Shown: positions 1-64,000 of the stretch, in pieces
Position numbering within the stretch: the stretch's first letter is position 1
Layout: every line of letters begins with the position of its first letter
Source: Herbiconiux moechotypicola
GTDB lineage: Bacteria > Actinomycetota > Actinomycetes > Actinomycetales > Microbacteriaceae
Direction of reading: 5' to 3'
NCBI RefSeq assembly: GCF_024979255.1
Contig: NZ_JANLCN010000007.1
Span: 1 to 64,000, forward strand
DNA: 64,000 nt
Program-made: the position numbers and the translations under genes
Notes under the pieces: generated by a model
What the model was told of the DNA's origin: nothing
The model's database searches: none
Seen by the model: only the letters and a program-made list of their open reading frames with translations

Positions 1-47
1 ACTTCGCCACCCCAGCTGAGATCATCGAACCCTACCTGTTGCACTGA
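1..47 (+). CDS. C-terminal end of a gene truncated by the window edge
   Basis: Frame 3 is open from the first base and encodes 14 residues ending in EPYLLH before a TGA at 45-47. The next gene begins about 115 bases later on the same strand. Too little is present to name a family, and the call rests only on the open frame and its position. Confidence 0.3.
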   Translation, partial: FATPAEIIEPYLLH

Positions 48-161
48 CCACTAGAGACCACCCCCGGAGGAGGGCACCTATTGACGTGTCGATGGTGGCG
101 ACGCGGATGCGCGGGCGAGCGCGCACGCGGGTGCGCGCCGGGGAGTGGGCATACTGGAGTG

Positions 162-1037
162 GTGAGTTCTGTGACGCCACCGCTCGGTCTGCTGCTCGAC
201 GTCGACGGGCCCATCGCCAGCCCGGTGACCCGCACCATCGCGATTCCCTCCATCGCCGCCGACCTCGTGGCGCTCGCCAACGCGGGCGTGCCGGTCGTGT
301 TCAACACGGGGCGCTCGGACGAGTTCTTGCAGGGCGAGGTGGTCGGCCCGCTGGTCGAGGGCGGGCTGCGCGACGAAGCGCGGGTGTTCGGCGTGTGCGA
401 GAAGGGCGCCGTGTGGTTTCGCATCACCCCTGAGGGCGTGGGCGACCTGACCGTCGACGACTCCCTCCTGGTGCCCAGCCAACTCCGCGAGCAGATCGCC
501 CGCCTCGTGGCCGAGCAGTTCGCCGACTCGATGTTCTTCGACGACACCAAGCGCACCATGGTCTCGGTCGAGCAGCGCACCGACGTCGACTCCGACCACT
601 ATCTCGGGGTGCAGCCCGACTTCGACCGCGCGGTGCTCGATCTGTGCAGAACCGACGACATCGGCGCCCTGTGGAGGAGTGAACGGCACCCGGCCGCCGA
701 CGGCAGCATCCGTTACCGTCTCGACCCCTCGATCATCTCCACCGACATCGAGTCGGTGCGCGTGGGCAAAGACCTCGGCGCAGAGCGCGCGCTCGACCTG
801 GTCGCCGCGACGGGTGCCGTCCCGACCCTGTGGCGCACGGTGGGCGACTCCCGGGGCGACTACGCCATGGCCGACTGGATGCACGGCCGCGGGTTCGACG
901 TCGCCCACGTCGACGTGCGCCCCGCCGAGGGCGTGCCCGAGAAGCCCTACGACGTGCTCACCGAGTCCGGCGTCGTGAACGACGCCGCGGGCGCCGTCTT
1001 CCTCCGCCGCTGGGCCGTCGAGCACGTCGGCGCCTGA
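162..1037 (+). CDS. HAD-superfamily hydrolase
   Basis: A predicted cytoplasmic phosphatase of about 291 residues. HAD motif I is DVDG (Asp13, Asp15), motif II is FNTGRS near residue 46, a motif III lysine lies in VRVGKDLG, and motif IV is GDSRGDY with acidic metal ligands. The Cof/sucrose-phosphatase-like layout suggests a phosphomonoesterase; the substrate is unknown. The GTG at 162 is chosen because a -10-like CATACT (150-155) lies 6 nt upstream, as in other genes here that look leaderless. GTG at 171, with GGAG at 156-159, is the alternative. It is monocistronic, and its 3' end converges on ybaK. Confidence 0.8.
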   Translation: MSSVTPPLGLLLDVDGPIASPVTRTIAIPSIAADLVALANAGVPVVFNTGRSDEFLQGEVVGPLVEGGLRDEARVFGVCEKGAVWFRITPEGVGDLTVDDSLLVPSQLREQIARLVAEQFADSMFFDDTKRTMVSVEQRTDVDSDHYLGVQPDFDRAVLDLCRTDDIGALWRSERHPAADGSIRYRLDPSIISTDIESVRVGKDLGAERALDLVAATGAVPTLWRTVGDSRGDYAMADWMHGRGFDVAHVDVRPAEGVPEKPYDVLTESGVVNDAAGAVFLRRWAVEHVGA

Positions 1038-1042
1038 GGTGC

Positions 1043-1086
1043 GGGGCTGAGGTGCGAGCTTGAGGCGCCACGCCGGCCTCAGCCCC
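1043..1086. terminator. Bidirectional terminator hairpin
   Basis: Perfect 10-bp inverted repeat GGGGCTGAGG (1043-1052) and CCTCAGCCCC (1077-1086) between the convergent HAD and ybaK genes. The right arm runs into the last codons of ybaK. There is no clear T tract. Confidence 0.5.
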
Positions 1087-1579
1087 TCCTGATCACCCCG
1101 GTCGTACCGCCCACGGCCCGCACCAGGTCGGCCGGCGCGATCTCCAGGTCGAATCCCCGCCTCCCGCCCGACACGAACACCGTCTCGTACCCGAGTGCGC
1201 TCTCGTCGACCACGGTCGCCAGCCGCGTCTTCTGTCCGACAGGCGAGATGCCGCCCACCACGTAACCCGTCTTGCGCTCGGCCACGGCGGGGTCGGCCAT
1301 CGACGCCTTCTTCGCCCCGAGCTCCGCCGCGAGCGCCTTGAGGTCGAGCTGGTCGGCCACCGACACCACGCCCACGCCGAGCCCCGCATCCGTCTCCACC
1401 AGGAGGGTCTTGAACACCCGCCCCTGCTCGACACCGAGTTCGCGGGCGGCCTCGGCGCCGAAGTCGGTGCTGCCGGCACGATGCTCGTACACGTGCGGCA
1501 CGAAGTCGATGCCCGCCGCCACCAGGGCGAGCGTGGCGGCCGTCGACGGTGACGCCGCCTTGCCCTTGCGCGCGGCCAT
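1079..1579 (-). CDS. ybaK: Cys-tRNA(Pro)/Cys-tRNA(Cys) deacylase, YbaK/EbsC family
   Basis: A 166-residue trans-editing enzyme of the YbaK/ProX fold, which hydrolyses cysteine mischarged on tRNA(Pro). Family signatures are the conserved lysine in VFKTL (Lys57), VSVADQLDLK, and the glycine-rich loop GGISPVG (109-115). Its length equals the usual single-domain protein. The start ATG overlaps the stop of the upstream esterase gene (TGATG), so the two are probably translationally coupled. It converges with the HAD gene and shares its terminator. No key residue appears to be missing. Confidence 0.88.
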   Translation of the reverse strand: MAARKGKAASPSTAATLALVAAGIDFVPHVYEHRAGSTDFGAEAARELGVEQGRVFKTLLVETDAGLGVGVVSVADQLDLKALAAELGAKKASMADPAVAERKTGYVVGGISPVGQKTRLATVVDESALGYETVFVSGGRRGFDLEIAPADLVRAVGGTTGVIRRG

Positions 1580-2277
1580 CAGCTCTGTGCAGCGGTCGCG
1601 ATCGGCAGGGACGAGGTGAGGAACTCCGACACGTCGGCGAGCTCGTCGAGCGAGATGGAGTGGGCGATGCCCGGGTAGCGCCGCTCGGTCGCGGTCGCGT
1701 GCCCGGCGAGGAAGGCCTCGGTGCGCCCGACGGCCTCGGCGGTCATGGCCGGATCGTCGAGGTCGCGCCCCCAGAAGATCGGCGGCCGCCGGCCGGCCAG
1801 CACCTCGTCGCCGGCCACCTCGCCCACCCCCACGACCCCCGAGAGATCGACGGCGGCGGCGAACCGGTGCGGTGCGGCCCGCAGCAGCTCCATCGACATC
1901 ATGCCGCCCTGCGAGAAGCCGAGTCCCGCCACCGCGGTCGGCGCGCCGTGCTCACTCTCCACGCGGTCGAGCCAGCCCAGGACGGCGGCGACGGCCGCGT
2001 CGACGGATGCGCGTGAAGGCGGCCCGGGCACGGTGAGGTCGAACCAGGTCCAGCCGCCCATGTTCCATGGTGCAGCCGAGAGGGGCGCACGCAATGAGGC
2101 GTACACGGCTCCGGCCGGCAGGTGCGGCCATCGCGTGGGCAGGTCTGCCTCGTGCGACCCGCGCCCGTGCATCACGATCACGAGCGGCTGACTCGCCAGT
2201 CGCTCCGAGCGTTCCTCCCACGGCACCGACCACACCACCGCGGCGTCATCGATCTGCACCTGGTCGTACTCGCTCAT
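1579..2277 (-). CDS. Alpha/beta hydrolase, phospholipase/carboxylesterase type
   Basis: About 232 residues with an esterase fold. The oxyanion region is MHGRGSHE, the nucleophile elbow is GFSQG (Ser122), acidic residues lie in RDLDDP (about 172-175), and the catalytic histidine is in GIAHSIS (His206). This is the serine esterase/phospholipase family; the substrate is not inferable. The ATG at 2277 is chosen because GGGAG lies 5 nt upstream; the frame runs further upstream without a better start. It is first in a two-gene unit with ybaK (1-nt overlap) and divergent from the YjbR-like gene at 2402. Confidence 0.82.
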   Translation of the reverse strand: MSEYDQVQIDDAAVVWSVPWEERSERLASQPLVIVMHGRGSHEADLPTRWPHLPAGAVYASLRAPLSAAPWNMGGWTWFDLTVPGPPSRASVDAAVAAVLGWLDRVESEHGAPTAVAGLGFSQGGMMSMELLRAAPHRFAAAVDLSGVVGVGEVAGDEVLAGRRPPIFWGRDLDDPAMTAEAVGRTEAFLAGHATATERRYPGIAHSISLDELADVSEFLTSSLPIATAAQS

Positions 2278-2401
2278 CGTGCTCCCGTCGGGTTCTGGGT
2301 CTGGGTCTCCTGCGAATCTAACAGCCCTGGCGGGCGCCGCGCGGGCGACGGGTGAGTGCCGGCCGGTGGCGTCCCCGCCGCGGCGGCGGTAGCCTCCAGA
2401 C

Positions 2402-2785
2402 ATGCAGCACCCACGACTGTTCGAGGCCGCCGACCCGATCGTGGCCCGGGTGCGCGAGATCTGCTCCGACTACCCCGAGATGGCCGAGGTCGAGGCCTGG
2501 GGAAGGCCCACGTTCCGGGCGGGCAAGAAGATCTTCGTGGTGGTGGGCGCGATGATGGACCGCCCGCACACGCTCGTGTTCAAGCCGCAGCGCGATGAGC
2601 ATCCCGCCCTCTCCGAGCGCGACGACGTGTTCGTTCCGCCCTACTTCGGTCCGGGCGGCTGGCTGGCCCTCGACCTCGACGAGCGCACCGACTGGGAGTT
2701 CGCGGCCGAGCTCATCGACAGTTCATACCGTCAGGTGGCCCTGAAGCGCCAGATCGCCGCGCTCGACGCCGCCGGCCTCCGCTGA
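2402..2785 (+). CDS. MmcQ/YjbR family protein
   Basis: A 127-residue protein of the MmcQ/YjbR (CyaY-like fold) family. Seen are the typical acidic N-terminal helix, EVEAWGRPTFRAGKKIF, the central FVPPYFGPGGWLALDL segment and a C-terminal helix ending SYRQVALKR. Members are proposed DNA-binding proteins, but the function is not established. There is no Shine-Dalgarno. A -10-like TAGCCT at 2390-2395 lies 6 nt before the ATG, suggesting a leaderless transcript. Its 3' end faces the SpoIIE phosphatase gene 36 nt away. Confidence 0.85.
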   Translation: MQHPRLFEAADPIVARVREICSDYPEMAEVEAWGRPTFRAGKKIFVVVGAMMDRPHTLVFKPQRDEHPALSERDDVFVPPYFGPGGWLALDLDERTDWEFAAELIDSSYRQVALKRQIAALDAAGLR

Positions 2786-2821
2786 GCGGCGACCGCACCA
2801 CCGCCCGGAGGGCTGTCGTGC

Positions 2822-4003
2822 TCAGTGGCGCCGCACCCGCACGATGCACACGTCGTCGGGAGGGGCGGAGCGGCCGCTGCGCCGCAGGATGAGGCTCTCG
2901 ACGGCTTCGGCGAGCCGGGGTGCCGAACCCAGGTCGGCCAGGTCGGTGAGCAGGGCGGACAGGGTGCCGTCGCCGAGTTCGAGCATGCCGTCGCTCACCA
3001 CCATGAGGGTGTCCCCCGCCTCCAGCGTCACCGTGCCCACCTGCCAGGAGTCGACCGGGTTCAGCCCGAATGGCTGGTTGTTGGCGGAGAGGAGCGCGCT
3101 CCGCCCGTCGGGCCGGAGATGCGCCGCGAGGCCGTGACCGGCGTCGATGTAGGCGACGTGGCCGTCGGCCAGCTCGAGGTGGGCGTGGAACAGGGTGGAG
3201 AACGCCTCCGCCGCCGCGAACTCCTCGTCGAGGGCCACCGCAGCTGTCGCCACGCGCGACTCCACGCATCCGGGTTCGGTCACCACGCTCGTCTTCAGCG
3301 CACCCCGGATGGTGGCGGCGAGCAGGGCCGCACCCGTGCCCTTGCCCATCACGTCGCCGAGGGTGAGCGCGACGCCGGTGGCGTCGGACCGCCAGTCGTA
3401 GAAGTCGCCGCCCACGTCGTGCGAGGCGATGAGGATGCCGTCGACGTCGTAGCCCGGCACGTCGAGCTTCACCGGTGGCTGGAGGGCGCGCTGCACGTCG
3501 CGGGCGCGCTGCGACTCGCGCTCCGCGGCGAGCTCGGCCTCGACCCAGCTCACGATGCGCGAGATGTTCTGCAACTCGGCGCCGCTGAAGCTGCGAGGAC
3601 GCGGGTCGGCCAGCGCGAACACGCCGATGCGCTCGCCCCCGGCCGCGTGCAGGGGCGACACGGCGAACGAGCGCAGGAAGGGTGCGGCCACCACGGACGG
3701 GTGGTCGTGGAACCGTGCGTCGGAGCTGCCGTCCTCCACCACCACGGGCTCGCCGCTCATGAGGGCGGCCTCGGTGAAGCTGCCCTGCAACGGGATGCGC
3801 ACCGCGTCGCCCAGCCCCACACTGGCCTTGATGATGAGGTCGGAGTCGTCGGCGATGGCGATCGCCGCCTGGTTCATGCCGAAGAAGTCGGCCACCATGG
3901 TGAGGTAACCCACGAAGCGCGACTCGAGTTCGCTGTCGAGAAGGCCGTACGCCTCGAGTGCCGCGACGCGTTCGGCGTCGTGCCCGATCCTCGTCGCCGC
4001 CAC
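2822..4003 (-). CDS. GAF domain PP2C-type (SpoIIE/RsbU) serine phosphatase
   Basis: About 393 residues. An N-terminal GAF domain (roughly 20-165, with FFGMNQAAIAIADD and GEPVVVEDGSSDARF) is followed by a SpoIIE-type PP2C domain. The metal-binding aspartates lie in HDVGGDFYDW and TLGDVMGKGTGAALLAA, and SDGMLE is near the C-terminus. Relatives dephosphorylate anti-sigma-factor antagonists in partner-switching stress responses; no such partner gene lies nearby. GTG at 4003 is preferred because AAGG lies 6 nt upstream. An in-frame GTG at 4066 would add 21 low-complexity residues. It follows nei2 on the same strand and may be cotranscribed with lhr-nei2. Confidence 0.85.
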   Translation of the reverse strand: MAATRIGHDAERVAALEAYGLLDSELESRFVGYLTMVADFFGMNQAAIAIADDSDLIIKASVGLGDAVRIPLQGSFTEAALMSGEPVVVEDGSSDARFHDHPSVVAAPFLRSFAVSPLHAAGGERIGVFALADPRPRSFSGAELQNISRIVSWVEAELAAERESQRARDVQRALQPPVKLDVPGYDVDGILIASHDVGGDFYDWRSDATGVALTLGDVMGKGTGAALLAATIRGALKTSVVTEPGCVESRVATAAVALDEEFAAAEAFSTLFHAHLELADGHVAYIDAGHGLAAHLRPDGRSALLSANNQPFGLNPVDSWQVGTVTLEAGDTLMVVSDGMLELGDGTLSALLTDLADLGSAPRLAEAVESLILRRSGRSAPPDDVCIVRVRRH

Positions 4004-4091
4004 CGTCACCCCTTGTCTTCGTGCCTTCGAGCCCCGCCGTCCCGCCCCCGTCGACGACTCGGCCACCGACCAGCGTACGCCGTGCGGGAGC

Positions 4092-4880
4092 TCAGCTCTG
4101 ACAGGTGGGGCACCAGTACGTGATGCGCCTGGTCAGCTCGGTGGCGCCGAGCTCCCCGCTCCGGATTCGCGTCCCGCAGCGCAGGCACGGGCGCCCTTCG
4201 CGCCCGTAGACGTAGGTGCGCCGGCCCGGTCTCAGGTCGCCGGTGGTGGTGCGTTCGACGCGGTCGCGATTGGCCACGATCAGGCGCCGGCCGAGCGCGA
4301 CGAGCGCCTCGAGGTCGGCCACCTCGTCGACGGGGCGCTGCGGCAGCACGCCGCGCAAGAAGCAGAGCTCGTTCACGTACACGTTTCCGAGCCCCGCGAG
4401 GTTGCGCTGGTCGAGCAGCGCCACGTCGATCTCGCGGCCGCCGTCGGTGCGCAGACGGCTGGCCGCCTCCGACACTTCGGCCTCGCTCCAGCTCGGCGAG
4501 AGCACGTCGGGACCGAGGTGCCCCACCGCCTCGTCTTCGTCGTCGCGCCGCACGAGCTCCACCACGCCGAGGTCGAAGCCCACCACGACCCACTCGGCGT
4601 TCTCGAGCACCGCCCTGGCCTGGTAGGCGGGCCGCCGCCACCGCGATCCGTGCCGGTACACGTGCCAGGCGCCCTCCATCTTGAGATGGGTGTGCAGCGT
4701 GTGCTCGCCGATCCGCGTGAGCAGGTGCTTCCCACGGGAGACCACCTCGTCGACGGTCTCCCCGCGGAGGTCGGCGGATGCGAGCCGCGGCACCCGCAGG
4801 TCGAAGACGGTGAGCGGCCGGCCGGCCAGGGCCTGGTTCAGGTGCTCCGCCGTGCGGAAGACGGTGTCGCCCTCAGGCAC
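4092..4880 (-). CDS. Endonuclease VIII-like DNA glycosylase (Nei2 type)
   Basis: A 262-residue Fpg/Nei family bifunctional glycosylase/AP lyase for oxidised bases. The catalytic N-terminus Pro2-Glu3 (MPEGDTV) and Lys51 (RGKHLL) are present. The H2TH region is LLDQRNLAGLGNVYVNELCF (about 155-174), and a C-terminal Cys4 zinc finger has CLRC and CPTC. The start follows from the need for Pro2 after Met removal. It overlaps the end of lhr by 8 nt, so the two repair genes form one unit; lhr next to nei2 is a familiar actinobacterial arrangement. The sequence resembles mycobacterial Nei2 more than Fpg (MutM). Confidence 0.9.
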   Translation of the reverse strand: MPEGDTVFRTAEHLNQALAGRPLTVFDLRVPRLASADLRGETVDEVVSRGKHLLTRIGEHTLHTHLKMEGAWHVYRHGSRWRRPAYQARAVLENAEWVVVGFDLGVVELVRRDDEDEAVGHLGPDVLSPSWSEAEVSEAASRLRTDGGREIDVALLDQRNLAGLGNVYVNELCFLRGVLPQRPVDEVADLEALVALGRRLIVANRDRVERTTTGDLRPGRRTYVYGREGRPCLRCGTRIRSGELGATELTRRITYWCPTCQS

Positions 4881-7800
4881 GAAGCCTCAGCCCCCGGGGC
4901 GTGGCGGTGAACCCGGCGGCCTCGAGGGCGCGCCCGGTGGGGGTGCCGAGCACGAAGTCGCCGTCGGCCTTCTCCACCGACAGCCGGTCGATGCGGCCGG
5001 CGCGCACCGCATCGGCCAGCGAGGCGGCCGCGGCCGTGAGCGTCTGCTCGTCGGCCGTGAAGGTGAGTGCGGTCTTGCCGCCGCGCTCGAGGTAGAGCAC
5101 CAGCTCGCCGGCCACCAGGGTGACGAGGGCTCCCGCCTTGCGGCCGGGGCGATGCCCCTCCGTCTCGGGCCAGGGCAGCGCGGCGCCGAAGGGGTTGGCC
5201 GGGTCGGTGGCGGCGAGGGTGAGCGCACCGTCGCTCGCGAGCCGATCGCGACTGGCGGTCTCGGGCCGGCCCAGCGCATCCGGAGCGAAGGCGCGCAGCC
5301 GGTCGACCGTGCCGCCGGTGGCGAACTGGGCGGCGCCGAGTGTCTCGACGAAGTAGCCGCGGCGGCAGCGGCCCGACTCCTCGAACTGGCTGAGCACGCG
5401 GTACATCTGCGCGAAGCCGCCGGGCACGCGCTCGGCCATCACCGAGCCCCGGGTGACCAGGCCGTACCGGTCGAGCAGCAGTTCGGCGGTGGCGTGGGCG
5501 CGGAGCGTCGGGTCGGCGACGGGCTCGGGCAGCAGCGACCACCGGCCGCCCGCGGTGGGAGGGCCCACCCTGGTCTGCATGGTGGCGCGCAGTGCGGAGC
5601 GGCCGCGGTAGAGGCGGGTGCGGGCGGGTGCCCGGCGGGTGGCATGACTCGAGGTGCCGGAGCCCGTGAGGCTCCGCAGCGGGGCCACGGTGTCGTTGGT
5701 GACGAGCCCGGCCCACACGAGGTCCCAGAGCGCGGCGACGATCGCCTTGTCGTCGGCGGCGACCCCGGCGGGGCCGTCTGCGCCGACCTCGAGCTCGGCC
5801 GTCACGCGGTCGGCGAGGGAGCGGAAGAAGTAGGCACCCCCTCGGCCGAGCGCGTCGATCAGCGCGCGATGCACCGGGGTGGCGTCGAACTCCTCGGCCG
5901 CCGTGGCGGTCACCGGCAGGGTGTCGGCGGTGTGCAGCACGACCCAGCCGTCGTTGCCCGGCAGAGAGCCGCGACCGGTCCAGAGCACCTCGCCCGAGGC
6001 GGTGAGCTCGTCGAGCAGGGCGGGACTGTAGTCGCGCACCCGGGCCGGCAGCACCAGGGTCTCCCAGGCCGAGGCGGGCACCGGCACCCCGGCGAGCTGG
6101 TCGATCACGGTGAGCACACCGTCGGCCCCGCGGAGCGAGCCGCCCACGTGCTGCCACGCCGGCAGGAACCGGGCGAGCGTCTCGGTGGGCACCGGCTCGA
6201 CCTCGTGCCGAAGGGCGGCGAGAGATCTGCTGCGCAGGCGCCGCAGCACCTCGGCGTCGCACCACTCGGTGCCGCCGGCCTCGCCCAGCCGGTTCTCCTC
6301 GTCGGCCAGGCCGGTGGGCCGGAACTCGCCCTCCACCACGCGGCGGTCGGCCACCAGGCGCCGCAGGGCGTCGGCCACGACGGCGGTGCCGAGCCCGAAC
6401 CTCCCGGCCACCTCCGAGACGAGGAACGGTCCGTGCGTGCGTGCGTACCGGCTCACCAGGTCGAGCACGGGATGCTCGACGGGGGCGATGAAGGCCTCGG
6501 GCACGCCGATCGGCACGGGCACACCCAGCGCGTCGCGCAGGCGGCCGGCGTCTTCGACGGCGATCCACCACTGCCGGCCGGCGAAGGTGACCGTGAGGGC
6601 GCGCTTGTGAACGGCCAGGCTCTCCAGGGCGGCGGTCACGTCGAAGTCGAGGCAGCGGGCGACGACCTCGTCGTGCGTGAGCGGGCCGAGCATCCTGAGC
6701 AGGTCGGCGACGCCCTCGGCATCGCGGGCGCGCCGCTCGGGGGCGAGGCGCTGCAGTTCGAGCTCGGTCTGCTCGATGACCGCCGGGTCGAGCAGCTCGC
6801 GCAGCTCGGCGCGCCCCAGGAGCTCGGCGAGGAGTGTCGGGTCGAGGGAGAGCGCCGCGGCTCGGCGTTCGGCCAGCGGCGAGTCGCCCTCGTAGACGAA
6901 CGAGGCCACATACCCGAACAGCAGCGACCGCGCGAATGGGGACGGTTCGACGGTCTCGACCTCGGTCACCCGGATGCGGCGCGACTCCAGGTCGCGGGCC
7001 AGGGCGAGCAGGGAGGGGAGGTCGTAGACGTCTTGGAGGCACTCCCGCACCGTCTCGAGGATGATCGGGAAGCTCGGGTATTTGCGGGCCACTTCGAGCA
7101 GTTGGGCGGAGCGCTGGCGCTGCTGCCAGAGCGGCGACCGTCGTCCGGGGTTCTGGCGGGGGAGCAGCAGCGCCCGGGCCGCGTTCTCGCGGAAGCGTGA
7201 GGCGAACAGCGCCGAACCGCCCACCTCGTCGGTCACGAGCTGTTCGAGCTCGTCGGGCTCGAACAGGAACAGCTCGGCCGAGGGCGGTTCGCTCTCGGTG
7301 TCGGGCAGGCGCACCACGATGCCGTCGTCGCTCGCGACGGCGTTGGCGTCGACGCCGAGACGCTCCCGGATGCGCGCCCCGACGGCGAGCGCCCACGGGG
7401 AGTGCACCTGCATGCCGTACGGGGAATGCAAGACCATCCGCCAGTCGCCGAGCTCGTCGCGGAAGCGCTCCACCACGAGGGTGCGATCGCTCGGCACCGC
7501 GCCGGTGGCCTCGTTCTGTTCGGCCACGAAGGTGGTGAGGTTCGTGGCGGCGCGCTCGTCGAGTCCGGCCTCGACGGCGATCGCGGCCGCCTGCTCCGCA
7601 TCCGCGGCCGCCACCGTGCGGGTGAACGCGCCAATCGCCCTGCCGAGCTCGGCAGGGCGGCCGATGCCCTCGCCGCGCCAGAACGGCAGCCTCCCCGGTT
7701 GCCCGAAGGCGGGCGTCACCAGCACCCGGTCGTGCGTGATCTCGTGGATGCGCCAGCTCGTCGCCCCCAGCGCGAACACGTCGCCGACGCGCGATTCGTA

Positions 7801-9576
7801 GACCATCTCCTCGTCGAGCTCGCCGACCCGCCGACCGGGCGCCGACCGGGGCGAGCCGGTCGAAGGATCGGCGTCGGCGGGCTCGCCGCCCACCATGAAC
7901 ACCCCGAAGAGCCCACGATCGGGGATCGTGCCGCCGCTCGTGACCGCGAGCCGTTGAGCGCCGGGCCGGCCCGTGAGGGTTCCCGCATCCCTGTCCCAGA
8001 CCACCCTCGGTCGCAGCTCGGCGAACTCGTCGGAAGGGTAGAGGCCGGAGAGCAGATCGAGCGTGGCCTCGTATGCCGATCGGGGCATGTTCGAGAACGA
8101 CGCGCTCCTGCGCACGGTGTCGAACCACTCCTCGACGTCGATCGGCTCGAGGGCGCAGGCCGCCACCGTCTGCTGGGCCAGGATGTCGAGCGGGTTGGCC
8201 GGCAGCGAGATGGCCTCGATCTCGCCCCGGGTCATGCGGGTGGCGACCACCGCGGAGTGCAGCAGGTCGGCCCGGTGCTTCGGGTAGAGCAGCCCGCGCG
8301 AGATCTCGCCCACCTGGTGCCCGGCGCGGCCCACCCGCTGCAGCCCGCTCGCGACGGAGGGGGGAGCCTCGACCTGCACGACGAGGTCGACCGCGCCCAT
8401 GTCGATGCCGAGCTCGAGGCTCGAGGTGGCCACCACGCAGCGCAGGCGCCCCGACTTGAGGTCGTCTTCGATGAGGGCGCGCTGCTCTTTGCTCACCGAG
8501 CCGTGGTGGGCGCGCGCGAGCACGGGCTCGGCGCCGGCGCTGCTACCGGCCTGACCCATGACCTGGGCCGGAGCCGACCCGCCGCCACCGCTGCTCCCGC
8601 GGTCACCGCTGCCGTCACCGCCACCGTCGTCGCCGCTGGCCCACCCCATCCGCTCGGCGAAGATCTCGTTCAGCCGGGCGGTCAGCCGCTCCGCGAGCCG
8701 CCGTGAGTTGGCGAACACGATCGACGAGCGGTGCTCGAGCACCCGATCGACGATGTCCTCCTCGACGTGCGGCCAGATGGAGCCCTGCTCCGGTGCGGAG
8801 GCGGCCGAGGCCGGCCCCTCGCGCAGGCCGGTCTCGGCGGGCGGGATCTGCGCCATGTCGTCGACCGGCACGACGACCCTCAGGTCGAAGGTCTTCGTGG
8901 TGGGCGGCGCCACGATCGCCACGGGCCTGCCCCCGGCCAGGTACCGCGCGACCTCCTCCCGGGGCCGCACCGTGGCCGAGAGCCCGATGCGCTGGGCCGG
9001 CGCGGGCAGCAGCCGGTCGAGCCGGTCGAGACTCACCGCGAGGTGCGCGCCGCGCTTGGTGGCGGCCACCGCGTGCACCTCGTCGACGATGACGGTGGTG
9101 ACCTCGGAGAGCGACTCCCGCGCCGAGGAGGTGAGCATGAGGAAGAGCGACTCGGGCGTGGTGATGAGGATGTCGGGAGGGGTGCGCGCGAGCGACCGGC
9201 GCTCCTGCGAGGTGGTGTCGCCCGACCGCACGCCCACCGTCACCACGGGGGGTTCGGCGCCGAGGCGCTTCGCGGTCTGCGTGATGCCCACGAGCGGTGC
9301 GCGCAGGTTGCGTTCCACGTCGACGGCGAGGGCCTTGAGCGGTGAGACGTAGAGCACCGAGGTCTTGCGGCCCGCTCCCGCGTCTGGTGCCGTCGAGGTG
9401 AGCCGGTCGATCGCCCAGAGAAATGCCGACAGCGTCTTGCCCGAGCCGGTGGGAGCCACCACGAGGGCGTGCTGCCCGCTCGACACGGCCTCCCAGGCGC
9501 CGAGCTGGGCCGGGGTGGGCGCGCTGAACGCACCCCTGAACCACTCGCGAGTCGCGGGGGAGAAGCTGTCGAGCAT
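4873..9576 (-). CDS. lhr: Large ATP-dependent helicase Lhr
   Basis: About 1567 residues, the length of the long actinobacterial Lhr, a 3'-5' SF2 DNA helicase linked to DNA repair. The core has Walker A APTGSGKT (near 41-48), motif II VDEVHA, LSATVRPREE (motif III), IVFANSRRLAERL and the motif V-VI region LQRVGRAGHQVG. The long Lhr-specific C-terminal part (WH, beta-barrel and Lhr-CTD) follows. A Gly/Ser-rich insert of about 40 residues (near 320-360) separates motif IV from HHGSVSKEQR. ATG at 9576 is preferred: AAGAGG lies 9 nt upstream, whereas the ATG at 9585 directly abuts that motif. The gene is followed by nei2 with an 8-nt overlap. Confidence 0.93.
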   Translation of the reverse strand: MLDSFSPATREWFRGAFSAPTPAQLGAWEAVSSGQHALVVAPTGSGKTLSAFLWAIDRLTSTAPDAGAGRKTSVLYVSPLKALAVDVERNLRAPLVGITQTAKRLGAEPPVVTVGVRSGDTTSQERRSLARTPPDILITTPESLFLMLTSSARESLSEVTTVIVDEVHAVAATKRGAHLAVSLDRLDRLLPAPAQRIGLSATVRPREEVARYLAGGRPVAIVAPPTTKTFDLRVVVPVDDMAQIPPAETGLREGPASAASAPEQGSIWPHVEEDIVDRVLEHRSSIVFANSRRLAERLTARLNEIFAERMGWASGDDGGGDGSGDRGSSGGGGSAPAQVMGQAGSSAGAEPVLARAHHGSVSKEQRALIEDDLKSGRLRCVVATSSLELGIDMGAVDLVVQVEAPPSVASGLQRVGRAGHQVGEISRGLLYPKHRADLLHSAVVATRMTRGEIEAISLPANPLDILAQQTVAACALEPIDVEEWFDTVRRSASFSNMPRSAYEATLDLLSGLYPSDEFAELRPRVVWDRDAGTLTGRPGAQRLAVTSGGTIPDRGLFGVFMVGGEPADADPSTGSPRSAPGRRVGELDEEMVYESRVGDVFALGATSWRIHEITHDRVLVTPAFGQPGRLPFWRGEGIGRPAELGRAIGAFTRTVAAADAEQAAAIAVEAGLDERAATNLTTFVAEQNEATGAVPSDRTLVVERFRDELGDWRMVLHSPYGMQVHSPWALAVGARIRERLGVDANAVASDDGIVVRLPDTESEPPSAELFLFEPDELEQLVTDEVGGSALFASRFRENAARALLLPRQNPGRRSPLWQQRQRSAQLLEVARKYPSFPIILETVRECLQDVYDLPSLLALARDLESRRIRVTEVETVEPSPFARSLLFGYVASFVYEGDSPLAERRAAALSLDPTLLAELLGRAELRELLDPAVIEQTELELQRLAPERRARDAEGVADLLRMLGPLTHDEVVARCLDFDVTAALESLAVHKRALTVTFAGRQWWIAVEDAGRLRDALGVPVPIGVPEAFIAPVEHPVLDLVSRYARTHGPFLVSEVAGRFGLGTAVVADALRRLVADRRVVEGEFRPTGLADEENRLGEAGGTEWCDAEVLRRLRSRSLAALRHEVEPVPTETLARFLPAWQHVGGSLRGADGVLTVIDQLAGVPVPASAWETLVLPARVRDYSPALLDELTASGEVLWTGRGSLPGNDGWVVLHTADTLPVTATAAEEFDATPVHRALIDALGRGGAYFFRSLADRVTAELEVGADGPAGVAADDKAIVAALWDLVWAGLVTNDTVAPLRSLTGSGTSSHATRRAPARTRLYRGRSALRATMQTRVGPPTAGGRWSLLPEPVADPTLRAHATAELLLDRYGLVTRGSVMAERVPGGFAQMYRVLSQFEESGRCRRGYFVETLGAAQFATGGTVDRLRAFAPDALGRPETASRDRLASDGALTLAATDPANPFGAALPWPETEGHRPGRKAGALVTLVAGELVLYLERGGKTALTFTADEQTLTAAAASLADAVRAGRIDRLSVEKADGDFVLGTPTGRALEAAGFTATPRGLRLRA

Positions 9577-9662
9577 GTCGCCCATCCTCTTATCCTCACC
9601 CCGACCGCCGACATCGGCCCGCCCTCGCGCAGAAGCGGAGCGCGCTCGGGTAAGAATGGAGC

Positions 9663-10202
9663 ATGAGCGTGCGTACCCCCGACCCCAACTCAGGCTGGCT
9701 GAGCGACAGCGAGCTCGCCGAGATCAGGCAGCGGCTGCCGCTGCTCTACGTCGAGGCTGTTCCGGTGCGCGTCGACGGCCTCGGCCAGGTGGTCGAGGTG
9801 GGTGTGCTGCTGCGCGTGGGGTCGAGCGGCACGATCGCCCGCACCCTCGTGTCGGGCCGCGTGATGTACGGCGAGACGCTCCGCGACGCGCTGTTCCGGC
9901 ACCTTGAGAAAGACCTCGGGCCGATGGCGTTCCCGCAGCTGCCGGCCAGCCCCGTGCCGTTCCAGGTGGCCGAGTACTTCCCGCTCCCCGGCGCATCCGC
10001 GTACTACGACTCGCGACAGCATGCCGTGGCGCTCGCCTACGTGGTGCCGGTCACGGGCACCTGCGAGCCGAGGCAGGACGCCCTCGAGCTCACCTGGATG
10101 ACGCCCGAGGAGGCGGCGTCGCCCGCCGTGGGCGAGGAGATGGAAGGCGGCCGCGGCGGGCTGCTGCGTGCCGCACTGGCCTCGGTCGGCCGCCTGCCGT
10201 AA
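9663..10202 (+). CDS. DUF4916 / Nudix-like protein
   Basis: A 179-residue actinobacterial protein of the DUF4916 type with a Nudix-like fold. The region GRVMYGETLRDALFRHLEKD (about 68-87) aligns with the Nudix box GX5EX7REUXEEXGU, but the REUXEE part reads RHLEKD, so catalytic Glu positions are replaced. Hydrolase activity is therefore doubtful. TAAGAAT at 9651-9657 lies just before the ATG, suggesting a leaderless message. The YdeI-like gene follows after 13 nt in the same direction and is probably cotranscribed. The gene is divergent from lhr. Confidence 0.75.
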   Translation: MSVRTPDPNSGWLSDSELAEIRQRLPLLYVEAVPVRVDGLGQVVEVGVLLRVGSSGTIARTLVSGRVMYGETLRDALFRHLEKDLGPMAFPQLPASPVPFQVAEYFPLPGASAYYDSRQHAVALAYVVPVTGTCEPRQDALELTWMTPEEAASPAVGEEMEGGRGGLLRAALASVGRLP

Positions 10203-10215
10203 GCACGCCGTCGCC

Positions 10216-10815
10216 ATGGCCGAGGAATACGAGCACCTCGAGTTCGCCGATGCCGCAGCCTTCGAGGCGTGGCTGGCCGAGCACGGCGGCGAGGTCGCGG
10301 GCATCCGGCTGCGCATCGCCAAGAAGGCCAGCGGCATCGAGACCGTCAACCACTCCGACGCGATCGACGTGGCCCTCTGCCACGGCTGGATCGACGGCCG
10401 CCGCAACGGACTCGACGAGCACTACTTCTTGCAGACCTTCACCCCGAGGCGGCCGCGGAGCCTCTGGTCGAAGATCAACCAGGAGCGGGTGGCCGCGCTG
10501 ATCGAGGCCGGCCGGATGCGCGACGCCGGTCTCCGGGAGATCGAGCGCGCGCGGGCCGACGGCCGGTGGGATGCGGCGTACGCCTCGCCGAAGAACATCG
10601 AGGTGCCGCCCGAACTCGCTGCGGCTCTCGCGGCCTCGCCCGTCGCGGAAGCCCGCTTCGCCGAGCTGACCGGTCAGCGGCGCTTCCAGATCCTCTTCAC
10701 GCTGCACAACCTCAAGCGCGAGGAGACACGAACCCGGCGCATCGCACAGTACGTCGCCGAGCTCGCCGGAGAGCGCGCGGACGCACGCGCTTCCGAACCG
10801 AGCGGAGACGACTGA
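10216..10815 (+). CDS. YdeI/OmpD-associated family protein
   Basis: About 199 residues of the YdeI/OmpD-associated family, sometimes annotated 'bacteriocin-protection protein'. Signatures are RLRIAKKASG, the tryptophan-rich core CHGWIDGRRNGLDEHYFLQTF, then TPRRPRSLWSKINQERV and the C-terminal motif KREETRTRRI. The biochemical role is not known. The ATG at 10216 starts 13 nt after the Nudix-like gene; an upstream in-frame GTG at 10168 would overlap that gene and lacks family similarity. The last 13 residues are charged and variable. Confidence 0.82.
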   Translation: MAEEYEHLEFADAAAFEAWLAEHGGEVAGIRLRIAKKASGIETVNHSDAIDVALCHGWIDGRRNGLDEHYFLQTFTPRRPRSLWSKINQERVAALIEAGRMRDAGLREIERARADGRWDAAYASPKNIEVPPELAAALAASPVAEARFAELTGQRRFQILFTLHNLKREETRTRRIAQYVAELAGERADARASEPSGDD

Positions 10816-10850
10816 GCGCGGTCGCCCGATCACCCGGGAGACCGCGCTCA
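10813..10850. terminator. Bidirectional terminator hairpin
   Basis: Perfect 11-bp inverted repeat: TGAGCGCGGTC (10813-10823, including the stop codon of the YdeI-like gene) and GACCGCGCTCA (10840-10850). It lies between convergent genes. Confidence 0.55.
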
Positions 10851-10860
10851 TGATCCTGCG

Positions 10861-12522
10861 TCAGCGCGAGCGGCGACGCCCGCCGGAGGAGTTCGCCGAG
10901 AACGAGGCCGCCGACTGCCGCGAACGACCCGCGTCGCCGCCGCCGTGACCGCCCGAGCCGCCGCCGGGGCGGTCGGTCGAGGTGCTGTAGAACGAACGGC
11001 TGCCGCCGGAGGTCGACGCCGAGTCGGCACCACCGCGCGACCGCTGCCGAGAGCGCCCGGAACGGCCCGATCCCTCGGCACCGTTCGCGCCGCCCGCGCC
11101 CGCACCGCCGCCGCCGTGCCCGCCGCGCCGACCGCCGTTGCCGCCCTGCGCATCCGGAGCACCCGCCCCGCCGCGCCCGCGGCCGCGACCACCGGTCGAG
11201 CCTGCGCCCCCGTTGCCACCCGATCCCGCCTCGCCGGTGCCGCCACCGCGACGGGCGCGCTTGCGCTGCGCGTTGGCGCCCTGCGACTGGCCGCCGCCGC
11301 CCTGCTGGCCCTGTGCCGCCCGCGGCGCGGGCTTCACGTAGGCCGCGACCTCGCCGACGAGTGCCGTCACCGACGCGGAGTCGGCCTCGACGGGCTCGGG
11401 TGTCACCTTGATGCCGGCCTTGCGCAGCAGGTCGGCTACGTCTTTGCGTTGCGTCGGCAGCATGATGGTGACCACGTCGCCCTCCGATCCGGCGCGCGCC
11501 GTGCGGCCCGAGCGGTGCAGGTAGGCCTTGTGCTCGGCCGGCGGGTCGACGTGGATGACGAGCTCGATGTCGTCGACGTGCACGCCGCGGGCGGCCACAT
11601 CCGTCGCCACCAGCACCTTCACGTCGCCGGCGCTGAACGCGGCCAGGTTGCGGTCGCGGGCCACCTGCGAGAGGTTGCCGTGCAGGTCGACGGCCGGGAT
11701 GCCCGCCTCGGTGAGCTGCTTCGCGAGCTTCTTGGCGTGGTGCTTGGTGCGCATGAACAGGATGCGGCGGCCGGTGCCCGAGGCGAGGCGCTCCACGAGT
11801 ACCCGCTTCGACTCCACCGAGGGGGTCTCGAACACATGGTGGGTCATCGCGGCCACGGGCGAGTTCGCCTCGTCGACCGAGTGCAGCACCTCGTTGTGGA
11901 GGAAGCGCTTCACGAGCTTGTCCACGCCGTTGTCGAGGGTGGCCGAGAACAGCAGGCGCTGACCCGTCTGCGGGGTCTTGTCCAGGATGCGCGTGACGAC
12001 GGGCAGGAAGCCCAGGTCGGCCATGTGGTCGGCCTCGTCGAGCACGGTGATCTCCACGGCGTCGAGGGTGACGAAGCCCTGCTTCATGAGGTCTTCGAGG
12101 CGACCGGGGCAGGCCACGACGATGTCGACGCCGGCCTTCAGCGCGGTCACCTGGCGCGACTGCGAGACGCCACCGAAGATGGTGGTGGTGGTCATGCCGT
12201 AGGCGTGGGCGAGAGGCGCGAGGGTGGCGTCGATCTGGGTGGCGAGCTCGCGGGTGGGGGCGAGGATGAGGCCCACCGGGCGGCCTGGGCGGCGCTTGCC
12301 GCCCGCGAGGGGCCCGGCCAGGCGCGCGACCATCGGGATGGAGAACGCGAGCGTCTTGCCCGAGCCGGTCTTGCCGCGGCCGAGCACGTCGCGCCCTGCG
12401 AGGGTGTCGGGCAGGGTGTCGACCTGGATGGGGAAGGGCTCGGTCTTGCCACCGGCCGCGAGGGCGGTGACGAGAGGAGCGGGCACGCCGAGCGCGCCGA
12501 AGGTGGTGTCGTTCTGAGACAA
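10861..12522 (-). CDS. DEAD-box ATP-dependent RNA helicase with RGG-rich tail
   Basis: About 553 residues. The helicase core has the Q-motif FPIQ, Walker A GKTGSGKT (50-57), PTREL, DEAD (162-165), SAT (193-195), HGNLSQ, ATDVAARG and HRSGRTARAG (336-345). Residues from about 405 to the end form a low-complexity Gly/Arg/Ser/Gln tail with many RGG and GGR units, typical of RNA-binding extensions in CsdA/RhlE-like cold-shock helicases. The start is taken as TTG at 12522 because GGAAAGG lies 7 nt upstream. The frame stays open for 42 further codons, but that region reads as a structured leader. It converges with the YdeI-like gene. Confidence 0.9.
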   Translation of the reverse strand: MSQNDTTFGALGVPAPLVTALAAGGKTEPFPIQVDTLPDTLAGRDVLGRGKTGSGKTLAFSIPMVARLAGPLAGGKRRPGRPVGLILAPTRELATQIDATLAPLAHAYGMTTTTIFGGVSQSRQVTALKAGVDIVVACPGRLEDLMKQGFVTLDAVEITVLDEADHMADLGFLPVVTRILDKTPQTGQRLLFSATLDNGVDKLVKRFLHNEVLHSVDEANSPVAAMTHHVFETPSVESKRVLVERLASGTGRRILFMRTKHHAKKLAKQLTEAGIPAVDLHGNLSQVARDRNLAAFSAGDVKVLVATDVAARGVHVDDIELVIHVDPPAEHKAYLHRSGRTARAGSEGDVVTIMLPTQRKDVADLLRKAGIKVTPEPVEADSASVTALVGEVAAYVKPAPRAAQGQQGGGGQSQGANAQRKRARRGGGTGEAGSGGNGGAGSTGGRGRGRGGAGAPDAQGGNGGRRGGHGGGGAGAGGANGAEGSGRSGRSRQRSRGGADSASTSGGSRSFYSTSTDRPGGGSGGHGGGDAGRSRQSAASFSANSSGGRRRSR

Positions 12523-12583
12523 GTGGGTGCCTTTCCGGCAGTGGCCGGGCGGGCGCGCGGTCTCGCGGCCCGATCGGGATGAT

Positions 12584-12614
12584 GGCGAACGCACCGGCGG
12601 TGCATCCGTTCGCC
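12584..12614 (-). promoter_or_regulatory. Hairpin in the 5' leader of the DEAD-box helicase gene
   Basis: On the minus strand a 7-bp stem (GGCGAAC with GTTCGCC) is stacked, across a 4-nt bulge, on a 5-bp stem GCACC/GGTGC with a 3-nt loop. It lies 62-92 nt upstream of the TTG start. Long structured leaders are common in cold-inducible helicase genes. Confidence 0.45.
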
Positions 12615-12805
12615 GCAAGAAGTGTCTGCAATCGGCGTGACATCGCACCGTGGGTGCTGTGCCCGCCAGAAGAAGAGGGAGCGTTCTTTCGACGCACGGG
12701 GCTCATGGTCGAGCCCTCGAGTACCTCCAGCCTAGCGCACCCGCGTTTGCACTGAGTAGGAAGTACCCCTCACGCCTCGGTGCGCGGTGGTGGTTGCCTG
12801 TCGCA

Positions 12806-13861
12806 ATGCCCATCACTCGAACCCCTCCCCACTCGTCCCGCTCGGCTTCGACGTCGCGTCGTATCGCGCGTCTCGGTGCCGCTGCGGCCCTCGCTGCAGC
12901 CCTCACCGCGCCCCTCAGTCTCGCCACCACGGCGCCGGCGGCGTCCGCCGACCCGTTCACCGCTCCGCCCGTCGTGTCGCTCTGGCACGACCTGCCCGAG
13001 TTGCACGCCTCGGCGCGCGTCTCCGGGCTAGCCCACGACGCCGCGGGCGACCTCTGGTACAGCGACTCGGCGCTCGACGTGCTCGTGCGGGTCGACGCCG
13101 ACACCCACGTGCAGACCAGCTACGACATCGCGGCGAAGTCCAACGTGCTCGGCATGGTCGGCACTCCCGACGGTGCGCTCTGGTTCACCGACTCGACCAG
13201 CCACACCATCTCCCGGCTCGACCCGGCGACGGGAGCGATCGTGCCCCACACCCTCAGCGGTCTCAGCAGCCTCCCGTGGACCGTCATGCTCGGAGCTGAC
13301 GGCGGCATCTGGCTCGGCGACCCCTTCGTCGGCAATCTCGTGCGGATCGACCCTGGCACCGGCGTGCTCTCCGCTGTCGCCGACCCCACCGGGATGCCGA
13401 TCATCGACCTCGTCGCCGCACCGGACGGCCGCCTCTGGTACGTGCGTCAAGGCGGCGGCAACAACGTCGTCGCATTCGATCCCTCGACGAAGGCGTTCAC
13501 CGAGGTCGCCACCGTCGACGACGGCTACGGCATCGCTGCGGGCAAGGGCGGATCGGTGTGGGTGAGCGGCCCGAGCAGGTTCACCGAGATCGCGATCGAC
13601 GGCTCGTCGGTCATCCCGCATCCGGTCGACCTCCCGTCGCCGGTACCGTCGTTCCCTCACGCCGTGCTGGGTGGCGACCTCGTCGGCGACGACGACAACG
13701 AGCTCTACTTCCTCGACAGCTACTACGGCCTCGGCACCGTCGACTCCCACGGCACCACGCACTTCAGCCGCCTCGACGGCACCCGCACCGCGCTGGCCTT
13801 CGACGGTCTGGGCCACCTCTGGGTGAACGACACCTGGGGCACGAGCCTCAACTGGATGTGA
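12806..13861 (+). CDS. Secreted Vgb-like beta-propeller protein (paralogue 1)
   Basis: About 351 residues. The N-terminus has Arg residues, a hydrophobic segment (AALAAALTAPLSLATTAP) and a likely signal peptidase site around ASA before DPF, so Sec export is predicted. The mature part has repeated blades of the type 'PDGxLWFTDS...ISRLDPATG', as in virginiamycin B lyase/SMP-30-like propellers. Function is not assigned; the fold is shared with lyases and lactonases, but catalytic residues were not recognised. The ATG at 12806 has no good Shine-Dalgarno. It is followed after 4 nt by paralogue 2. A third paralogue lies at 17028. Confidence 0.72.
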   Translation: MPITRTPPHSSRSASTSRRIARLGAAAALAAALTAPLSLATTAPAASADPFTAPPVVSLWHDLPELHASARVSGLAHDAAGDLWYSDSALDVLVRVDADTHVQTSYDIAAKSNVLGMVGTPDGALWFTDSTSHTISRLDPATGAIVPHTLSGLSSLPWTVMLGADGGIWLGDPFVGNLVRIDPGTGVLSAVADPTGMPIIDLVAAPDGRLWYVRQGGGNNVVAFDPSTKAFTEVATVDDGYGIAAGKGGSVWVSGPSRFTEIAIDGSSVIPHPVDLPSPVPSFPHAVLGGDLVGDDDNELYFLDSYYGLGTVDSHGTTHFSRLDGTRTALAFDGLGHLWVNDTWGTSLNWM

Positions 13862-13865
13862 CGCC

Positions 13866-14861
13866 ATGAACGATCAGGCCTTCGACCGCCGCCGGTTCCT
13901 CGGCATCGCGGCCGCCGGTGCCGTCCTCGGTGCTGCGGCGTGCTCGACGACTGCGGCCCCTGCCTCGCACGCCGGCGAGCTCCCTCCCGCACCCCCGCCG
14001 CGTGACTTCATCACCTGGCACGAGTTCCCGCTGGTGGGTCTCTCGCCCGTGGCCACCGCCCTCGCGACGGATGCTGCCGGGAGGGTCTGGTACGCGGATT
14101 ACACCCACCGCACGGTGGTGCGCGTCGACCCGACGGCCGGCAGCACCACGGAATTCGTCACCGGTGACGTCGTCGCGCGTCTGTGCCCGACCCCTGACGG
14201 GCGGGTGTGGTTCAGTTCTGCCTTCACCGACCGCATCGGAGTCCTCGATCCCGCCACCGGGTCGGTCGCGTGGTTCGCGGCTCCGGATTCGCAGGCGATG
14301 CTCACGCCGTCCTCCACAGGGGAGCTCTGGTTCGACGACCCGAAGCACGGCGGTGTCGCCCGGATCGACGCGTCGGGAGTCATCACCTCGGTCTCCGCGC
14401 CTGGCTCACCCACCGTGTCATCCCTCGCCGGCGCGGTCGACGGCACGATCTGGTTCGCCACGGACGGGTCGGCAGACCTCACGCGGTACGACCCGCTGGC
14501 CGGGTCGTTCACCACCGTGCGCACCGCGCTCGCCGAGATCACCGGGCTCGCAGCGACTCCTGCTGGAGCGGTGTGGGCTGCCGGTCCCGGCGCACTGCAG
14601 CGGTTCGCCCTCGACGGGAGCGTCACGGGCACGGCCGTGCTCCCGCCCGGCGCCGCGCTGCCGCGGATGCTGGTCGCCGGTGTGCATGCCGAACTGTTCT
14701 TCCGCGTGACCGATCTCGGGATCGGCCGGGTGAACCCCGACCACTCCCTCACCTTCATGCTGCCGCCCTTCGAGCGCGCCGCCCCGATGGGGCTGGCCGT
14801 CACCCCGGCGGGATCGGTGTGGTTCCTGCACCGCTTCCGGGAGACGCTCGGCTGGTTCTGA
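13866..14861 (+). CDS. Tat-exported Vgb-like beta-propeller lipoprotein (paralogue 2)
   Basis: 331 residues. The N-terminus carries a twin-arginine motif RRRFLG (8-13), a hydrophobic stretch and the lipobox LGAAAC (lipidated Cys26). It is thus predicted to be exported folded and anchored to the outer face of the membrane. The mature protein opens with ITWHEFPL, also seen in modified form in the other two paralogues (LWHDLPE, TWHEYDT), followed by six or so blades with DGRVWF/DGTIWF strands. It begins 4 nt after paralogue 1, so they form one operon. The enzymatic role is unknown. Confidence 0.75.
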   Translation: MNDQAFDRRRFLGIAAAGAVLGAAACSTTAAPASHAGELPPAPPPRDFITWHEFPLVGLSPVATALATDAAGRVWYADYTHRTVVRVDPTAGSTTEFVTGDVVARLCPTPDGRVWFSSAFTDRIGVLDPATGSVAWFAAPDSQAMLTPSSTGELWFDDPKHGGVARIDASGVITSVSAPGSPTVSSLAGAVDGTIWFATDGSADLTRYDPLAGSFTTVRTALAEITGLAATPAGAVWAAGPGALQRFALDGSVTGTAVLPPGAALPRMLVAGVHAELFFRVTDLGIGRVNPDHSLTFMLPPFERAAPMGLAVTPAGSVWFLHRFRETLGWF

Positions 14862-14870
14862 CGGCTGGTG

Positions 14871-15533
14871 TCAGCGAGGCGCACCGTACCGCTCGCCCAC
14901 CGGAATCTCCACCGGCACGGTATTGCCCGGCTGGGCGAGCGGGCAGGCCCACATCGGGTCGTAGGCGCACGAGGGGTTGTAGGCGAAGTTGAAGTCGAGC
15001 ACGAGCTCGGGTGCGGCGTGTGAGTCCCGCTCGACGAGGTCGTTGAGGTGGGCTCCCTTGATGGTGTCGACGAGGTAGCGCCCGCCGCCGTAGGTGCCAC
15101 CGGGTCGCCCGGCCAGTGCATCCTTCACCGGCACGAACAGGCCGCCGCCGTACGAGGTGAGTCGCCACACGTCGAGCGACCCCACTCCCGCGATGCGCGC
15201 CACGCCGAGCAGGTCGAACGACACGATGCCGTCGGTGCCGGTCTCGAAGTCGAAGCGCCGGGGCCGGTCGCCCTCATCCCCCGTCTCGATCGTCGCGCTG
15301 AACCGCCACGCCGGGTCGTAGTCGCGCACGGGCAGCCCCCTGAAGCCCGGCCGATCCTCCGGGAGGAGCGGTGACGCGGGATGCGTGGCGAAGAGCTCGT
15401 CGCGCTCCCTCCGCCAGAGTTCGTGCGCGCCCACGATGTCGTCGGCCGACTCGCTCCGCACCCGCTCGTAGAGTCCGAACACGCGTCGCCGCCAGTCCGC
15501 GGTCTCGAGTGCCGTCACGGCCGCCGGGTTCAT
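14871..15533 (-). CDS. DUF1684 domain-containing protein
   Basis: 220 residues with the DUF1684 signatures: an N-terminal helix with WRRERDELFATHPASPL, FRGLPVRDYDPAWRFSA, FDLLGVARI, the glycine-rich YGGGLFVPVKDA and the C-terminal LVLDFNFAYNPSCAYDP. The family is widespread in actinobacteria without a known function. The ATG (end 15533) overlaps the stop of the SRPBCC gene by 4 nt (ATGA), so they are translationally coupled. The 3' end is only 9 nt from the convergent propeller gene. Confidence 0.85.
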   Translation of the reverse strand: MNPAAVTALETADWRRRVFGLYERVRSESADDIVGAHELWRRERDELFATHPASPLLPEDRPGFRGLPVRDYDPAWRFSATIETGDEGDRPRRFDFETGTDGIVSFDLLGVARIAGVGSLDVWRLTSYGGGLFVPVKDALAGRPGGTYGGGRYLVDTIKGAHLNDLVERDSHAAPELVLDFNFAYNPSCAYDPMWACPLAQPGNTVPVEIPVGERYGAPR

Positions 15534-16045
15534 GCGGCGTCCCCCTCGGCCTCGTCGCGCACCGGGTCGTACGCCCAGGTCGGCGCGAGCTGCTGCAGAC
15601 GCCGCCCCCGCCACTGCCAGAACGCCCACAACCCGTACCAGGCGAACGGGGTGAGCAGTCCGGCACCGATCACGAGCTGATCGCGGTAGAGGGTCTTCCC
15701 CGTTCCGGCCGGGTCGGGGGCGACGGCCATCTTGTGATCCCACAACTTGATGCCGCTCACCGCGCCGCGCAGCCCTGCGCCGGAGTCGTGCAGGATGCGC
15801 GTCGACCCCTGCTCCGCCGTCTCGAAGGTGAGGCGGATGACCTGCTGCCCGATCGGCAGCACTCCGCCGCCACGCAGCTCGACCGGATGCACGCCGGGCT
15901 CCCAGACGGTCGGGAACCCCTCGACCGAGAGCGACTCGATCTCCACCAGCGGACTCGACACCTCGCGGAACACCGCGGGGCTCCTGATCGCCCGCCAGGC
16001 GGCGTCGGGGTCGCAGTCCAGGATGAGCTTCAGCAGCACTCGCAT
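15530..16045 (-). CDS. SRPBCC-family (START-like) protein
   Basis: 171 residues. It starts MRVLLKLILDCDPDAAWRAI, typical of the polyketide-cyclase/START-like SRPBCC fold, in which a hydrophobic cavity binds lipid-like ligands. The long C-terminal helix region (FAWYGLWAFWQWRGRRLQQL) fits the family. The ligand is unknown. GGGAG lies 10 nt before the ATG. It heads a two-gene unit with DUF1684 and is divergent from the ComB-like gene only 34 nt away, so the two share a compact bidirectional promoter. Confidence 0.72.
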   Translation of the reverse strand: MRVLLKLILDCDPDAAWRAIRSPAVFREVSSPLVEIESLSVEGFPTVWEPGVHPVELRGGGVLPIGQQVIRLTFETAEQGSTRILHDSGAGLRGAVSGIKLWDHKMAVAPDPAGTGKTLYRDQLVIGAGLLTPFAWYGLWAFWQWRGRRLQQLAPTWAYDPVRDEAEGDAA

Positions 16046-16066
16046 GGGTCCAGTCTCCCTGGTCGG

Positions 16067-16072
16067 TAGGAT
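16067..16072 (+). promoter_or_regulatory. -10 element of a leaderless gene
   Basis: TAGGAT, 7 nt upstream of the ATG at 16080, with no Shine-Dalgarno between them. Confidence 0.45.
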
Positions 16073-16079
16073 CGGCGGA

Positions 16080-16595
16080 ATGCCCTCCCCGACTCTGCAC
16101 AGCGACTCGCCCCAGTCCCGCTACCAGGTGCGTCTGCACCTCGGTGCTGATCCGGAGGCGATGCCCGTGCTCACGGAGGCCGCCGACCTCGTGGTGTTCG
16201 CCGACGCCCTCCCCGATCCCTCGTCGCCGTCCGGGCCGGGGAGTGCCGTGAGCGTGATCGGCTTCGGCTTCCGGAGGTCCGCCGCACGCGCAGTGCTCGA
16301 GGCACAGGCCGATGCGGGTGAGCGGGTGTTCGTCGCCGTGGTCACCCCACTTTCGGCCGGCGGGGGCTTCGCGGTCGAGGACTTCCTGCTTGCCGGCGCG
16401 GTCGTCGACGCGCTCGCCGAGGTCGGGATCGACTACTCCTCGCCCGAAGCCGCGGCGGCCTGCGCCGCCTTCGTGTCGTTGCGGGGCGCCGTGGGTCACC
16501 TGGTGAGCGCCTCGGAGGAGGGCCAGCGGTGGGTGGCGGCGGGTCGAGGTGCCGAGTTGGCCGCCCTGTGCCGTCTCGACACCGATCAGGCGTAG
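16080..16595 (+). CDS. ComB-like (2-phosphosulfolactate phosphatase family) protein, short
   Basis: 171 residues. The C-terminal two thirds resembles ComB: VFVAVVTPLSAGGGFAVEDF, LAGAVVDALAE, SPEAAAACAAF, and a tail LVSASEEGQRWVAAGRGAEL with the ending LCRLDTDQA in place of the usual LDxSxxVP. Full ComB proteins are near 240 residues and start with a VIDVLRATT-like motif that is missing here, so catalytic competence is doubtful. It is probably leaderless. Its TAG stop is part of a -10-like TAGCGT that may serve the next gene. Confidence 0.6.
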   Translation: MPSPTLHSDSPQSRYQVRLHLGADPEAMPVLTEAADLVVFADALPDPSSPSGPGSAVSVIGFGFRRSAARAVLEAQADAGERVFVAVVTPLSAGGGFAVEDFLLAGAVVDALAEVGIDYSSPEAAAACAAFVSLRGAVGHLVSASEEGQRWVAAGRGAELAALCRLDTDQA

Positions 16596-16622
16596 CGTGG
16601 AAGCGACTCAGGAGGTCGCATC

Positions 16623-16925
16623 ATGAAGGCAGTCGTCGACGGCACCGTTCTCGCGGAGGCGCCGAAAGAAGAACTCATCGCCATCGAGGGCAACTGGTAC
16701 TTCCCTCCGTCGAGCGTGAAGTCGGAGCTGCTCTCGCCGAGCGACACGCCGTACACCTGCCCGTGGAAGGGCGAATGCCAGTACTTCGACGTGACGGCGG
16801 GCGTCGCCGTGCTGCACGACCGCGCGTGGAGTTATCCACAGCCGTACCCCACAGCCTTCGACCGTGTCGGCAAGGACTTCAGCGGGTACGTGGCCTTCTG
16901 GAAAGAGGTCGAGGTCACCGACTGA
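16623..16925 (+). CDS. DUF427 domain-containing protein
   Basis: 100 residues covering a single DUF427 domain: MKAVVDGTVLAEA, IEGNWYFPP, the conserved TYCPWKG-like segment (here YTCPWKGECQYFDV), AWSYPQPYP and a C-terminal FSGYVAFW. Length and motifs match the family; the function is unknown. A strong Shine-Dalgarno AGGAGG precedes the ATG. A -10-like TAGCGT overlaps the preceding stop codon (16593-16598), so it may have its own short-leader transcript. Confidence 0.88.
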   Translation: MKAVVDGTVLAEAPKEELIAIEGNWYFPPSSVKSELLSPSDTPYTCPWKGECQYFDVTAGVAVLHDRAWSYPQPYPTAFDRVGKDFSGYVAFWKEVEVTD

Positions 16926-16950
16926 CCCACCTTTCCAGAGAGTAGCAACT

Positions 16951-16968
16951 ACTCAACCCGGGTTGAGT
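16951..16968. promoter_or_regulatory. 18-bp perfect palindrome, operator candidate
   Basis: ACTCAACCCGGGTTGAGT is an exact 18-bp palindrome centred between 16960 and 16961, 59 nt upstream of the propeller gene at 17028. A second small inverted repeat (AGTAG-CAA-CTACT, 16941-16953) overlaps it. This looks like a binding site for a homodimeric repressor. Confidence 0.5.
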
Positions 16969-17022
16969 TCTCCTCGAATAACGTGATCACGGCCCCACCC
17001 GGCCGTCCATCATTCGAGGAGA
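16969..17022 (+). promoter_or_regulatory. Possible Shine-Dalgarno-sequestering hairpin
   Basis: An 11-bp perfect inverted repeat, TCTCCTCGAAT (16969-16979) and ATTCGAGGAGA (17012-17022), encloses a 32-nt loop that itself contains the palindrome CGTGATCACG (16982-16991). The right arm contains the GAGGAGA Shine-Dalgarno of the gene starting at 17028, so formation of the stem would mask the ribosome-binding site. Confidence 0.5.
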
Positions 17023-17027
17023 GTCCG

Positions 17028-18047
17028 ATGTCGTCCCGCACAGCACCCGTCTACAGGATGCGCGCACTCGCCGCGCTGGCCGCCGTCGCCGTGATCGGTG
17101 GCGGGCTCGCCGCCCTCGCGCCCGCCGTCGGTGCGGGTGCGCTCGAGCCGCCTCCCCGCGACTACGCCACCTGGCACGAGTACGACACCGCGACGCCCGG
17201 GGGGTCGCCGGGGGCCGTCACGGTCGACGCGACCGACCGCGTCTGGTACGCCGACGGCACCTCCAACCAGATCGTCACCTTCCCGGCCGAGACCCCTAGA
17301 TCGTGGGTCGCCTACGACCTAGGGCCGTCCATGCCGGGCATCACCGCACTCGTCGCCGCACCCGACGGCACCATCTGGTTCAACGACAGCTCCAACGGCG
17401 CGATGGGTCGACTCGATCCCGCCACGGGCACGGTGTCGAGCTTCCCGCTCGGCACGGGGCCCGACTTCCCCGCCTCGCCGGTGCTCGGGCCCGACGGGGC
17501 GATCTGGTTCGGGTGGCCGGCGGCCGGTGGCCTCGGGCGGATAGCGCTCGACGGAACCATCTCGTCGGTGCCGGAGCCCACGGGCGCGCAGATCTACAAC
17601 GTCGTGTCGGCGCCCGACGGCCGACTCTGGTTCACCCACGATGCCACGGGTCTACTCGGCGCCTACGACCCCGTCTCGGCGGCGTTCGAGGCCTTCCCGG
17701 TCGACGTGCCGAACGTCTCCGGTCTCGGCGTGGGGCGCGACGGATCGCTGTGGGTGGGCGGCACGCACCTGCTGCGCAAGGTCTCGCTCGCGGGTGCCGT
17801 GCTCGACACCCAGACCATACCGGGTGCGCCCTTCGACTTCCTCCAGCCCAGTTCGCTCGTCACCGGTGTCGACCAGGAGCTCTACTTCGTCGTCGACGAC
17901 TCCCGCCTGGGCATGATCGACCACCGCGGTCGCTTCGCCTTCGTCGTCCCGCCCTTCACAGGCTCCCTCTATGCCGCCGTCGCCATCACGAGCTACAACT
18001 CGCTCTGGTTCACCGATGCGGTCCGGGGCAAGATCCTCAACGGCTGA
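17028..18047 (+). CDS. Secreted Vgb-like beta-propeller protein (paralogue 3)
   Basis: About 339 residues with a Sec signal peptide (Arg-rich start, AALAAVAVIGGGLAALAPAV, cleavage near VGAGA). The mature protein starts PPPRDYATWHEYDT, matching paralogue 2 closely (PPPRDFITWHEF), followed by repeated blades with DGTIWFNDS, DGAIWFGW and DGRLWFTHD. The ATG at 17028 has GAGGAGA 5 nt upstream. The substrate is unknown. The upstream region holds a palindrome and an inverted repeat covering the ribosome-binding site, so tight control is likely. It converges with the SprT-like gene. Confidence 0.73.
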   Translation: MSSRTAPVYRMRALAALAAVAVIGGGLAALAPAVGAGALEPPPRDYATWHEYDTATPGGSPGAVTVDATDRVWYADGTSNQIVTFPAETPRSWVAYDLGPSMPGITALVAAPDGTIWFNDSSNGAMGRLDPATGTVSSFPLGTGPDFPASPVLGPDGAIWFGWPAAGGLGRIALDGTISSVPEPTGAQIYNVVSAPDGRLWFTHDATGLLGAYDPVSAAFEAFPVDVPNVSGLGVGRDGSLWVGGTHLLRKVSLAGAVLDTQTIPGAPFDFLQPSSLVTGVDQELYFVVDDSRLGMIDHRGRFAFVVPPFTGSLYAAVAITSYNSLWFTDAVRGKILNG

Positions 18048-18065
18048 GGCCGGAGCTCCGAAGCC

Positions 18066-18117
18066 GCAGTCCGCCGGCCGCCGTCTCGTTTCCCCCGCGA
18101 GCCGGCCGGCGGGCTGC
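18066..18117. terminator. Bidirectional terminator hairpin
   Basis: A 15-bp GC-rich inverted repeat (18066-18080 with 18103-18117, one G-T mismatch that would be a G-U pair in the plus-strand RNA) with a 22-nt loop between convergent genes. Confidence 0.55.
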
Positions 18118-18118
18118 T

Positions 18119-18601
18119 TCAGTGCCGCGCGGCCCTGCGCGCGCCGCTCACGTCGCGCCGCGACCACGCGATCACGTGGGCAGCGCTGAACCCGCGTGCG
18201 CACACACTGCACGACACCCTCCGTGTGGGGCGGCGATGCCTGAAGTACTCGTGACCGGCCGGGCACCGCCCCACCCACGGAGCCAGCTCGTCGGCGCGCT
18301 CACCGTCGTGCAGCCGAGAGCCCTCGTACCCGAGCTCCCGTGCCACCGCCACCCACCTCGGTCCGTGACCCGCCGCCGACCCGGCGAGCGCGTGCGCCAC
18401 CTCGTGCAGCAGCACCTGATAGATCTCGTCGTCGTCGTACCGGGCGGCCAGGTACCTCGACACCGTGATGCGCTTGGCCGTGTAGTTGCACTGGCCCGCG
18501 CGGGTCTTGGCGTTGTCGAACCCGAATCCCCAGCCCGCGCCGGCGAGATGCATCACGATGAGGGCGTCCGCCCACCGCTTCACCCGCTCGAGGTCGGCCA
18601 T
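18119..18601 (-). CDS. SprT-like zinc metalloprotease domain protein
   Basis: 160 residues. The zinc-protease helix HEVAHALAG is preceded by the SprT-type region CNYTAKRITVSRYLAARY, and a distal histidine lies in GHGPRWVAVARELG. A C-terminal zinc-ribbon-like part has C-x3-H and CSVCA. SprT/Spartan-like proteins degrade DNA-protein crosslinks in eukaryotes; bacterial members are poorly defined. It lies 14 nt downstream of the TPR gene on the same strand, probably in one operon. Confidence 0.85.
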   Translation of the reverse strand: MADLERVKRWADALIVMHLAGAGWGFGFDNAKTRAGQCNYTAKRITVSRYLAARYDDDEIYQVLLHEVAHALAGSAAGHGPRWVAVARELGYEGSRLHDGERADELAPWVGRCPAGHEYFRHRRPTRRVSCSVCARGFSAAHVIAWSRRDVSGARRAARH

Positions 18602-18615
18602 CGCTGCAGGCCGGC

Positions 18616-19305
18616 TCAGTCCGTGGAGGCGGAACCGCTGCCCGGTCCGCCACGGTGCCCCGATGCGCCGTCAACCGGTCGATGCCCGCCGACCGCCGAA
18701 CCGCCGACTCCGCCCGCGGCCTCGGCTGCCGCCACACCCATCAGTGGCCCTTCGAGCTGGTCGAGCGAGGCGCCCTGACGCTCCATCGCGAACACCGTCG
18801 ACTTGAAGTCGACGAGCGCGCCGTCGAAGTCTCCCAGGTCGAACAGCACCCGGCCCCGCGCGAACGTCGCCGCCGCCTCGAGCGTGCCCCACTCGTGCGT
18901 CTGCGCCTCCTCGACGCACAGCCCCAGCTCCTGCAGGGCGGCCGCGAGCTTGCCCTGGTACTGCTGCACCTGCGCTCGACGGATCCGTGCGCCCAGCGCC
19001 ATCTCCCGGTCGCCCGAGAACCGGGCCTGGCGCAGCGCCTCATTGGCGATCGGCCACGCCTCGTCGACCCGCCCCGAGACCCGCAACAGCACGACCTTCT
19101 CGTTGAGGGCGGAGAGGCTCCGCAGCTGGCCGAGCTCGCGCAGTCGTGCGGAGACGGCCCCCTCGTCGATGGTCTCGCGCAGGGTGGCGGTGTCGTAGCC
19201 GGTGATGATGCTCAGTTGGTGCTCCAGAGGCCGGGGTGTTCGATTCAGCGTACCCAGCGCACCCGCATTTGACGGGCTGACGCGCTCAGCAAACCCGAAC
19301 CGCAC
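18616..19305 (-). CDS. Tetratricopeptide-repeat-like protein, start uncertain
   Basis: A helical protein with TPR-like repeats: LRSLSALNEKVVLLRVSGRVDEAWPIANEAL, then a repeat with QQYQGKLAAALQELG and one with LFDLGDFDGALVDFKS. It ends in a Gly/Ser/Ala-rich tail of about 40 residues. The obviously conserved part begins at LSIITGYDTATLRE. No ATG, GTG or TTG lies there, but a CTG at 19215 has GGAG 6 nt upstream; the nearest conventional in-frame start is the GTG at 19305, used here. Partners are unknown. It precedes sprT by 14 nt. Confidence 0.6.
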   Translation of the reverse strand: MRFGFAERVSPSNAGALGTLNRTPRPLEHQLSIITGYDTATLRETIDEGAVSARLRELGQLRSLSALNEKVVLLRVSGRVDEAWPIANEALRQARFSGDREMALGARIRRAQVQQYQGKLAAALQELGLCVEEAQTHEWGTLEAAATFARGRVLFDLGDFDGALVDFKSTVFAMERQGASLDQLEGPLMGVAAAEAAGGVGGSAVGGHRPVDGASGHRGGPGSGSASTD

Positions 19306-19321
19306 ATCCCGCCCGAACCGC

Positions 19322-20497
19322 TCAGCCCGCCGGAACGAGATCGATCCGGTACAGCACGTCGTCCCCCGCGCGCGGATCACCGCGCCCGTCGGTGTTGTTG
19401 GTGATGAGGTAGAGGCTCGAGCCCGGGCCGCGCACCACATCGCGCACGCGTCCTAGCTGTCCGCCGCCGTACCACTCGGCCGCGGCTCCGTCGAACCCCA
19501 CAGACCACAGGCGCTCGCCGCCGAGCGCCGCCATGAACACCGTGTCACCCACCACCGCGATTCCCGAGGGGCTGGCGTCGTCCGTCGCCCACTGCTGCAC
19601 CGGGTCGATGAGGTTGGGGTCGCCGGCGCGGCCCTCCACGATCGGCCAGCCGTAGTTGCCGCCCGGGACGATGACGTTGAGCTCGTCCCAGGTGTTCTGC
19701 CCGAACTCGGCCGCCCACATCGTGCCGTCGGCGGCCCAGCCGATGCCCTGCGGATTCCGGTGCCCGAGCGACCAGGTCGGAGAGCCGGGGAACGGGTTGT
19801 CGGCGGGAACCGCACCCTCGGGCGTCACGCGGAGGATCTTGCCGCCGAGCGGCGACAGCTCCTGCGCGTAGCTCCCGGTGCTCGCGTCGCCCGCCGTGAC
19901 GTAGAGCATCCCGTCGGGCCCGAAGGCGATGCGCCCGCCGTTGTGATTCGCCGCCCTCGGGAGCCCGGTCAGCACCTCTTCGGGGGCGCCGAGGGTGTGA
20001 GCGCCCGCCGTGCCCGCCAGGGGCATGCGCACCACCCGGTTGTCGTCGGCGGCGGTGTGCATCGCGTACAGCCAGCTCCCGGATGCGTCCTCCAGCGCGG
20101 CGAGCCCCATCAGCCCGCCCTCTCCCGCGGCCGCTACCCCGGGCACCGCCGTCACGGGCACCACCTGGCCGTCGACGATCTCCACGATCCGCGCGGTGTC
20201 GCGCTCACTCACGAGCACCGACCCGTCGGCCAGCACGGCGATCGACCACGGTGCCGCCAGGCCGGAGGCGAGTGGCTGCGGATCGCCCGACGGCACGAGC
20301 GCGCCGAGGTCTTCGACGGGTTCGGCCGACGCCGTCGGAGTGGGGGAGGGTGTGGGCGTCGAGGTCGCGGGAGGGGTGACGGATGCGCTCGGTGCGACGG
20401 ATGCGGTCGGTGCCGGCTCCTCCGCGCACGCGGTGAGCATCCCGGCCATCACCAGCACCCCGGTGAGCGCACCGGCTCTGCGCGTGGTCGCCCGCAT
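19322..20497 (-). CDS. PQQ-type glucose/sorbosone dehydrogenase lipoprotein
   Basis: About 391 residues. A lipoprotein signal ends in LTAC (Cys24), followed by a Thr/Pro/Ala-rich linker (about 28-60). A six-bladed soluble-glucose-dehydrogenase-type propeller follows: LAAPWSIAVLADGSVLVSER, EGGLMGLA, NHNGGRIAFGPDGMLYV, LGHRNPQGIGW, AEFGQNTWDELN. The PQQ-contact motifs NHNGGR and GHRNPQG are present, so it is probably an extracytoplasmic aldose dehydrogenase. ATG 20497 has a near-perfect AAGGAGGA 4 nt upstream. It lies upstream of the TPR gene and may be cotranscribed with it. Confidence 0.88.
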   Translation of the reverse strand: MRATTRRAGALTGVLVMAGMLTACAEEPAPTASVAPSASVTPPATSTPTPSPTPTASAEPVEDLGALVPSGDPQPLASGLAAPWSIAVLADGSVLVSERDTARIVEIVDGQVVPVTAVPGVAAAGEGGLMGLAALEDASGSWLYAMHTAADDNRVVRMPLAGTAGAHTLGAPEEVLTGLPRAANHNGGRIAFGPDGMLYVTAGDASTGSYAQELSPLGGKILRVTPEGAVPADNPFPGSPTWSLGHRNPQGIGWAADGTMWAAEFGQNTWDELNVIVPGGNYGWPIVEGRAGDPNLIDPVQQWATDDASPSGIAVVGDTVFMAALGGERLWSVGFDGAAAEWYGGGQLGRVRDVVRGPGSSLYLITNNTDGRGDPRAGDDVLYRIDLVPAG

Positions 20498-20585
20498 CCG
20501 TTCCTCCTTGCGTCGCGTCTGCTCCCACCCTCCTCCCGGAGCGTATGAACCGCCTCCGAACGCGACCGACCGGATGAGGGCGGGC

Positions 20586-21506
20586 TCAGCGCTCGTCGGA
20601 CTCCCGCCGCGACACCGCGAACACCGTCCGCGCCGGAGTGGGGGAGGGCACCGCCGTGGCATCGGTCGCCACCGGTGCTCCGGCGACGAACTGTACGAGC
20701 TCGGCCCCGGCCACCACCTTCGCCGGCACGGGGTCGCTCGCCACCAGCCGCGGCAACCTGTCGAGCAGCCTCGGCAACGCCGACGACGGGCCGGAGGGTG
20801 CGGCGAACGCCACCACGTTGCCGAAACGCCGCGCCTTGAGCATCTGCGGGTCGGCCACGATCGCCACCTCGCCGAACACCTGCCGGAGCGTCGCCGCCTG
20901 GCTGCGCGCGAAGGCCAGCCCCGCGCCGTCGGCCACGTTGACCGCGACGAGCCCGCGTGGCGACAGCAGTCCCGCCACCAGCTCGTAGAACTCCACGCTC
21001 GTCACGTGTGCCGGCGTGCGCGCTCCGGAGAAGACGTCGACCACCACCACGTCGACGGCTCCGTGCAGGCCGGGAGGCAGTTTGGCGAGCACCTCGCGGG
21101 CGTCGCCGTGACGCACCCGGATGCTCGCACCTCGCGGCAGCGGCAGCTGCTCGCGCACGAACGCCACGAGCTCGCCGTCGATCTCCACCACCTGTTGCCG
21201 CGATCCCGGCCGTGTGGCCTCGACGTACCGGGGGAGGGTGAACGCCCCTCCGCCCAGGTGCACCGCCGTGATCGGTTCGCCCTCCTCGGCCACGAGGTCG
21301 ATCCCGTGGCCGATGCGCCGCACGTACTCGAACGCGAGATAGCCCGGGTCGTCGAGGTCGACGTGCGACTGAGGCGTGCCGTCGACGATGAGCACGGACG
21401 CCCCGTCACGGAAACGGTCCGGCTCCACGGTCGCGAGCATCCCGTTCGCGAGCCGGGTCGACGGATGCTCGGTGGGCGCCCTGCGCCTGTCGCGTTCCCG
21501 TGCCAC
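20586..21506 (-). CDS. Spermidine-synthase-like SAM-dependent methyltransferase-fold protein
   Basis: 306 residues with the spermidine synthase/class I SAM fold: SHVDLDDPGYLAFEYVRRI, motif I VHLGGGAFTLPRY, acidic VEID, then HGDAREVL and VDVVVVDVFSGARTP. Actinobacterial proteins of this type are often called 'fused MFS/spermidine synthase' or SpeE-like; the polyamine role is unproven, and no speD or speA is nearby. The GTG start at 21506 has GGAG 12 nt upstream. The gene begins 9 nt after the stop of the DUF817 gene on the same strand, so they form a unit. Confidence 0.8.
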   Translation of the reverse strand: MARERDRRRAPTEHPSTRLANGMLATVEPDRFRDGASVLIVDGTPQSHVDLDDPGYLAFEYVRRIGHGIDLVAEEGEPITAVHLGGGAFTLPRYVEATRPGSRQQVVEIDGELVAFVREQLPLPRGASIRVRHGDAREVLAKLPPGLHGAVDVVVVDVFSGARTPAHVTSVEFYELVAGLLSPRGLVAVNVADGAGLAFARSQAATLRQVFGEVAIVADPQMLKARRFGNVVAFAAPSGPSSALPRLLDRLPRLVASDPVPAKVVAGAELVQFVAGAPVATDATAVPSPTPARTVFAVSRRESDER

Positions 21507-21515
21507 CGTTCGACC

Positions 21516-22364
21516 CTACTCCGCGTCGTCCGGCGCCCGCGGCGGGTACACCCAGGTCACCAGCACCACCGAGATGATCATGAGCAGCGCCCACGACACG
21601 AGCTTCGCGGCCGACACGAGCTGCCACCCGCCCTCCTGGTCGGGGTAGCTCCACGCCCCCGAGAGCGTCGCGATGTTCTCGGCCAGCCAGATGAACACGG
21701 CGACGAGCGCGAACGCCACGAGAACCGGCATCCGGCCCGTCCAGCGGAACACCCGGAACGACATGACCGTGCGCCCGAAGACCACGATCGTCGCCGCGAC
21801 CAGGATCCACCGGAGATCCCACACGTAGTGATGGGTGAAGAAGTTGAGGTAGATCGCCCCGGCCAGGACGGCGGTGACCCACACCGGGGGATACCGAGTG
21901 AACCGGAGGTCGAACAGCCGGTACACGCGCACGAGGTACGAACCCACCGCGGCGTACATGAAGCCGCTGAACAGAGGCACGCCCGCGATCCTCAGCACGC
22001 CGTCGGCCCCGTACGCCCACGAGCCGACGTCGGTCTTGAAGACTTCCATCACCGTGCCCACAACGTGGAAGAGCACGATCACCCGCAGCTCCCGCCAGGT
22101 CTCCAGCCGCGTCGCCACCATCACGACCTGGATGGCCACCGCGGCGAGCGTGAGAAAGTCGTTGCGGGCGAGCGCGGCATCCGACGGGTACCAGAGCCGC
22201 ACCGCGACGATGACGGCGAGAAGGGCGCCTCCGAAGACACAGGCCCAAGCCTGTTTGAGTCCGAAGGCGAGGAACTCCACCAGCCACGACGACGGTCCGC
22301 GCGTGGGGGTGCGGGCGAGGATGCGCCGCCAGCGGCCTTCGAGGTAGCGCTCCGCATCGGTCAT
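21516..22364 (-). CDS. DUF817 family integral membrane protein
   Basis: About 282 residues with some eight hydrophobic segments. DUF817 motifs include TDVGSWAYGADGVLRIAGVPLFSGFMYAAVGSY with the following LVRVYRLFDLRFTRYPP, NFFTHHYVWDLRW, and IWLAENIATLSGAWSYPDQ. Conserved acidic, Trp and His residues lie in the membrane segments; the function is unknown. The ATG at 22364 is the first plausible start after the intergenic region. It is divergent from rpoB, with 272 nt between them. Confidence 0.85.
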   Translation of the reverse strand: MTDAERYLEGRWRRILARTPTRGPSSWLVEFLAFGLKQAWACVFGGALLAVIVAVRLWYPSDAALARNDFLTLAAVAIQVVMVATRLETWRELRVIVLFHVVGTVMEVFKTDVGSWAYGADGVLRIAGVPLFSGFMYAAVGSYLVRVYRLFDLRFTRYPPVWVTAVLAGAIYLNFFTHHYVWDLRWILVAATIVVFGRTVMSFRVFRWTGRMPVLVAFALVAVFIWLAENIATLSGAWSYPDQEGGWQLVSAAKLVSWALLMIISVVLVTWVYPPRAPDDAE

Positions 22365-22408
22365 CCGCGCGTTATACCCGAGAATCCGGAACTGGTCAAG
22401 AAAAAGAC

Positions 22409-22446
22409 TGGACAGGCGTGTCGGAAACACCTATAGTTGTTCTTTG
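22409..22446 (+). promoter_or_regulatory. rpoBC promoter with boxA-like start region
   Basis: A -35 TGGACA (22409-22414) and -10 TATAGT (22432-22437) are separated by 17 bp. TGTTCTTTG (22438-22446) follows directly, covering the expected start site; it matches the Gram-positive boxA core. The resulting 5' leader before the rpoB TTG is about 190 nt. Nothing else codes between 22365 and 22636. Confidence 0.7.
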
Positions 22447-22636
22447 CGCTCCCAGAACACTCATGCCTTCATATTGTGGTCGGCAGCCGCGCGGAGATGA
22501 CGGTCATTCGGTGACACCACACCGCGCAGCAACACTCTAGAACCAAATGGCGGGTTCAGACCATCTCTCGGGAGTTCTCGACACACATCGACCGTAAGTA
22601 ACGCAAGGCCCGACGGGGCCCACGGAGGTTATTTCC

Positions 22637-26125
<3,489 letters not shown>

Positions 26126-26170
26126 GCCGGCAACCACTGATTACGACTTTTTCCAAGGAGAGAAGGAAAA

Positions 26171-30049
<3,879 letters not shown>

Positions 30050-30081
30050 GCGCCGGCGGACGGTCGATCCGCACCGGAGAT

Positions 30082-30119
30082 CAGAAGGGCTCCTCACCGC
30101 ATGGTGGGGGGCCCTTCTG
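30082..30119 (+). terminator. rpoBC terminator
   Basis: A continuous 17-bp stem, including two G-U pairs, with a GCAT loop; the outer arms are CAGAAGGGC (30082-30090) and GCCCTTCTG (30111-30119). It is 32 nt after rpoC and lacks a long T tract. Confidence 0.75.
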
Positions 30120-30143
30120 CGTGCGTCTTGGTACAGTGACGCC

Positions 30144-31112
30144 ATGAGCGACGAACGCCGAGACGACAAGCCGGAGTTTCCGGAGAGTGCGGCGACCCCG
30201 GCCGAGCCGGCCGCCCCGTCCACCCCGCCGATGCCGGCGATCCCGGGGTGGGAGCCGACGGGTTCGCGCGACCTCACCCCCGACCGCGCGACACCGGTGG
30301 TCGAGGAGACGGTCGTCGAGGAGCCCGCCGTGGTGGAGCAGGCCCCGTCGCCCGCTGACGGGCAGACCAGGGCCCCCATCGGCGGGCCGTACGTCGTGAC
30401 CGAGACCGGGGCGCCGGTGGCGGAGCAGGCCGTCGTGGCCTACGAGCGCCAGCCCATCGGCGGTCCCTACGTCACCTCGTCGGAGCCGGCCGCCTACCCC
30501 GATCCCGAGCCCGCCGCGTATGCGGCCGTGCCTGCCGCGGCGCCCGTGGGCGAGGTCGCGTACGCGCAGTATCAGCCGGTTCCCCAGCCGGTCGCTCCCG
30601 TGGCTCCCACGCCCCGGGGCAACCGCGGGGGCGGCACGCTTCTCGCGCTGGCGGGTACGGTCGTGTTCGCGGCGGTGTTCGCGGCCGTGGCGTTCGTGAT
30701 CGTCACCCTCAACGTCCCGGGAGCCGCCGGTCTGGCGGCGTTCGGATCGTTCCTGGCCAGTGCCGCGTTCATCGTGCCGGTGGTCGTGTTCGCGGTCTCG
30801 CTCATCCTGATCGTGCTCATCGTCAACCGGGCAGGCTGGTGGGCCTACGTGCTCGGCGGTTTCGTGGTGGCGGTGCTGGTGTACGTCGGCGGGATAGCGG
30901 GTGCCCTGGTGCACGTGCAGGCCTGGGGATGGCAGCCGCAGGAGCAGTACGACTTCGTCCGCTCGCTCACGATGGACCCGCTCACGCTGGCGGGTGCCAT
31001 CATCGCCCGCGAGGTGTCGATCTGGACAGGCGCGGTGATCGCCGCGCGCGGGCGCAGGGTGAAGACGGCGAACGCCGCAGCCTACGCCGAGTGGCAGCAG
31101 CGCGACATTTGA
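30144..31112 (+). CDS. Membrane protein with long Pro/Glu/Val-rich cytoplasmic N-terminus
   Basis: 322 residues. Residues 1 to about 165 are disordered-looking (rich in Pro, Ala, Glu and Val), with a twice-repeated motif PIGGPYV (near 77 and 107). Four hydrophobic segments follow (TLLALAGTVVFAAVFAAVAF, FIVPVVVFAVSLILIVLIV, WAYVLGGFVVAVLVYVGGIAG and a last one near IWTGAVIAA). The family is not recognised beyond an actinobacterial membrane-protein type. TACAGT (30132-30137) lies 6 nt upstream of the ATG, so the message is probably leaderless and starts right after the rpoC terminator. Its TGA stop is part of the rpsL -35 box. Confidence 0.75.
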   Translation: MSDERRDDKPEFPESAATPAEPAAPSTPPMPAIPGWEPTGSRDLTPDRATPVVEETVVEEPAVVEQAPSPADGQTRAPIGGPYVVTETGAPVAEQAVVAYERQPIGGPYVTSSEPAAYPDPEPAAYAAVPAAAPVGEVAYAQYQPVPQPVAPVAPTPRGNRGGGTLLALAGTVVFAAVFAAVAFVIVTLNVPGAAGLAAFGSFLASAAFIVPVVVFAVSLILIVLIVNRAGWWAYVLGGFVVAVLVYVGGIAGALVHVQAWGWQPQEQYDFVRSLTMDPLTLAGAIIAREVSIWTGAVIAARGRRVKTANAAAYAEWQQRDI

Positions 31113-31282
31113 CCGAAGGGCAAACGGGGGCTATCATTTTCCGGGTGTGTGCATACTTGCATGCCCAGATTTAGAGCGAAGCAGAACGAAAGTTCCCACT
31201 GCTCCACCAACCAGCGATACCAGAGCCATTTTGTACCGCCGGTGGGTCCAACCGCATCCGACACGCCATCCGGCGTCATGCG
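31109..31282 (+). promoter_or_regulatory. str operon promoter and structured leader
   Basis: A -35 TTGACC (31109-31114) and -10 TATCAT (31132-31137) are separated by 17 bp; TGA of the -35 is the stop codon of the preceding gene. The leader of about 175 nt has a hairpin at its 5' end (31143-31166) and another at 31253-31282 (outer CGCAT/ATGCG, inner ACGCC/GGCGT). Confidence 0.7.
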
Positions 31283-31321
31283 AACACTGACACCAAGCGT
31301 TACGAAAACAAGGAGCAAGTA

Positions 31322-31696
31322 GTGCCAACCATTCAGCAGTTGGTCCGTAAGGGTCGCAGCCCCAAGGTCACCAAGACCAAGGCGCCCGCCCTGAAGGCCA
31401 ACCCCCAGCAGCGCGGCGTGTGCACCCGTGTGTACACCACCACCCCCAAGAAGCCGAACTCCGCGCTTCGCAAGGTCGCCCGCGTCAAGCTGTCGAACGG
31501 CACCGAGGTCACCGCCTACATCCCCGGCGAGGGCCACAACCTCCAGGAGCACTCGATGGTGCTCGTGCGCGGCGGGCGTGTGAAAGACCTCCCCGGTGTG
31601 CGCTACAAGATCATCCGCGGTGCGCTCGACACGCAGGCCGTGAAGAACCGCAAGCAGGCTCGCAGCCGTTACGGCGCGAAGATGGAGAAGAAGTAA
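31322..31696 (+). CDS. rpsL: 30S ribosomal protein S12
   Basis: 124 residues, the decoding-centre protein. GTG start with AAGGAGCAAGTA upstream. Lys43 (TPKKPNS) and Lys88 (GRVKDLPG), the classical sites of streptomycin-resistance mutations, are both unmodified lysines, predicting streptomycin sensitivity at this locus. The stop overlaps the rpsG start by one base (TAATG). First gene of the str operon. Confidence 0.98.
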
Positions 31697-32166
31697 TGCC
31701 TCGCAAGGGTCCCGCCCCGAAGCGCCCCGTGGTCGCCGACCCGGTCTACGGCGCACAGATCGTCAGCCAGCTCGTCAACAAGATCCTCCTCGACGGCAAG
31801 AAGGCCACCGCTGAGCGCATCGTCTACGACGCCCTCGAGGGTGTCGCCGCGAAGAACAGCCAGGATGCCGTCGTCACCCTGAAGAAGGCTCTCGACAACG
31901 TGCGTCCCACCCTCGAGGTGCGCAGCCGCCGTGTCGGTGGCTCGACCTACCAGGTGCCGATCGAGGTCAAGCCGCACCGTGCGAACACCCTCGCGCTGCG
32001 CTGGCTCACCACCTACGCGAAGGCCCGCCGCGAGAAGACCATGACCGAGCGTCTCACCAACGAGATCCTCGACGCCTCGAACGGCCTCGGTGCCGCGGTC
32101 AAGCGCCGCGAAGACACCCACAAGATGGCCGAGTCGAACAAGGCCTTCGCGCACTACCGCTGGTAG
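31696..32166 (+). CDS. rpsG: 30S ribosomal protein S7
   Basis: 156 residues; S7 initiates 16S rRNA 3'-domain assembly. It begins [10 protein letters not shown] and contains [31 protein letters not shown] and the C-terminal [14 protein letters not shown]. Length and motifs are normal. It starts inside the rpsL stop codon (TAATG) and is followed after 57 nt by fusA. In E. coli S7 represses the str operon; whether that holds here is not visible. Confidence 0.98.
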
Positions 32167-32223
32167 CCCCTGCGGCGCGCGGCGCCTCCCGCTCTTTCCC
32201 TTTTCTACCTATCGGAGGAATCC

Positions 32224-34338
32224 GTGGCACAGGACGTGCTCACCGACCTGAACAAGGTCCGCAACATCGGCATCATGGCCCACATCGATGCCGGCAAGAC
32301 CACCACCACCGAGCGCATCCTGTTCTACACGGGCATCACCCACAAGATCGGTGAGGTCCACGACGGTGCGGCGACGATGGACTGGATGGCGCAGGAGCAG
32401 GAGCGTGGCATCACGATCACCTCCGCCGCCACCACCTGCTTCTGGAACAAGAACCAGATCAACATCATCGACACCCCCGGTCACGTCGACTTCACGGTCG
32501 AGGTGGAGCGTTCGCTCCGCGTGCTCGACGGTGCGGTCGCGGTGTTCGACGGCAAGGAGGGCGTGGAGCCCCAGTCCGAGACCGTGTGGCGCCAGGCCGA
32601 CAAGTACAACGTGCCCCGCATCTGCTTCGTCAACAAGATGGACAAGCTGGGCGCCGACTTCTACTTCACGGTCGACACCATCATCAACCGCCTCGGCGCG
32701 AAGCCCCTGGTGATCCAGCTCCCGATCGGCGCGGAGTCCTCCTTCGAGGGCGTCGTCGACCTGGTCGAGATGCGTGCGCTCACCTGGCGCGGCGACGCCA
32801 AGGGTGACGTGCAGATGGGCGCCAAGTACGAGATCGAGGAGATCCCGGCCGACCTCAAGGAGAAGGCCGAGGAGTACCGCCAGGTGCTGCTCGAGACCGT
32901 CGCCGAGAGCGACGACGAGCTGCTCGAGAAGTTCTTCGGCGGTGAGGAGCTCACGGTCGCCGAGATCAAGGGCGCCATCCGCAAGATGACGGTCAACTCG
33001 GAGCTCTACCCGGTGCTCTGCGGGTCGGCGTTCAAGAACCGCGGCGTGCAGCCCATGCTCGACGCGGTGGTCGACTACCTGCCGTCGCCGCTCGACGTGC
33101 CCGCCACCGAGGGTCACGACATCCGCGACGAAGAGATCATCATCGAGCGCCACCCCGACCCGAAAGACCCGTTCGCGGCTCTCGCGTTCAAGGTCGCGGT
33201 GCACCCGTTCTTCGGTCGTCTCACCTACGTGCGCGTCTACTCGGGCCAGCTCGAGTCGGGTGGTCAGGTGATGAACTCCACCAAGGGCAAGAAGGAGCGC
33301 ATCGGCAAGATCTTCCAGATGCACTCCAACAAGGAGAACCCGGTCGACTCGGTGACCGCCGGTCACATCTACGCGGTCATCGGCCTGAAGGACACCACCA
33401 CCGGTGACACCCTGTCCGACCCGAACAACCAGGTCGTGCTCGAGTCGATGACCTTCCCGGAGCCCGTGATCGAGGTGGCCATCGAGCCGAAGACCAAGGC
33501 CGACCAGGAGAAGCTGGGTGTCGCCATCCAGAAGCTCGCCGAAGAAGACCCCACGTTCCGCACCGAGCAGAACCAGGAGACCGGTCAGACGGTCATCAAG
33601 GGCATGGGCGAGCTCCACCTCGACATCCTCGTCGACCGCATGAAGCGCGAGTTCAACGTGGAGGCCAACGTCGGCAAGCCCCAGGTGGCCTACCGCGAGA
33701 CCATCCGCAAGACCGTCGAGCGCCACGACTACACCCACAAGAAGCAGACCGGTGGTTCCGGTCAGTTCGCGAAGGTGCAGATCGCCATCGAGCCGCTCGA
33801 GGTCACCGCCGAGACGGTGTACGAGTTCGAGAACAAGGTCACCGGTGGTCGCGTTCCCCGCGAGTACATCCCCTCGGTCGACGCCGGTATCCAGGATGCG
33901 CTGCAGGTCGGTGTGCTCGCCGGGTACCCGATGGTGGGCGTCAAGGCCACCCTCATCGACGGCGCGTACCACGACGTCGACTCCTCGGAGATGGCGTTCA
34001 AGATCGCCGGCTCCATGGCGTTCAAGGAGGCTGCCCGCAAGGCCAGCCCCGTGCTGCTCGAGCCGCTCATGGCGGTCGAGGTGCGCACCCCCGAGGAGTA
34101 CATGGGCGACGTGATCGGCGACCTGAACTCCCGCCGCGGCCAGATCCAGTCGATGGAGGACGCCTCCGGCGTCAAGGTCGTGCGTGCTCACGTTCCGCTG
34201 TCGGAGATGTTCGGTTACATCGGTGACCTTCGCTCCAAGACGTCGGGCCGTGCGGTGTACTCGATGACCTTCGAGAGCTACGCCGAGGTCCCGAAGGCTG
34301 TGGCCGACGAGATCATCCAGAAGAACAAGGGCGAGTAA
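32224..34338 (+). CDS. fusA: Elongation factor G
   Basis: 704-residue translocation GTPase. GTG start with GGAGGAATCC just upstream. G motifs: [13 protein letters not shown] (P-loop), the switch II region DTPGHVDF and NKMDKLGAD. Domain IV carries [13 protein letters not shown] and [11 protein letters not shown], and the C-terminal domain V has [14 protein letters not shown]. The full length is intact. Third gene of the str operon. Confidence 0.98.
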
Positions 34339-34398
34339 CTCCCGAGTTCTGCGGGCCTCGTAGGTTCGCGTAACATATCAACACACCCCCGCCTGACT

Positions 34399-34419
34399 CC
34401 GGATGCATCCAGCATCCGG
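34399..34419 (+). promoter_or_regulatory. Hairpin in the tuf leader
   Basis: CCGGATGC (34399-34406) and GCATCCGG (34412-34419) form a perfect 8-bp stem with a 5-nt loop, 32 nt before the tuf start. A weak promoter (TAACAT at 34371-34376) may precede it. Confidence 0.4.
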
Positions 34420-34450
34420 TGTCCGGCATGACAGTCCTGAGGAGGACCAA

Positions 34451-35644
<1,194 letters not shown>

Positions 35645-35655
35645 CACCGCTTCAC

Positions 35656-35689
35656 CGAAAGGGCCGCACCTCAGGGTGCGGCCCTTTCG
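35656..35689 (+). terminator. tuf (str operon) terminator
   Basis: A perfect 15-bp stem (CGAAAGGGCCGCACC at 35656-35670 with its complement at 35675-35689), loop TCAG. The right arm ends in CCCTTTCG and is followed by TCGTG. Confidence 0.85.
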
Positions 35690-35713
35690 TCGTGTTCGGG
35701 GTTAGATCGAAGG

Positions 35714-36682
35714 ATGCCACGTCTTCGCCGCTCGGACTCCTCGGGTCGCGGCATCCGCCGCCTCAGAGCCGGAACAGGATTCACCTATCGGAGCGACGAC
35801 GGCGACACCGTCCGTGACCCGGAGCTGCGGGCGCGCATCGAGCATCTCGCCATCCCGCCCGCCTGGACCGATGTGTGGATCGCTCCCTACGCCAACGGGC
35901 ACATCCAGGCCACGGGTATCGACGGCGCCGGCCGCCGCCAGTACATCTACCATCCGACCTGGCGCGAACAGAAGGATCGCATCAAGTTCGACCGCTCGCT
36001 CGCGCTGGCCGAGTCGTTGCCTGTGGCGCGCCGGCTCGTCACGATCGATCTCCGCCGGGAGGGGTACCCGCGGGAGCGTGCCCTGGCGGCGGGTTTCCGG
36101 ATGCTCGACACCGGCTCCCTGAGGGTCGGCAACGAGCGCTACGCCGAGCAGCACGGCAGCTACGGACTCACCAGCCTGCTGGGGGAGCACGCGCACGTCT
36201 CAGGCGAGGTCGTGGCGCTGGAGTTCCCCGCCAAGAGCGGGGAGGAGTGGTCGTCCGAGATCCACGATGCCGACCTCGCGCACGTGGTGCGCAGCCTCAA
36301 GCGCCGCGGCCCGCAGGCGCGCCTGCTGGCCTGGAAGAGCGGGGCGCGCTGGCACCCGGTCGATCCGGCCGAGATCAATGACTACGTGCGCGAGCGCACC
36401 GGCGGCCAGTTCACCGCGAAGGACTTCCGTACCCTCCACGGCACCCTCGCAGCCGCCGTGAGCCTGGCGCGCCGCGGACCGGAGATGACCAAGACGGCCC
36501 GCACCCGCGCTCTCGCCCAGGCGATGCGCGACGCCGCAGTCGTGCTGGGCAACACGCCGGCCATCGCGAAGAAGAGCTATGTCGACCCCCGGCTGATCGA
36601 CCACTACACCGCGGGCGCTACCATCGACCCGTCCCGCCTCGACTCCGCCGAGTCGGAACTCCGGGCCCTCCTCTACTCCTGA
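35714..36682 (+). CDS. DNA topoisomerase IB (poxvirus type)
   Basis: 322 residues. Relaxes supercoils through a 3'-phosphotyrosyl intermediate. The N-terminal domain has IPPAWTDVWIAPYANGHIQATG with GRRQYIYHPTWR after it. The catalytic part contains LRREGYPRERALAAGFRMLDT, VGNERYAE, the RTLHGT motif and the active-site tyrosine in KKSYVDPRL (Tyr289). All expected residues are visible. TTAGAT (35702-35707) 6 nt before the ATG suggests a leaderless message. It opens the accessory insert between the str and S10 operons, and its last 10 nt overlap a convergent gene. Confidence 0.92.
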   Translation: MPRLRRSDSSGRGIRRLRAGTGFTYRSDDGDTVRDPELRARIEHLAIPPAWTDVWIAPYANGHIQATGIDGAGRRQYIYHPTWREQKDRIKFDRSLALAESLPVARRLVTIDLRREGYPRERALAAGFRMLDTGSLRVGNERYAEQHGSYGLTSLLGEHAHVSGEVVALEFPAKSGEEWSSEIHDADLAHVVRSLKRRGPQARLLAWKSGARWHPVDPAEINDYVRERTGGQFTAKDFRTLHGTLAAAVSLARRGPEMTKTARTRALAQAMRDAAVVLGNTPAIAKKSYVDPRLIDHYTAGATIDPSRLDSAESELRALLYS

Positions 36683-37029
36683 GCCGACCCGGCGGCAACC
36701 CACTCGACGACCGCGCCGTCGTGCACGAACTCGAGGTCGACGAGGGCGCCCGTCTCCTCGAGCATCCCGTTCACCGTGAGGCTCCCGTCGACCAGCTGCG
36801 CCTCCGAGATGCTGAAGCGGCCGGAAGCCGCCACTGCCTGCGGGAGCCACGCCCCGGAGGGATGGAGCCAGAAGCCGAGACGCTCGACCCCGTAGAGGCG
36901 CACGACGGCCACGCCCTCGAACCGCGTTGTGCGTTCCCCGCGCTCCAGGCGCACGACGGCCGTGGCACCGTGGCGGCGGATATCGACCAGGCAGGCTCCG
37001 TAGAGCGTGTTCCAGAGCGCCGGATTCAT
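36673..37029 (-). CDS. Hypothetical protein
   Basis: 118 residues, no family recognised. It begins MNPALWNTLYGACLVDIRR and is rich in short beta-type stretches (GVAVVRLYGVERLGFWLHPSG, LVDLEFVHDGAVVEWV), suggesting a small beta-barrel. The start is chosen at the ATG at 37029; no convincing Shine-Dalgarno is seen, and an in-frame TTG lies just upstream. The 3' end overlaps topoisomerase IB by 10 nt in convergent orientation. Codon use is like that of its neighbours. Confidence 0.55.
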   Translation of the reverse strand: MNPALWNTLYGACLVDIRRHGATAVVRLERGERTTRFEGVAVVRLYGVERLGFWLHPSGAWLPQAVAASGRFSISEAQLVDGSLTVNGMLEETGALVDLEFVHDGAVVEWVAAGSAQE

Positions 37030-37114
37030 GATGATGAGCAATCCACGACTACGAGTGACCCACGGTGAGGCCGTGAAGTCAAGACTTGTTTTGGTGGGGG
37101 AGGGGCGCACAATA

Positions 37115-37227
37115 GGGGCAATCGTTCTTACGGGAGGCCCGCCGCCAGGCGCTGCGAACAGAGCCAGGCCGTGAGCGACCGGCGTATTTTGACGACTGGG
37201 CCCCGGGTCTCCCGTGAGAGCGTTCTG
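37115..37227. repeat. 113-bp direct repeat, copy 1 (MITE-like)
   Basis: Identical over 113 bases to 37929-38041. It carries imperfect terminal inverted repeats of 19 bp (37123-37141 with 37204-37222; 16 of 19 positions pair). There is no open frame with coding character inside. It lies directly upstream of the topoisomerase IB remnant. The 37030-37491 stretch has no intact gene: it holds this repeat, the remnant and a leaderless promoter. Confidence 0.85.
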
Positions 37228-37244
37228 GCCGACAGGCTGTCCAC

Positions 37245-37380
37245 GAGTACGTGAGTGAGCGCACGGGCGGAGGGCTCGCAGCCGAAGACTTCCACACCCT
37301 GCACGGCACGGCCGCGGCCGCAGTGAGCCTCCCCCACAGCGGCCCGCAGCCCACCAAAACCCGTCAGGAGCGACGATCGA
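37245..37380 (+). pseudogene. Remnant of a second topoisomerase IB gene
   Basis: Reading in frame from GAG TAC at 37245, about 45 codons give EYVSERTGGGLAAEDFHTLH and continue with GTAAAAVSL, closely matching DYVRERTGGQFTAKDFRTLH and GTLAAAVSL of the intact enzyme at 35714-36682 (about 27 of 44 identical). Nothing before the EYV or after the TKTRQ segment matches, and no start or active-site tyrosine is present. The divergence shows that it is not a recent duplicate of the neighbour but the leftover of a distinct paralogue. Confidence 0.75.
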
Positions 37381-37479
37381 CGCCTCGAAGCTCGGCCAAG
37401 TCGGTGGTGCGCGTGCTCCGCAGAAATCCAGCTTTCACGTGCGTCCGCCAGGAAACACCAAGGGCGAGGATTGCTCGTG

Positions 37480-37485
37480 TATGAT
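37480..37485 (+). promoter_or_regulatory. -10 element of a leaderless gene
   Basis: TATGAT, 6 nt upstream of the GTG at 37492, with no Shine-Dalgarno. Confidence 0.5.
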
Positions 37486-37491
37486 GCGTCT

Positions 37492-37896
37492 GTGACCCAT
37501 TCGGATCCAGCGACGGCGTGGAGACTGGTTGCAGAAGCACGCCGCAATGCAAGGCAGCATCGGCACGTCGCAGCGCGGCGGTCCTACGAGCACGCGATCG
37601 ACAGGTTCCGGGCAATCGACGATCGCTTCTCGGTGGCTGCGCTTTCCCTCGAGCTTGCATCGGCGATATCGGACGAGGACTCCGATGCTGCACTCTGGCT
37701 CATCATGCAGGCGGTAGAAGCCGTCGTGGGCGCTGGCGGTGGCTACGCGACGATCGAGGCGGCCATTCCGCTGCAGGAACGCATCCTGGCTCGTATCGAT
37801 GACGAGTCGGCCGCCGCAGTGCGGGCAGAAACGGATGCGCTTCTGACAGATTACGGGACGGAGAACCCGCGCAGTCCTGCCGGCTCCTCTGGCTAA
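37492..37896 (+). CDS. Hypothetical helical protein between the 113-bp repeats
   Basis: 134 residues, not recognised. It is almost wholly alpha-helical by composition, with a TPR-like pattern (AWRLVAEARRNARQHRHVAA, YEHAIDRFRAIDDRFSVAAL, ALWLIMQAVEAVVGAGGGYA). GTG start, preceded at 6 nt by TATGAT, so probably leaderless. G+C and codon bias look somewhat lower than in flanking genes, in keeping with acquired DNA. It is bracketed by the 113-bp direct repeats and could be lost by recombination between them. Confidence 0.6.
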   Translation: MTHSDPATAWRLVAEARRNARQHRHVAARRSYEHAIDRFRAIDDRFSVAALSLELASAISDEDSDAALWLIMQAVEAVVGAGGGYATIEAAIPLQERILARIDDESAAAVRAETDALLTDYGTENPRSPAGSSG

Positions 37897-37928
37897 GACG
37901 ATGGCTGCATTGTGATGTCGGAGAGCAG

Positions 37929-38041
37929 GGGGCAATCGTTCTTACGGGAGGCCCGCCGCCAGGCGCTGCGAACAGAGCCAGGCCGTGAGCGACCGGCGTA
38001 TTTTGACGACTGGGCCCCGGGTCTCCCGTGAGAGCGTTCTG
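37929..38041. repeat. 113-bp direct repeat, copy 2 (MITE-like)
   Basis: Identical to 37115-37227 and in the same orientation. After it the right-end motif TCCCGTGAGAG recurs once more (38044-38054), and the sequence then resembles that following copy 1 (TCTGGCCGAACAGGC versus TCTGGCCGACAGGC). This suggests a small extra duplication at the right end. 37897-38130 otherwise holds nothing recognisable except the promoter of the next gene. Confidence 0.85.
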
Positions 38042-38118
38042 TGTCCCGTGAGAGATCTCTGGCCGAACAGGCCTCCAGGTTGTTCGTTGCCCGACACGAG
38101 GCCGAAACCTGATGCGCC

Positions 38119-38124
38119 TAGCGT
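38119..38124 (+). promoter_or_regulatory. -10 element of a leaderless gene
   Basis: TAGCGT, 6 nt upstream of the GTG at 38131, with no Shine-Dalgarno. Confidence 0.45.
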
Positions 38125-38130
38125 GGAACC

Positions 38131-38901
38131 GTGTTCACCAAGCTCGACCCCTCTGCGCCGGACGGCTTCTTCGAGGCCGAGGCAGCAGGACTCGCCTGGC
38201 TGGCCGAGGCGGGTGGCGCGCGCTGTGTGAAGGTGGAGCGGGTCGGGCCCGACCGGATCGACTTGGAAGAGCTGACGAGCGCGCGGCCGAGTCGCGAGGC
38301 GGCACGCCGATTCGGGGAGCTGCTCGCCGTGACGCACCGCGCGGGTGCGCCCGCCTTCGGCTCGCCTCCTGCAGGGTGGGAAGGCCCTAGCTTCATCGGC
38401 CGCCGCGAGATGTCCGTGCGCGAGCACGAGCAATGGAGTGACTTCTATGTGCTCGAACGGGTGATGCCTTACGCCGAACAAGCGGTGGGAAGAGGCAACC
38501 TCACGGCCGAGGGCTATCGCACGGTCGCCCGGGCGTGCGACCTCATCCGCTCCGGCATCTTCGACGACGGCGAACCGCCGGCGCGCGTGCACGGGGACCT
38601 GTGGTCGGGCAACGTGATGTGGACGCAGACCGGGGTCGTGCTGATCGATCCGGCAGCCCACGGGGGCCATCGCGAGACCGATCTGGCCATGCTCGTGCTC
38701 TTCGGGGCGCCCTTCGTCGACGACATCCTCGCGGGCTACGACAAGGCCGCTCCGCTGGCTCCAGGATGGGCGGGACGGGTGCCGATGCACCAGCTCTTCC
38801 CGCTCGCGGTGCACGCCGTGGGGCACGGACCGTCGTACGGGATCGAGCTCGAGAGGGCGGCGTCGGCGGTCCTCCGATTCGGGGCGGGATCGGCGTCCTG
38901 A
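38131..38901 (+). CDS. Fructosamine kinase family protein
   Basis: 256 residues of the fructosamine/ketosamine-3-kinase (FN3K) branch of the aminoglycoside-phosphotransferase fold. The catalytic loop RVHGDLWSGNVMWT is followed by LIDPAAHGGHRETDLAML (metal-binding Asp), both diagnostic of FN3K-like kinases. N-terminal parts include FFEAEAAGLAWLAEAGGARC. It probably phosphorylates glycated amines or a sugar; the substrate is not established. GTG start, leaderless by the -10 position. It is the last gene of the insert before the S10 operon. Confidence 0.85.
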   Translation: MFTKLDPSAPDGFFEAEAAGLAWLAEAGGARCVKVERVGPDRIDLEELTSARPSREAARRFGELLAVTHRAGAPAFGSPPAGWEGPSFIGRREMSVREHEQWSDFYVLERVMPYAEQAVGRGNLTAEGYRTVARACDLIRSGIFDDGEPPARVHGDLWSGNVMWTQTGVVLIDPAAHGGHRETDLAMLVLFGAPFVDDILAGYDKAAPLAPGWAGRVPMHQLFPLAVHAVGHGPSYGIELERAASAVLRFGAGSAS

Positions 38902-38918
38902 TGCGCGACACGCCCGGG

Positions 38919-39026
38919 TTGCAAGTACCGCCGGGATGTGGCAAACTCTTCTAGTTCAACATTTCGGGCCGCTCTGCGTGCCTGGATCACTGTCTTGGCA
39001 GTGCATAGCCCGGTGAGGTCATCCTC
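38919..39026 (+). promoter_or_regulatory. S10 operon promoter and leader structure
   Basis: Possible -35 TTGCAA (38919-38924) and -10 CAAACT (38942-38947), 17 bp apart. The leader up to rpsJ is about 225 nt. It contains a stem CGGGC/GCCCG (38965-38969 with 39008-39012) enclosing a CACTG/CAGTG hairpin (38988-39003), and a small GAGG/CCTC hairpin (39015-39026). No other gene is seen in 38902-39179. Confidence 0.5.
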
Positions 39027-39179
39027 CGAGTCGGTTAGGCCGCAGACAGCAGAACACAGCTTAATCGCACCCCACACCTTCTTCGGGAGAGTCGTGCGTG
39101 TGCGTGCTTGAAAGCAGAACAGCGGTGCGTCCGATGCAGTCGAGGCTGTATGACGCGTAAGAAAGAGAGAGAGTCACAC

Positions 39180-39488
39180 ATGGCGGGACAGAAGATCCGC
39201 ATTCGACTTAAGTCGTATGACCACGAGGTCATCGACACCTCGGCACGCAAGATCGTCGACACGGTCACGCGCGCAGGAGCCACCGTCGTCGGCCCCGTGC
39301 CGCTCCCGACGGAGAAGAACGTGGTCGCCGTGATCCGTTCGCCTCACAAGTACAAGGACAGCCGCGAGCACTTCGAGATGCGCACCCACAAGCGCCTCAT
39401 CGACATCATCGACCCGACGCCCAAGGCCGTCGACTCGCTGATGCGCCTCGACCTCCCGGCCGACGTCAACATCGAGATCAAGCTCTGA
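39180..39488 (+). CDS. rpsJ: 30S ribosomal protein S10 (NusE)
   Basis: 102 residues. It begins [20 protein letters not shown] and has the canonical loop [21 protein letters not shown]10 is also NusE, the partner of NusB on boxA RNA. The ATG at 39180 is preceded by a purine tract AAGAAAGAGAGAGAG. First gene of the S10 operon. Confidence 0.98.
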
Positions 39489-39512
39489 GCGCGGAAGGAC
39501 CAGGACTAAGCA

Positions 39513-40169
39513 ATGGCTACCACCGCTAAGACCTCCAAGGGCCTGCTCGGCAAGAAGCTCGGCATGACCCAGGTGTGGGACGAGAACAACCGTCTCATCC
39601 CGGTCACCGTCGTCGAGGTCACCCCCAACGTCGTCACCCAGATCCGCACCCCGGAGAAGGACGGCTACTCGGCCGTCCAGATCGCCGCAGGCCAGATCGA
39701 CCCGCGCAAGGTCAACCAGCCGGCCACCGGCCACTTCGCCGCCGCGGGTGTCACCCCCCGTCGCCACCTCACCGAGATCCGCACCGCGGATGCGGCCGAC
39801 TACACCGTCGGCCAGGAGCTCACCGCCGAGGGCGTCTTCGAAGCCGGCCAGAAGGTCGACGTCGTGGGCACCTCGAAGGGCAAGGGCTTCGCCGGTGTGA
39901 TGAAGCGCCACAACTTCAAGGGCGTCTCCGCTTCGCACGGTGCGCACCGCAACCACCGCAAGCCCGGTTCCATCGGCGCCTCCTCGACCCCCAGCCGCGT
40001 GTTCAAAGGCATGCGCATGGCCGGCCGTATGGGCGGCGAGCGCGTGACCGTGCTCAACCTCGTCATCCACTCGGTCGACGCCGAGAAGGGTCTCCTGCTG
40101 GTCAAGGGCGCCGTGCCCGGCGCCAAGGGCCGTCTCGTCTTCGTCCGCAACGCAGTGAAGGGGGCGTAG
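39513..40169 (+). CDS. rplC: 50S ribosomal protein L3
   Basis: 218 residues. It starts near [15 protein letters not shown] and contains the tip loop [20 protein letters not shown] that reaches the peptidyl-transferase centre. The methylated-Gln context of other bacteria is not conspicuous. It is preceded by GGAAGGACCAGGAC and followed by rplD after 3 nt. Confidence 0.98.
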
Positions 40170-40172
40170 TTC

Positions 40173-40832
40173 ATGGCTACCGCAACCACCAAGGTCGACG
40201 TCCTCGGCCTCTCGGGCAAGTCGGCCGGCTCGGTCGAGCTGCCCGCCGAGATCTTCGACGTGCAGACCAACATCCCGCTCATCCACCAGGTCGTCGTCGC
40301 GCAGCTCGCCGCCGCCCGCCAGGGAACCCACAAGACCAAGCGTCGCGGTGAGGTCTCCGGTGCCGGCCGCAAGCCGTTCAAGCAGAAGGGAACCGGTCGC
40401 GCTCGTCAGGGCTCGATCCGTGCTCCTCAGATGACCGGTGGTGGCATCGTCCACGGTCCCGTGCCCCGCGACTACGCGCAGCGCACCCCCAAGAAGATGA
40501 TCGCTGCCGCTCTCCTCGGTGCACTGTCCGACCGCGCTCGCGGCGGCCGCGTGCACGTCGTCGAGTCGCTCGTCGCGGGCGAGGCCCCGTCGACCAAGGC
40601 CGTGAACGAGTTCCTCGCCACCGTCGCCACCTCGAAGAACTTCCTCGTGGTCGTCGAGCGCGACGACGAGGCGGGCTACAAGAGCGTGCGCAACATCCCG
40701 AGCGTGCACGTGCTCCCCGCCGACCAGCTCAACGCCTACGACGTCCTCGTCTCCGACGACATCGTCTTCACCAAGGGCTCCTTCGACACCTTCGTCGCGT
40801 CGAAGACCAAGAAGGAAGAGGTTTCCGCATGA
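40173..40832 (+). CDS. rplD: 50S ribosomal protein L4
   Basis: 219 residues. The exit-tunnel loop [20 protein letters not shown] and the segment [22 protein letters not shown] are intact. In E. coli L4 autoregulates the S10 operon. Its stop overlaps the rplW start by 4 nt (ATGA). Confidence 0.98.
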
Positions 40833-41134
40833 GCAACGCAGCCTTCAACAAGGACCCGCGCGACATCATCCTCGCCCCGGTCGTCTCCGAGAAGAGCTAC
40901 GGCCTGATCGACGAGGGCAAGTACACCTTCATCGTCGACCCGCGCTCGAACAAGACCGAGATCAAGCTCGCCATCGAGAAGATCTTCAAGGTCGAGGTCG
41001 CCTCGATCAACACGCTGAACCGTCAGGGCAAGACCCGTCGCACCCGCTTCGGGCAGGGCAAGCGCAAGGACACCAAGCGCGCGATCGTCACCCTCAAGTC
41101 CGGCTCCATCGACATCTTCACGGCCGTCGGCTAG
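40829..41134 (+). CDS. rplW: 50S ribosomal protein L23
   Basis: 101 residues, at the tunnel exit where trigger factor and SRP dock. It has [20 protein letters not shown] and the long loop [20 protein letters not shown]. Normal length; 4-nt overlap with rplD. Confidence 0.98.
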
Positions 41135-41162
41135 TAGGCACGGAAGCTAGAGGAATAAAGAC

Positions 41163-42002
<840 letters not shown>

Positions 42003-42013
42003 GAGTCTAGAAA

Positions 42014-42295
42014 ATGCCACGCAGTCTCAAAAAGGGCCCCTTCGTCGACGACCACCTGTACCGCAAGGTCGTCGCGCAGAACGAGGCCGGTTCGAAGAAC
42101 GTCATCAAGACCTGGTCGCGTCGCTCGATGATCATCCCGGACTTCCTGGGTCACACGATCGCCGTGCACGACGGCCGCAAGCACATCCCGGTGTTCATCA
42201 CCGAGACCATGGTGGGTCACAAGCTGGGCGAGTTCGCCCCGACCCGCACCTTCCGTGGACACGTGAAGGACGACAAGAAGGGCCGTCGCCGCTAA
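42014..42295 (+). CDS. rpsS: 30S ribosomal protein S19
   Basis: 93 residues. [38 protein letters not shown] and [17 protein letters not shown] are all typical; S19 sits in the 30S head near S13. It starts 11 nt after rplB. Confidence 0.98.
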
Positions 42296-42322
42296 CCGCG
42301 GTGACGTGAAGGAGGAAGAGAA

Positions 42323-42715
42323 ATGGTGGAGTCGATCGCCCGCGTGCGACACATCCGCGTCACCCCCCAGAAGGCCCGTCGCGTCGTCAACCTCATCCGC
42401 GGCCGCCAGGCCGTCGAGGCGCTCGCCATCCTGAAGTTCGCCCCGCAGGGCGCTTCGGAGCCCGTGTACAAGCTGGTCGCCTCGGCGATCGCCAACGCCC
42501 GGGTCAAGGCCGACGCCTCGAACGAGTACCTCGACGAGCAGGACCTGTTCGTCGCCAAGGCGTTCGTCGACGAGGGCACCACGCTCAAGCGCTTCCAGCC
42601 CCGTGCTCAGGGACGCGCGTTCCGCATCAACAAGCGCACCAGCCACATCACCATCGTCCTGGCCACGCCGGACGAAGCCGATGTCGCCGCCGCGAGCAAG
42701 AAGGCGAGCAAGTAA
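42323..42715 (+). CDS. rplV: 50S ribosomal protein L22
   Basis: 130 residues. [20 protein letters not shown] and the tunnel beta-hairpin [20 protein letters not shown], where macrolide-resistance changes occur elsewhere, look standard. GGAGGAAGAG precedes the ATG. The stop overlaps rpsC by 1 nt (TAATG). Confidence 0.98.
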
Positions 42716-43479
42716 TGGGCCAGAAAGTCAATCCGTACGGCTTCCGTCTCGGCATCACCACCGACCATGTGTCGCGCTGGTTCTCCGACAGCACGAAGAA
42801 GGGCCAGCGTTACAGCGACTACCTCGCTGAGGACGTGAAGATCCGCAACCTACTGAAGACCTCGCTCGACCGCGCCGGCGTGGCCAAGATCGAGATCGAG
42901 CGCACCCGCGACCGCGTCCGCGTCGACATCCACACCGCCCGCCCGGGCATCGTGATCGGCCGCCGCGGCGCCGAGGCCGAGCGCATCCGCGCCGACCTCG
43001 AGAAGCTCACCGGCAAGCAGATCCAGTTGAACATCCTCGAGGTGAAGAACCCCGAGGCCGAGGCTCAGCTCGTGGCGCAGGGCATCGCCGAGCAGCTCAC
43101 CGCCCGCGTGGCCTTCCGTCGCGCGATGCGCAAGGGTCTGCAGGGCGCGCAGCGCGCCGGCGCCAAGGGTGTCCGCATCCAGGTGTCGGGCCGTCTCGGC
43201 GGCGCCGAGATGAGCCGCTCGGAGTTCTACCGCGAGGGCCGCGTGCCCCTGCACACCCTCCGCGCCAACATCGACTACGGCTTCTACGAGGCCAAGACGA
43301 CGTTCGGCCGCATCGGTGTGAAGGTGTGGATCTACAAGGGCGACATCACCAACAAGGAGCTCGCTCGCGAGCAGGCCAACCAGAAGTCCTCGCGCCCCGA
43401 GCGCGGCGACCGCGACCGTCCGCGCCGTAACTCCGCCCCCAAGGCGGACGCACCGGTCGCAGCAGGAGTTGAGGCGTAA
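42715..43479 (+). CDS. rpsC: 30S ribosomal protein S3
   Basis: 254 residues. [13 protein letters not shown] at the N-terminus, a KH domain with [14 protein letters not shown], then the S3-C domain with [20 protein letters not shown] and VKVWIYKGD. The last 35 or so residues are a charged, Pro/Ala-rich actinobacterial extension ([20 protein letters not shown]). Confidence 0.98.
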
Positions 43480-43481
43480 TC

Positions 43482-43901
43482 ATGCTTATCCCCCGTCGAG
43501 TCAAGCACCGCAAGCAGCACCACCCCGGCCGTAGTGGCCAGGCCACCGGCGGCACCACGGTGAACTTCGGTGAGTACGGCATCCAGGCCCTCACCCCCGC
43601 CTACGTGACCAACCGTCAGATCGAGTCCGCTCGTATCGCCATGACCCGTCACATCAAGCGTGGCGGAAAGGTGTGGATCAACATCTACCCCGACCGTCCG
43701 CTCACGAAGAAGCCGGCCGAGACCCGCATGGGTTCCGGTAAGGGTTCGCCCGAGTGGTGGGTCGCCAACGTCAAGCCGGGCCGTGTGCTCTTCGAGCTGA
43801 GCGGGGTCAACGAGACCATCGCTCGCGAGGCACTCACCCGTGCAATCCACAAGCTGCCCCTGAAGGCACGCATCATCAAGCGCGAGGAGGGCGACGCGTA
43901 A
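43482..43901 (+). CDS. rplP: 50S ribosomal protein L16
   Basis: 139 residues. [38 protein letters not shown] and [20 protein letters not shown] are hallmarks. It lies 2 nt after rpsC, and its stop overlaps the rpmC start by one base. Confidence 0.98.
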
Positions 43902-44224
43902 TGGCGATCGGATCCAAGGAGCTCGCCCCGGCAGAGCTCGACACTTTTGAAGACTCCCGTCTCATCGAGGAGCTTCGCAAGGCCAAGGAAGAGCTGTTCA
44001 ACCTGCGCTTCCAGTCGGCGACCGGCCAGCTCGAGAGCCACGGCCGTCTCCGTGCCGTCAAGCGCGACATCTCGCGCATCTACACCGTCATCCGCGAGCG
44101 GGAGCTCGGCATCCGTGCCACCCCCGCCCCCGTCGAGGCCCCGGCCAAGGCGACCAAGAAGTCCAAGAAGGCTGCTGAGGCTGACGCCCCGGCCGTCGCC
44201 GAGACCGAGGAGGCCAGCAAGTAA
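43901..44224 (+). CDS. rpmC: 50S ribosomal protein L29 with Ala/Lys/Glu-rich tail
   Basis: 107 residues, longer than the 60-70 usual. The core includes [20 protein letters not shown] and [15 protein letters not shown]-like residues; about 30 extra residues (from [19 protein letters not shown] onwards) are low-complexity. Starts at TAATG and overlaps rpsQ by one base. Confidence 0.96.
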
Positions 44225-44547
44225 TGGCTAAGACCGAAGAGAAGGTCGCGGAAGCCGGACACGAGTCGGCCGCCCACGACGTGAAGGACGCGGGAGCCCG
44301 TGGCTACCGTAAGACCCGCCGCGGCTACGTGGTGAGCGACAAGATGGAGAAGACCATCGTCGTCGAGGTCGAGGACCGCGTGAAGCACCCGCTGTACGGC
44401 AAGGTCATCCGCCGCACCTCCAAGGTGAAGGCGCACGACGAGGCCGGCAGCGCCGGCATCGGCGACCTGGTCGTCATCAGCGAGACCCGTCCGCTCAGCG
44501 CTACCAAGCGCTGGCGCCTGGTCGAGATCCTGGAGAAGGCGAAGTAA
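44224..44547 (+). CDS. rpsQ: 30S ribosomal protein S17
   Basis: 107 residues. An N-terminal extension of about 26 residues ([20 protein letters not shown]...) precedes the OB-fold core [19 protein letters not shown], with [20 protein letters not shown] and [15 protein letters not shown]. Starts in the rpmC stop (TAATG). Confidence 0.97.
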
Positions 44548-44548
44548 C

Positions 44549-44917
44549 ATGCTGCAGCAAGAATCCCGAGTCAAGGTCGCCGACAACACCGGCGCCAAGG
44601 AGCTCCTGACGATTCGTGTGCTCGGTGGCTCCGGCCGTCGCTACGCAGGTCTCGGCGACGTCATCGTCGCGACCGTCAAGGACGCCATCCCCGGCGGAAA
44701 CGTCAAGAAGGGCGACGTGGTCAAGGCCGTCATCGTCCGCACCGTCAAGCAGACCCGTCGTCCCGACGGCTCCTACATCAAGTTCGACGAGAACGCCGCG
44801 GTGATCCTGAAGAACGACGGAGACCCCCGTGGTACCCGTATCTTCGGCCCGGTCGGCCGTGAGCTCCGTGACAAGAAGTTCATGAAGATCATCTCGCTGG
44901 CACCGGAGGTCATCTAA
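44549..44917 (+). CDS. rplN: 50S ribosomal protein L14
   Basis: 122 residues. [40 protein letters not shown], and the C-terminal [20 protein letters not shown] are standard. It starts 1 nt after the rpsQ stop; in the E. coli layout this is the first spc gene. Confidence 0.98.
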
Positions 44918-44920
44918 ACC

Positions 44921-45280
44921 ATGGCAAACATCAAGAAGGGCGACCTGGTCCAGGTCATCTCGGGCGCCACCCAGGCCCGCGGCGGAGACCGCGGCAAGCA
45001 GGGTCGCGTGATCGAGGTGCTCGTCGAGCAGGACCGCGTGGTCGTCGAGGGCGTGAACTTCGTCACCAAGCACGTGCGCGTGGGCCAGACCCAGCGCGGC
45101 ACGAAGACCGGTGGCATCGAGACCGTCGAGGCCCCCATCCACGTCTCCAACGTCGCGATCGTCGACCCCGAGACCAAGAAGCCGACCCGCGTCGGCCACC
45201 GCACCGAAGAAGTCACGAAGGACGGCGTCACCAAGACGGTCCGCGTTCGTTACGCGAAGAAGTCAGGAAAAGACCTCTGA
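44921..45280 (+). CDS. rplX: 50S ribosomal protein L24
   Basis: 119 residues with a KOW motif: [20 protein letters not shown] followed by [11 protein letters not shown]. Its C-terminal part carries [19 protein letters not shown]. The stop overlaps the rplE start by one base (TGATG). Confidence 0.98.
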
Positions 45281-45873
45281 TGAGCATCGACACTGCCGCG
45301 CCGGCTGGCAAGATCCAGCCGCGCCTGAAGCAGAAGTACCGCAACGAGATCGTCGACTCCCTCACCAAGGAGTTCGGGTTCACGAACGTGCACCAGGTGC
45401 CCGGCCTCGTGAAGGTCGTCGTGAACACCGGCGTCGGCGAGGCCGCGCGCGACGGCAAGGTCATCGACGGTGCGGTCAAGGACCTCACCGCGATCACCGG
45501 CCAGAAGCCGCAGGTCACCAAGGCCCGCAAGTCCATCGCGCAGTTCAAGCTGCGCGAGGGCCAGCCCATCGGCGCCCACGTCACCCTCCGTGGTGACCGC
45601 GCCTGGGAGTTCCTCGACCGCCTGCTCTCGCTGGCGCTTCCCCGCATCCGCGACTTCCGCGGCCTCTCGGACAAGCAGTTCGACGGCCGTGGCAACTACA
45701 CCTTCGGTCTCACCGAGCAGTCGGTCTTCCACGAGATCGACCAGGACAAGATCGACCGCGTGCGTGGTTTCGACATCACCGTCGTGACCACCGCGAAGAC
45801 CGACGACGAGGGTCGTGCGCTGCTCAAGGCGCTCGGCTTCCCGTTCAAGTCGGGCGACAGCACCACCAACTAG
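45280..45873 (+). CDS. rplE: 50S ribosomal protein L5
   Basis: 197 residues; binds 5S rRNA and contacts P-site tRNA. Motifs: [59 protein letters not shown] and [13 protein letters not shown]. In many bacteria rpsN (S14) follows here; instead 75 nt of non-coding sequence lead to rpsH. Confidence 0.98.
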
Positions 45874-45948
45874 CACCACCCATCCACGACGACCCAGGTC
45901 GGCATCCTCGTAAAGGGTGTCGAAACCAGGCGCGAAAGGCACACCACC

Positions 45949-46347
45949 ATGACAATGACAGATCCGGTCGCAGACATGCTGACCCGTCTGCGCAACGCGA
46001 ACTCGGCGCACCACGACACCGTGTCGATGCCGCACTCGAAGCTCAAGGGCCACATCGCCGAGATCCTCAAGACCGAGGGCTACATCTCCGGCTGGGAGGT
46101 CAGCGACGCCCGCGTCGGCCAGACCCTCACGCTGAACCTCAAGTTCGGCCCCAACCGCGAGCGTTCCATCGCCGGTATCAAGCGCGTCTCCAAGCCCGGA
46201 CTCCGCGTCTACGCGAAGTCGACCGAGATCCCCACGGTTCTCGGCGGGCTCGGCGTCGCCATCCTGTCCACCTCCTCGGGGCTCCTCACGGACCGTCAGG
46301 CGAGCAAGAAGGGCGTGGGTGGGGAAGTCCTCGCCTACGTGTGGTAA
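45949..46347 (+). CDS. rpsH: 30S ribosomal protein S8
   Basis: 132 residues; key assembly protein. It starts [20 protein letters not shown] and ends with the family signature [26 protein letters not shown] lies 10 nt upstream of the ATG at 45949; a second ATG lies two codons downstream. No S14 gene lies in the 75-nt gap before it. Confidence 0.98.
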
Positions 46348-46353
46348 CCGACA

Positions 46354-46890
46354 ATGTCACGAATCGGACGTCTCCCCATCGACATCCCTGCCGGCGTGAC
46401 CGTCACCATCGACGGCCAGCAGGTGCAGGTCAAGGGCCCGAAGGGTGAGCTCGCGCTCACCATCGCGACCCCCATCGCCGCCTCCATCGAGGAGAACCAG
46501 GTGCTGGTCACCCGCCCCGACGACGAGCGCACCTCGCGTTCGCTGCACGGGCTCACCCGCACCCTCATCGCGAACCAGATCATCGGTGTGACCCAGGGCT
46601 ACTCCAAGAGCCTCGAGGTCGTGGGCACCGGTTACCGCGTGGCTGCCAAGGGCACCGGCGTCGAGTTCGCCCTCGGCTTCTCGCACCCCGTCGCCGTCGA
46701 GCCCCCCGCGGGCATCACGTTCACCGTCGAGGGCAACAACAAGCTCACGGTCAACGGCATCGACAAGCAGGCCGTCGGTGAGGTTGCCGCCAACATTCGC
46801 AAGCTGCGCAAGCCCGAGCCCTACAAGGGCAAGGGTGTGCGGTACGCCGGCGAGGTCGTTCGCCGCAAGGCCGGAAAGAGTGGTAAGTAA
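46354..46890 (+). CDS. rplF: 50S ribosomal protein L6
   Basis: 178 residues with the internal two-domain duplication. [20 protein letters not shown] at the start; the C-terminal signature [20 protein letters not shown] is intact. It starts 6 nt after rpsH. Confidence 0.98.
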
Positions 46891-46892
46891 CC

Positions 46893-47264
46893 ATGGCTAC
46901 TGTCACAAGAGGAAAGTCGAAGTCCGCCGCCCGCGACCGCCGGCACGCGCGACTCCGCAAGAAGGTCGAGGGCACCGCAGCGCGCCCCCGCCTGGTCGTC
47001 ACCCGTTCGGCCCGCCACGTCTTCGTGCAGGTCGTCGACGACAGCAAGGGTCACACCCTCGCGTCGGCGTCGACCCTCGAGGCCGACCTGCGCGCCTTCG
47101 ACGGCGACAAGACCGCCAAGGCCAAGAAGGTCGGTGAGCTGGTCGCTGAGCGCGCCAAGTCGGCCGGCATCGAGGCCGTCGTGTTCGACCGCGGCGGCAA
47201 CCGCTACGCCGGTCGCGTCGCGGCCATCGCCGACGGAGCCCGGGAAGGCGGTCTGAGCCTGTGA
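46893..47264 (+). CDS. rplR: 50S ribosomal protein L18
   Basis: 123 residues; 5S rRNA-binding. An Arg-rich N-terminus ([20 protein letters not shown]) and [15 protein letters not shown], then [20 protein letters not shown]. It overlaps rpsE by 4 nt (GTGA). Confidence 0.98.
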
Positions 47265-47953
47265 GCACCGACAACAACAAGGAGCAGGACGTGGCAGCAG
47301 TCACCGAGACGCCCGTCGAGACCGCCGCGTCTTCGGGCTCGAACCAGAGCGAGCCGCGTGAGGCCCGTCGGGGTGGTCGCGAGCGCAACCCCAACCGCGA
47401 CCGCGGCAGCCGCGACGCCGAGAAGAGCCAGTTCCTCGAGCGCGTCGTGACCATCAACCGTGTCTCGAAGGTCGTGAAGGGTGGTCGTCGCTTCAGCTTC
47501 ACCGCTCTCGTGGTCGTCGGCGACGGCAACGGCCTGGTGGGTGTCGGCTACGGCAAGGCCCGCGAGGTTCCGACCGCGATCTCCAAGGGTGTCGAGGAGG
47601 CCAAGAAGAACTTCTTCCGCGTGCCTCGCGTCGGCAACACCATCCCTCACCCGGTGCAGGGTGAGGCGGCCGCCGGTGTGGTGCTCCTGCGCCCCGCCGC
47701 CGCCGGTACCGGTGTTATCGCCGGTGGGCCGGTGCGCGCCGTCCTCGAGTGCGCCGGCATCCACGACATCCTCTCGAAGTCGCTCGGCTCGTCGAACACG
47801 ATCAACATCGTGCACGCGACCGTCGAGGCGCTGCAGCAGCTCGAAGAGCCGCGTGCCGTCGCCGCCCGTCGTGGGCTCGACTTCGACGAGGTCGCCCCGG
47901 CCCGCCTCGTGCGTGCCGAGGCCGACGCCCTCGCAGCGAAGGCAGGTGCATGA
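47261..47953 (+). CDS. rpsE: 30S ribosomal protein S5 with N-terminal extension
   Basis: 230 residues. GTG start in the rplR stop. About 57 residues of low-complexity acidic-then-basic sequence precede the core [39 protein letters not shown], and [20 protein letters not shown]. The spectinomycin-site loop (VSKVVKGG) appears wild type. Confidence 0.97.
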
Positions 47954-48138
47954 TGGCCACCAGTCTCAAGGTGACCCAGATCAAGTCCAAGATCAGCGAG
48001 AAGCAGAACCAGCGTGACACGCTGCGCAGCCTCGGACTGAAGCGCATCGGCGACGTCGTCGTGCGTGAAGACAACGCCCAGAACCGCGGGTACGTGCGCA
48101 CCGTCGCACACCTGGTGAAGGTCGAGGAGATTGACTAA
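47953..48138 (+). CDS. rpmD: 50S ribosomal protein L30
   Basis: 61 residues: [40 protein letters not shown] and [14 protein letters not shown]. Two adjacent ATGs (47950, 47953) are possible; the second gives the TGATG coupling seen elsewhere in the cluster. Its stop overlaps rplO by one base. Confidence 0.96.
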
Positions 48139-48791
48139 TGGCTGAAGAGAAAGCCAACGAGACCGCGAAGGCGGCTCCGAAGAAGGCTGCGGCCCCTAAG
48201 GCCGCCGCTGCCAAGGCGCCCGCTGCCGCGAAGGCCGCCGCTGAGAAGCCGGCCGCCGAGAAGCCCGCCAAGGCTCCGGCCAAGGCCAAGGCGCCTGCCG
48301 CATCCGCCGCCACCGCGAAGGCCGAGCCGGCCGCCGAGGTCGCCGGTTCGGGTGAGCACGTGCTGAAGGTGCACCACCTCCGTCCCGCCCCCGGGGCCAA
48401 GAAGGCGCGCACCCGCGTCGGCCGTGGTGAGGGCTCGAAGGGTAAGACCGCCGGCCGTGGTACCAAGGGCACGAAGGCCCGTTACCAGGTCAAGGTCGGC
48501 TTCGAGGGTGGCCAGATGCCGCTGCACATGCGTACGCCGAAGCTGCGCGGGTTCAAGAACCCGTTCCGCGTCGAGTACCAGGTGGTCAACCTCGCCAAGC
48601 TCGCCGAGCTCTACCCGACCGGTGGCGACGTCACCGTGAGCGACCTCGTCGCCAAGGGTGCGGTGCGCAAGAACGAGAAGGTCAAGGTTCTCGGCGAGGG
48701 CGACATCGCTGTGAAGCTGACCGTCGCGGTCGACAAGGTCTCCGGCTCCGCCGAGCAGAAGATCGTCGCCGCGGGTGGTTCCGTCAAGTAA
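48138..48791 (+). CDS. rplO: 50S ribosomal protein L15 with 73-residue Ala/Lys/Pro N-terminal extension
   Basis: 217 residues instead of about 145. Residues 1 to about 73 are a low-complexity Ala/Lys/Pro/Glu tract with repeated KAPA and EKPA units, histone-H1-like in composition. The normal L15 core follows: [40 protein letters not shown] and [20 protein letters not shown]. The ATG lies in TAATG after rpmD; no internal start is favoured. The tract is in frame with no frameshift. Last gene before secY. Confidence 0.95.
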
Positions 48792-48802
48792 GCAGTACTC
48801 AG

Positions 48803-48883
48803 CCGGTGGCCCGATTCGAAGCCCGTACACAGTCGCCTCATCAGAATGAGGTAGCCTGTCGAGGCCACGAATCGGGTCACCGG
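48803..48883 (+). promoter_or_regulatory. Long inverted repeat in the secY leader
   Basis: A 16-bp inverted repeat (48803-48818 with 48868-48883; the one mismatch becomes a G-U pair, and flanking G/C extend it to 17) encloses 49 nt. The loop contains a CCTCAT/ATGAGG hairpin (48836-48851) and the -10-like TAGCCT (48852-48857). It could be a processing site, an attenuator or the setting of an internal promoter for secY-adk-map. Confidence 0.5.
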
Positions 48884-48923
48884 CATTCTTGGCATTGAGC
48901 CACACGAACGCAGGAGGCCCTTT

Positions 48924-50246
48924 TTGTTCAAAGCCGTCGCGCGGATCTTCCGCACTCCGGATCTCCGTAGGAAGATCGGCTTCACGCTCGGCATCGTCGC
49001 GCTGTTCCGACTGGGATCGTTCATCCCCGCGCCGTTCGTCGACTTCGGTAACGTGCAGACCTGTCTGGCCGCCAACCAGGGCACCTCGGGCCTCTACGAG
49101 CTCGTCAACCTCTTCTCGGGTGGCGCGCTCCTCCAGCTGTCCATCTTCGCGCTGGGCATCATGCCGTACATCACGGCCTCGATCATCGTGCAGCTGCTGC
49201 GCGTGGTCATCCCCCACTTCGAGACCCTCTACAAAGAGGGCCAGGCCGGCCAGAGCCGCCTGACGCAGTACACCCGCTACCTCACCATCGCGCTGGGCGT
49301 GCTGCAGTCCACCACCCTCATCACGGTGGCCCGCTCGGGTGCGCTCTTCGGCACCTCCACCGTGGCCGAGTGCGGCCAGCTCATCACCAACGACGCCTGG
49401 TACGCCATCCTGCTCATGGTCATCACCATGACGGCCGGCACCGGCGTCATCATGTGGATGGGTGAGCTCATCACCGAGCGCGGCATCGGCAACGGCATGT
49501 CGCTGCTCATCTTCACCTCGATCGCCTCCACCTTCCCGTCGTCGCTGTGGCTCATCGCCGAGACCCAGAGCTTCGAGACCTTCCTGCTGGTCTTGGCCGT
49601 CGGAATCGTGGTGGTCGCCCTCGTGGTGTTCGTCGAGCTCTCGCAACGCCGCATCCCGGTGCAGTACGCCAAGCGTGTCGTCGGCCGGCGCACCTATGGC
49701 GGCAACAACACCTACATCCCGATCAAGGTGAACATGGCGGGTGTGGTGCCGGTCATCTTCGCGTCGTCGCTGCTGTACCTGCCGGCGCTGATCGCCCAGT
49801 TCAACCAGCCGCAGGCCGGGCAGGAGCCCGCCGGCTGGGTCACCTGGATCAACAACTACCTCGTGCGCGGCGACCACCCGCTCTACATGCTGCTGTACTT
49901 CCTGCTCATCGTGGGCTTCACCTACTTCTACGTGGCTATCACGTTCAACCCCGAAGAGGTCGCCGACAACATGAAGAAGTTCGGCGGGTTCATCCCCGGC
50001 ATCCGTGCCGGGCGCCCGACCGCGGAGTACCTCGACTACGTGCTGACCCGCATCACCCTGCCGGGTTCGATCTATCTCGGTCTCATCGCCCTGCTGCCGC
50101 TCATCGCGCTGGTGGCGGTGGGTGCGAACCAGAACTTCCCGTTCGGTGGCGCCTCCATCCTCATCATCGTGGGTGTCGGCCTCGAGACGGTGAAGCAGAT
50201 CGACTCGCAGCTGCAGCAGCGGCACTACGAAGGGCTTCTCCGATGA
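48924..50246 (+). CDS. secY: Preprotein translocase subunit SecY
   Basis: 440 residues with ten hydrophobic segments, forming the SecYEG channel in the membrane. TTG start with AGGAGG 7 nt upstream; it begins [20 protein letters not shown]. Signature regions: [20 protein letters not shown] (TM2), [16 protein letters not shown]-like cytoplasmic loop, and [20 protein letters not shown] in the C-terminal half. Overlaps adk by 4 nt (ATGA). Confidence 0.98.
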
Positions 50247-50845
50247 GCGACGGTGCACCCGACACCTCTTCCACCGGCCTGCGACTCCTGCTGGTCGGCC
50301 CTCCCGGCGCCGGCAAGGGCACCCAGGCGACTCGTCTGTCGGCCAGCTACGGCATCCCGGCCGTCTCCACCGGAGACATCTTCCGCGAGAACGTGAAGAA
50401 CGGCACCGAGCTCGGCGTGAAGGCCAAGGGCTACATGGATGCGGGCCAGTACGTGCCCGACGAGCTCACCAACGACCTCGTGCGCGACCGGCTCTCTCAG
50501 CCCGACGTCGCCGACGGCTTCCTGCTCGACGGCTACCCGCGCACGCTGCAGCAGGTGGAGGAGCTCGACGGGATGCTCGGGGTCGACGGGCTCTCGCTCG
50601 ACGCGGTCGTCGTGCTCACCGCCGACACCGACGAGGTGGTGCGCCGCCTGCTCGGCCGCGCCGCCGAGCAGGGCCGAAGCGACGACACCGAAGAGGTCAT
50701 CCGCAAGCGCCTCGACGTGTACGCCGAGCAGACCGCGCCGCTCATCCAGGTGTACGCGAGCCGCGACCTGGTGGTGGAGGTCGACGGCCTCGGCGAGATC
50801 GACGAGGTCACCGGGCGCATCGTCGCCGCTCTCGCCGCCCTGTGA
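50243..50845 (+). CDS. adk: Adenylate kinase
   Basis: 200 residues, short form. Catalyses ATP + AMP = 2 ADP. P-loop [10 protein letters not shown] (19-28), the AMP-binding region [10 protein letters not shown], and [11 protein letters not shown]. The LID is reduced ([20 protein letters not shown]) and has no zinc cysteines, as usual for actinobacteria. It starts inside the secY stop and is followed by map. Confidence 0.97.
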
Positions 50846-50858
50846 CGGGGGTTCCCGC

Positions 50859-51710
50859 ATGATCGGGCGTAAGAAGGGCATCTACAAGACACCCGCCGAA
50901 CTGCGGCTGATGGTCGAGCCTGGACTCGTGACCTCCGCCTCGCTGGAGGCCGTGCGCGCCGCGATCCGCCCGGGCATCACGACGCTCGAGCTGGACCGCA
51001 TCGCGGACGAGGCGATCCGGGCGCGCGGGGGAGTGTCGAACTTCCAGATGGTGCCGGGCTACGCGCACACCGTGTGCACCTCGGTGAATGACGACATCGT
51101 GCATGGGATCCCCGGCGACCGGGTGCTGCAGCCCGGCGACATTGTGTCGATCGACAGCGGAGCCGACGTGGGCGGCTGGAACGGCGACTCCGCCATCACG
51201 ATCGTGCTCGACGACCCGTCTCGGCCGGAGCTTGTGGCCGAGCGACAGCTGCTCTCCGAGGTCACCGAGCAGGCGCTCTGGCACGGCATCGCCCGCCTCG
51301 CGAGCGCCCGGCACCTCAACGAGGTGGGGGAGGCGATCGAGGAGTTCGTGGAGTCGCACCCGTCGGTGGCATCGGGAGCCGTGTACGGCATCCTGACCGA
51401 CTACATCGGGCACGGCATCGGCCGCAGCATGCACGAAGAGCCGCCCGTGTTCAACTACCGGGTGCGCCAGCGGGGCCCCGAGGTGAAGCCCGGGCTCGTG
51501 GTGGCGATCGAGCCGATGATCACGGCCGGCACCACGGAGACCTACACCCGCGACGACGACTGGACCGTCGCCTCGGCCGACGGCAGCATGGCCTCCCACT
51601 GGGAGCACTCCGTCGCCGTGCACGCCGACGGCATCTGGGTGCTCACCTCCCCCGACGGCGGCGCCTCGGCCCTCGCCCCCCTCGGAATCACCCCCGTCCC
51701 CATCCCCTGA
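50859..51710 (+). CDS. map: Methionine aminopeptidase type I
   Basis: 283 residues; removes initiator Met. Metal ligands are seen in VSIDSGADVGGWNGDSAIT (two Asp), GHGIGRSMHE (His), AIEPMIT (Glu) and WEHSVAV (Glu). The substrate-site histidine is in GYAHTVCTS. ATG 50859 lies 13 nt after adk. It is the last gene of the S10-spc-secY run before the PTS island; no clear terminator separates it from the convergent mtlR. Confidence 0.97.
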   Translation: MIGRKKGIYKTPAELRLMVEPGLVTSASLEAVRAAIRPGITTLELDRIADEAIRARGGVSNFQMVPGYAHTVCTSVNDDIVHGIPGDRVLQPGDIVSIDSGADVGGWNGDSAITIVLDDPSRPELVAERQLLSEVTEQALWHGIARLASARHLNEVGEAIEEFVESHPSVASGAVYGILTDYIGHGIGRSMHEEPPVFNYRVRQRGPEVKPGLVVAIEPMITAGTTETYTRDDDWTVASADGSMASHWEHSVAVHADGIWVLTSPDGGASALAPLGITPVPIP

Positions 51711-51744
51711 CCCTGACGGCGACGTACCGCTGCCCGATCGCGGG

Positions 51745-53655
51745 TCAGGTGTCCATGATGTGGACGAGTTCGTCGATGAAGGAGGGGAAGTCGGTGGCGC
51801 GGCGCACGATGCGCTGCACGTCGTCGCGGTCGGAGAAGACTTCGACGAGCTGGTCGAACACCGACTGGAAGGCGCGGCGCCCGCCCTCGCTGAAGGCGAT
51901 GAGGGCGATCACGTTGACGCGGTTCTCGCCCCAAGCCATCGGCGTCTCGTTCACCACGATCGCGATGGCGGTGCGCGACGCGCTCATCGACATGGCGTGC
52001 GGCACCGCGATGGTGTCGGTGAACGCGGTCGACGACATCGCCTCACGCTCGATCGCACCCTCCACGTAGCTGGAGTCGATCACGCCGAGCGCCTCCATCG
52101 ACGCGCCGAGCGAGCGGATCATCGCCGCCTCCGATCCCGCGTGCAGATTGCGCCAGAACAGCCGCTCGTCGAAGTACTGCAGCAGCTGGTCCTTGATCTC
52201 CATGCGCCGCCGGTGCCGCCGCACCGTGGTGATCGCCCGGCGCACCGCCTCCACATCGGCGTCGGTGAGGAACGGCTGGATGACCACCACGTTGTCGCGC
52301 GCCGCCGGCACGGGGATGGTGGTGACGACGATGTCCGACGACAGCGCCGACCAGTCCACGTCGGCCCGCGTGATGACCACGTCGACCTGCAGCTCGCCAC
52401 CGAGCTCGGCCTCGAGCTTCTTGCGCAGCATGAGGTGCATGTCGTAGTACCCCGGGCACACGATCGCGCAGCTCACGCGCTCCTCGCGCAGGTTCTGCCG
52501 CTCCAGGTACGACCCCACGTGCAGCGCGATGTAGGCGATCTCGTCGTCGTTCACCGTGATGGCGTGCCGCCGCTGCACCTGGCTCGCGATGAACACCGCG
52601 AGCTCGTAGATCATGGGGTACGACCCCTTGATCGACCGCGTCATGGGGTTGCGCGAGTACGAGTTCTCCGCGGCACGCGCCACCAGGTTCCGGATGTGCA
52701 ACGACAGCCGCACGATGAAGTCCTCGTCGTCGAGGTCGACCAGGTACTCCTCGCTCGCCAGCGCGACGATGCGCCGCATGTCGGCCAGGTCGTCGGGGTC
52801 GAGGTAGCTGTCGGCGATGCTCTCGGCGCTCTCGTCGTGGCCGGGAGTGAGCACCCGCGTGGTGAGCAGCACCGAGAGGTACACCAGCTCGCGGCGCCCG
52901 AGGCCCGAGCCGAAGTGGGAGCGCACGAGCGCGTCGAGCTGATCGGCGATCGACCGGATGGTCTCCGAGAGCTCCGACTCGTCGGCGATGTCGATGGGCT
53001 GGTTCTTGGCCGCGCGGTCGACCGCGATCGCCAGGTGCAGCAGCACGTTGTTGATCGAGTACTCGTTGACGAAGTAGCCGTTGCCGTCGAGCATCGTGAG
53101 CAACGACGACTTGAACGCGGCGAGGTTCTTCGACGAGAACTCCCGCTGGATGTTCTCGAGGTCGAGGAAGCCCTGCGCGCTCTCGTCGCGGAAGATGCGG
53201 CTGAGCAGCCGCCGCCGGTTGAGCTCGCTGCCCTCGAGGGTCACGACCGAGCCTCGGCGCACGAGCGAGAGGCCCGCCTCCTCGACGAGAAGCTTCGCCT
53301 TGCGGAGGTCGGACTCGACGGTCGATTCGCTCACGTACAGCTCAGCGGCGATCTCGTACACGTCGATGCCCGTGGGGGAGTCGCCGAGCCGCCGGATGAC
53401 GTGGTGCACCCGCTCGCGGGGCGCATCCCGTGACCGCAGCCCGCCCACGAACGAGGCGTAGGCCTCGCGGTTGAGGCGGTAGCCGCTGGTGGAGGAGGCG
53501 ATGACGTCGAGCGGCTTCGCGGCCGACTTCACGCTCGTCACGTAGCTGCGCACGCTGCGGGTGGTGACGCCGAGCCGGTCCGCGAGTTCTCCGGCCGTCA
53601 CCCAATCGTCGGTCTCGGCCAGGAACTCCAGCAGTCTCTCGTGCTTCGCACTCAT
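51745..53655 (-). CDS. mtlR: MtlR-type PTS-regulated transcriptional activator
   Basis: About 636 residues. Order: HTH (LEFLAETDDWVTAGELADRL) and a second HTH-like region (YEIAAELYVSESTVESDLRK); two PRDs with regulatory histidines (VLLHLAIAVDRAAKN; YIALHVGSYLERQN); an EIIB(Gat/Lac)-like part with Cys in AIVCPGYYDMH; and a C-terminal EIIA-like domain with TIAVPHAMSMS. This is the architecture of MtlR/LicR activators, whose activity is set by PTS phosphorylation. ATG 53655 has TAGGCT 9 nt upstream (minus strand), so a very short leader. It is divergent from the EIIB-ptsH-ptsI genes and presumably activates mtlA-mtlF-mtlD. Confidence 0.9.
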   Translation of the reverse strand: MSAKHERLLEFLAETDDWVTAGELADRLGVTTRSVRSYVTSVKSAAKPLDVIASSTSGYRLNREAYASFVGGLRSRDAPRERVHHVIRRLGDSPTGIDVYEIAAELYVSESTVESDLRKAKLLVEEAGLSLVRRGSVVTLEGSELNRRRLLSRIFRDESAQGFLDLENIQREFSSKNLAAFKSSLLTMLDGNGYFVNEYSINNVLLHLAIAVDRAAKNQPIDIADESELSETIRSIADQLDALVRSHFGSGLGRRELVYLSVLLTTRVLTPGHDESAESIADSYLDPDDLADMRRIVALASEEYLVDLDDEDFIVRLSLHIRNLVARAAENSYSRNPMTRSIKGSYPMIYELAVFIASQVQRRHAITVNDDEIAYIALHVGSYLERQNLREERVSCAIVCPGYYDMHLMLRKKLEAELGGELQVDVVITRADVDWSALSSDIVVTTIPVPAARDNVVVIQPFLTDADVEAVRRAITTVRRHRRRMEIKDQLLQYFDERLFWRNLHAGSEAAMIRSLGASMEALGVIDSSYVEGAIEREAMSSTAFTDTIAVPHAMSMSASRTAIAIVVNETPMAWGENRVNVIALIAFSEGGRRAFQSVFDQLVEVFSDRDDVQRIVRRATDFPSFIDELVHIMDT

Positions 53656-53684
53656 TACCCCCACAGCCTAAACGCTGGCGGCGG

Positions 53685-53704
53685 CCTTCCGGGGGTGCGG
53701 AAGG
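53685..53704. promoter_or_regulatory. Inverted repeat in the mtlR/PTS divergent promoter
   Basis: CCTTCCG (53685-53691) and CGGAAGG (53698-53704) form a perfect 7-bp dyad with a 6-bp spacer, midway between divergent mtlR and the EIIB gene. It is an operator candidate for MtlR. A weak promoter (TGTGCA, 17 bp, TACAGA at 53744-53749) follows on the plus strand. Confidence 0.4.
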
Positions 53705-53775
53705 AAAGCTGCTGGATGCGTGTGCATGGTTGGCCGACGATGGTACAGATCGAAGCAGAACGCGAGGAGGCGTGT

Positions 53776-54123
53776 GTGGACAAGGTGCTCATCATCTGCG
53801 GTGCAGGAGCATCGAGCACGTTCCTCGCACTTCGGGTGCGCCGCGTCCTGCGGGCGCGCGGACTCGATCTGACCGTCGAGGCCGGCACGGTGCCGGACCT
53901 GGACGACCGGATCGGCGCCACCGACGTTCTGCTGGTCGGCCCCCACCTCGGAGAGCAGTTCGGCACCCTGCACGAACGCGCCGCCCGGGAGGGTGTCCCG
54001 GCCGCGCTCCTTCCCGACACGGCGTTCGGGCCGGAGGGCGCCGAGCAGACGGCCGACCTCGTGACCGGGCTGCTCGACGCACCGCGCGGCCCGCACCACA
54101 CGCTCAAGGCAGAGCAGATCTAA
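53776..54123 (+). CDS. Orphan PTS EIIB component, lactose/chitobiose-like
   Basis: 115 residues. The phosphorylated cysteine is in KVLIICGAGASST (Cys8), and LLVGPHLGEQFGTLHERAAR with GVPAALLPD matches the Lac/Chb EIIB fold rather than the mannitol EIIB at the end of MtlA. No EIIA or EIIC of that class is in the window. GTG start with GAGGAGG 6 nt upstream. It is first in an operon with ptsH (13-nt gap) and ptsI, which suggests a regulatory phospho-acceptor (for example towards MtlR) or an unlinked transporter partner. Confidence 0.78.
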   Translation: MDKVLIICGAGASSTFLALRVRRVLRARGLDLTVEAGTVPDLDDRIGATDVLLVGPHLGEQFGTLHERAAREGVPAALLPDTAFGPEGAEQTADLVTGLLDAPRGPHHTLKAEQI

Positions 54124-54136
54124 GGAGATAGCGACC

Positions 54137-54406
54137 ATGGCACAACGAACCGTCGAACTGGCGTCCGCCCACGGACTCCACGCGCGCCCCGCGACCCTCT
54201 TCACCCAAGCCGTCGCCAAGGCCGGTGTTCCCGTCACCATCGCCAAGGGCGAGGGCAAGGCCGTGAACGCCGCGAGCATCCTCGGTGTCATCTCCCTCGG
54301 CATCGAGCAGGGCGACACGGTCACGTTGGTCTCCGACGCCCCCTCGTCCGACGAGCTGCTCGACGAGCTCGCCACTCTCCTCGCCACCGACCTGGACGCC
54401 GAGTGA
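54137..54406 (+). CDS. ptsH: Phosphocarrier protein HPr
   Basis: 89 residues. The active-site histidine is in AHGLHARPA (His15) and the regulatory-serine region is VNAASILGVISLGI (Ser47). Relays phosphate from EI to EIIA proteins. The stop overlaps the ptsI start (TGATG). AAGGAGATAGCG precedes the ATG. Confidence 0.95.
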   Translation: MAQRTVELASAHGLHARPATLFTQAVAKAGVPVTIAKGEGKAVNAASILGVISLGIEQGDTVTLVSDAPSSDELLDELATLLATDLDAE

Positions 54407-56073
54407 TGGCCGCCGCGACCCACCTCTCCGGCACCGGCATCGGCCGGGGCATCGCCGTCGGCACCGTGCTCCGGATGCCCGACCCCCTCCCCGAGCCGGC
54501 CGACACCCCGAGCACGCTGAGTGCCGACGCCGAGAAAGAGCGCGCCCGCGCCTCCCTCGCCGCCACGGCCGCCATCATCCGTCACCGCGGCGAGCGGGCC
54601 GGCGGTTCCGCCAAGGACGTGCTCGAGGCCCAGGCCTTCATGGCCGAAGACCCCACGCTGATCGACGACATCGGCGTGCGCATCGACGGCGGCAAGACCG
54701 CTGAGCGCGCCGTGTTCGAAGCCTTCGCCTCCTTCCGCGACCTGCTCGTGAGCATGGGCGGCTACATGGGCGAGCGCGCCACCGACCTCGACGACGTGTC
54801 GCAGCGCGTGGTGGCCCACCTGCGCGGCGTGCCCGCACCCGGCGTGCCCGACCCCGAGCATCCCTTCATCCTCGTCGCTCGCGACCTCGCGCCGGCCGAC
54901 ACCGCCCTGCTCGACCTCGACAAGGTGCTCGCGCTCGTCACCAGCGACGGCGGACCCACCTCACACACCGCCATCCTCGCCCGCGAGAAGTCGATCGTGG
55001 CGATCGTGGGCGTGAAGGATGCGCTCACGCTGGCCGACGGCACCGAGGTCGTGGTCGACGCCGCCTCGGGCGCCGTGACGGTGAACCCGGATGCGGATGC
55101 GCGCGCCGCCGCCGAGGCCAAGGCTGCGGAGATCGCCGCGACCCGCGACGCCGCCACCGGCCCCGGACACCTCGCCGACGGCACCGCCGTGCCGCTGCTG
55201 GCGAACCTCGGCTCCGCCGACGGCGCCGAGGACGCGCTGGAGAAGGGGGCGGAGGGCGTGGGCCTGTTCCGCACCGAGTTCCTCTTCCTCGATGCCGCGA
55301 CCGCTCCCACCGTGGAGGAGCAGAAGGCGCAGTACGTGCGACTGCTGCAGGCCTTCGCCGGCAAGAAGGTGGTCGTGCGCGCCCTCGACGCCGGAGCCGA
55401 CAAGCCGCTGAGCTTCCTCAACGACGCCTCGGAGGAGAACCCCGCCCTGGGGCTCCGGGGCCTCCGCGCCCTGCGCGCCAACGAGCCGATCCTGCGAGAC
55501 CAGCTCACCGCCCTGGCGGCGGCCGACGCCGAGACCGAGGCCGACCTCTGGGTGATGGCCCCGATGGTCTCGACGGTCGAGGAGACCCGCTACTTCACGG
55601 CGCTCGCGCGCCAGCTCGGCCTCAAGACGGCCGGGGTGATGGTGGAGGTGCCCTCGTCGGCCCTGCTCGCCGACCGCATCCTGGTCGACGCCGACTTCGC
55701 CTCCATCGGCACCAACGACCTCACGCAGTACACCCTCGCCGCCGACCGCCTGCTCGGCTCGGTCGCCTCGTTCCAGGACCCGTGGCACCCCGCAGTGCTG
55801 AAGCTCGTGGGCGAGGTGGGCAAGGCCGGCCGTGCGTCGGGCAAGCCCGTGGGCATCTGCGGCGAGGCGGCGGCCGACCCGCTGCTCGCGGTCGTGCTCG
55901 TGGGCCTCGGCGCCACCACGCTCTCCATGTCGCCGTCTGCGCTCGCCGACGTGCGGGCCGAGCTCGGGCAGTACACGCTCGAGCAGGCCACCGCGTTCGC
56001 CGAGCTCGCGCTCACCGCGTCGAGCGCCGTCGAGGCCCGCGCCGCGGTCACCGCCGCTGCCGCGGCGAAGTGA
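54406..56073 (+). CDS. ptsI: PTS enzyme I (phosphoenolpyruvate-protein phosphotransferase)
   Basis: 555 residues, near the normal 570. The phospho-histidine is in GGPTSHTAILAR (His187). PEP-binding regions: GLFRTEFLFLD, RALDAGADKPL, MVSTVEETRYF, and GTNDLTQYTLAADR; the catalytic cysteine lies in GICGEAAADP. ATG 54406 lies in the ptsH stop (TGATG); a GTG one codon upstream is possible. mtlA follows after a 73-nt C-rich, structure-poor gap. Confidence 0.96.
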   Translation: MAAATHLSGTGIGRGIAVGTVLRMPDPLPEPADTPSTLSADAEKERARASLAATAAIIRHRGERAGGSAKDVLEAQAFMAEDPTLIDDIGVRIDGGKTAERAVFEAFASFRDLLVSMGGYMGERATDLDDVSQRVVAHLRGVPAPGVPDPEHPFILVARDLAPADTALLDLDKVLALVTSDGGPTSHTAILAREKSIVAIVGVKDALTLADGTEVVVDAASGAVTVNPDADARAAAEAKAAEIAATRDAATGPGHLADGTAVPLLANLGSADGAEDALEKGAEGVGLFRTEFLFLDAATAPTVEEQKAQYVRLLQAFAGKKVVVRALDAGADKPLSFLNDASEENPALGLRGLRALRANEPILRDQLTALAAADAETEADLWVMAPMVSTVEETRYFTALARQLGLKTAGVMVEVPSSALLADRILVDADFASIGTNDLTQYTLAADRLLGSVASFQDPWHPAVLKLVGEVGKAGRASGKPVGICGEAAADPLLAVVLVGLGATTLSMSPSALADVRAELGQYTLEQATAFAELALTASSAVEARAAVTAAAAAK

Positions 56074-56146
56074 GACCAGCACCACCCCGCACCCCCTACC
56101 TCGCACCACCCCTGAACACCATCACAGAAGAAACGGAGAAGCCGTC

Positions 56147-57739
56147 ATGACAACGACGTCACCCACCAAGCCGGGAGGGGCACGGGTTCGCGTTCAGCGA
56201 TTCGGTACCTTCCTCTCGGGCATGGTCATGCCCAACATCCCCGCGTTCATCGCCTGGGGCCTCATCACCAGCCTCTTCATCGCTACCGGCTGGCTGCCGA
56301 ACGGCATCCTCGGCGGCTTCGGCAACGCCGACCTGATCGGCTGGCAGGGCGCTGCGACCGCCCTCGCGCAGGCCGAGGACGGCACCACCTTCCCGCAGTA
56401 CGTGGGTCTGGTCGGGCCGATGATCACCTACCTGCTGCCCCTGCTCATCGCGAACACCGGTGGCCGCATGGTCTACGGCGCCCGCGGCGGCGTGGTCGGC
56501 ACCATCGCGACCATGGGTGTGATCGTCGGCGCCTCGGTGCCGATGTTCATCGGGGCCATGATCATGGGCCCGCTCGGCGCGTGGCTGATCAAGCAGGTCG
56601 ACAAGATCTGGGCCGGCAAGATCAAGGCCGGCTTCGAGATGCTGGTCGACAACTTCTCGGCGGGCATCCTGGCCGGCGCGCTCGCGATCGCCGGGTTCTT
56701 CGGCATCGCCCCGGTCATCCAGGCCCTCTCGGCCGCCCTCGAGGCCGCCGTGAACTGGCTGGTGACCCTGGGTCTCCTGCCGCTCGCGTCGATCTTCGTC
56801 GAGCCGGGCAAGGTGCTCTTCCTCAACAACGCCATCAACCACGGCGTGTTCACCCCGCTGGGCATCCAGCAGGTGGAGCAGACCGGCAAGTCGATCCTCT
56901 TCCTCATCGAGGCGAACCCCGGCCCCGGCCTCGGCATCCTGCTCGCCTTCGCGATCTTCGGCATCGGCCTGGCCAAGGCGAGCGCGCCCGGTGCGGCGAT
57001 CATCCAGTTCTTCGGCGGCATCCACGAGATCTACTTCCCGTACGTGCTGTCGAAGCCGCTCACCATCCTGGCCGCGATCGCCGGTGGCGCCACGGGCGTG
57101 CTGGTGAACGTGCTCTTCCAGACCGGCCTCCGCGCTCCGGCTTCGCCCGGCTCGATCATCGCGATCCTCGCCATGACCGCTCCCGACAGCTACGTGGGCG
57201 TCATCCTCTCGGTCATCCTCTCGGCGACCGTGTCGTTCCTCATCACCGCGGTCATCCTGCGGGCCAGCCGCAAGCGCGACCTGGAGAAGGGCGACGCCGC
57301 GGGCGACCTGTCGGCCGCCATCGCGCAGACCGAGGCGAACAAGGGCAAGGAGTCGAGCGTGCTCGGCAACCTGCGCGCCGAGGGCGTGCCGGCCGGCGAC
57401 GCCGAGGTGGTGGCCGAGGAGACCTCGCTGCTCACCGACACCCGTCCGATCAAGAACATCGTGTTCGCCTGCGACGCGGGGATGGGGTCGAGCGCCATGG
57501 GCGCATCGGTGCTCCGCAATAAGATCAAGAAGGCCGGCATCGACGGGGTGACCGTCGTGAACAAGGCGATCGCGAGCCTGGAGGACGACGTCGACCTCGT
57601 CATCACCCAGCGCGAGCTGACTCCGCGGGCGCAGCAGCGCACGCCGAGCGCCGAGCACGTGTCGGTGGACAACTTCATGAACAGCCCCCGCTACGACGAG
57701 GTCGTGGCCAAGCTGAAGGAACAGAGCGGCGCCGAGTAG
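56147..57739 (+). CDS. mtlA: PTS mannitol transporter EIICB
   Basis: 530 residues. An N-terminal membrane EIIC domain (to about 370) has FLSGMVMPNIPAFIAWGLIT, IANTGGRMVYGARGG, the substrate-site region NNAINHGVFTPLG, and EANPGPGLGILLAF; a C-terminal EIIB domain has the phospho-cysteine in FACDAGMGSSAMGAS (about residue 443). EIIA is a separate protein (mtlF), as in other Gram-positives. Transports and phosphorylates mannitol to mannitol 1-phosphate. ACGGAGAAG precedes the ATG. Confidence 0.96.
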   Translation: MTTTSPTKPGGARVRVQRFGTFLSGMVMPNIPAFIAWGLITSLFIATGWLPNGILGGFGNADLIGWQGAATALAQAEDGTTFPQYVGLVGPMITYLLPLLIANTGGRMVYGARGGVVGTIATMGVIVGASVPMFIGAMIMGPLGAWLIKQVDKIWAGKIKAGFEMLVDNFSAGILAGALAIAGFFGIAPVIQALSAALEAAVNWLVTLGLLPLASIFVEPGKVLFLNNAINHGVFTPLGIQQVEQTGKSILFLIEANPGPGLGILLAFAIFGIGLAKASAPGAAIIQFFGGIHEIYFPYVLSKPLTILAAIAGGATGVLVNVLFQTGLRAPASPGSIIAILAMTAPDSYVGVILSVILSATVSFLITAVILRASRKRDLEKGDAAGDLSAAIAQTEANKGKESSVLGNLRAEGVPAGDAEVVAEETSLLTDTRPIKNIVFACDAGMGSSAMGASVLRNKIKKAGIDGVTVVNKAIASLEDDVDLVITQRELTPRAQQRTPSAEHVSVDNFMNSPRYDEVVAKLKEQSGAE

Positions 57740-57764
57740 GCGTCGCGAGCAGAGGGAGAGGCCC

Positions 57765-58196
57765 ATGTCCGTTCTGGAACCGTCGCAGATCAACCTGTCG
57801 GGTGCCGCGAAGACGAAGGATGACGCGATCGCCGAGGCGGCCGCCATCCTCGTGGCCGCGGGTGCCGTCACCGGCGACTACCTCGAGTACATGCTGCAGC
57901 GCGAGGCGACGGTCTCGACGTACATGGGCAACTTCCTCGCCATCCCGCACGGCACGAACGAGGGCAAGGACACGATCCTCGCCTCCGCGCTCTCGTTCGT
58001 GCGGTACGACGAGGCGCTCGACTGGGGCGGCGAAGAGGTGCGCTTCGTGGTCGGCATCGCCGGCAAGGAGGGCGGGCACATGGAGATCCTCACGAAGATC
58101 GCCATCGTGTTCAGCGACGAGGACGAGGTGGCGAGGCTGCTCGCCGCCGGCAGCGCCGACGAGGTGCTCGAGATCCTCGGCGACATCAACGAGTAA
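57765..58196 (+). CDS. mtlF: PTS mannitol EIIA
   Basis: 143 residues. The phospho-histidine is in FLAIPHGTNEGKD (His62). The rest follows the mannitol/fructose EIIA fold (VRFVVGIAGKEGGHMEILTK). It lies 25 nt after mtlA and 18 nt before mtlD. Confidence 0.96.
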   Translation: MSVLEPSQINLSGAAKTKDDAIAEAAAILVAAGAVTGDYLEYMLQREATVSTYMGNFLAIPHGTNEGKDTILASALSFVRYDEALDWGGEEVRFVVGIAGKEGGHMEILTKIAIVFSDEDEVARLLAAGSADEVLEILGDINE

Positions 58197-58214
58197 GAGA
58201 ATCAGGGAGCACCC

Positions 58215-59366
58215 ATGAAGGCCGTCCACTTCGGCGCAGGCAACATCGGACGAGGGTTCGTGGGGCTCATCCTCCACGACGCCGGCTACGAGCTCGTCTT
58301 CGCCGACGTGAACGCGGGGCTGATCGACGCGCTCGCCGCCAGCACCTCCTACCAGGTGCACGCGGTCGGCGAGAACGCGTCGACCAGCACCGTGACGAAC
58401 TACCGCGCCCTGAACAGCGGCACCGACGAGGATGCGGTGGTCGCCGAGATCGCGACGGCCGACATCGTGACCACGGCGGTCGGCCCCACCATCCTGAAGT
58501 TCGTGGCGCCGGTGATCGCCCGCGCACTGGCCGCACGCGACGCCGCGCTCCCGCCCCTGGCGGTCATGGCGTGCGAGAACGCCATCAACGCCACCGACCT
58601 GCTGCGCGCTGAGGTGGTGAGCCGGCTCGACGGTGGCGAAGGGTCGCCGGCTCTCGACCGCGCCGTCTTCGCCAACACCGCGGTCGACCGCATCGTGCCG
58701 AACCAGGCTCCGGATGCGGGCCTCGACGTGACGGTGGAGGACTTCTTCGAGTGGGCGATCGAGGAGGGGCCGTTCGGCGCCGCCGTGCCGGTCATCCCCG
58801 ACGCGCACTTCGTGCCCGAGCTCGCGCCGTACATCGAGCGGAAGCTCTTCACCGTCAACACCGGCCACGCCACCACCGCTTACCACGGCTGGGTGGAGGG
58901 GGCGACGACGCTCGCCGACGCCCTCTCGATCCCCGAGGTGTTCGCCGAGGTGAAGGCGGTGCTCGAGGAGACCAAGGCGCTCCTGGTGGCCAAGCACGAG
59001 TTCGATCCGGCCACCCAGGAGGCGTACCTGGAGAAGAACCTGGTGCGCTTCGCCAATCCCTACCTCTCCGACACTCCTGAGCGTGTGGGCCGGCAGCCGC
59101 TGCGCAAGATCTCGCGCCACGAACGGTTCATCGGGCCCGCCGCCGAGCTCGCCGAGCGGGGGCTGCCCACGGAGGCGCTGTTGCGGGCGGTGCGCTCCGC
59201 CCTGCGCTTTGACGCGCCGAGCGACCCGCAGACCGCCGAGCTCGCCGAGAAGCTGTCGACCCTCCCACCCGAGGCCTTCGCCGAGGAGGTGTGCGGCATC
59301 GCCCCCGGGCATCCGCTCTTCGCCGCGCTGGTGGGCACTATACGATCGGTCGACGCGTTCCGCTGA
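58215..59366 (+). CDS. mtlD: Mannitol-1-phosphate 5-dehydrogenase
   Basis: 383 residues. NAD-binding [11 protein letters not shown] (7-17), then [13 protein letters not shown] and the long-chain polyol dehydrogenase core [20 protein letters not shown], where the catalytic Lys-Asn-His context is seen. Oxidises mannitol 1-phosphate to fructose 6-phosphate. Last gene of the PTS island; its TGA is directly followed by the infA -35 box. Confidence 0.96.
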
Positions 59367-59408
59367 TTGTCAAGCGGCGTTTCTTCGTGTAAGCTCGATC
59401 TTTGGTGT
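59367..59408 (+). promoter_or_regulatory. infA promoter with boxA-like start
   Basis: TTGTCA (59367-59372), 17 bp, TAAGCT (59390-59395). TCTTTGGTGT begins 9 bp after the start of the -10 (59399), exactly as in the rplM promoter. The -35 abuts the mtlD stop codon. Confidence 0.7.
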
Positions 59409-59476
59409 TTTCGGCCCATTTTGCATGAGCCGATCTCCGCATGACCAGCACATCCAATTTTAGTGACAGTGAGGCT

Positions 59477-59698
59477 ATGGCCAAGAAAGACGGTGTAATC
59501 GAGATCGAGGGCGCAGTCGTCGAAGCTCTCCCCAACGCGATGTTCCGCGTGGAGCTGACGAACGGCCACAAGGTTCTCGCCCACATCTCGGGCAAGATGC
59601 GCCAGCACTACATCCGCATCCTCCCCGAGGACCGCGTGATCGTGGAGCTGAGCCCCTACGACCTCACCCGTGGCCGGATCGTCTACCGCTACAAGTAG
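59477..59698 (+). CDS. infA: Translation initiation factor IF-1
   Basis: 73 residues, an OB-fold: [20 protein letters not shown], then [20 protein letters not shown] and [11 protein letters not shown]. It has its own promoter just after mtlD, so the PTS island does not need to read through. rpmJ follows after 69 nt. Confidence 0.97.
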
Positions 59699-59767
59699 GA
59701 CGCTGCTGGAAAGTAACGGCCGAGCGGCACCCCGCACGGTACGAGGACAGCGAAGAAAGAAACGAAC

Positions 59768-59884
59768 ATGAAGGTCAACCCCAGCGTCAAGCCCATCTGC
59801 GAGCACTGCCGCGTCATCCGCCGCAACGGCCGCGTGATGGTCATCTGCAAGTCGAACCCGCGTCACAAGCAGCGCCAGGGCTAG
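59768..59884 (+). CDS. rpmJ: 50S ribosomal protein L36
   Basis: 38 residues: [20 protein letters not shown] and ending NPRHKQRQG. The zinc-binding set (Cys11, Cys14, Cys27, His33) is complete, so this is the C+ form. AAGAAAGAAACGAAC precedes the ATG. Confidence 0.97.
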
Positions 59885-59898
59885 TCCCACCCATACAA

Positions 59899-59999
59899 CG
59901 GCAGTGCCAGAAGCGGCCCGGTGCGAACCGGGCCGTGGACACCCCCGGTAGGAGGCCGGGGCACAGGCACTGTCGCAGACCTCCACTCATCACCAGGAG
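59899..59999 (+). ncRNA. Three-way-junction RNA in the rpsM leader, possible switch
   Basis: P1: 59899-59908 with 59966-59975 (10 bp, one G-U). P2: 59914-59922 with 59927-59935 (9 bp, GCGA tetraloop). P3: 59943-59948 with 59956-59961 (6 bp) with loop TAGGAGG (59949-59955). The loop GGAGG is complementary to CCTCC at 59980-59984 (pseudoknot), while CTCC can instead pair with the rpsM Shine-Dalgarno GGAG (59996-59999). The position equals that of the S4-binding alpha-operon leader of E. coli, but I do not recognise this structure. Confidence 0.6.
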
Positions 60000-60008
60000 A
60001 TAGCCGCC

Positions 60009-60386
60009 ATGGCACGTCTAGCAGGAGTCGACATCCCCCGCGACAAGCGCGTGGAAGTCGCACTGACCTACATCTACGGGGTGGGCCGCACGCGCGCGCT
60101 CAAGACCCTCGCCGACACCGAGATCTCGGGCGACATCCGCGTCAAAGACCTCACCGACGACCAGCTCGTCGCCCTCCGCGACTACATCGAGGGCAACTAC
60201 AAGGTGGAGGGTGACCTCCGCCGCGAGGTCGCCGCCGACATCCGCCGCAAGGTCGAGATCGGCTCGTACGAGGGCGTCCGCCACCGTAAGGGCCTCCCGG
60301 TCCGCGGTCAGCGCACCAAGACCAACGCTCGCACCCGCAAGGGCCCGAAGCGCACCGTCGCCGGCAAGAAGAAGGCCGGCCGCTAA
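60009..60386 (+). CDS. rpsM: 30S ribosomal protein S13
   Basis: 125 residues. [36 protein letters not shown], and the basic C-terminus [20 protein letters not shown] are typical; S13 contacts S19 and P-site tRNA. AGGAG lies 9 nt before the ATG, downstream of the junction RNA described at 59899. First gene of the alpha-type operon. Confidence 0.98.
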
Positions 60387-60417
60387 GAGCGCCGACTGAC
60401 AGGACCAGGAGAGAATT

Positions 60418-60816
60418 ATGGCAACCCCCAAGTCGGCCGTTCGCAAGCCGCGCAAGAAAGAGAAGAAGAACGTCGCCGTGGGCCAGGCCCACATCAAGTC
60501 GACCTTCAACAACACGATCGTCTCGATCACCGACACCACCGGTGCGGTCATCAGCTGGGCCTCCTCGGGTGGCGTCGGCTTCAAGGGCTCGCGCAAGTCG
60601 ACCCCGTTCGCCGCGCAGCTGGCCGCCGAGTCGGCCGCCCGCCAGGCGCAGGAGCACGGCATGAAGAAGGTCGACGTGTTCGTGAAGGGTCCGGGCTCCG
60701 GCCGCGAGACCGCGATCCGCTCGCTGCAGGCCGCCGGCCTCGAGGTGGGCTCGATCAACGACGTGACCCCCCAGGCGCACAACGGCTGCCGGCCGCCCAA
60801 GCGCCGTCGCGTGTGA
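60418..60816 (+). CDS. rpsK: 30S ribosomal protein S11
   Basis: 132 residues: [40 protein letters not shown] and [16 protein letters not shown]. In many actinobacteria rpsD (S4) follows; here a hairpin and rpoA follow instead. Confidence 0.98.
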
Positions 60817-60835
60817 CGCCCTTTCAGCACTGAAC

Positions 60836-60870
60836 CACCGGCAGAGCACGTTCGTCGTGCTCTGCCGGTG
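60836..60870 (+). terminator. 15-bp hairpin between rpsK and rpoA
   Basis: Perfect 15-bp stem: CACCGGCAGAGCACG (60836-60850) and CGTGCTCTGCCGGTG (60856-60870), loop TTCGT. No T tract follows, so it may be a partial terminator or an RNase-processing/stability stem. Confidence 0.55.
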
Positions 60871-60903
60871 AAGTGGTTTCCCACAACTCAATACCTCGCC
60901 ACG

Positions 60904-60927
60904 TGAGTGTCATATAGCGGACACTCA
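60904..60927. promoter_or_regulatory. Dyad upstream of rpoA
   Basis: TGAGTGTC (60904-60911) and GACACTCA (60920-60927) form a perfect 8-bp dyad with an ATATAGCG spacer that could hold a -10 (TATAGC). It lies 17 nt before the rpoA start: an operator or attenuator candidate. Confidence 0.4.
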
Positions 60928-60943
60928 GCCGAAAGGAATAACA

Positions 60944-61933
60944 GTGCTCATTGCACAGCGCCCCACTCTCACCGAGGAGAACATCTCGGAGTTCCGCTCG
61001 CGGTTCGTCATCGAGCCGCTGGAGCCCGGCTTCGGCTACACCCTCGGCAACTCGCTCCGCCGCACCCTGCTCTCGTCGATCCCCGGCGCGGCCGTGACGA
61101 GCATCCGCATCGACGGCGTGCTGCACGAGTTCTCCACCATCCCCGGGGTGAAGGAGGACGTGACCGAGATCATCCTCAACGTCAAGGGCCTCGTCGTCTC
61201 CTCCGAGCACGACGAGCCGATCACCGCCTACCTCCGCAAGCACGCGGCAGGCGAGGTCACCGCGGCCGACATCTCGGCCCCGGCCGGTGTGGAGATCCAC
61301 AACCCCGAGCTGGTCATCGCCACACTCAACGACAAGGCGAAGTTCGAGCTCGAGCTCATCATCGAGCGCGGCCGCGGCTACGTGTCGGCCACCCAGAACC
61401 GCAGCGAGTTCTCCGAGGCGGGCCAGATTCCGATCGACTCGATCTACTCGCCCGTGCTGAAGGTCACCTACCGCGTCGAGGCCACCCGTGCCGGCGAGCG
61501 CACCGACTTCGACCGCCTCGTGGTCGACGTCGAGACGAAGCCGGCCATCTCGCCGCGCGACGCCATCGCGTCGGCCGGCCGCACGCTCACAGAGCTGTTC
61601 GGTCTGGCACGCGAGCTCAACTCGGCCGCCGAGGGCATCGAGATCGGCCCCGCGCCGGTCGACGCCGTTCTCTCCTCCGAGCTCTCGGTTCCGATCGAAG
61701 ACCTCGACCTGTCGGTGCGCTCGTACAACTGCCTCAAGCGCGAGGGTATCAACACCGTCTCGGAGCTCGTCGCGCTCAGCGAGACCCAGCTCATGAACAT
61801 CCGCAACTTCGGCCAGAAGTCGGTCGACGAGGTGAAGGACAAGCTCGTCGAGCTCGGCCTGTCGCTGAAGGACACGGTTCCCGGGTTCGACGGCGCGCAC
61901 TTCTACGGCGGCTACGACGACGAGAACGTCTGA
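60944..61933 (+). CDS. rpoA: RNA polymerase alpha subunit
   Basis: 329 residues. GTG start with AAAGGAAT upstream. The N-terminal dimerisation domain has [20 protein letters not shown], and the C-terminal domain has [20 protein letters not shown] and [17 protein letters not shown] (the alpha-CTD helix-hairpin-helix). It follows a 127-nt gap with a hairpin and a dyad, so it may be partly uncoupled from rpsM-rpsK. rplQ follows. Confidence 0.99.
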
Positions 61934-61989
61934 GACGCCCCGTCACCGCTGACCAACCCGACAACCTGACCCACACCTGGAGATAAGAC

Positions 61990-62571
61990 ATGCCCAAGCC
62001 GACCAAGGGACCCCGTCTCGGCGGCGGACCGGCGCACGAGCGCCTTCTGCTCGCCAACCTGGCTGCCGCTCTGTTCACCCACAAGAGCATCAAGACCACC
62101 GAGACCAAGGCGAAGCGGATGCGTCCGCTGGCCGAGCGCCTCATCACCTTCGCCAAGCGCGGTGACCTGCACGCCCGTCGTCGCGTGCTCGCGGTGATCG
62201 GCGACAAGGCCGTCGTGCACGAGCTCTTCACCGAGATCGCCCCGCTCGTCGCGGAGCGCGACGGTGGCTACACCCGCATCACCAAGCTCGGCTTCCGCAA
62301 GGGCGACAACGCCTCGATGGTGCAGATCGAGCTCGTGCTCGAGCCCGTCGTGGCCAAGAGCAAGCCGGCCGCCAAGGCCGCCGCTCCGGCTGCGCCCGCC
62401 GAGGAGGTCGTCGAGGAGGCTCCTGTCGAGGAGACCGCCGCCGACGAGGCTCCCGCGGAGGAGACCGACGCTGCGGAGACCGAGGCTGCTGAGGCCGAGG
62501 CGACCGAGCCCGAGGCTGAGGCCGCGGCCGACGAGGCTCCCGCCGAGACCGAGGAGAAGGACGCCAAGTAG
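61990..62571 (+). CDS. rplQ: 50S ribosomal protein L17 with acidic tail
   Basis: 193 residues. A normal L17 core ([40 protein letters not shown]) of about 120 residues is followed by about 73 residues rich in Ala and Glu ([20 protein letters not shown]). The acidic tail contrasts with the basic L15 extension. CTGGAGATAAGAC precedes the ATG. Last gene of the cluster, closed by a terminator. Confidence 0.97.
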
Positions 62572-62587
62572 CGTCCCGCCCCACCGC

Positions 62588-62626
62588 ACGACGGCCCCGC
62601 ATCCGAGAGGATGACGGGGCCGTCGT
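62588..62626 (+). terminator. rplQ terminator
   Basis: 12-bp stem ACGACGGCCCCG (62588-62599) with CGGGGCCGTCGT (62615-62626), continued across a bulge by CATCC/GGATG, with a GAGA tetraloop. The truA -10 lies two bases downstream. Confidence 0.8.
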
Positions 62627-62628
62627 CG

Positions 62629-62634
62629 TAGGAT
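62629..62634 (+). promoter_or_regulatory. -10 element of truA
   Basis: TAGGAT, 7 nt upstream of the truA GTG at 62642, directly after the rplQ terminator. No Shine-Dalgarno. Confidence 0.5.
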
Positions 62635-62641
62635 GGCACGC

Positions 62642-63523
62642 GTGATCGACGCGCCGGGCCTCCACCGCATCCGGCTCGACCTGGCCTACGACGGCACCGC
62701 CTTCTCGGGCTGGGCCCGGCAGCCGGGTCTGCGCACGGTGCAGGGTGTAGTCGAAGAGGTGCTCGCGACGCTCTTCCGCCGGCATCCGCCCGCGCCGCTC
62801 GTGACGGTCGCCGGGCGCACCGACGCGGGCGTGCACGCGAGCGGCCAGGTGGCCCACCTCGACCTCGGCGAGGTCGCGTTGGAGAGTCTCGCCCGCCGGA
62901 GCGACGGCCGGGCGCTCCCTCCGGAAGCCCTGGCGCGCATCCTGGAGAGCCGGATGAACGGGGTGCTGGGCGCCGACTCCGACGTGGTGGTGCACCGCAG
63001 CTCGCTCGCCCCCGCGGGCTTCGACGCCCGGTTCTCGGCGGTGTGGCGGCGCTACGAGTACCGGGTCGCCGACCCGCGCACCCCCCGTGACCCGCTCACG
63101 CGGCATCGGGTGGTGCGGCACCCGGCCGAGCTCGACGTGGAGGCGATGGACGTGGCCGCCGCCGCCCTGCTCGGGCTGCACGACTACGGCAGCTTCTGCA
63201 AGCCGCGCGAGGGCTCGACCACGATCCGCACCCTGCAGGCGTTCCGGTGGCGACGCGATGGGTCGGGCGTGCTCGTCGCGCAGCTGCAGGCCGACGCCTT
63301 CTGTCACAGCATGGTGCGCGCCCTGGTCGGCTCGACCGTGGCGGTGGGCGCGGGAACGCTCAGCGGGGAGGAGCTGGTCGCGCTTCGCGATGCCGCAGAG
63401 CGCACCAGCCGCTTCCTGGTGATGCCCGCGAAGGGTCTGGTGCTCACCGAGGTGGGCTACCCCGACGACGAGGAACTCGGGATACGGGCCGAGCAGACGA
63501 GGGCGCGTCGCGAGCTCGGTTGA
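62642..63523 (+). CDS. truA: tRNA pseudouridine(38-40) synthase
   Basis: About 293 residues. The catalytic aspartate is in VTVAGRTDAGVHASGQVAHL; LAYDGTAFSGWARQPGLRTV, FDARFSAVWRRYEYRV, and FCHSMVRALVGSTVAVG are TruA signatures. The start is GTG 62642, as it sits 7 nt after the -10 box; ATG 62633 overlaps that box. Its TGA forms part of the rplM -35. Confidence 0.96.
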   Translation: MIDAPGLHRIRLDLAYDGTAFSGWARQPGLRTVQGVVEEVLATLFRRHPPAPLVTVAGRTDAGVHASGQVAHLDLGEVALESLARRSDGRALPPEALARILESRMNGVLGADSDVVVHRSSLAPAGFDARFSAVWRRYEYRVADPRTPRDPLTRHRVVRHPAELDVEAMDVAAAALLGLHDYGSFCKPREGSTTIRTLQAFRWRRDGSGVLVAQLQADAFCHSMVRALVGSTVAVGAGTLSGEELVALRDAAERTSRFLVMPAKGLVLTEVGYPDDEELGIRAEQTRARRELG

Positions 63524-63561
63524 CCGCCGGGGTGGTATCGCGTATTCTCTTTCTTTGGTGT
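63520..63561 (+). promoter_or_regulatory. rplM-rpsI promoter with boxA-like start
   Basis: TTGACC (63520-63525, its TGA being the truA stop), 17 bp, TATTCT (63543-63548). TTCTTTGGTGT follows (63551-63561). The leader to the rplM GTG is about 130 nt. Confidence 0.7.
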
Positions 63562-63685
63562 GCGTGCTTTGCTGCGCGTGCATCCGATGTTGAGCCCTCC
63601 ACTGGGGCGTTCCCGGCCATCGGCCGCGAACTCCTCCCGGAGCGGGATTCACGAACTCCTCACTCGAACAGAAAGCAGCACTACT

Positions 63686-64000
63686 GTGACGCGCACCTAC
63701 ACCCCGAAGGCCAGTGAGATCCAGCGCGGCTGGGTCGTCATCGACGCCACCGACGTCGTTCTCGGCCGCCTGGCCAGCCACGCCGCCGCCATCCTCCGCG
63801 GCAAGAACAAGGCCACCTTCACCCCGCACATGGACATGGGCGACTTCGTCATCATCGTGAACGCCGACAAGGTGGCGCTCACCGGTGCGAAGGCCGCGCA
63901 GAAGAAGGCCTACCGTCACTCGGGCTACCCGGGTGGTCTCAAGGCGGTCGGTTACGCCGAGCTGCTCGAGAAGAACCCCGAGCGCGCGGTCGAGAAGGCC
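63686..64000 (+). CDS. rplM: 50S ribosomal protein L13, truncated by the window end
   Basis: 105 codons are visible. GTG start, then [40 protein letters not shown] and [20 protein letters not shown], which are L13 signatures (usual length about 145-150). rpsI normally follows, outside the window. Confidence 0.95.

Follow-up and report, generated by a model that had tools for sequence, protein, structure and literature searches.

The stretch of Herbiconiux moechotypicola DNA analyzed here (64,000 nt of contig NZ_JANLCN010000007.1; hereafter, the window) contains the genes infA, rpmJ, rpsM, rpsK, rpoA, and rplQ in that order, with a putative RNA leader between rpmJ and rpsM. The genes were named from their translated open reading frames (ORFs) and, except for rpsM, also from gene order; all features located below lie on the forward strand. 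The upstream neighbor of the leader, rpmJ, occupies 59768–59884, and the first gene past it, rpsM, is an ORF of 125 amino acids (60009–60386, ATG at 60009) encoding ribosomal protein S13. It is followed by rpsK (S11; 60418–60816), rpoA (RNA polymerase alpha; 60944–61933), and rplQ (L17; 61990–62571). Of the 124 nt from the rpmJ stop (59884) to the start of rpsM (60009), most is leader. Within the rpsK–rpoA gap, 60836–60870 is an inverted repeat whose 15-bp arms match perfectly around a 5-base loop; it may be another leader, or a processing element, ahead of rpoA.

The predicted fold begins 14 nt past the rpmJ stop with the helix P1, whose strands CGGCAGTGCC (59899–59908) and GGCACTGTCG (59966–59975) form 10 bp, one G.U pair among them. 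Within P1, an AGAA junction (59909–59912) leads to the hairpin P2 (59913–59936), a GGACAC junction (59937–59942) leads from P2 to the hairpin P3 (59943–59961), and a CACA junction (59962–59965) leads back to P1. P3 has 6 bp (59943–59948 with 59956–59961) and a TAGGAGG loop (59949–59955), of which GGAGG (59951–59955) can pair with CCTCC at 59980–59984, forming a pseudoknot (PK1) ahead of the Shine-Dalgarno sequence GGAG of rpsM (59996–59999), which is itself complementary to CTCC. A leader peptide at the GGAGG loop was considered and dismissed by eye. These elements had been proposed in an earlier note on this DNA, and their positions are confirmed; the note's 9-bp P2, capped by GCGA, is right as to hairpin and loop but has 10 bp (59913–59922 with 59927–59936) when the outer G.U pair is counted.

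Judged on the window sequence alone, the leader pattern is modestly unusual. The fold of 59880–60030 contains P1–P3 at −68.1 kcal/mol (z = −3.26), with one of 200 shuffled sequences folding as well, and elsewhere in the window 82 of 6363 stretches reach the leader's score in a parser with scoring of its own. It is because relatives covary, rather than from the window sequence alone, that we judge P1–P3 and the pseudoknot between loop and CCTCC to be a real conserved structure.

Among 65 Microbacteriaceae sequences (the window and 64 relatives), 24 of the 31 pairs in P1, P2, P3, and the pseudoknot change on both sides: nine of ten in P1, all ten in P2 (whose length and sequence vary among relatives), three in P3 (the other three never vary), and two of five in PK1. 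Paired cells amount to 89.5% in the alignment, versus 72.5% in shuffles and 33.6–51.0% with the partner slid by one to three columns; the figure is 97.4% for P3 and 99.7% for PK1. Matched changes in PK1 within the family include GAGAGG/CCTCTC (L054, L062), CGAGG/CCTCG (L067), AGAGG/CCTCT (L070), CGAAGG/CCTTCG (L079), TGAAGG/CCTTCA (L082), and TCGGGAG/CTCCCGA (L083). The earlier note had asked whether P1–P3 and GGAGG/CCTCC covary in relatives or drift; covariation was found, with the loop and CCTCC changing together. Letters 2, 3, 4, and 6 of the GGACAC junction are invariant in the 65 sequences, and the first three of AGAA are at least 90% conserved. The alignment comprises 65 of 75 distinct family leaders, omitting seven near-duplicates from the genus (L003, L006, L010, L011, L014, L016, L017) as well as L031, L038, and L040; besides the window, eight rows were fetched with leader-containing DNA and 56 with rpsM, among the best matches listed.

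A query of leader-containing DNA matched all 16 genomes of the genus. The covariance model that the earlier note had proposed building matches 357 of 398 family genomes and 81 of 85 genera (E <= 0.001), and its single match in the window's own genome is the leader itself. The parser score exceeds that of all 30 dinucleotide shuffles in 64 of the 75 family loci. Four genera (g11, g13, g15, and g81) gave no covariance-model match among the members listed; these members have genomes of about 0.7–1.7 Mb, and genome reduction may have caused loss or alteration of the leader there. Four other family genomes (G068, G235, G236, G312) have two matches apiece.

Outside the family the model is narrow and gives many partial matches (33 of 296 genomes of the actinomycete class at E <= 0.01, 14 of these being family members), and class loci were therefore fetched via rpsM and read with a custom parser. 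In all 30 fetched loci with a class model match, rpsM lies downstream of the match. By reading, the same layout recurs in most of the class loci fetched with rpsM, and 73 of 105 class loci, of which the model had picked 16 and the family supplies 4, outscore all 30 of their shuffles in the parser; among those fetched via rpsM alone and lying outside the family, the count is 59 of 85. None of 40 rpsM upstream regions from other classes of the phylum beats all 30 shuffles. The parser misreads about a dozen class loci (L111, L117, L143, L153, and others); by eye, L127 and L133 have no such leader and L163 is doubtful.

In a class alignment of 75 sequences, PK1 has 53 cells changed on both sides, where shuffles give 14.0 and none of 500 gets as high, and five of its seven pairs change on both sides, compared with 2.7 in shuffles (reached by 10 of 500). 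Examples are CTGAGG/CCTCAG (L130), TCAAAGG/CCTTTGA (L138), CACCAGG/CCTGGTG (L164), and CGACAG/CTGTCG (L197). The alignment combines six family sequences with 69 of the 101 other class loci fetched, leaving out 32 that are leader-less, partly misread, or long; the parser demands loop pairing, and the alignment is thus uninformative on prevalence. In L194, L200, and L125, scored as unpaired by the parser, the loop and the downstream strand pair by eye with one bulged base.

An exact-pattern scan of a collection holding one genome for each of 84,980 species returned at least 120 loci. Among the matches listed, 115 of 120 stop no more than 80 nt from the start of an rpsM gene; the remaining five have no rpsM in the surrounding stretch, lie mostly in apparent coding sequence, and are taken as chance. 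Named matches include Streptomyces, Nocardia, Micromonospora, Frankia, Cellulomonas, Arthrobacter, Cryobacterium, Leifsonia, and Nocardiopsis. Two general marks of ribosomal-protein leaders are present: covariation directly 5' of a ribosomal-protein gene and, among the matches listed, association with ribosomal-protein operons only. From these comparisons, much of the actinomycete class carries the predicted leader before rpsM.

The earlier note had further proposed a two-state switch in which CCTCC pairs either with the P3 loop, leaving translation on, or with the Shine-Dalgarno sequence, turning it off, with a ligand shifting the balance. The window sequence permits both pairings, and a folding program that draws no pseudoknots places a CUCC/GGAG hairpin in its leader; pairing of at least 4 bp with the Shine-Dalgarno sequence is possible in 63 of the 65 family sequences and strong in 58. 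In isolated duplexes, however, loop pairing is the more stable (−7.0 versus −3.7 kcal/mol), and CCTCC is complementary to any GGAG without selection. We compared 136 distinct leaders, 111 with canonical CCTCC and 25 in which this strand has changed. Among the canonical leaders the loop pairs in 111 of 111, and strong Shine-Dalgarno pairing is possible in 92, versus 28.8 from shuffled strands, because any GGAG Shine-Dalgarno sequence is complementary to CCTCC. Where the strand has changed, the loop still pairs in 25 of 25 (the parser that demands loop pairing selected the 18 from outside the family but not the seven from within it), whereas strong Shine-Dalgarno pairing occurs in 4 of 25, against a shuffled expectation of 4.0. 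A weaker tendency is seen when pairings of at least 4 bp with G.U allowed are counted (15 of 25 versus 10.1 expected), and such pairing is still possible in six of the seven changed family leaders (3.5 expected). Since loop pairing is kept and strong Shine-Dalgarno pairing falls to chance, evolution appears to follow the loop, and mutually exclusive pairing is not supported as a selected feature. We regard the switch as improbable overall, although it is possible in those leaders that keep CCTCC.

Beyond the Microbacteriaceae, an extra hairpin, P4, usually sits where the CACA junction of the window connects P3 to the closing strand of P1. Its loop often reads GGGC, with a GCCC partner between the Shine-Dalgarno sequence and the ATG of rpsM, forming a second pseudoknot (PK2). 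Matched changes include CCGGGCTG/CAGCCCGG (L161), GGGCATT/AATGCCC (L169), CAGGCG/CGCCTG (L138), CTGGGCT/AGCCCGG (L172), and GGATGG/CCATCC in Phycicoccus and Tetrasphaera. Pairing of each P4 loop with its own start region scored 750.4 over 87 class leaders, whereas 2000 permutations that ignore relatedness averaged 505.7 (sd 40.7, maximum 635.2); 37 of the 87 score at least 13, versus 10.0 expected, and 34, including loci of family f26, score zero. The 87 are drawn from 101 loci, 11 misread or leader-less loci and three without the hairpin having been dropped. For 80 leaders from named genomes, partly of the same species as the 87, the score was 615.0 versus 437.4 (sd 33.5, maximum 558.4), again with permutations that ignore relatedness, and 24 scored high versus 8.1 expected. 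Neither the window leader nor the 65-sequence family consensus has a P4 hairpin, and we infer that the three-way layout of the window's family was reduced from a four-way one in which both pseudoknots are present. Families f25 (L104, L108, L114, L201) and f19 (L192, L195) include leaders whose P4 loop is complementary to the Shine-Dalgarno sequence itself and not to the downstream spacer (e.g., CCTGG/CCAGG, ACTTCC/GGAAGT).

Against Rfam 15 the window has no match that reaches threshold, and ten class relatives have none that is meaningful; around the leader there were weak, unrelated matches to CC0196 (other strand, E 0.12), sX6 (E 2.1), and HOTAIRM1_1 (E 2). The literature searched, with subscription papers largely outside it, holds no description of this RNA or of alpha-operon regulation in actinobacteria, which agrees with the earlier note, where no described RNA of this layout was known. 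One article, in the text available, says that there is almost no information on such regulation for phyla like Actinobacteria (PMC8470358). The 5' UTR of rpsM in Mycobacterium tuberculosis has been reported as abundant and 216 nt long, and as similar to that of rpoA, with coordinate regulation with rpoA suggested by the authors (PMC3207917); set beside the window by description only, it is likewise a long rpsM leader in an actinomycete, but the report, as far as it was available, describes no structure, pseudoknot, or wider family.

The best explanation, in our view, is that the element is a ribosomal-protein feedback leader of the alpha operon rpsM–rpsK–rpoA–rplQ, to which we assign a probability of roughly 0.7. 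RNA-leader feedback is a known mode of control for this operon, according to the accessible part of a 2024 review (PMC10931766). The leader RNA would fold into the P1–P2–P3 junction, locked where the P3 loop pairs with CCTCC a short way ahead of the rpsM ribosome-binding site; surplus ribosomal protein would bind and stabilize this fold, and the bound leader would lower translation of rpsM together with that of any genes coupled to rpsM. Where PK2 exists, repression could come about through masking of the start region. In the window's family, in which PK1 only is seen, the 30S subunit might be obstructed or trapped next to the Shine-Dalgarno sequence; a block of translation by folding in the Microbacteriaceae, which have neither P4 nor PK2, is the weakest step of the proposed mechanism. 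Of the earlier note's proposal of a ribosomal-protein leader, the structured leader of the alpha operon survives, the two-state switch is not supported, and S4, one of its two candidate ligands, is weakened for reasons that follow.

The leader might instead respond to S4, as a counterpart or remote kin of the pseudoknot in the E. coli alpha operon, with S4 acting in trans where rpsD has moved; this is unlikely, though a serious contender. PK2 joins a hairpin loop to the start region, as happens in the E. coli alpha-operon RNA. Among the matches listed, most of the class sample has rpsD as a neighbor of rpsM, and in 42 of 114 named loci the two genes are no more than 3 kb apart. The same loci, on the other hand, include 50 in which the leader is present with no rpsD in at least 2 kb past the rpsM start (the remaining 22 are too short to tell), and the leader is also present at class loci for which only a separate S4 is listed (among them L122, L150, L179, L185, L186, L192, L195, L201, and L204). 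In the window's genome, the single S4-family match is on another contig, outside the alpha operon, and the covariance model finds no leader copy before this rpsD; elsewhere, none of 20 regions upstream of separate rpsD genes beats all 30 shuffles (start codons were called by script, those of L211, L212, and L223 being doubtful). Among the matches listed, a divergent S4 lies outside the operon in the window's own family, in f2 and f19, in most of f25, and in part of f23, and in other families rpsD adjoins rpsM. Zinc-binding and zinc-free forms of S4 have been described in Actinobacteria, according to the accessible part of one study (PMC3087516). The leader may be older than the relocation of rpsD.

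For S4 speaks also its role elsewhere: it is the proven regulator of the E. coli alpha operon via the rpsM pseudoknot, as stated in the accessible part of the 2024 review, which covers S4 in E. coli and Bacillus and calls the diversity of alpha-operon gene order, with rpsD elsewhere, unexplained (PMC10931766). The corresponding Rfam family, Alpha_RBS (RF00140), is likewise an rpsM leader in the alpha operon with a pseudoknot at or near the ribosome-binding site (PMC10931766, in part). Its hairpin loop pairs at the start region, as in many of the class relatives but unlike in the window, which has no hairpin loop paired to the rpsM start region, whose first pseudoknot lies upstream of the Shine-Dalgarno sequence, and whose operon lacks rpsD. 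The window falls below the 38-bit gathering threshold of Alpha_RBS, and the best of the ten class loci, the sole weak match (L122), reaches 19.3 bits. Homology to Alpha_RBS via this locus was rejected, since the match rests largely on rpsM coding letters and on a different pairing.

A survey of 20 new ribosomal leaders, as far as its text was available, reports rpsM leaders in Clostridia and Fusobacteriales that are predicted feedback leaders like that of the window, and assigns S4 as their ligand (PMC7247131). They bear a conserved GAAA or GUAA, the GUAA of the Firmicutes and Fusobacteria leaders being said to imitate 16S rRNA (PMC7247131); neither is a conserved element in the 65-sequence family consensus, which lacks the GUAA that marks S4 leaders. 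The available main text does not use the word pseudoknot, and these leaders are compared here by text alone (PMC7247131). The survey's L17 leader of Actinobacteria and Proteobacteria concerns a gene that is also in the window's operon, but it is listed, in the text available, for rplQ and not for rpsM (PMC7247131).

The leader is kept with or without rpsD and does not show at the 20 separate rpsD genes, which favors a ligand encoded within the operon, S13 or S11, and weakens S4. If the element is a ribosomal-protein leader, its ligand would in our judgment be S13 or S11, taken jointly, with a chance somewhat short of even; S4 would have a smaller though substantial chance, and L17 or something else a modest one. 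Neither S13 nor S11 is known to us as the ligand of any leader or the regulator of any other bacterial operon, and the literature searched, some of it available in part, names no leader that either protein binds. That a class-wide leader, ancestrally with two pseudoknots, answers to S13 or S11 instead of S4 is proposed tentatively, as one possibility.

The structure might instead need no protein ligand and serve, for example, to set the basal level of translation, to affect how stable the mRNA is, to direct RNase cleavage between rpmJ and rpsM, or to terminate transcription. The short gap between the rpmJ stop and P1 makes processing between the genes conceivable, and a ligand for the leader is a prediction from comparative analysis. 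Against this, the invariant letters of the P2/P3 junction and the conserved letters around P1 and P3 suggest a recognized surface and not bare stability, the tight association with rpsM fits autogenous control, and by eye the window has no T run after the helices as in an intrinsic terminator. We give such ligand-free action a slim chance and consider feedback by a ribosomal protein on the leader likely.

As a widespread cis-acting RNA for which no earlier description was found, the predicted leader is well supported in structure and position. Its range takes in much of the class, with Streptomyces among the carriers, and the structure is defined closely enough for pair-by-pair tests. The alpha operon of actinobacteria encodes two or three 30S proteins together with RNA polymerase alpha, and the leader, which probably helps set the output of rpsM, rpsK, and rpoA, bears on control of the operon where rpsD lies elsewhere. 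Should S13 or S11 prove to be the ligand, production of small-subunit proteins and RNA polymerase alpha would be coupled to one of these proteins.

Two further kinds of conserved sequence were seen near these genes. Upstream of separate rpsD genes, L221, L222, and L225 have TTAGGTTAGGCTCACCTAA-like palindromes, which resemble an iron-regulator (DtxR/IdeR) box, and L215–L219 share a different conserved stretch around GCCTTACCTGGGATTCCC, with one letter differing in L218. Just upstream of P1, an AACT[GC]AA[TC]A element recurs (L008, L009, L030, L033, L037, and others) that resembles the boxA signal of actinobacterial rRNA leaders; it is absent from 40 loci of other classes and occurs once in the 64-kb window with both strands scanned, whereas 17 of 105 class loci have it ahead of the leader, as do 33 of 86 family entries, some of which are duplicates.
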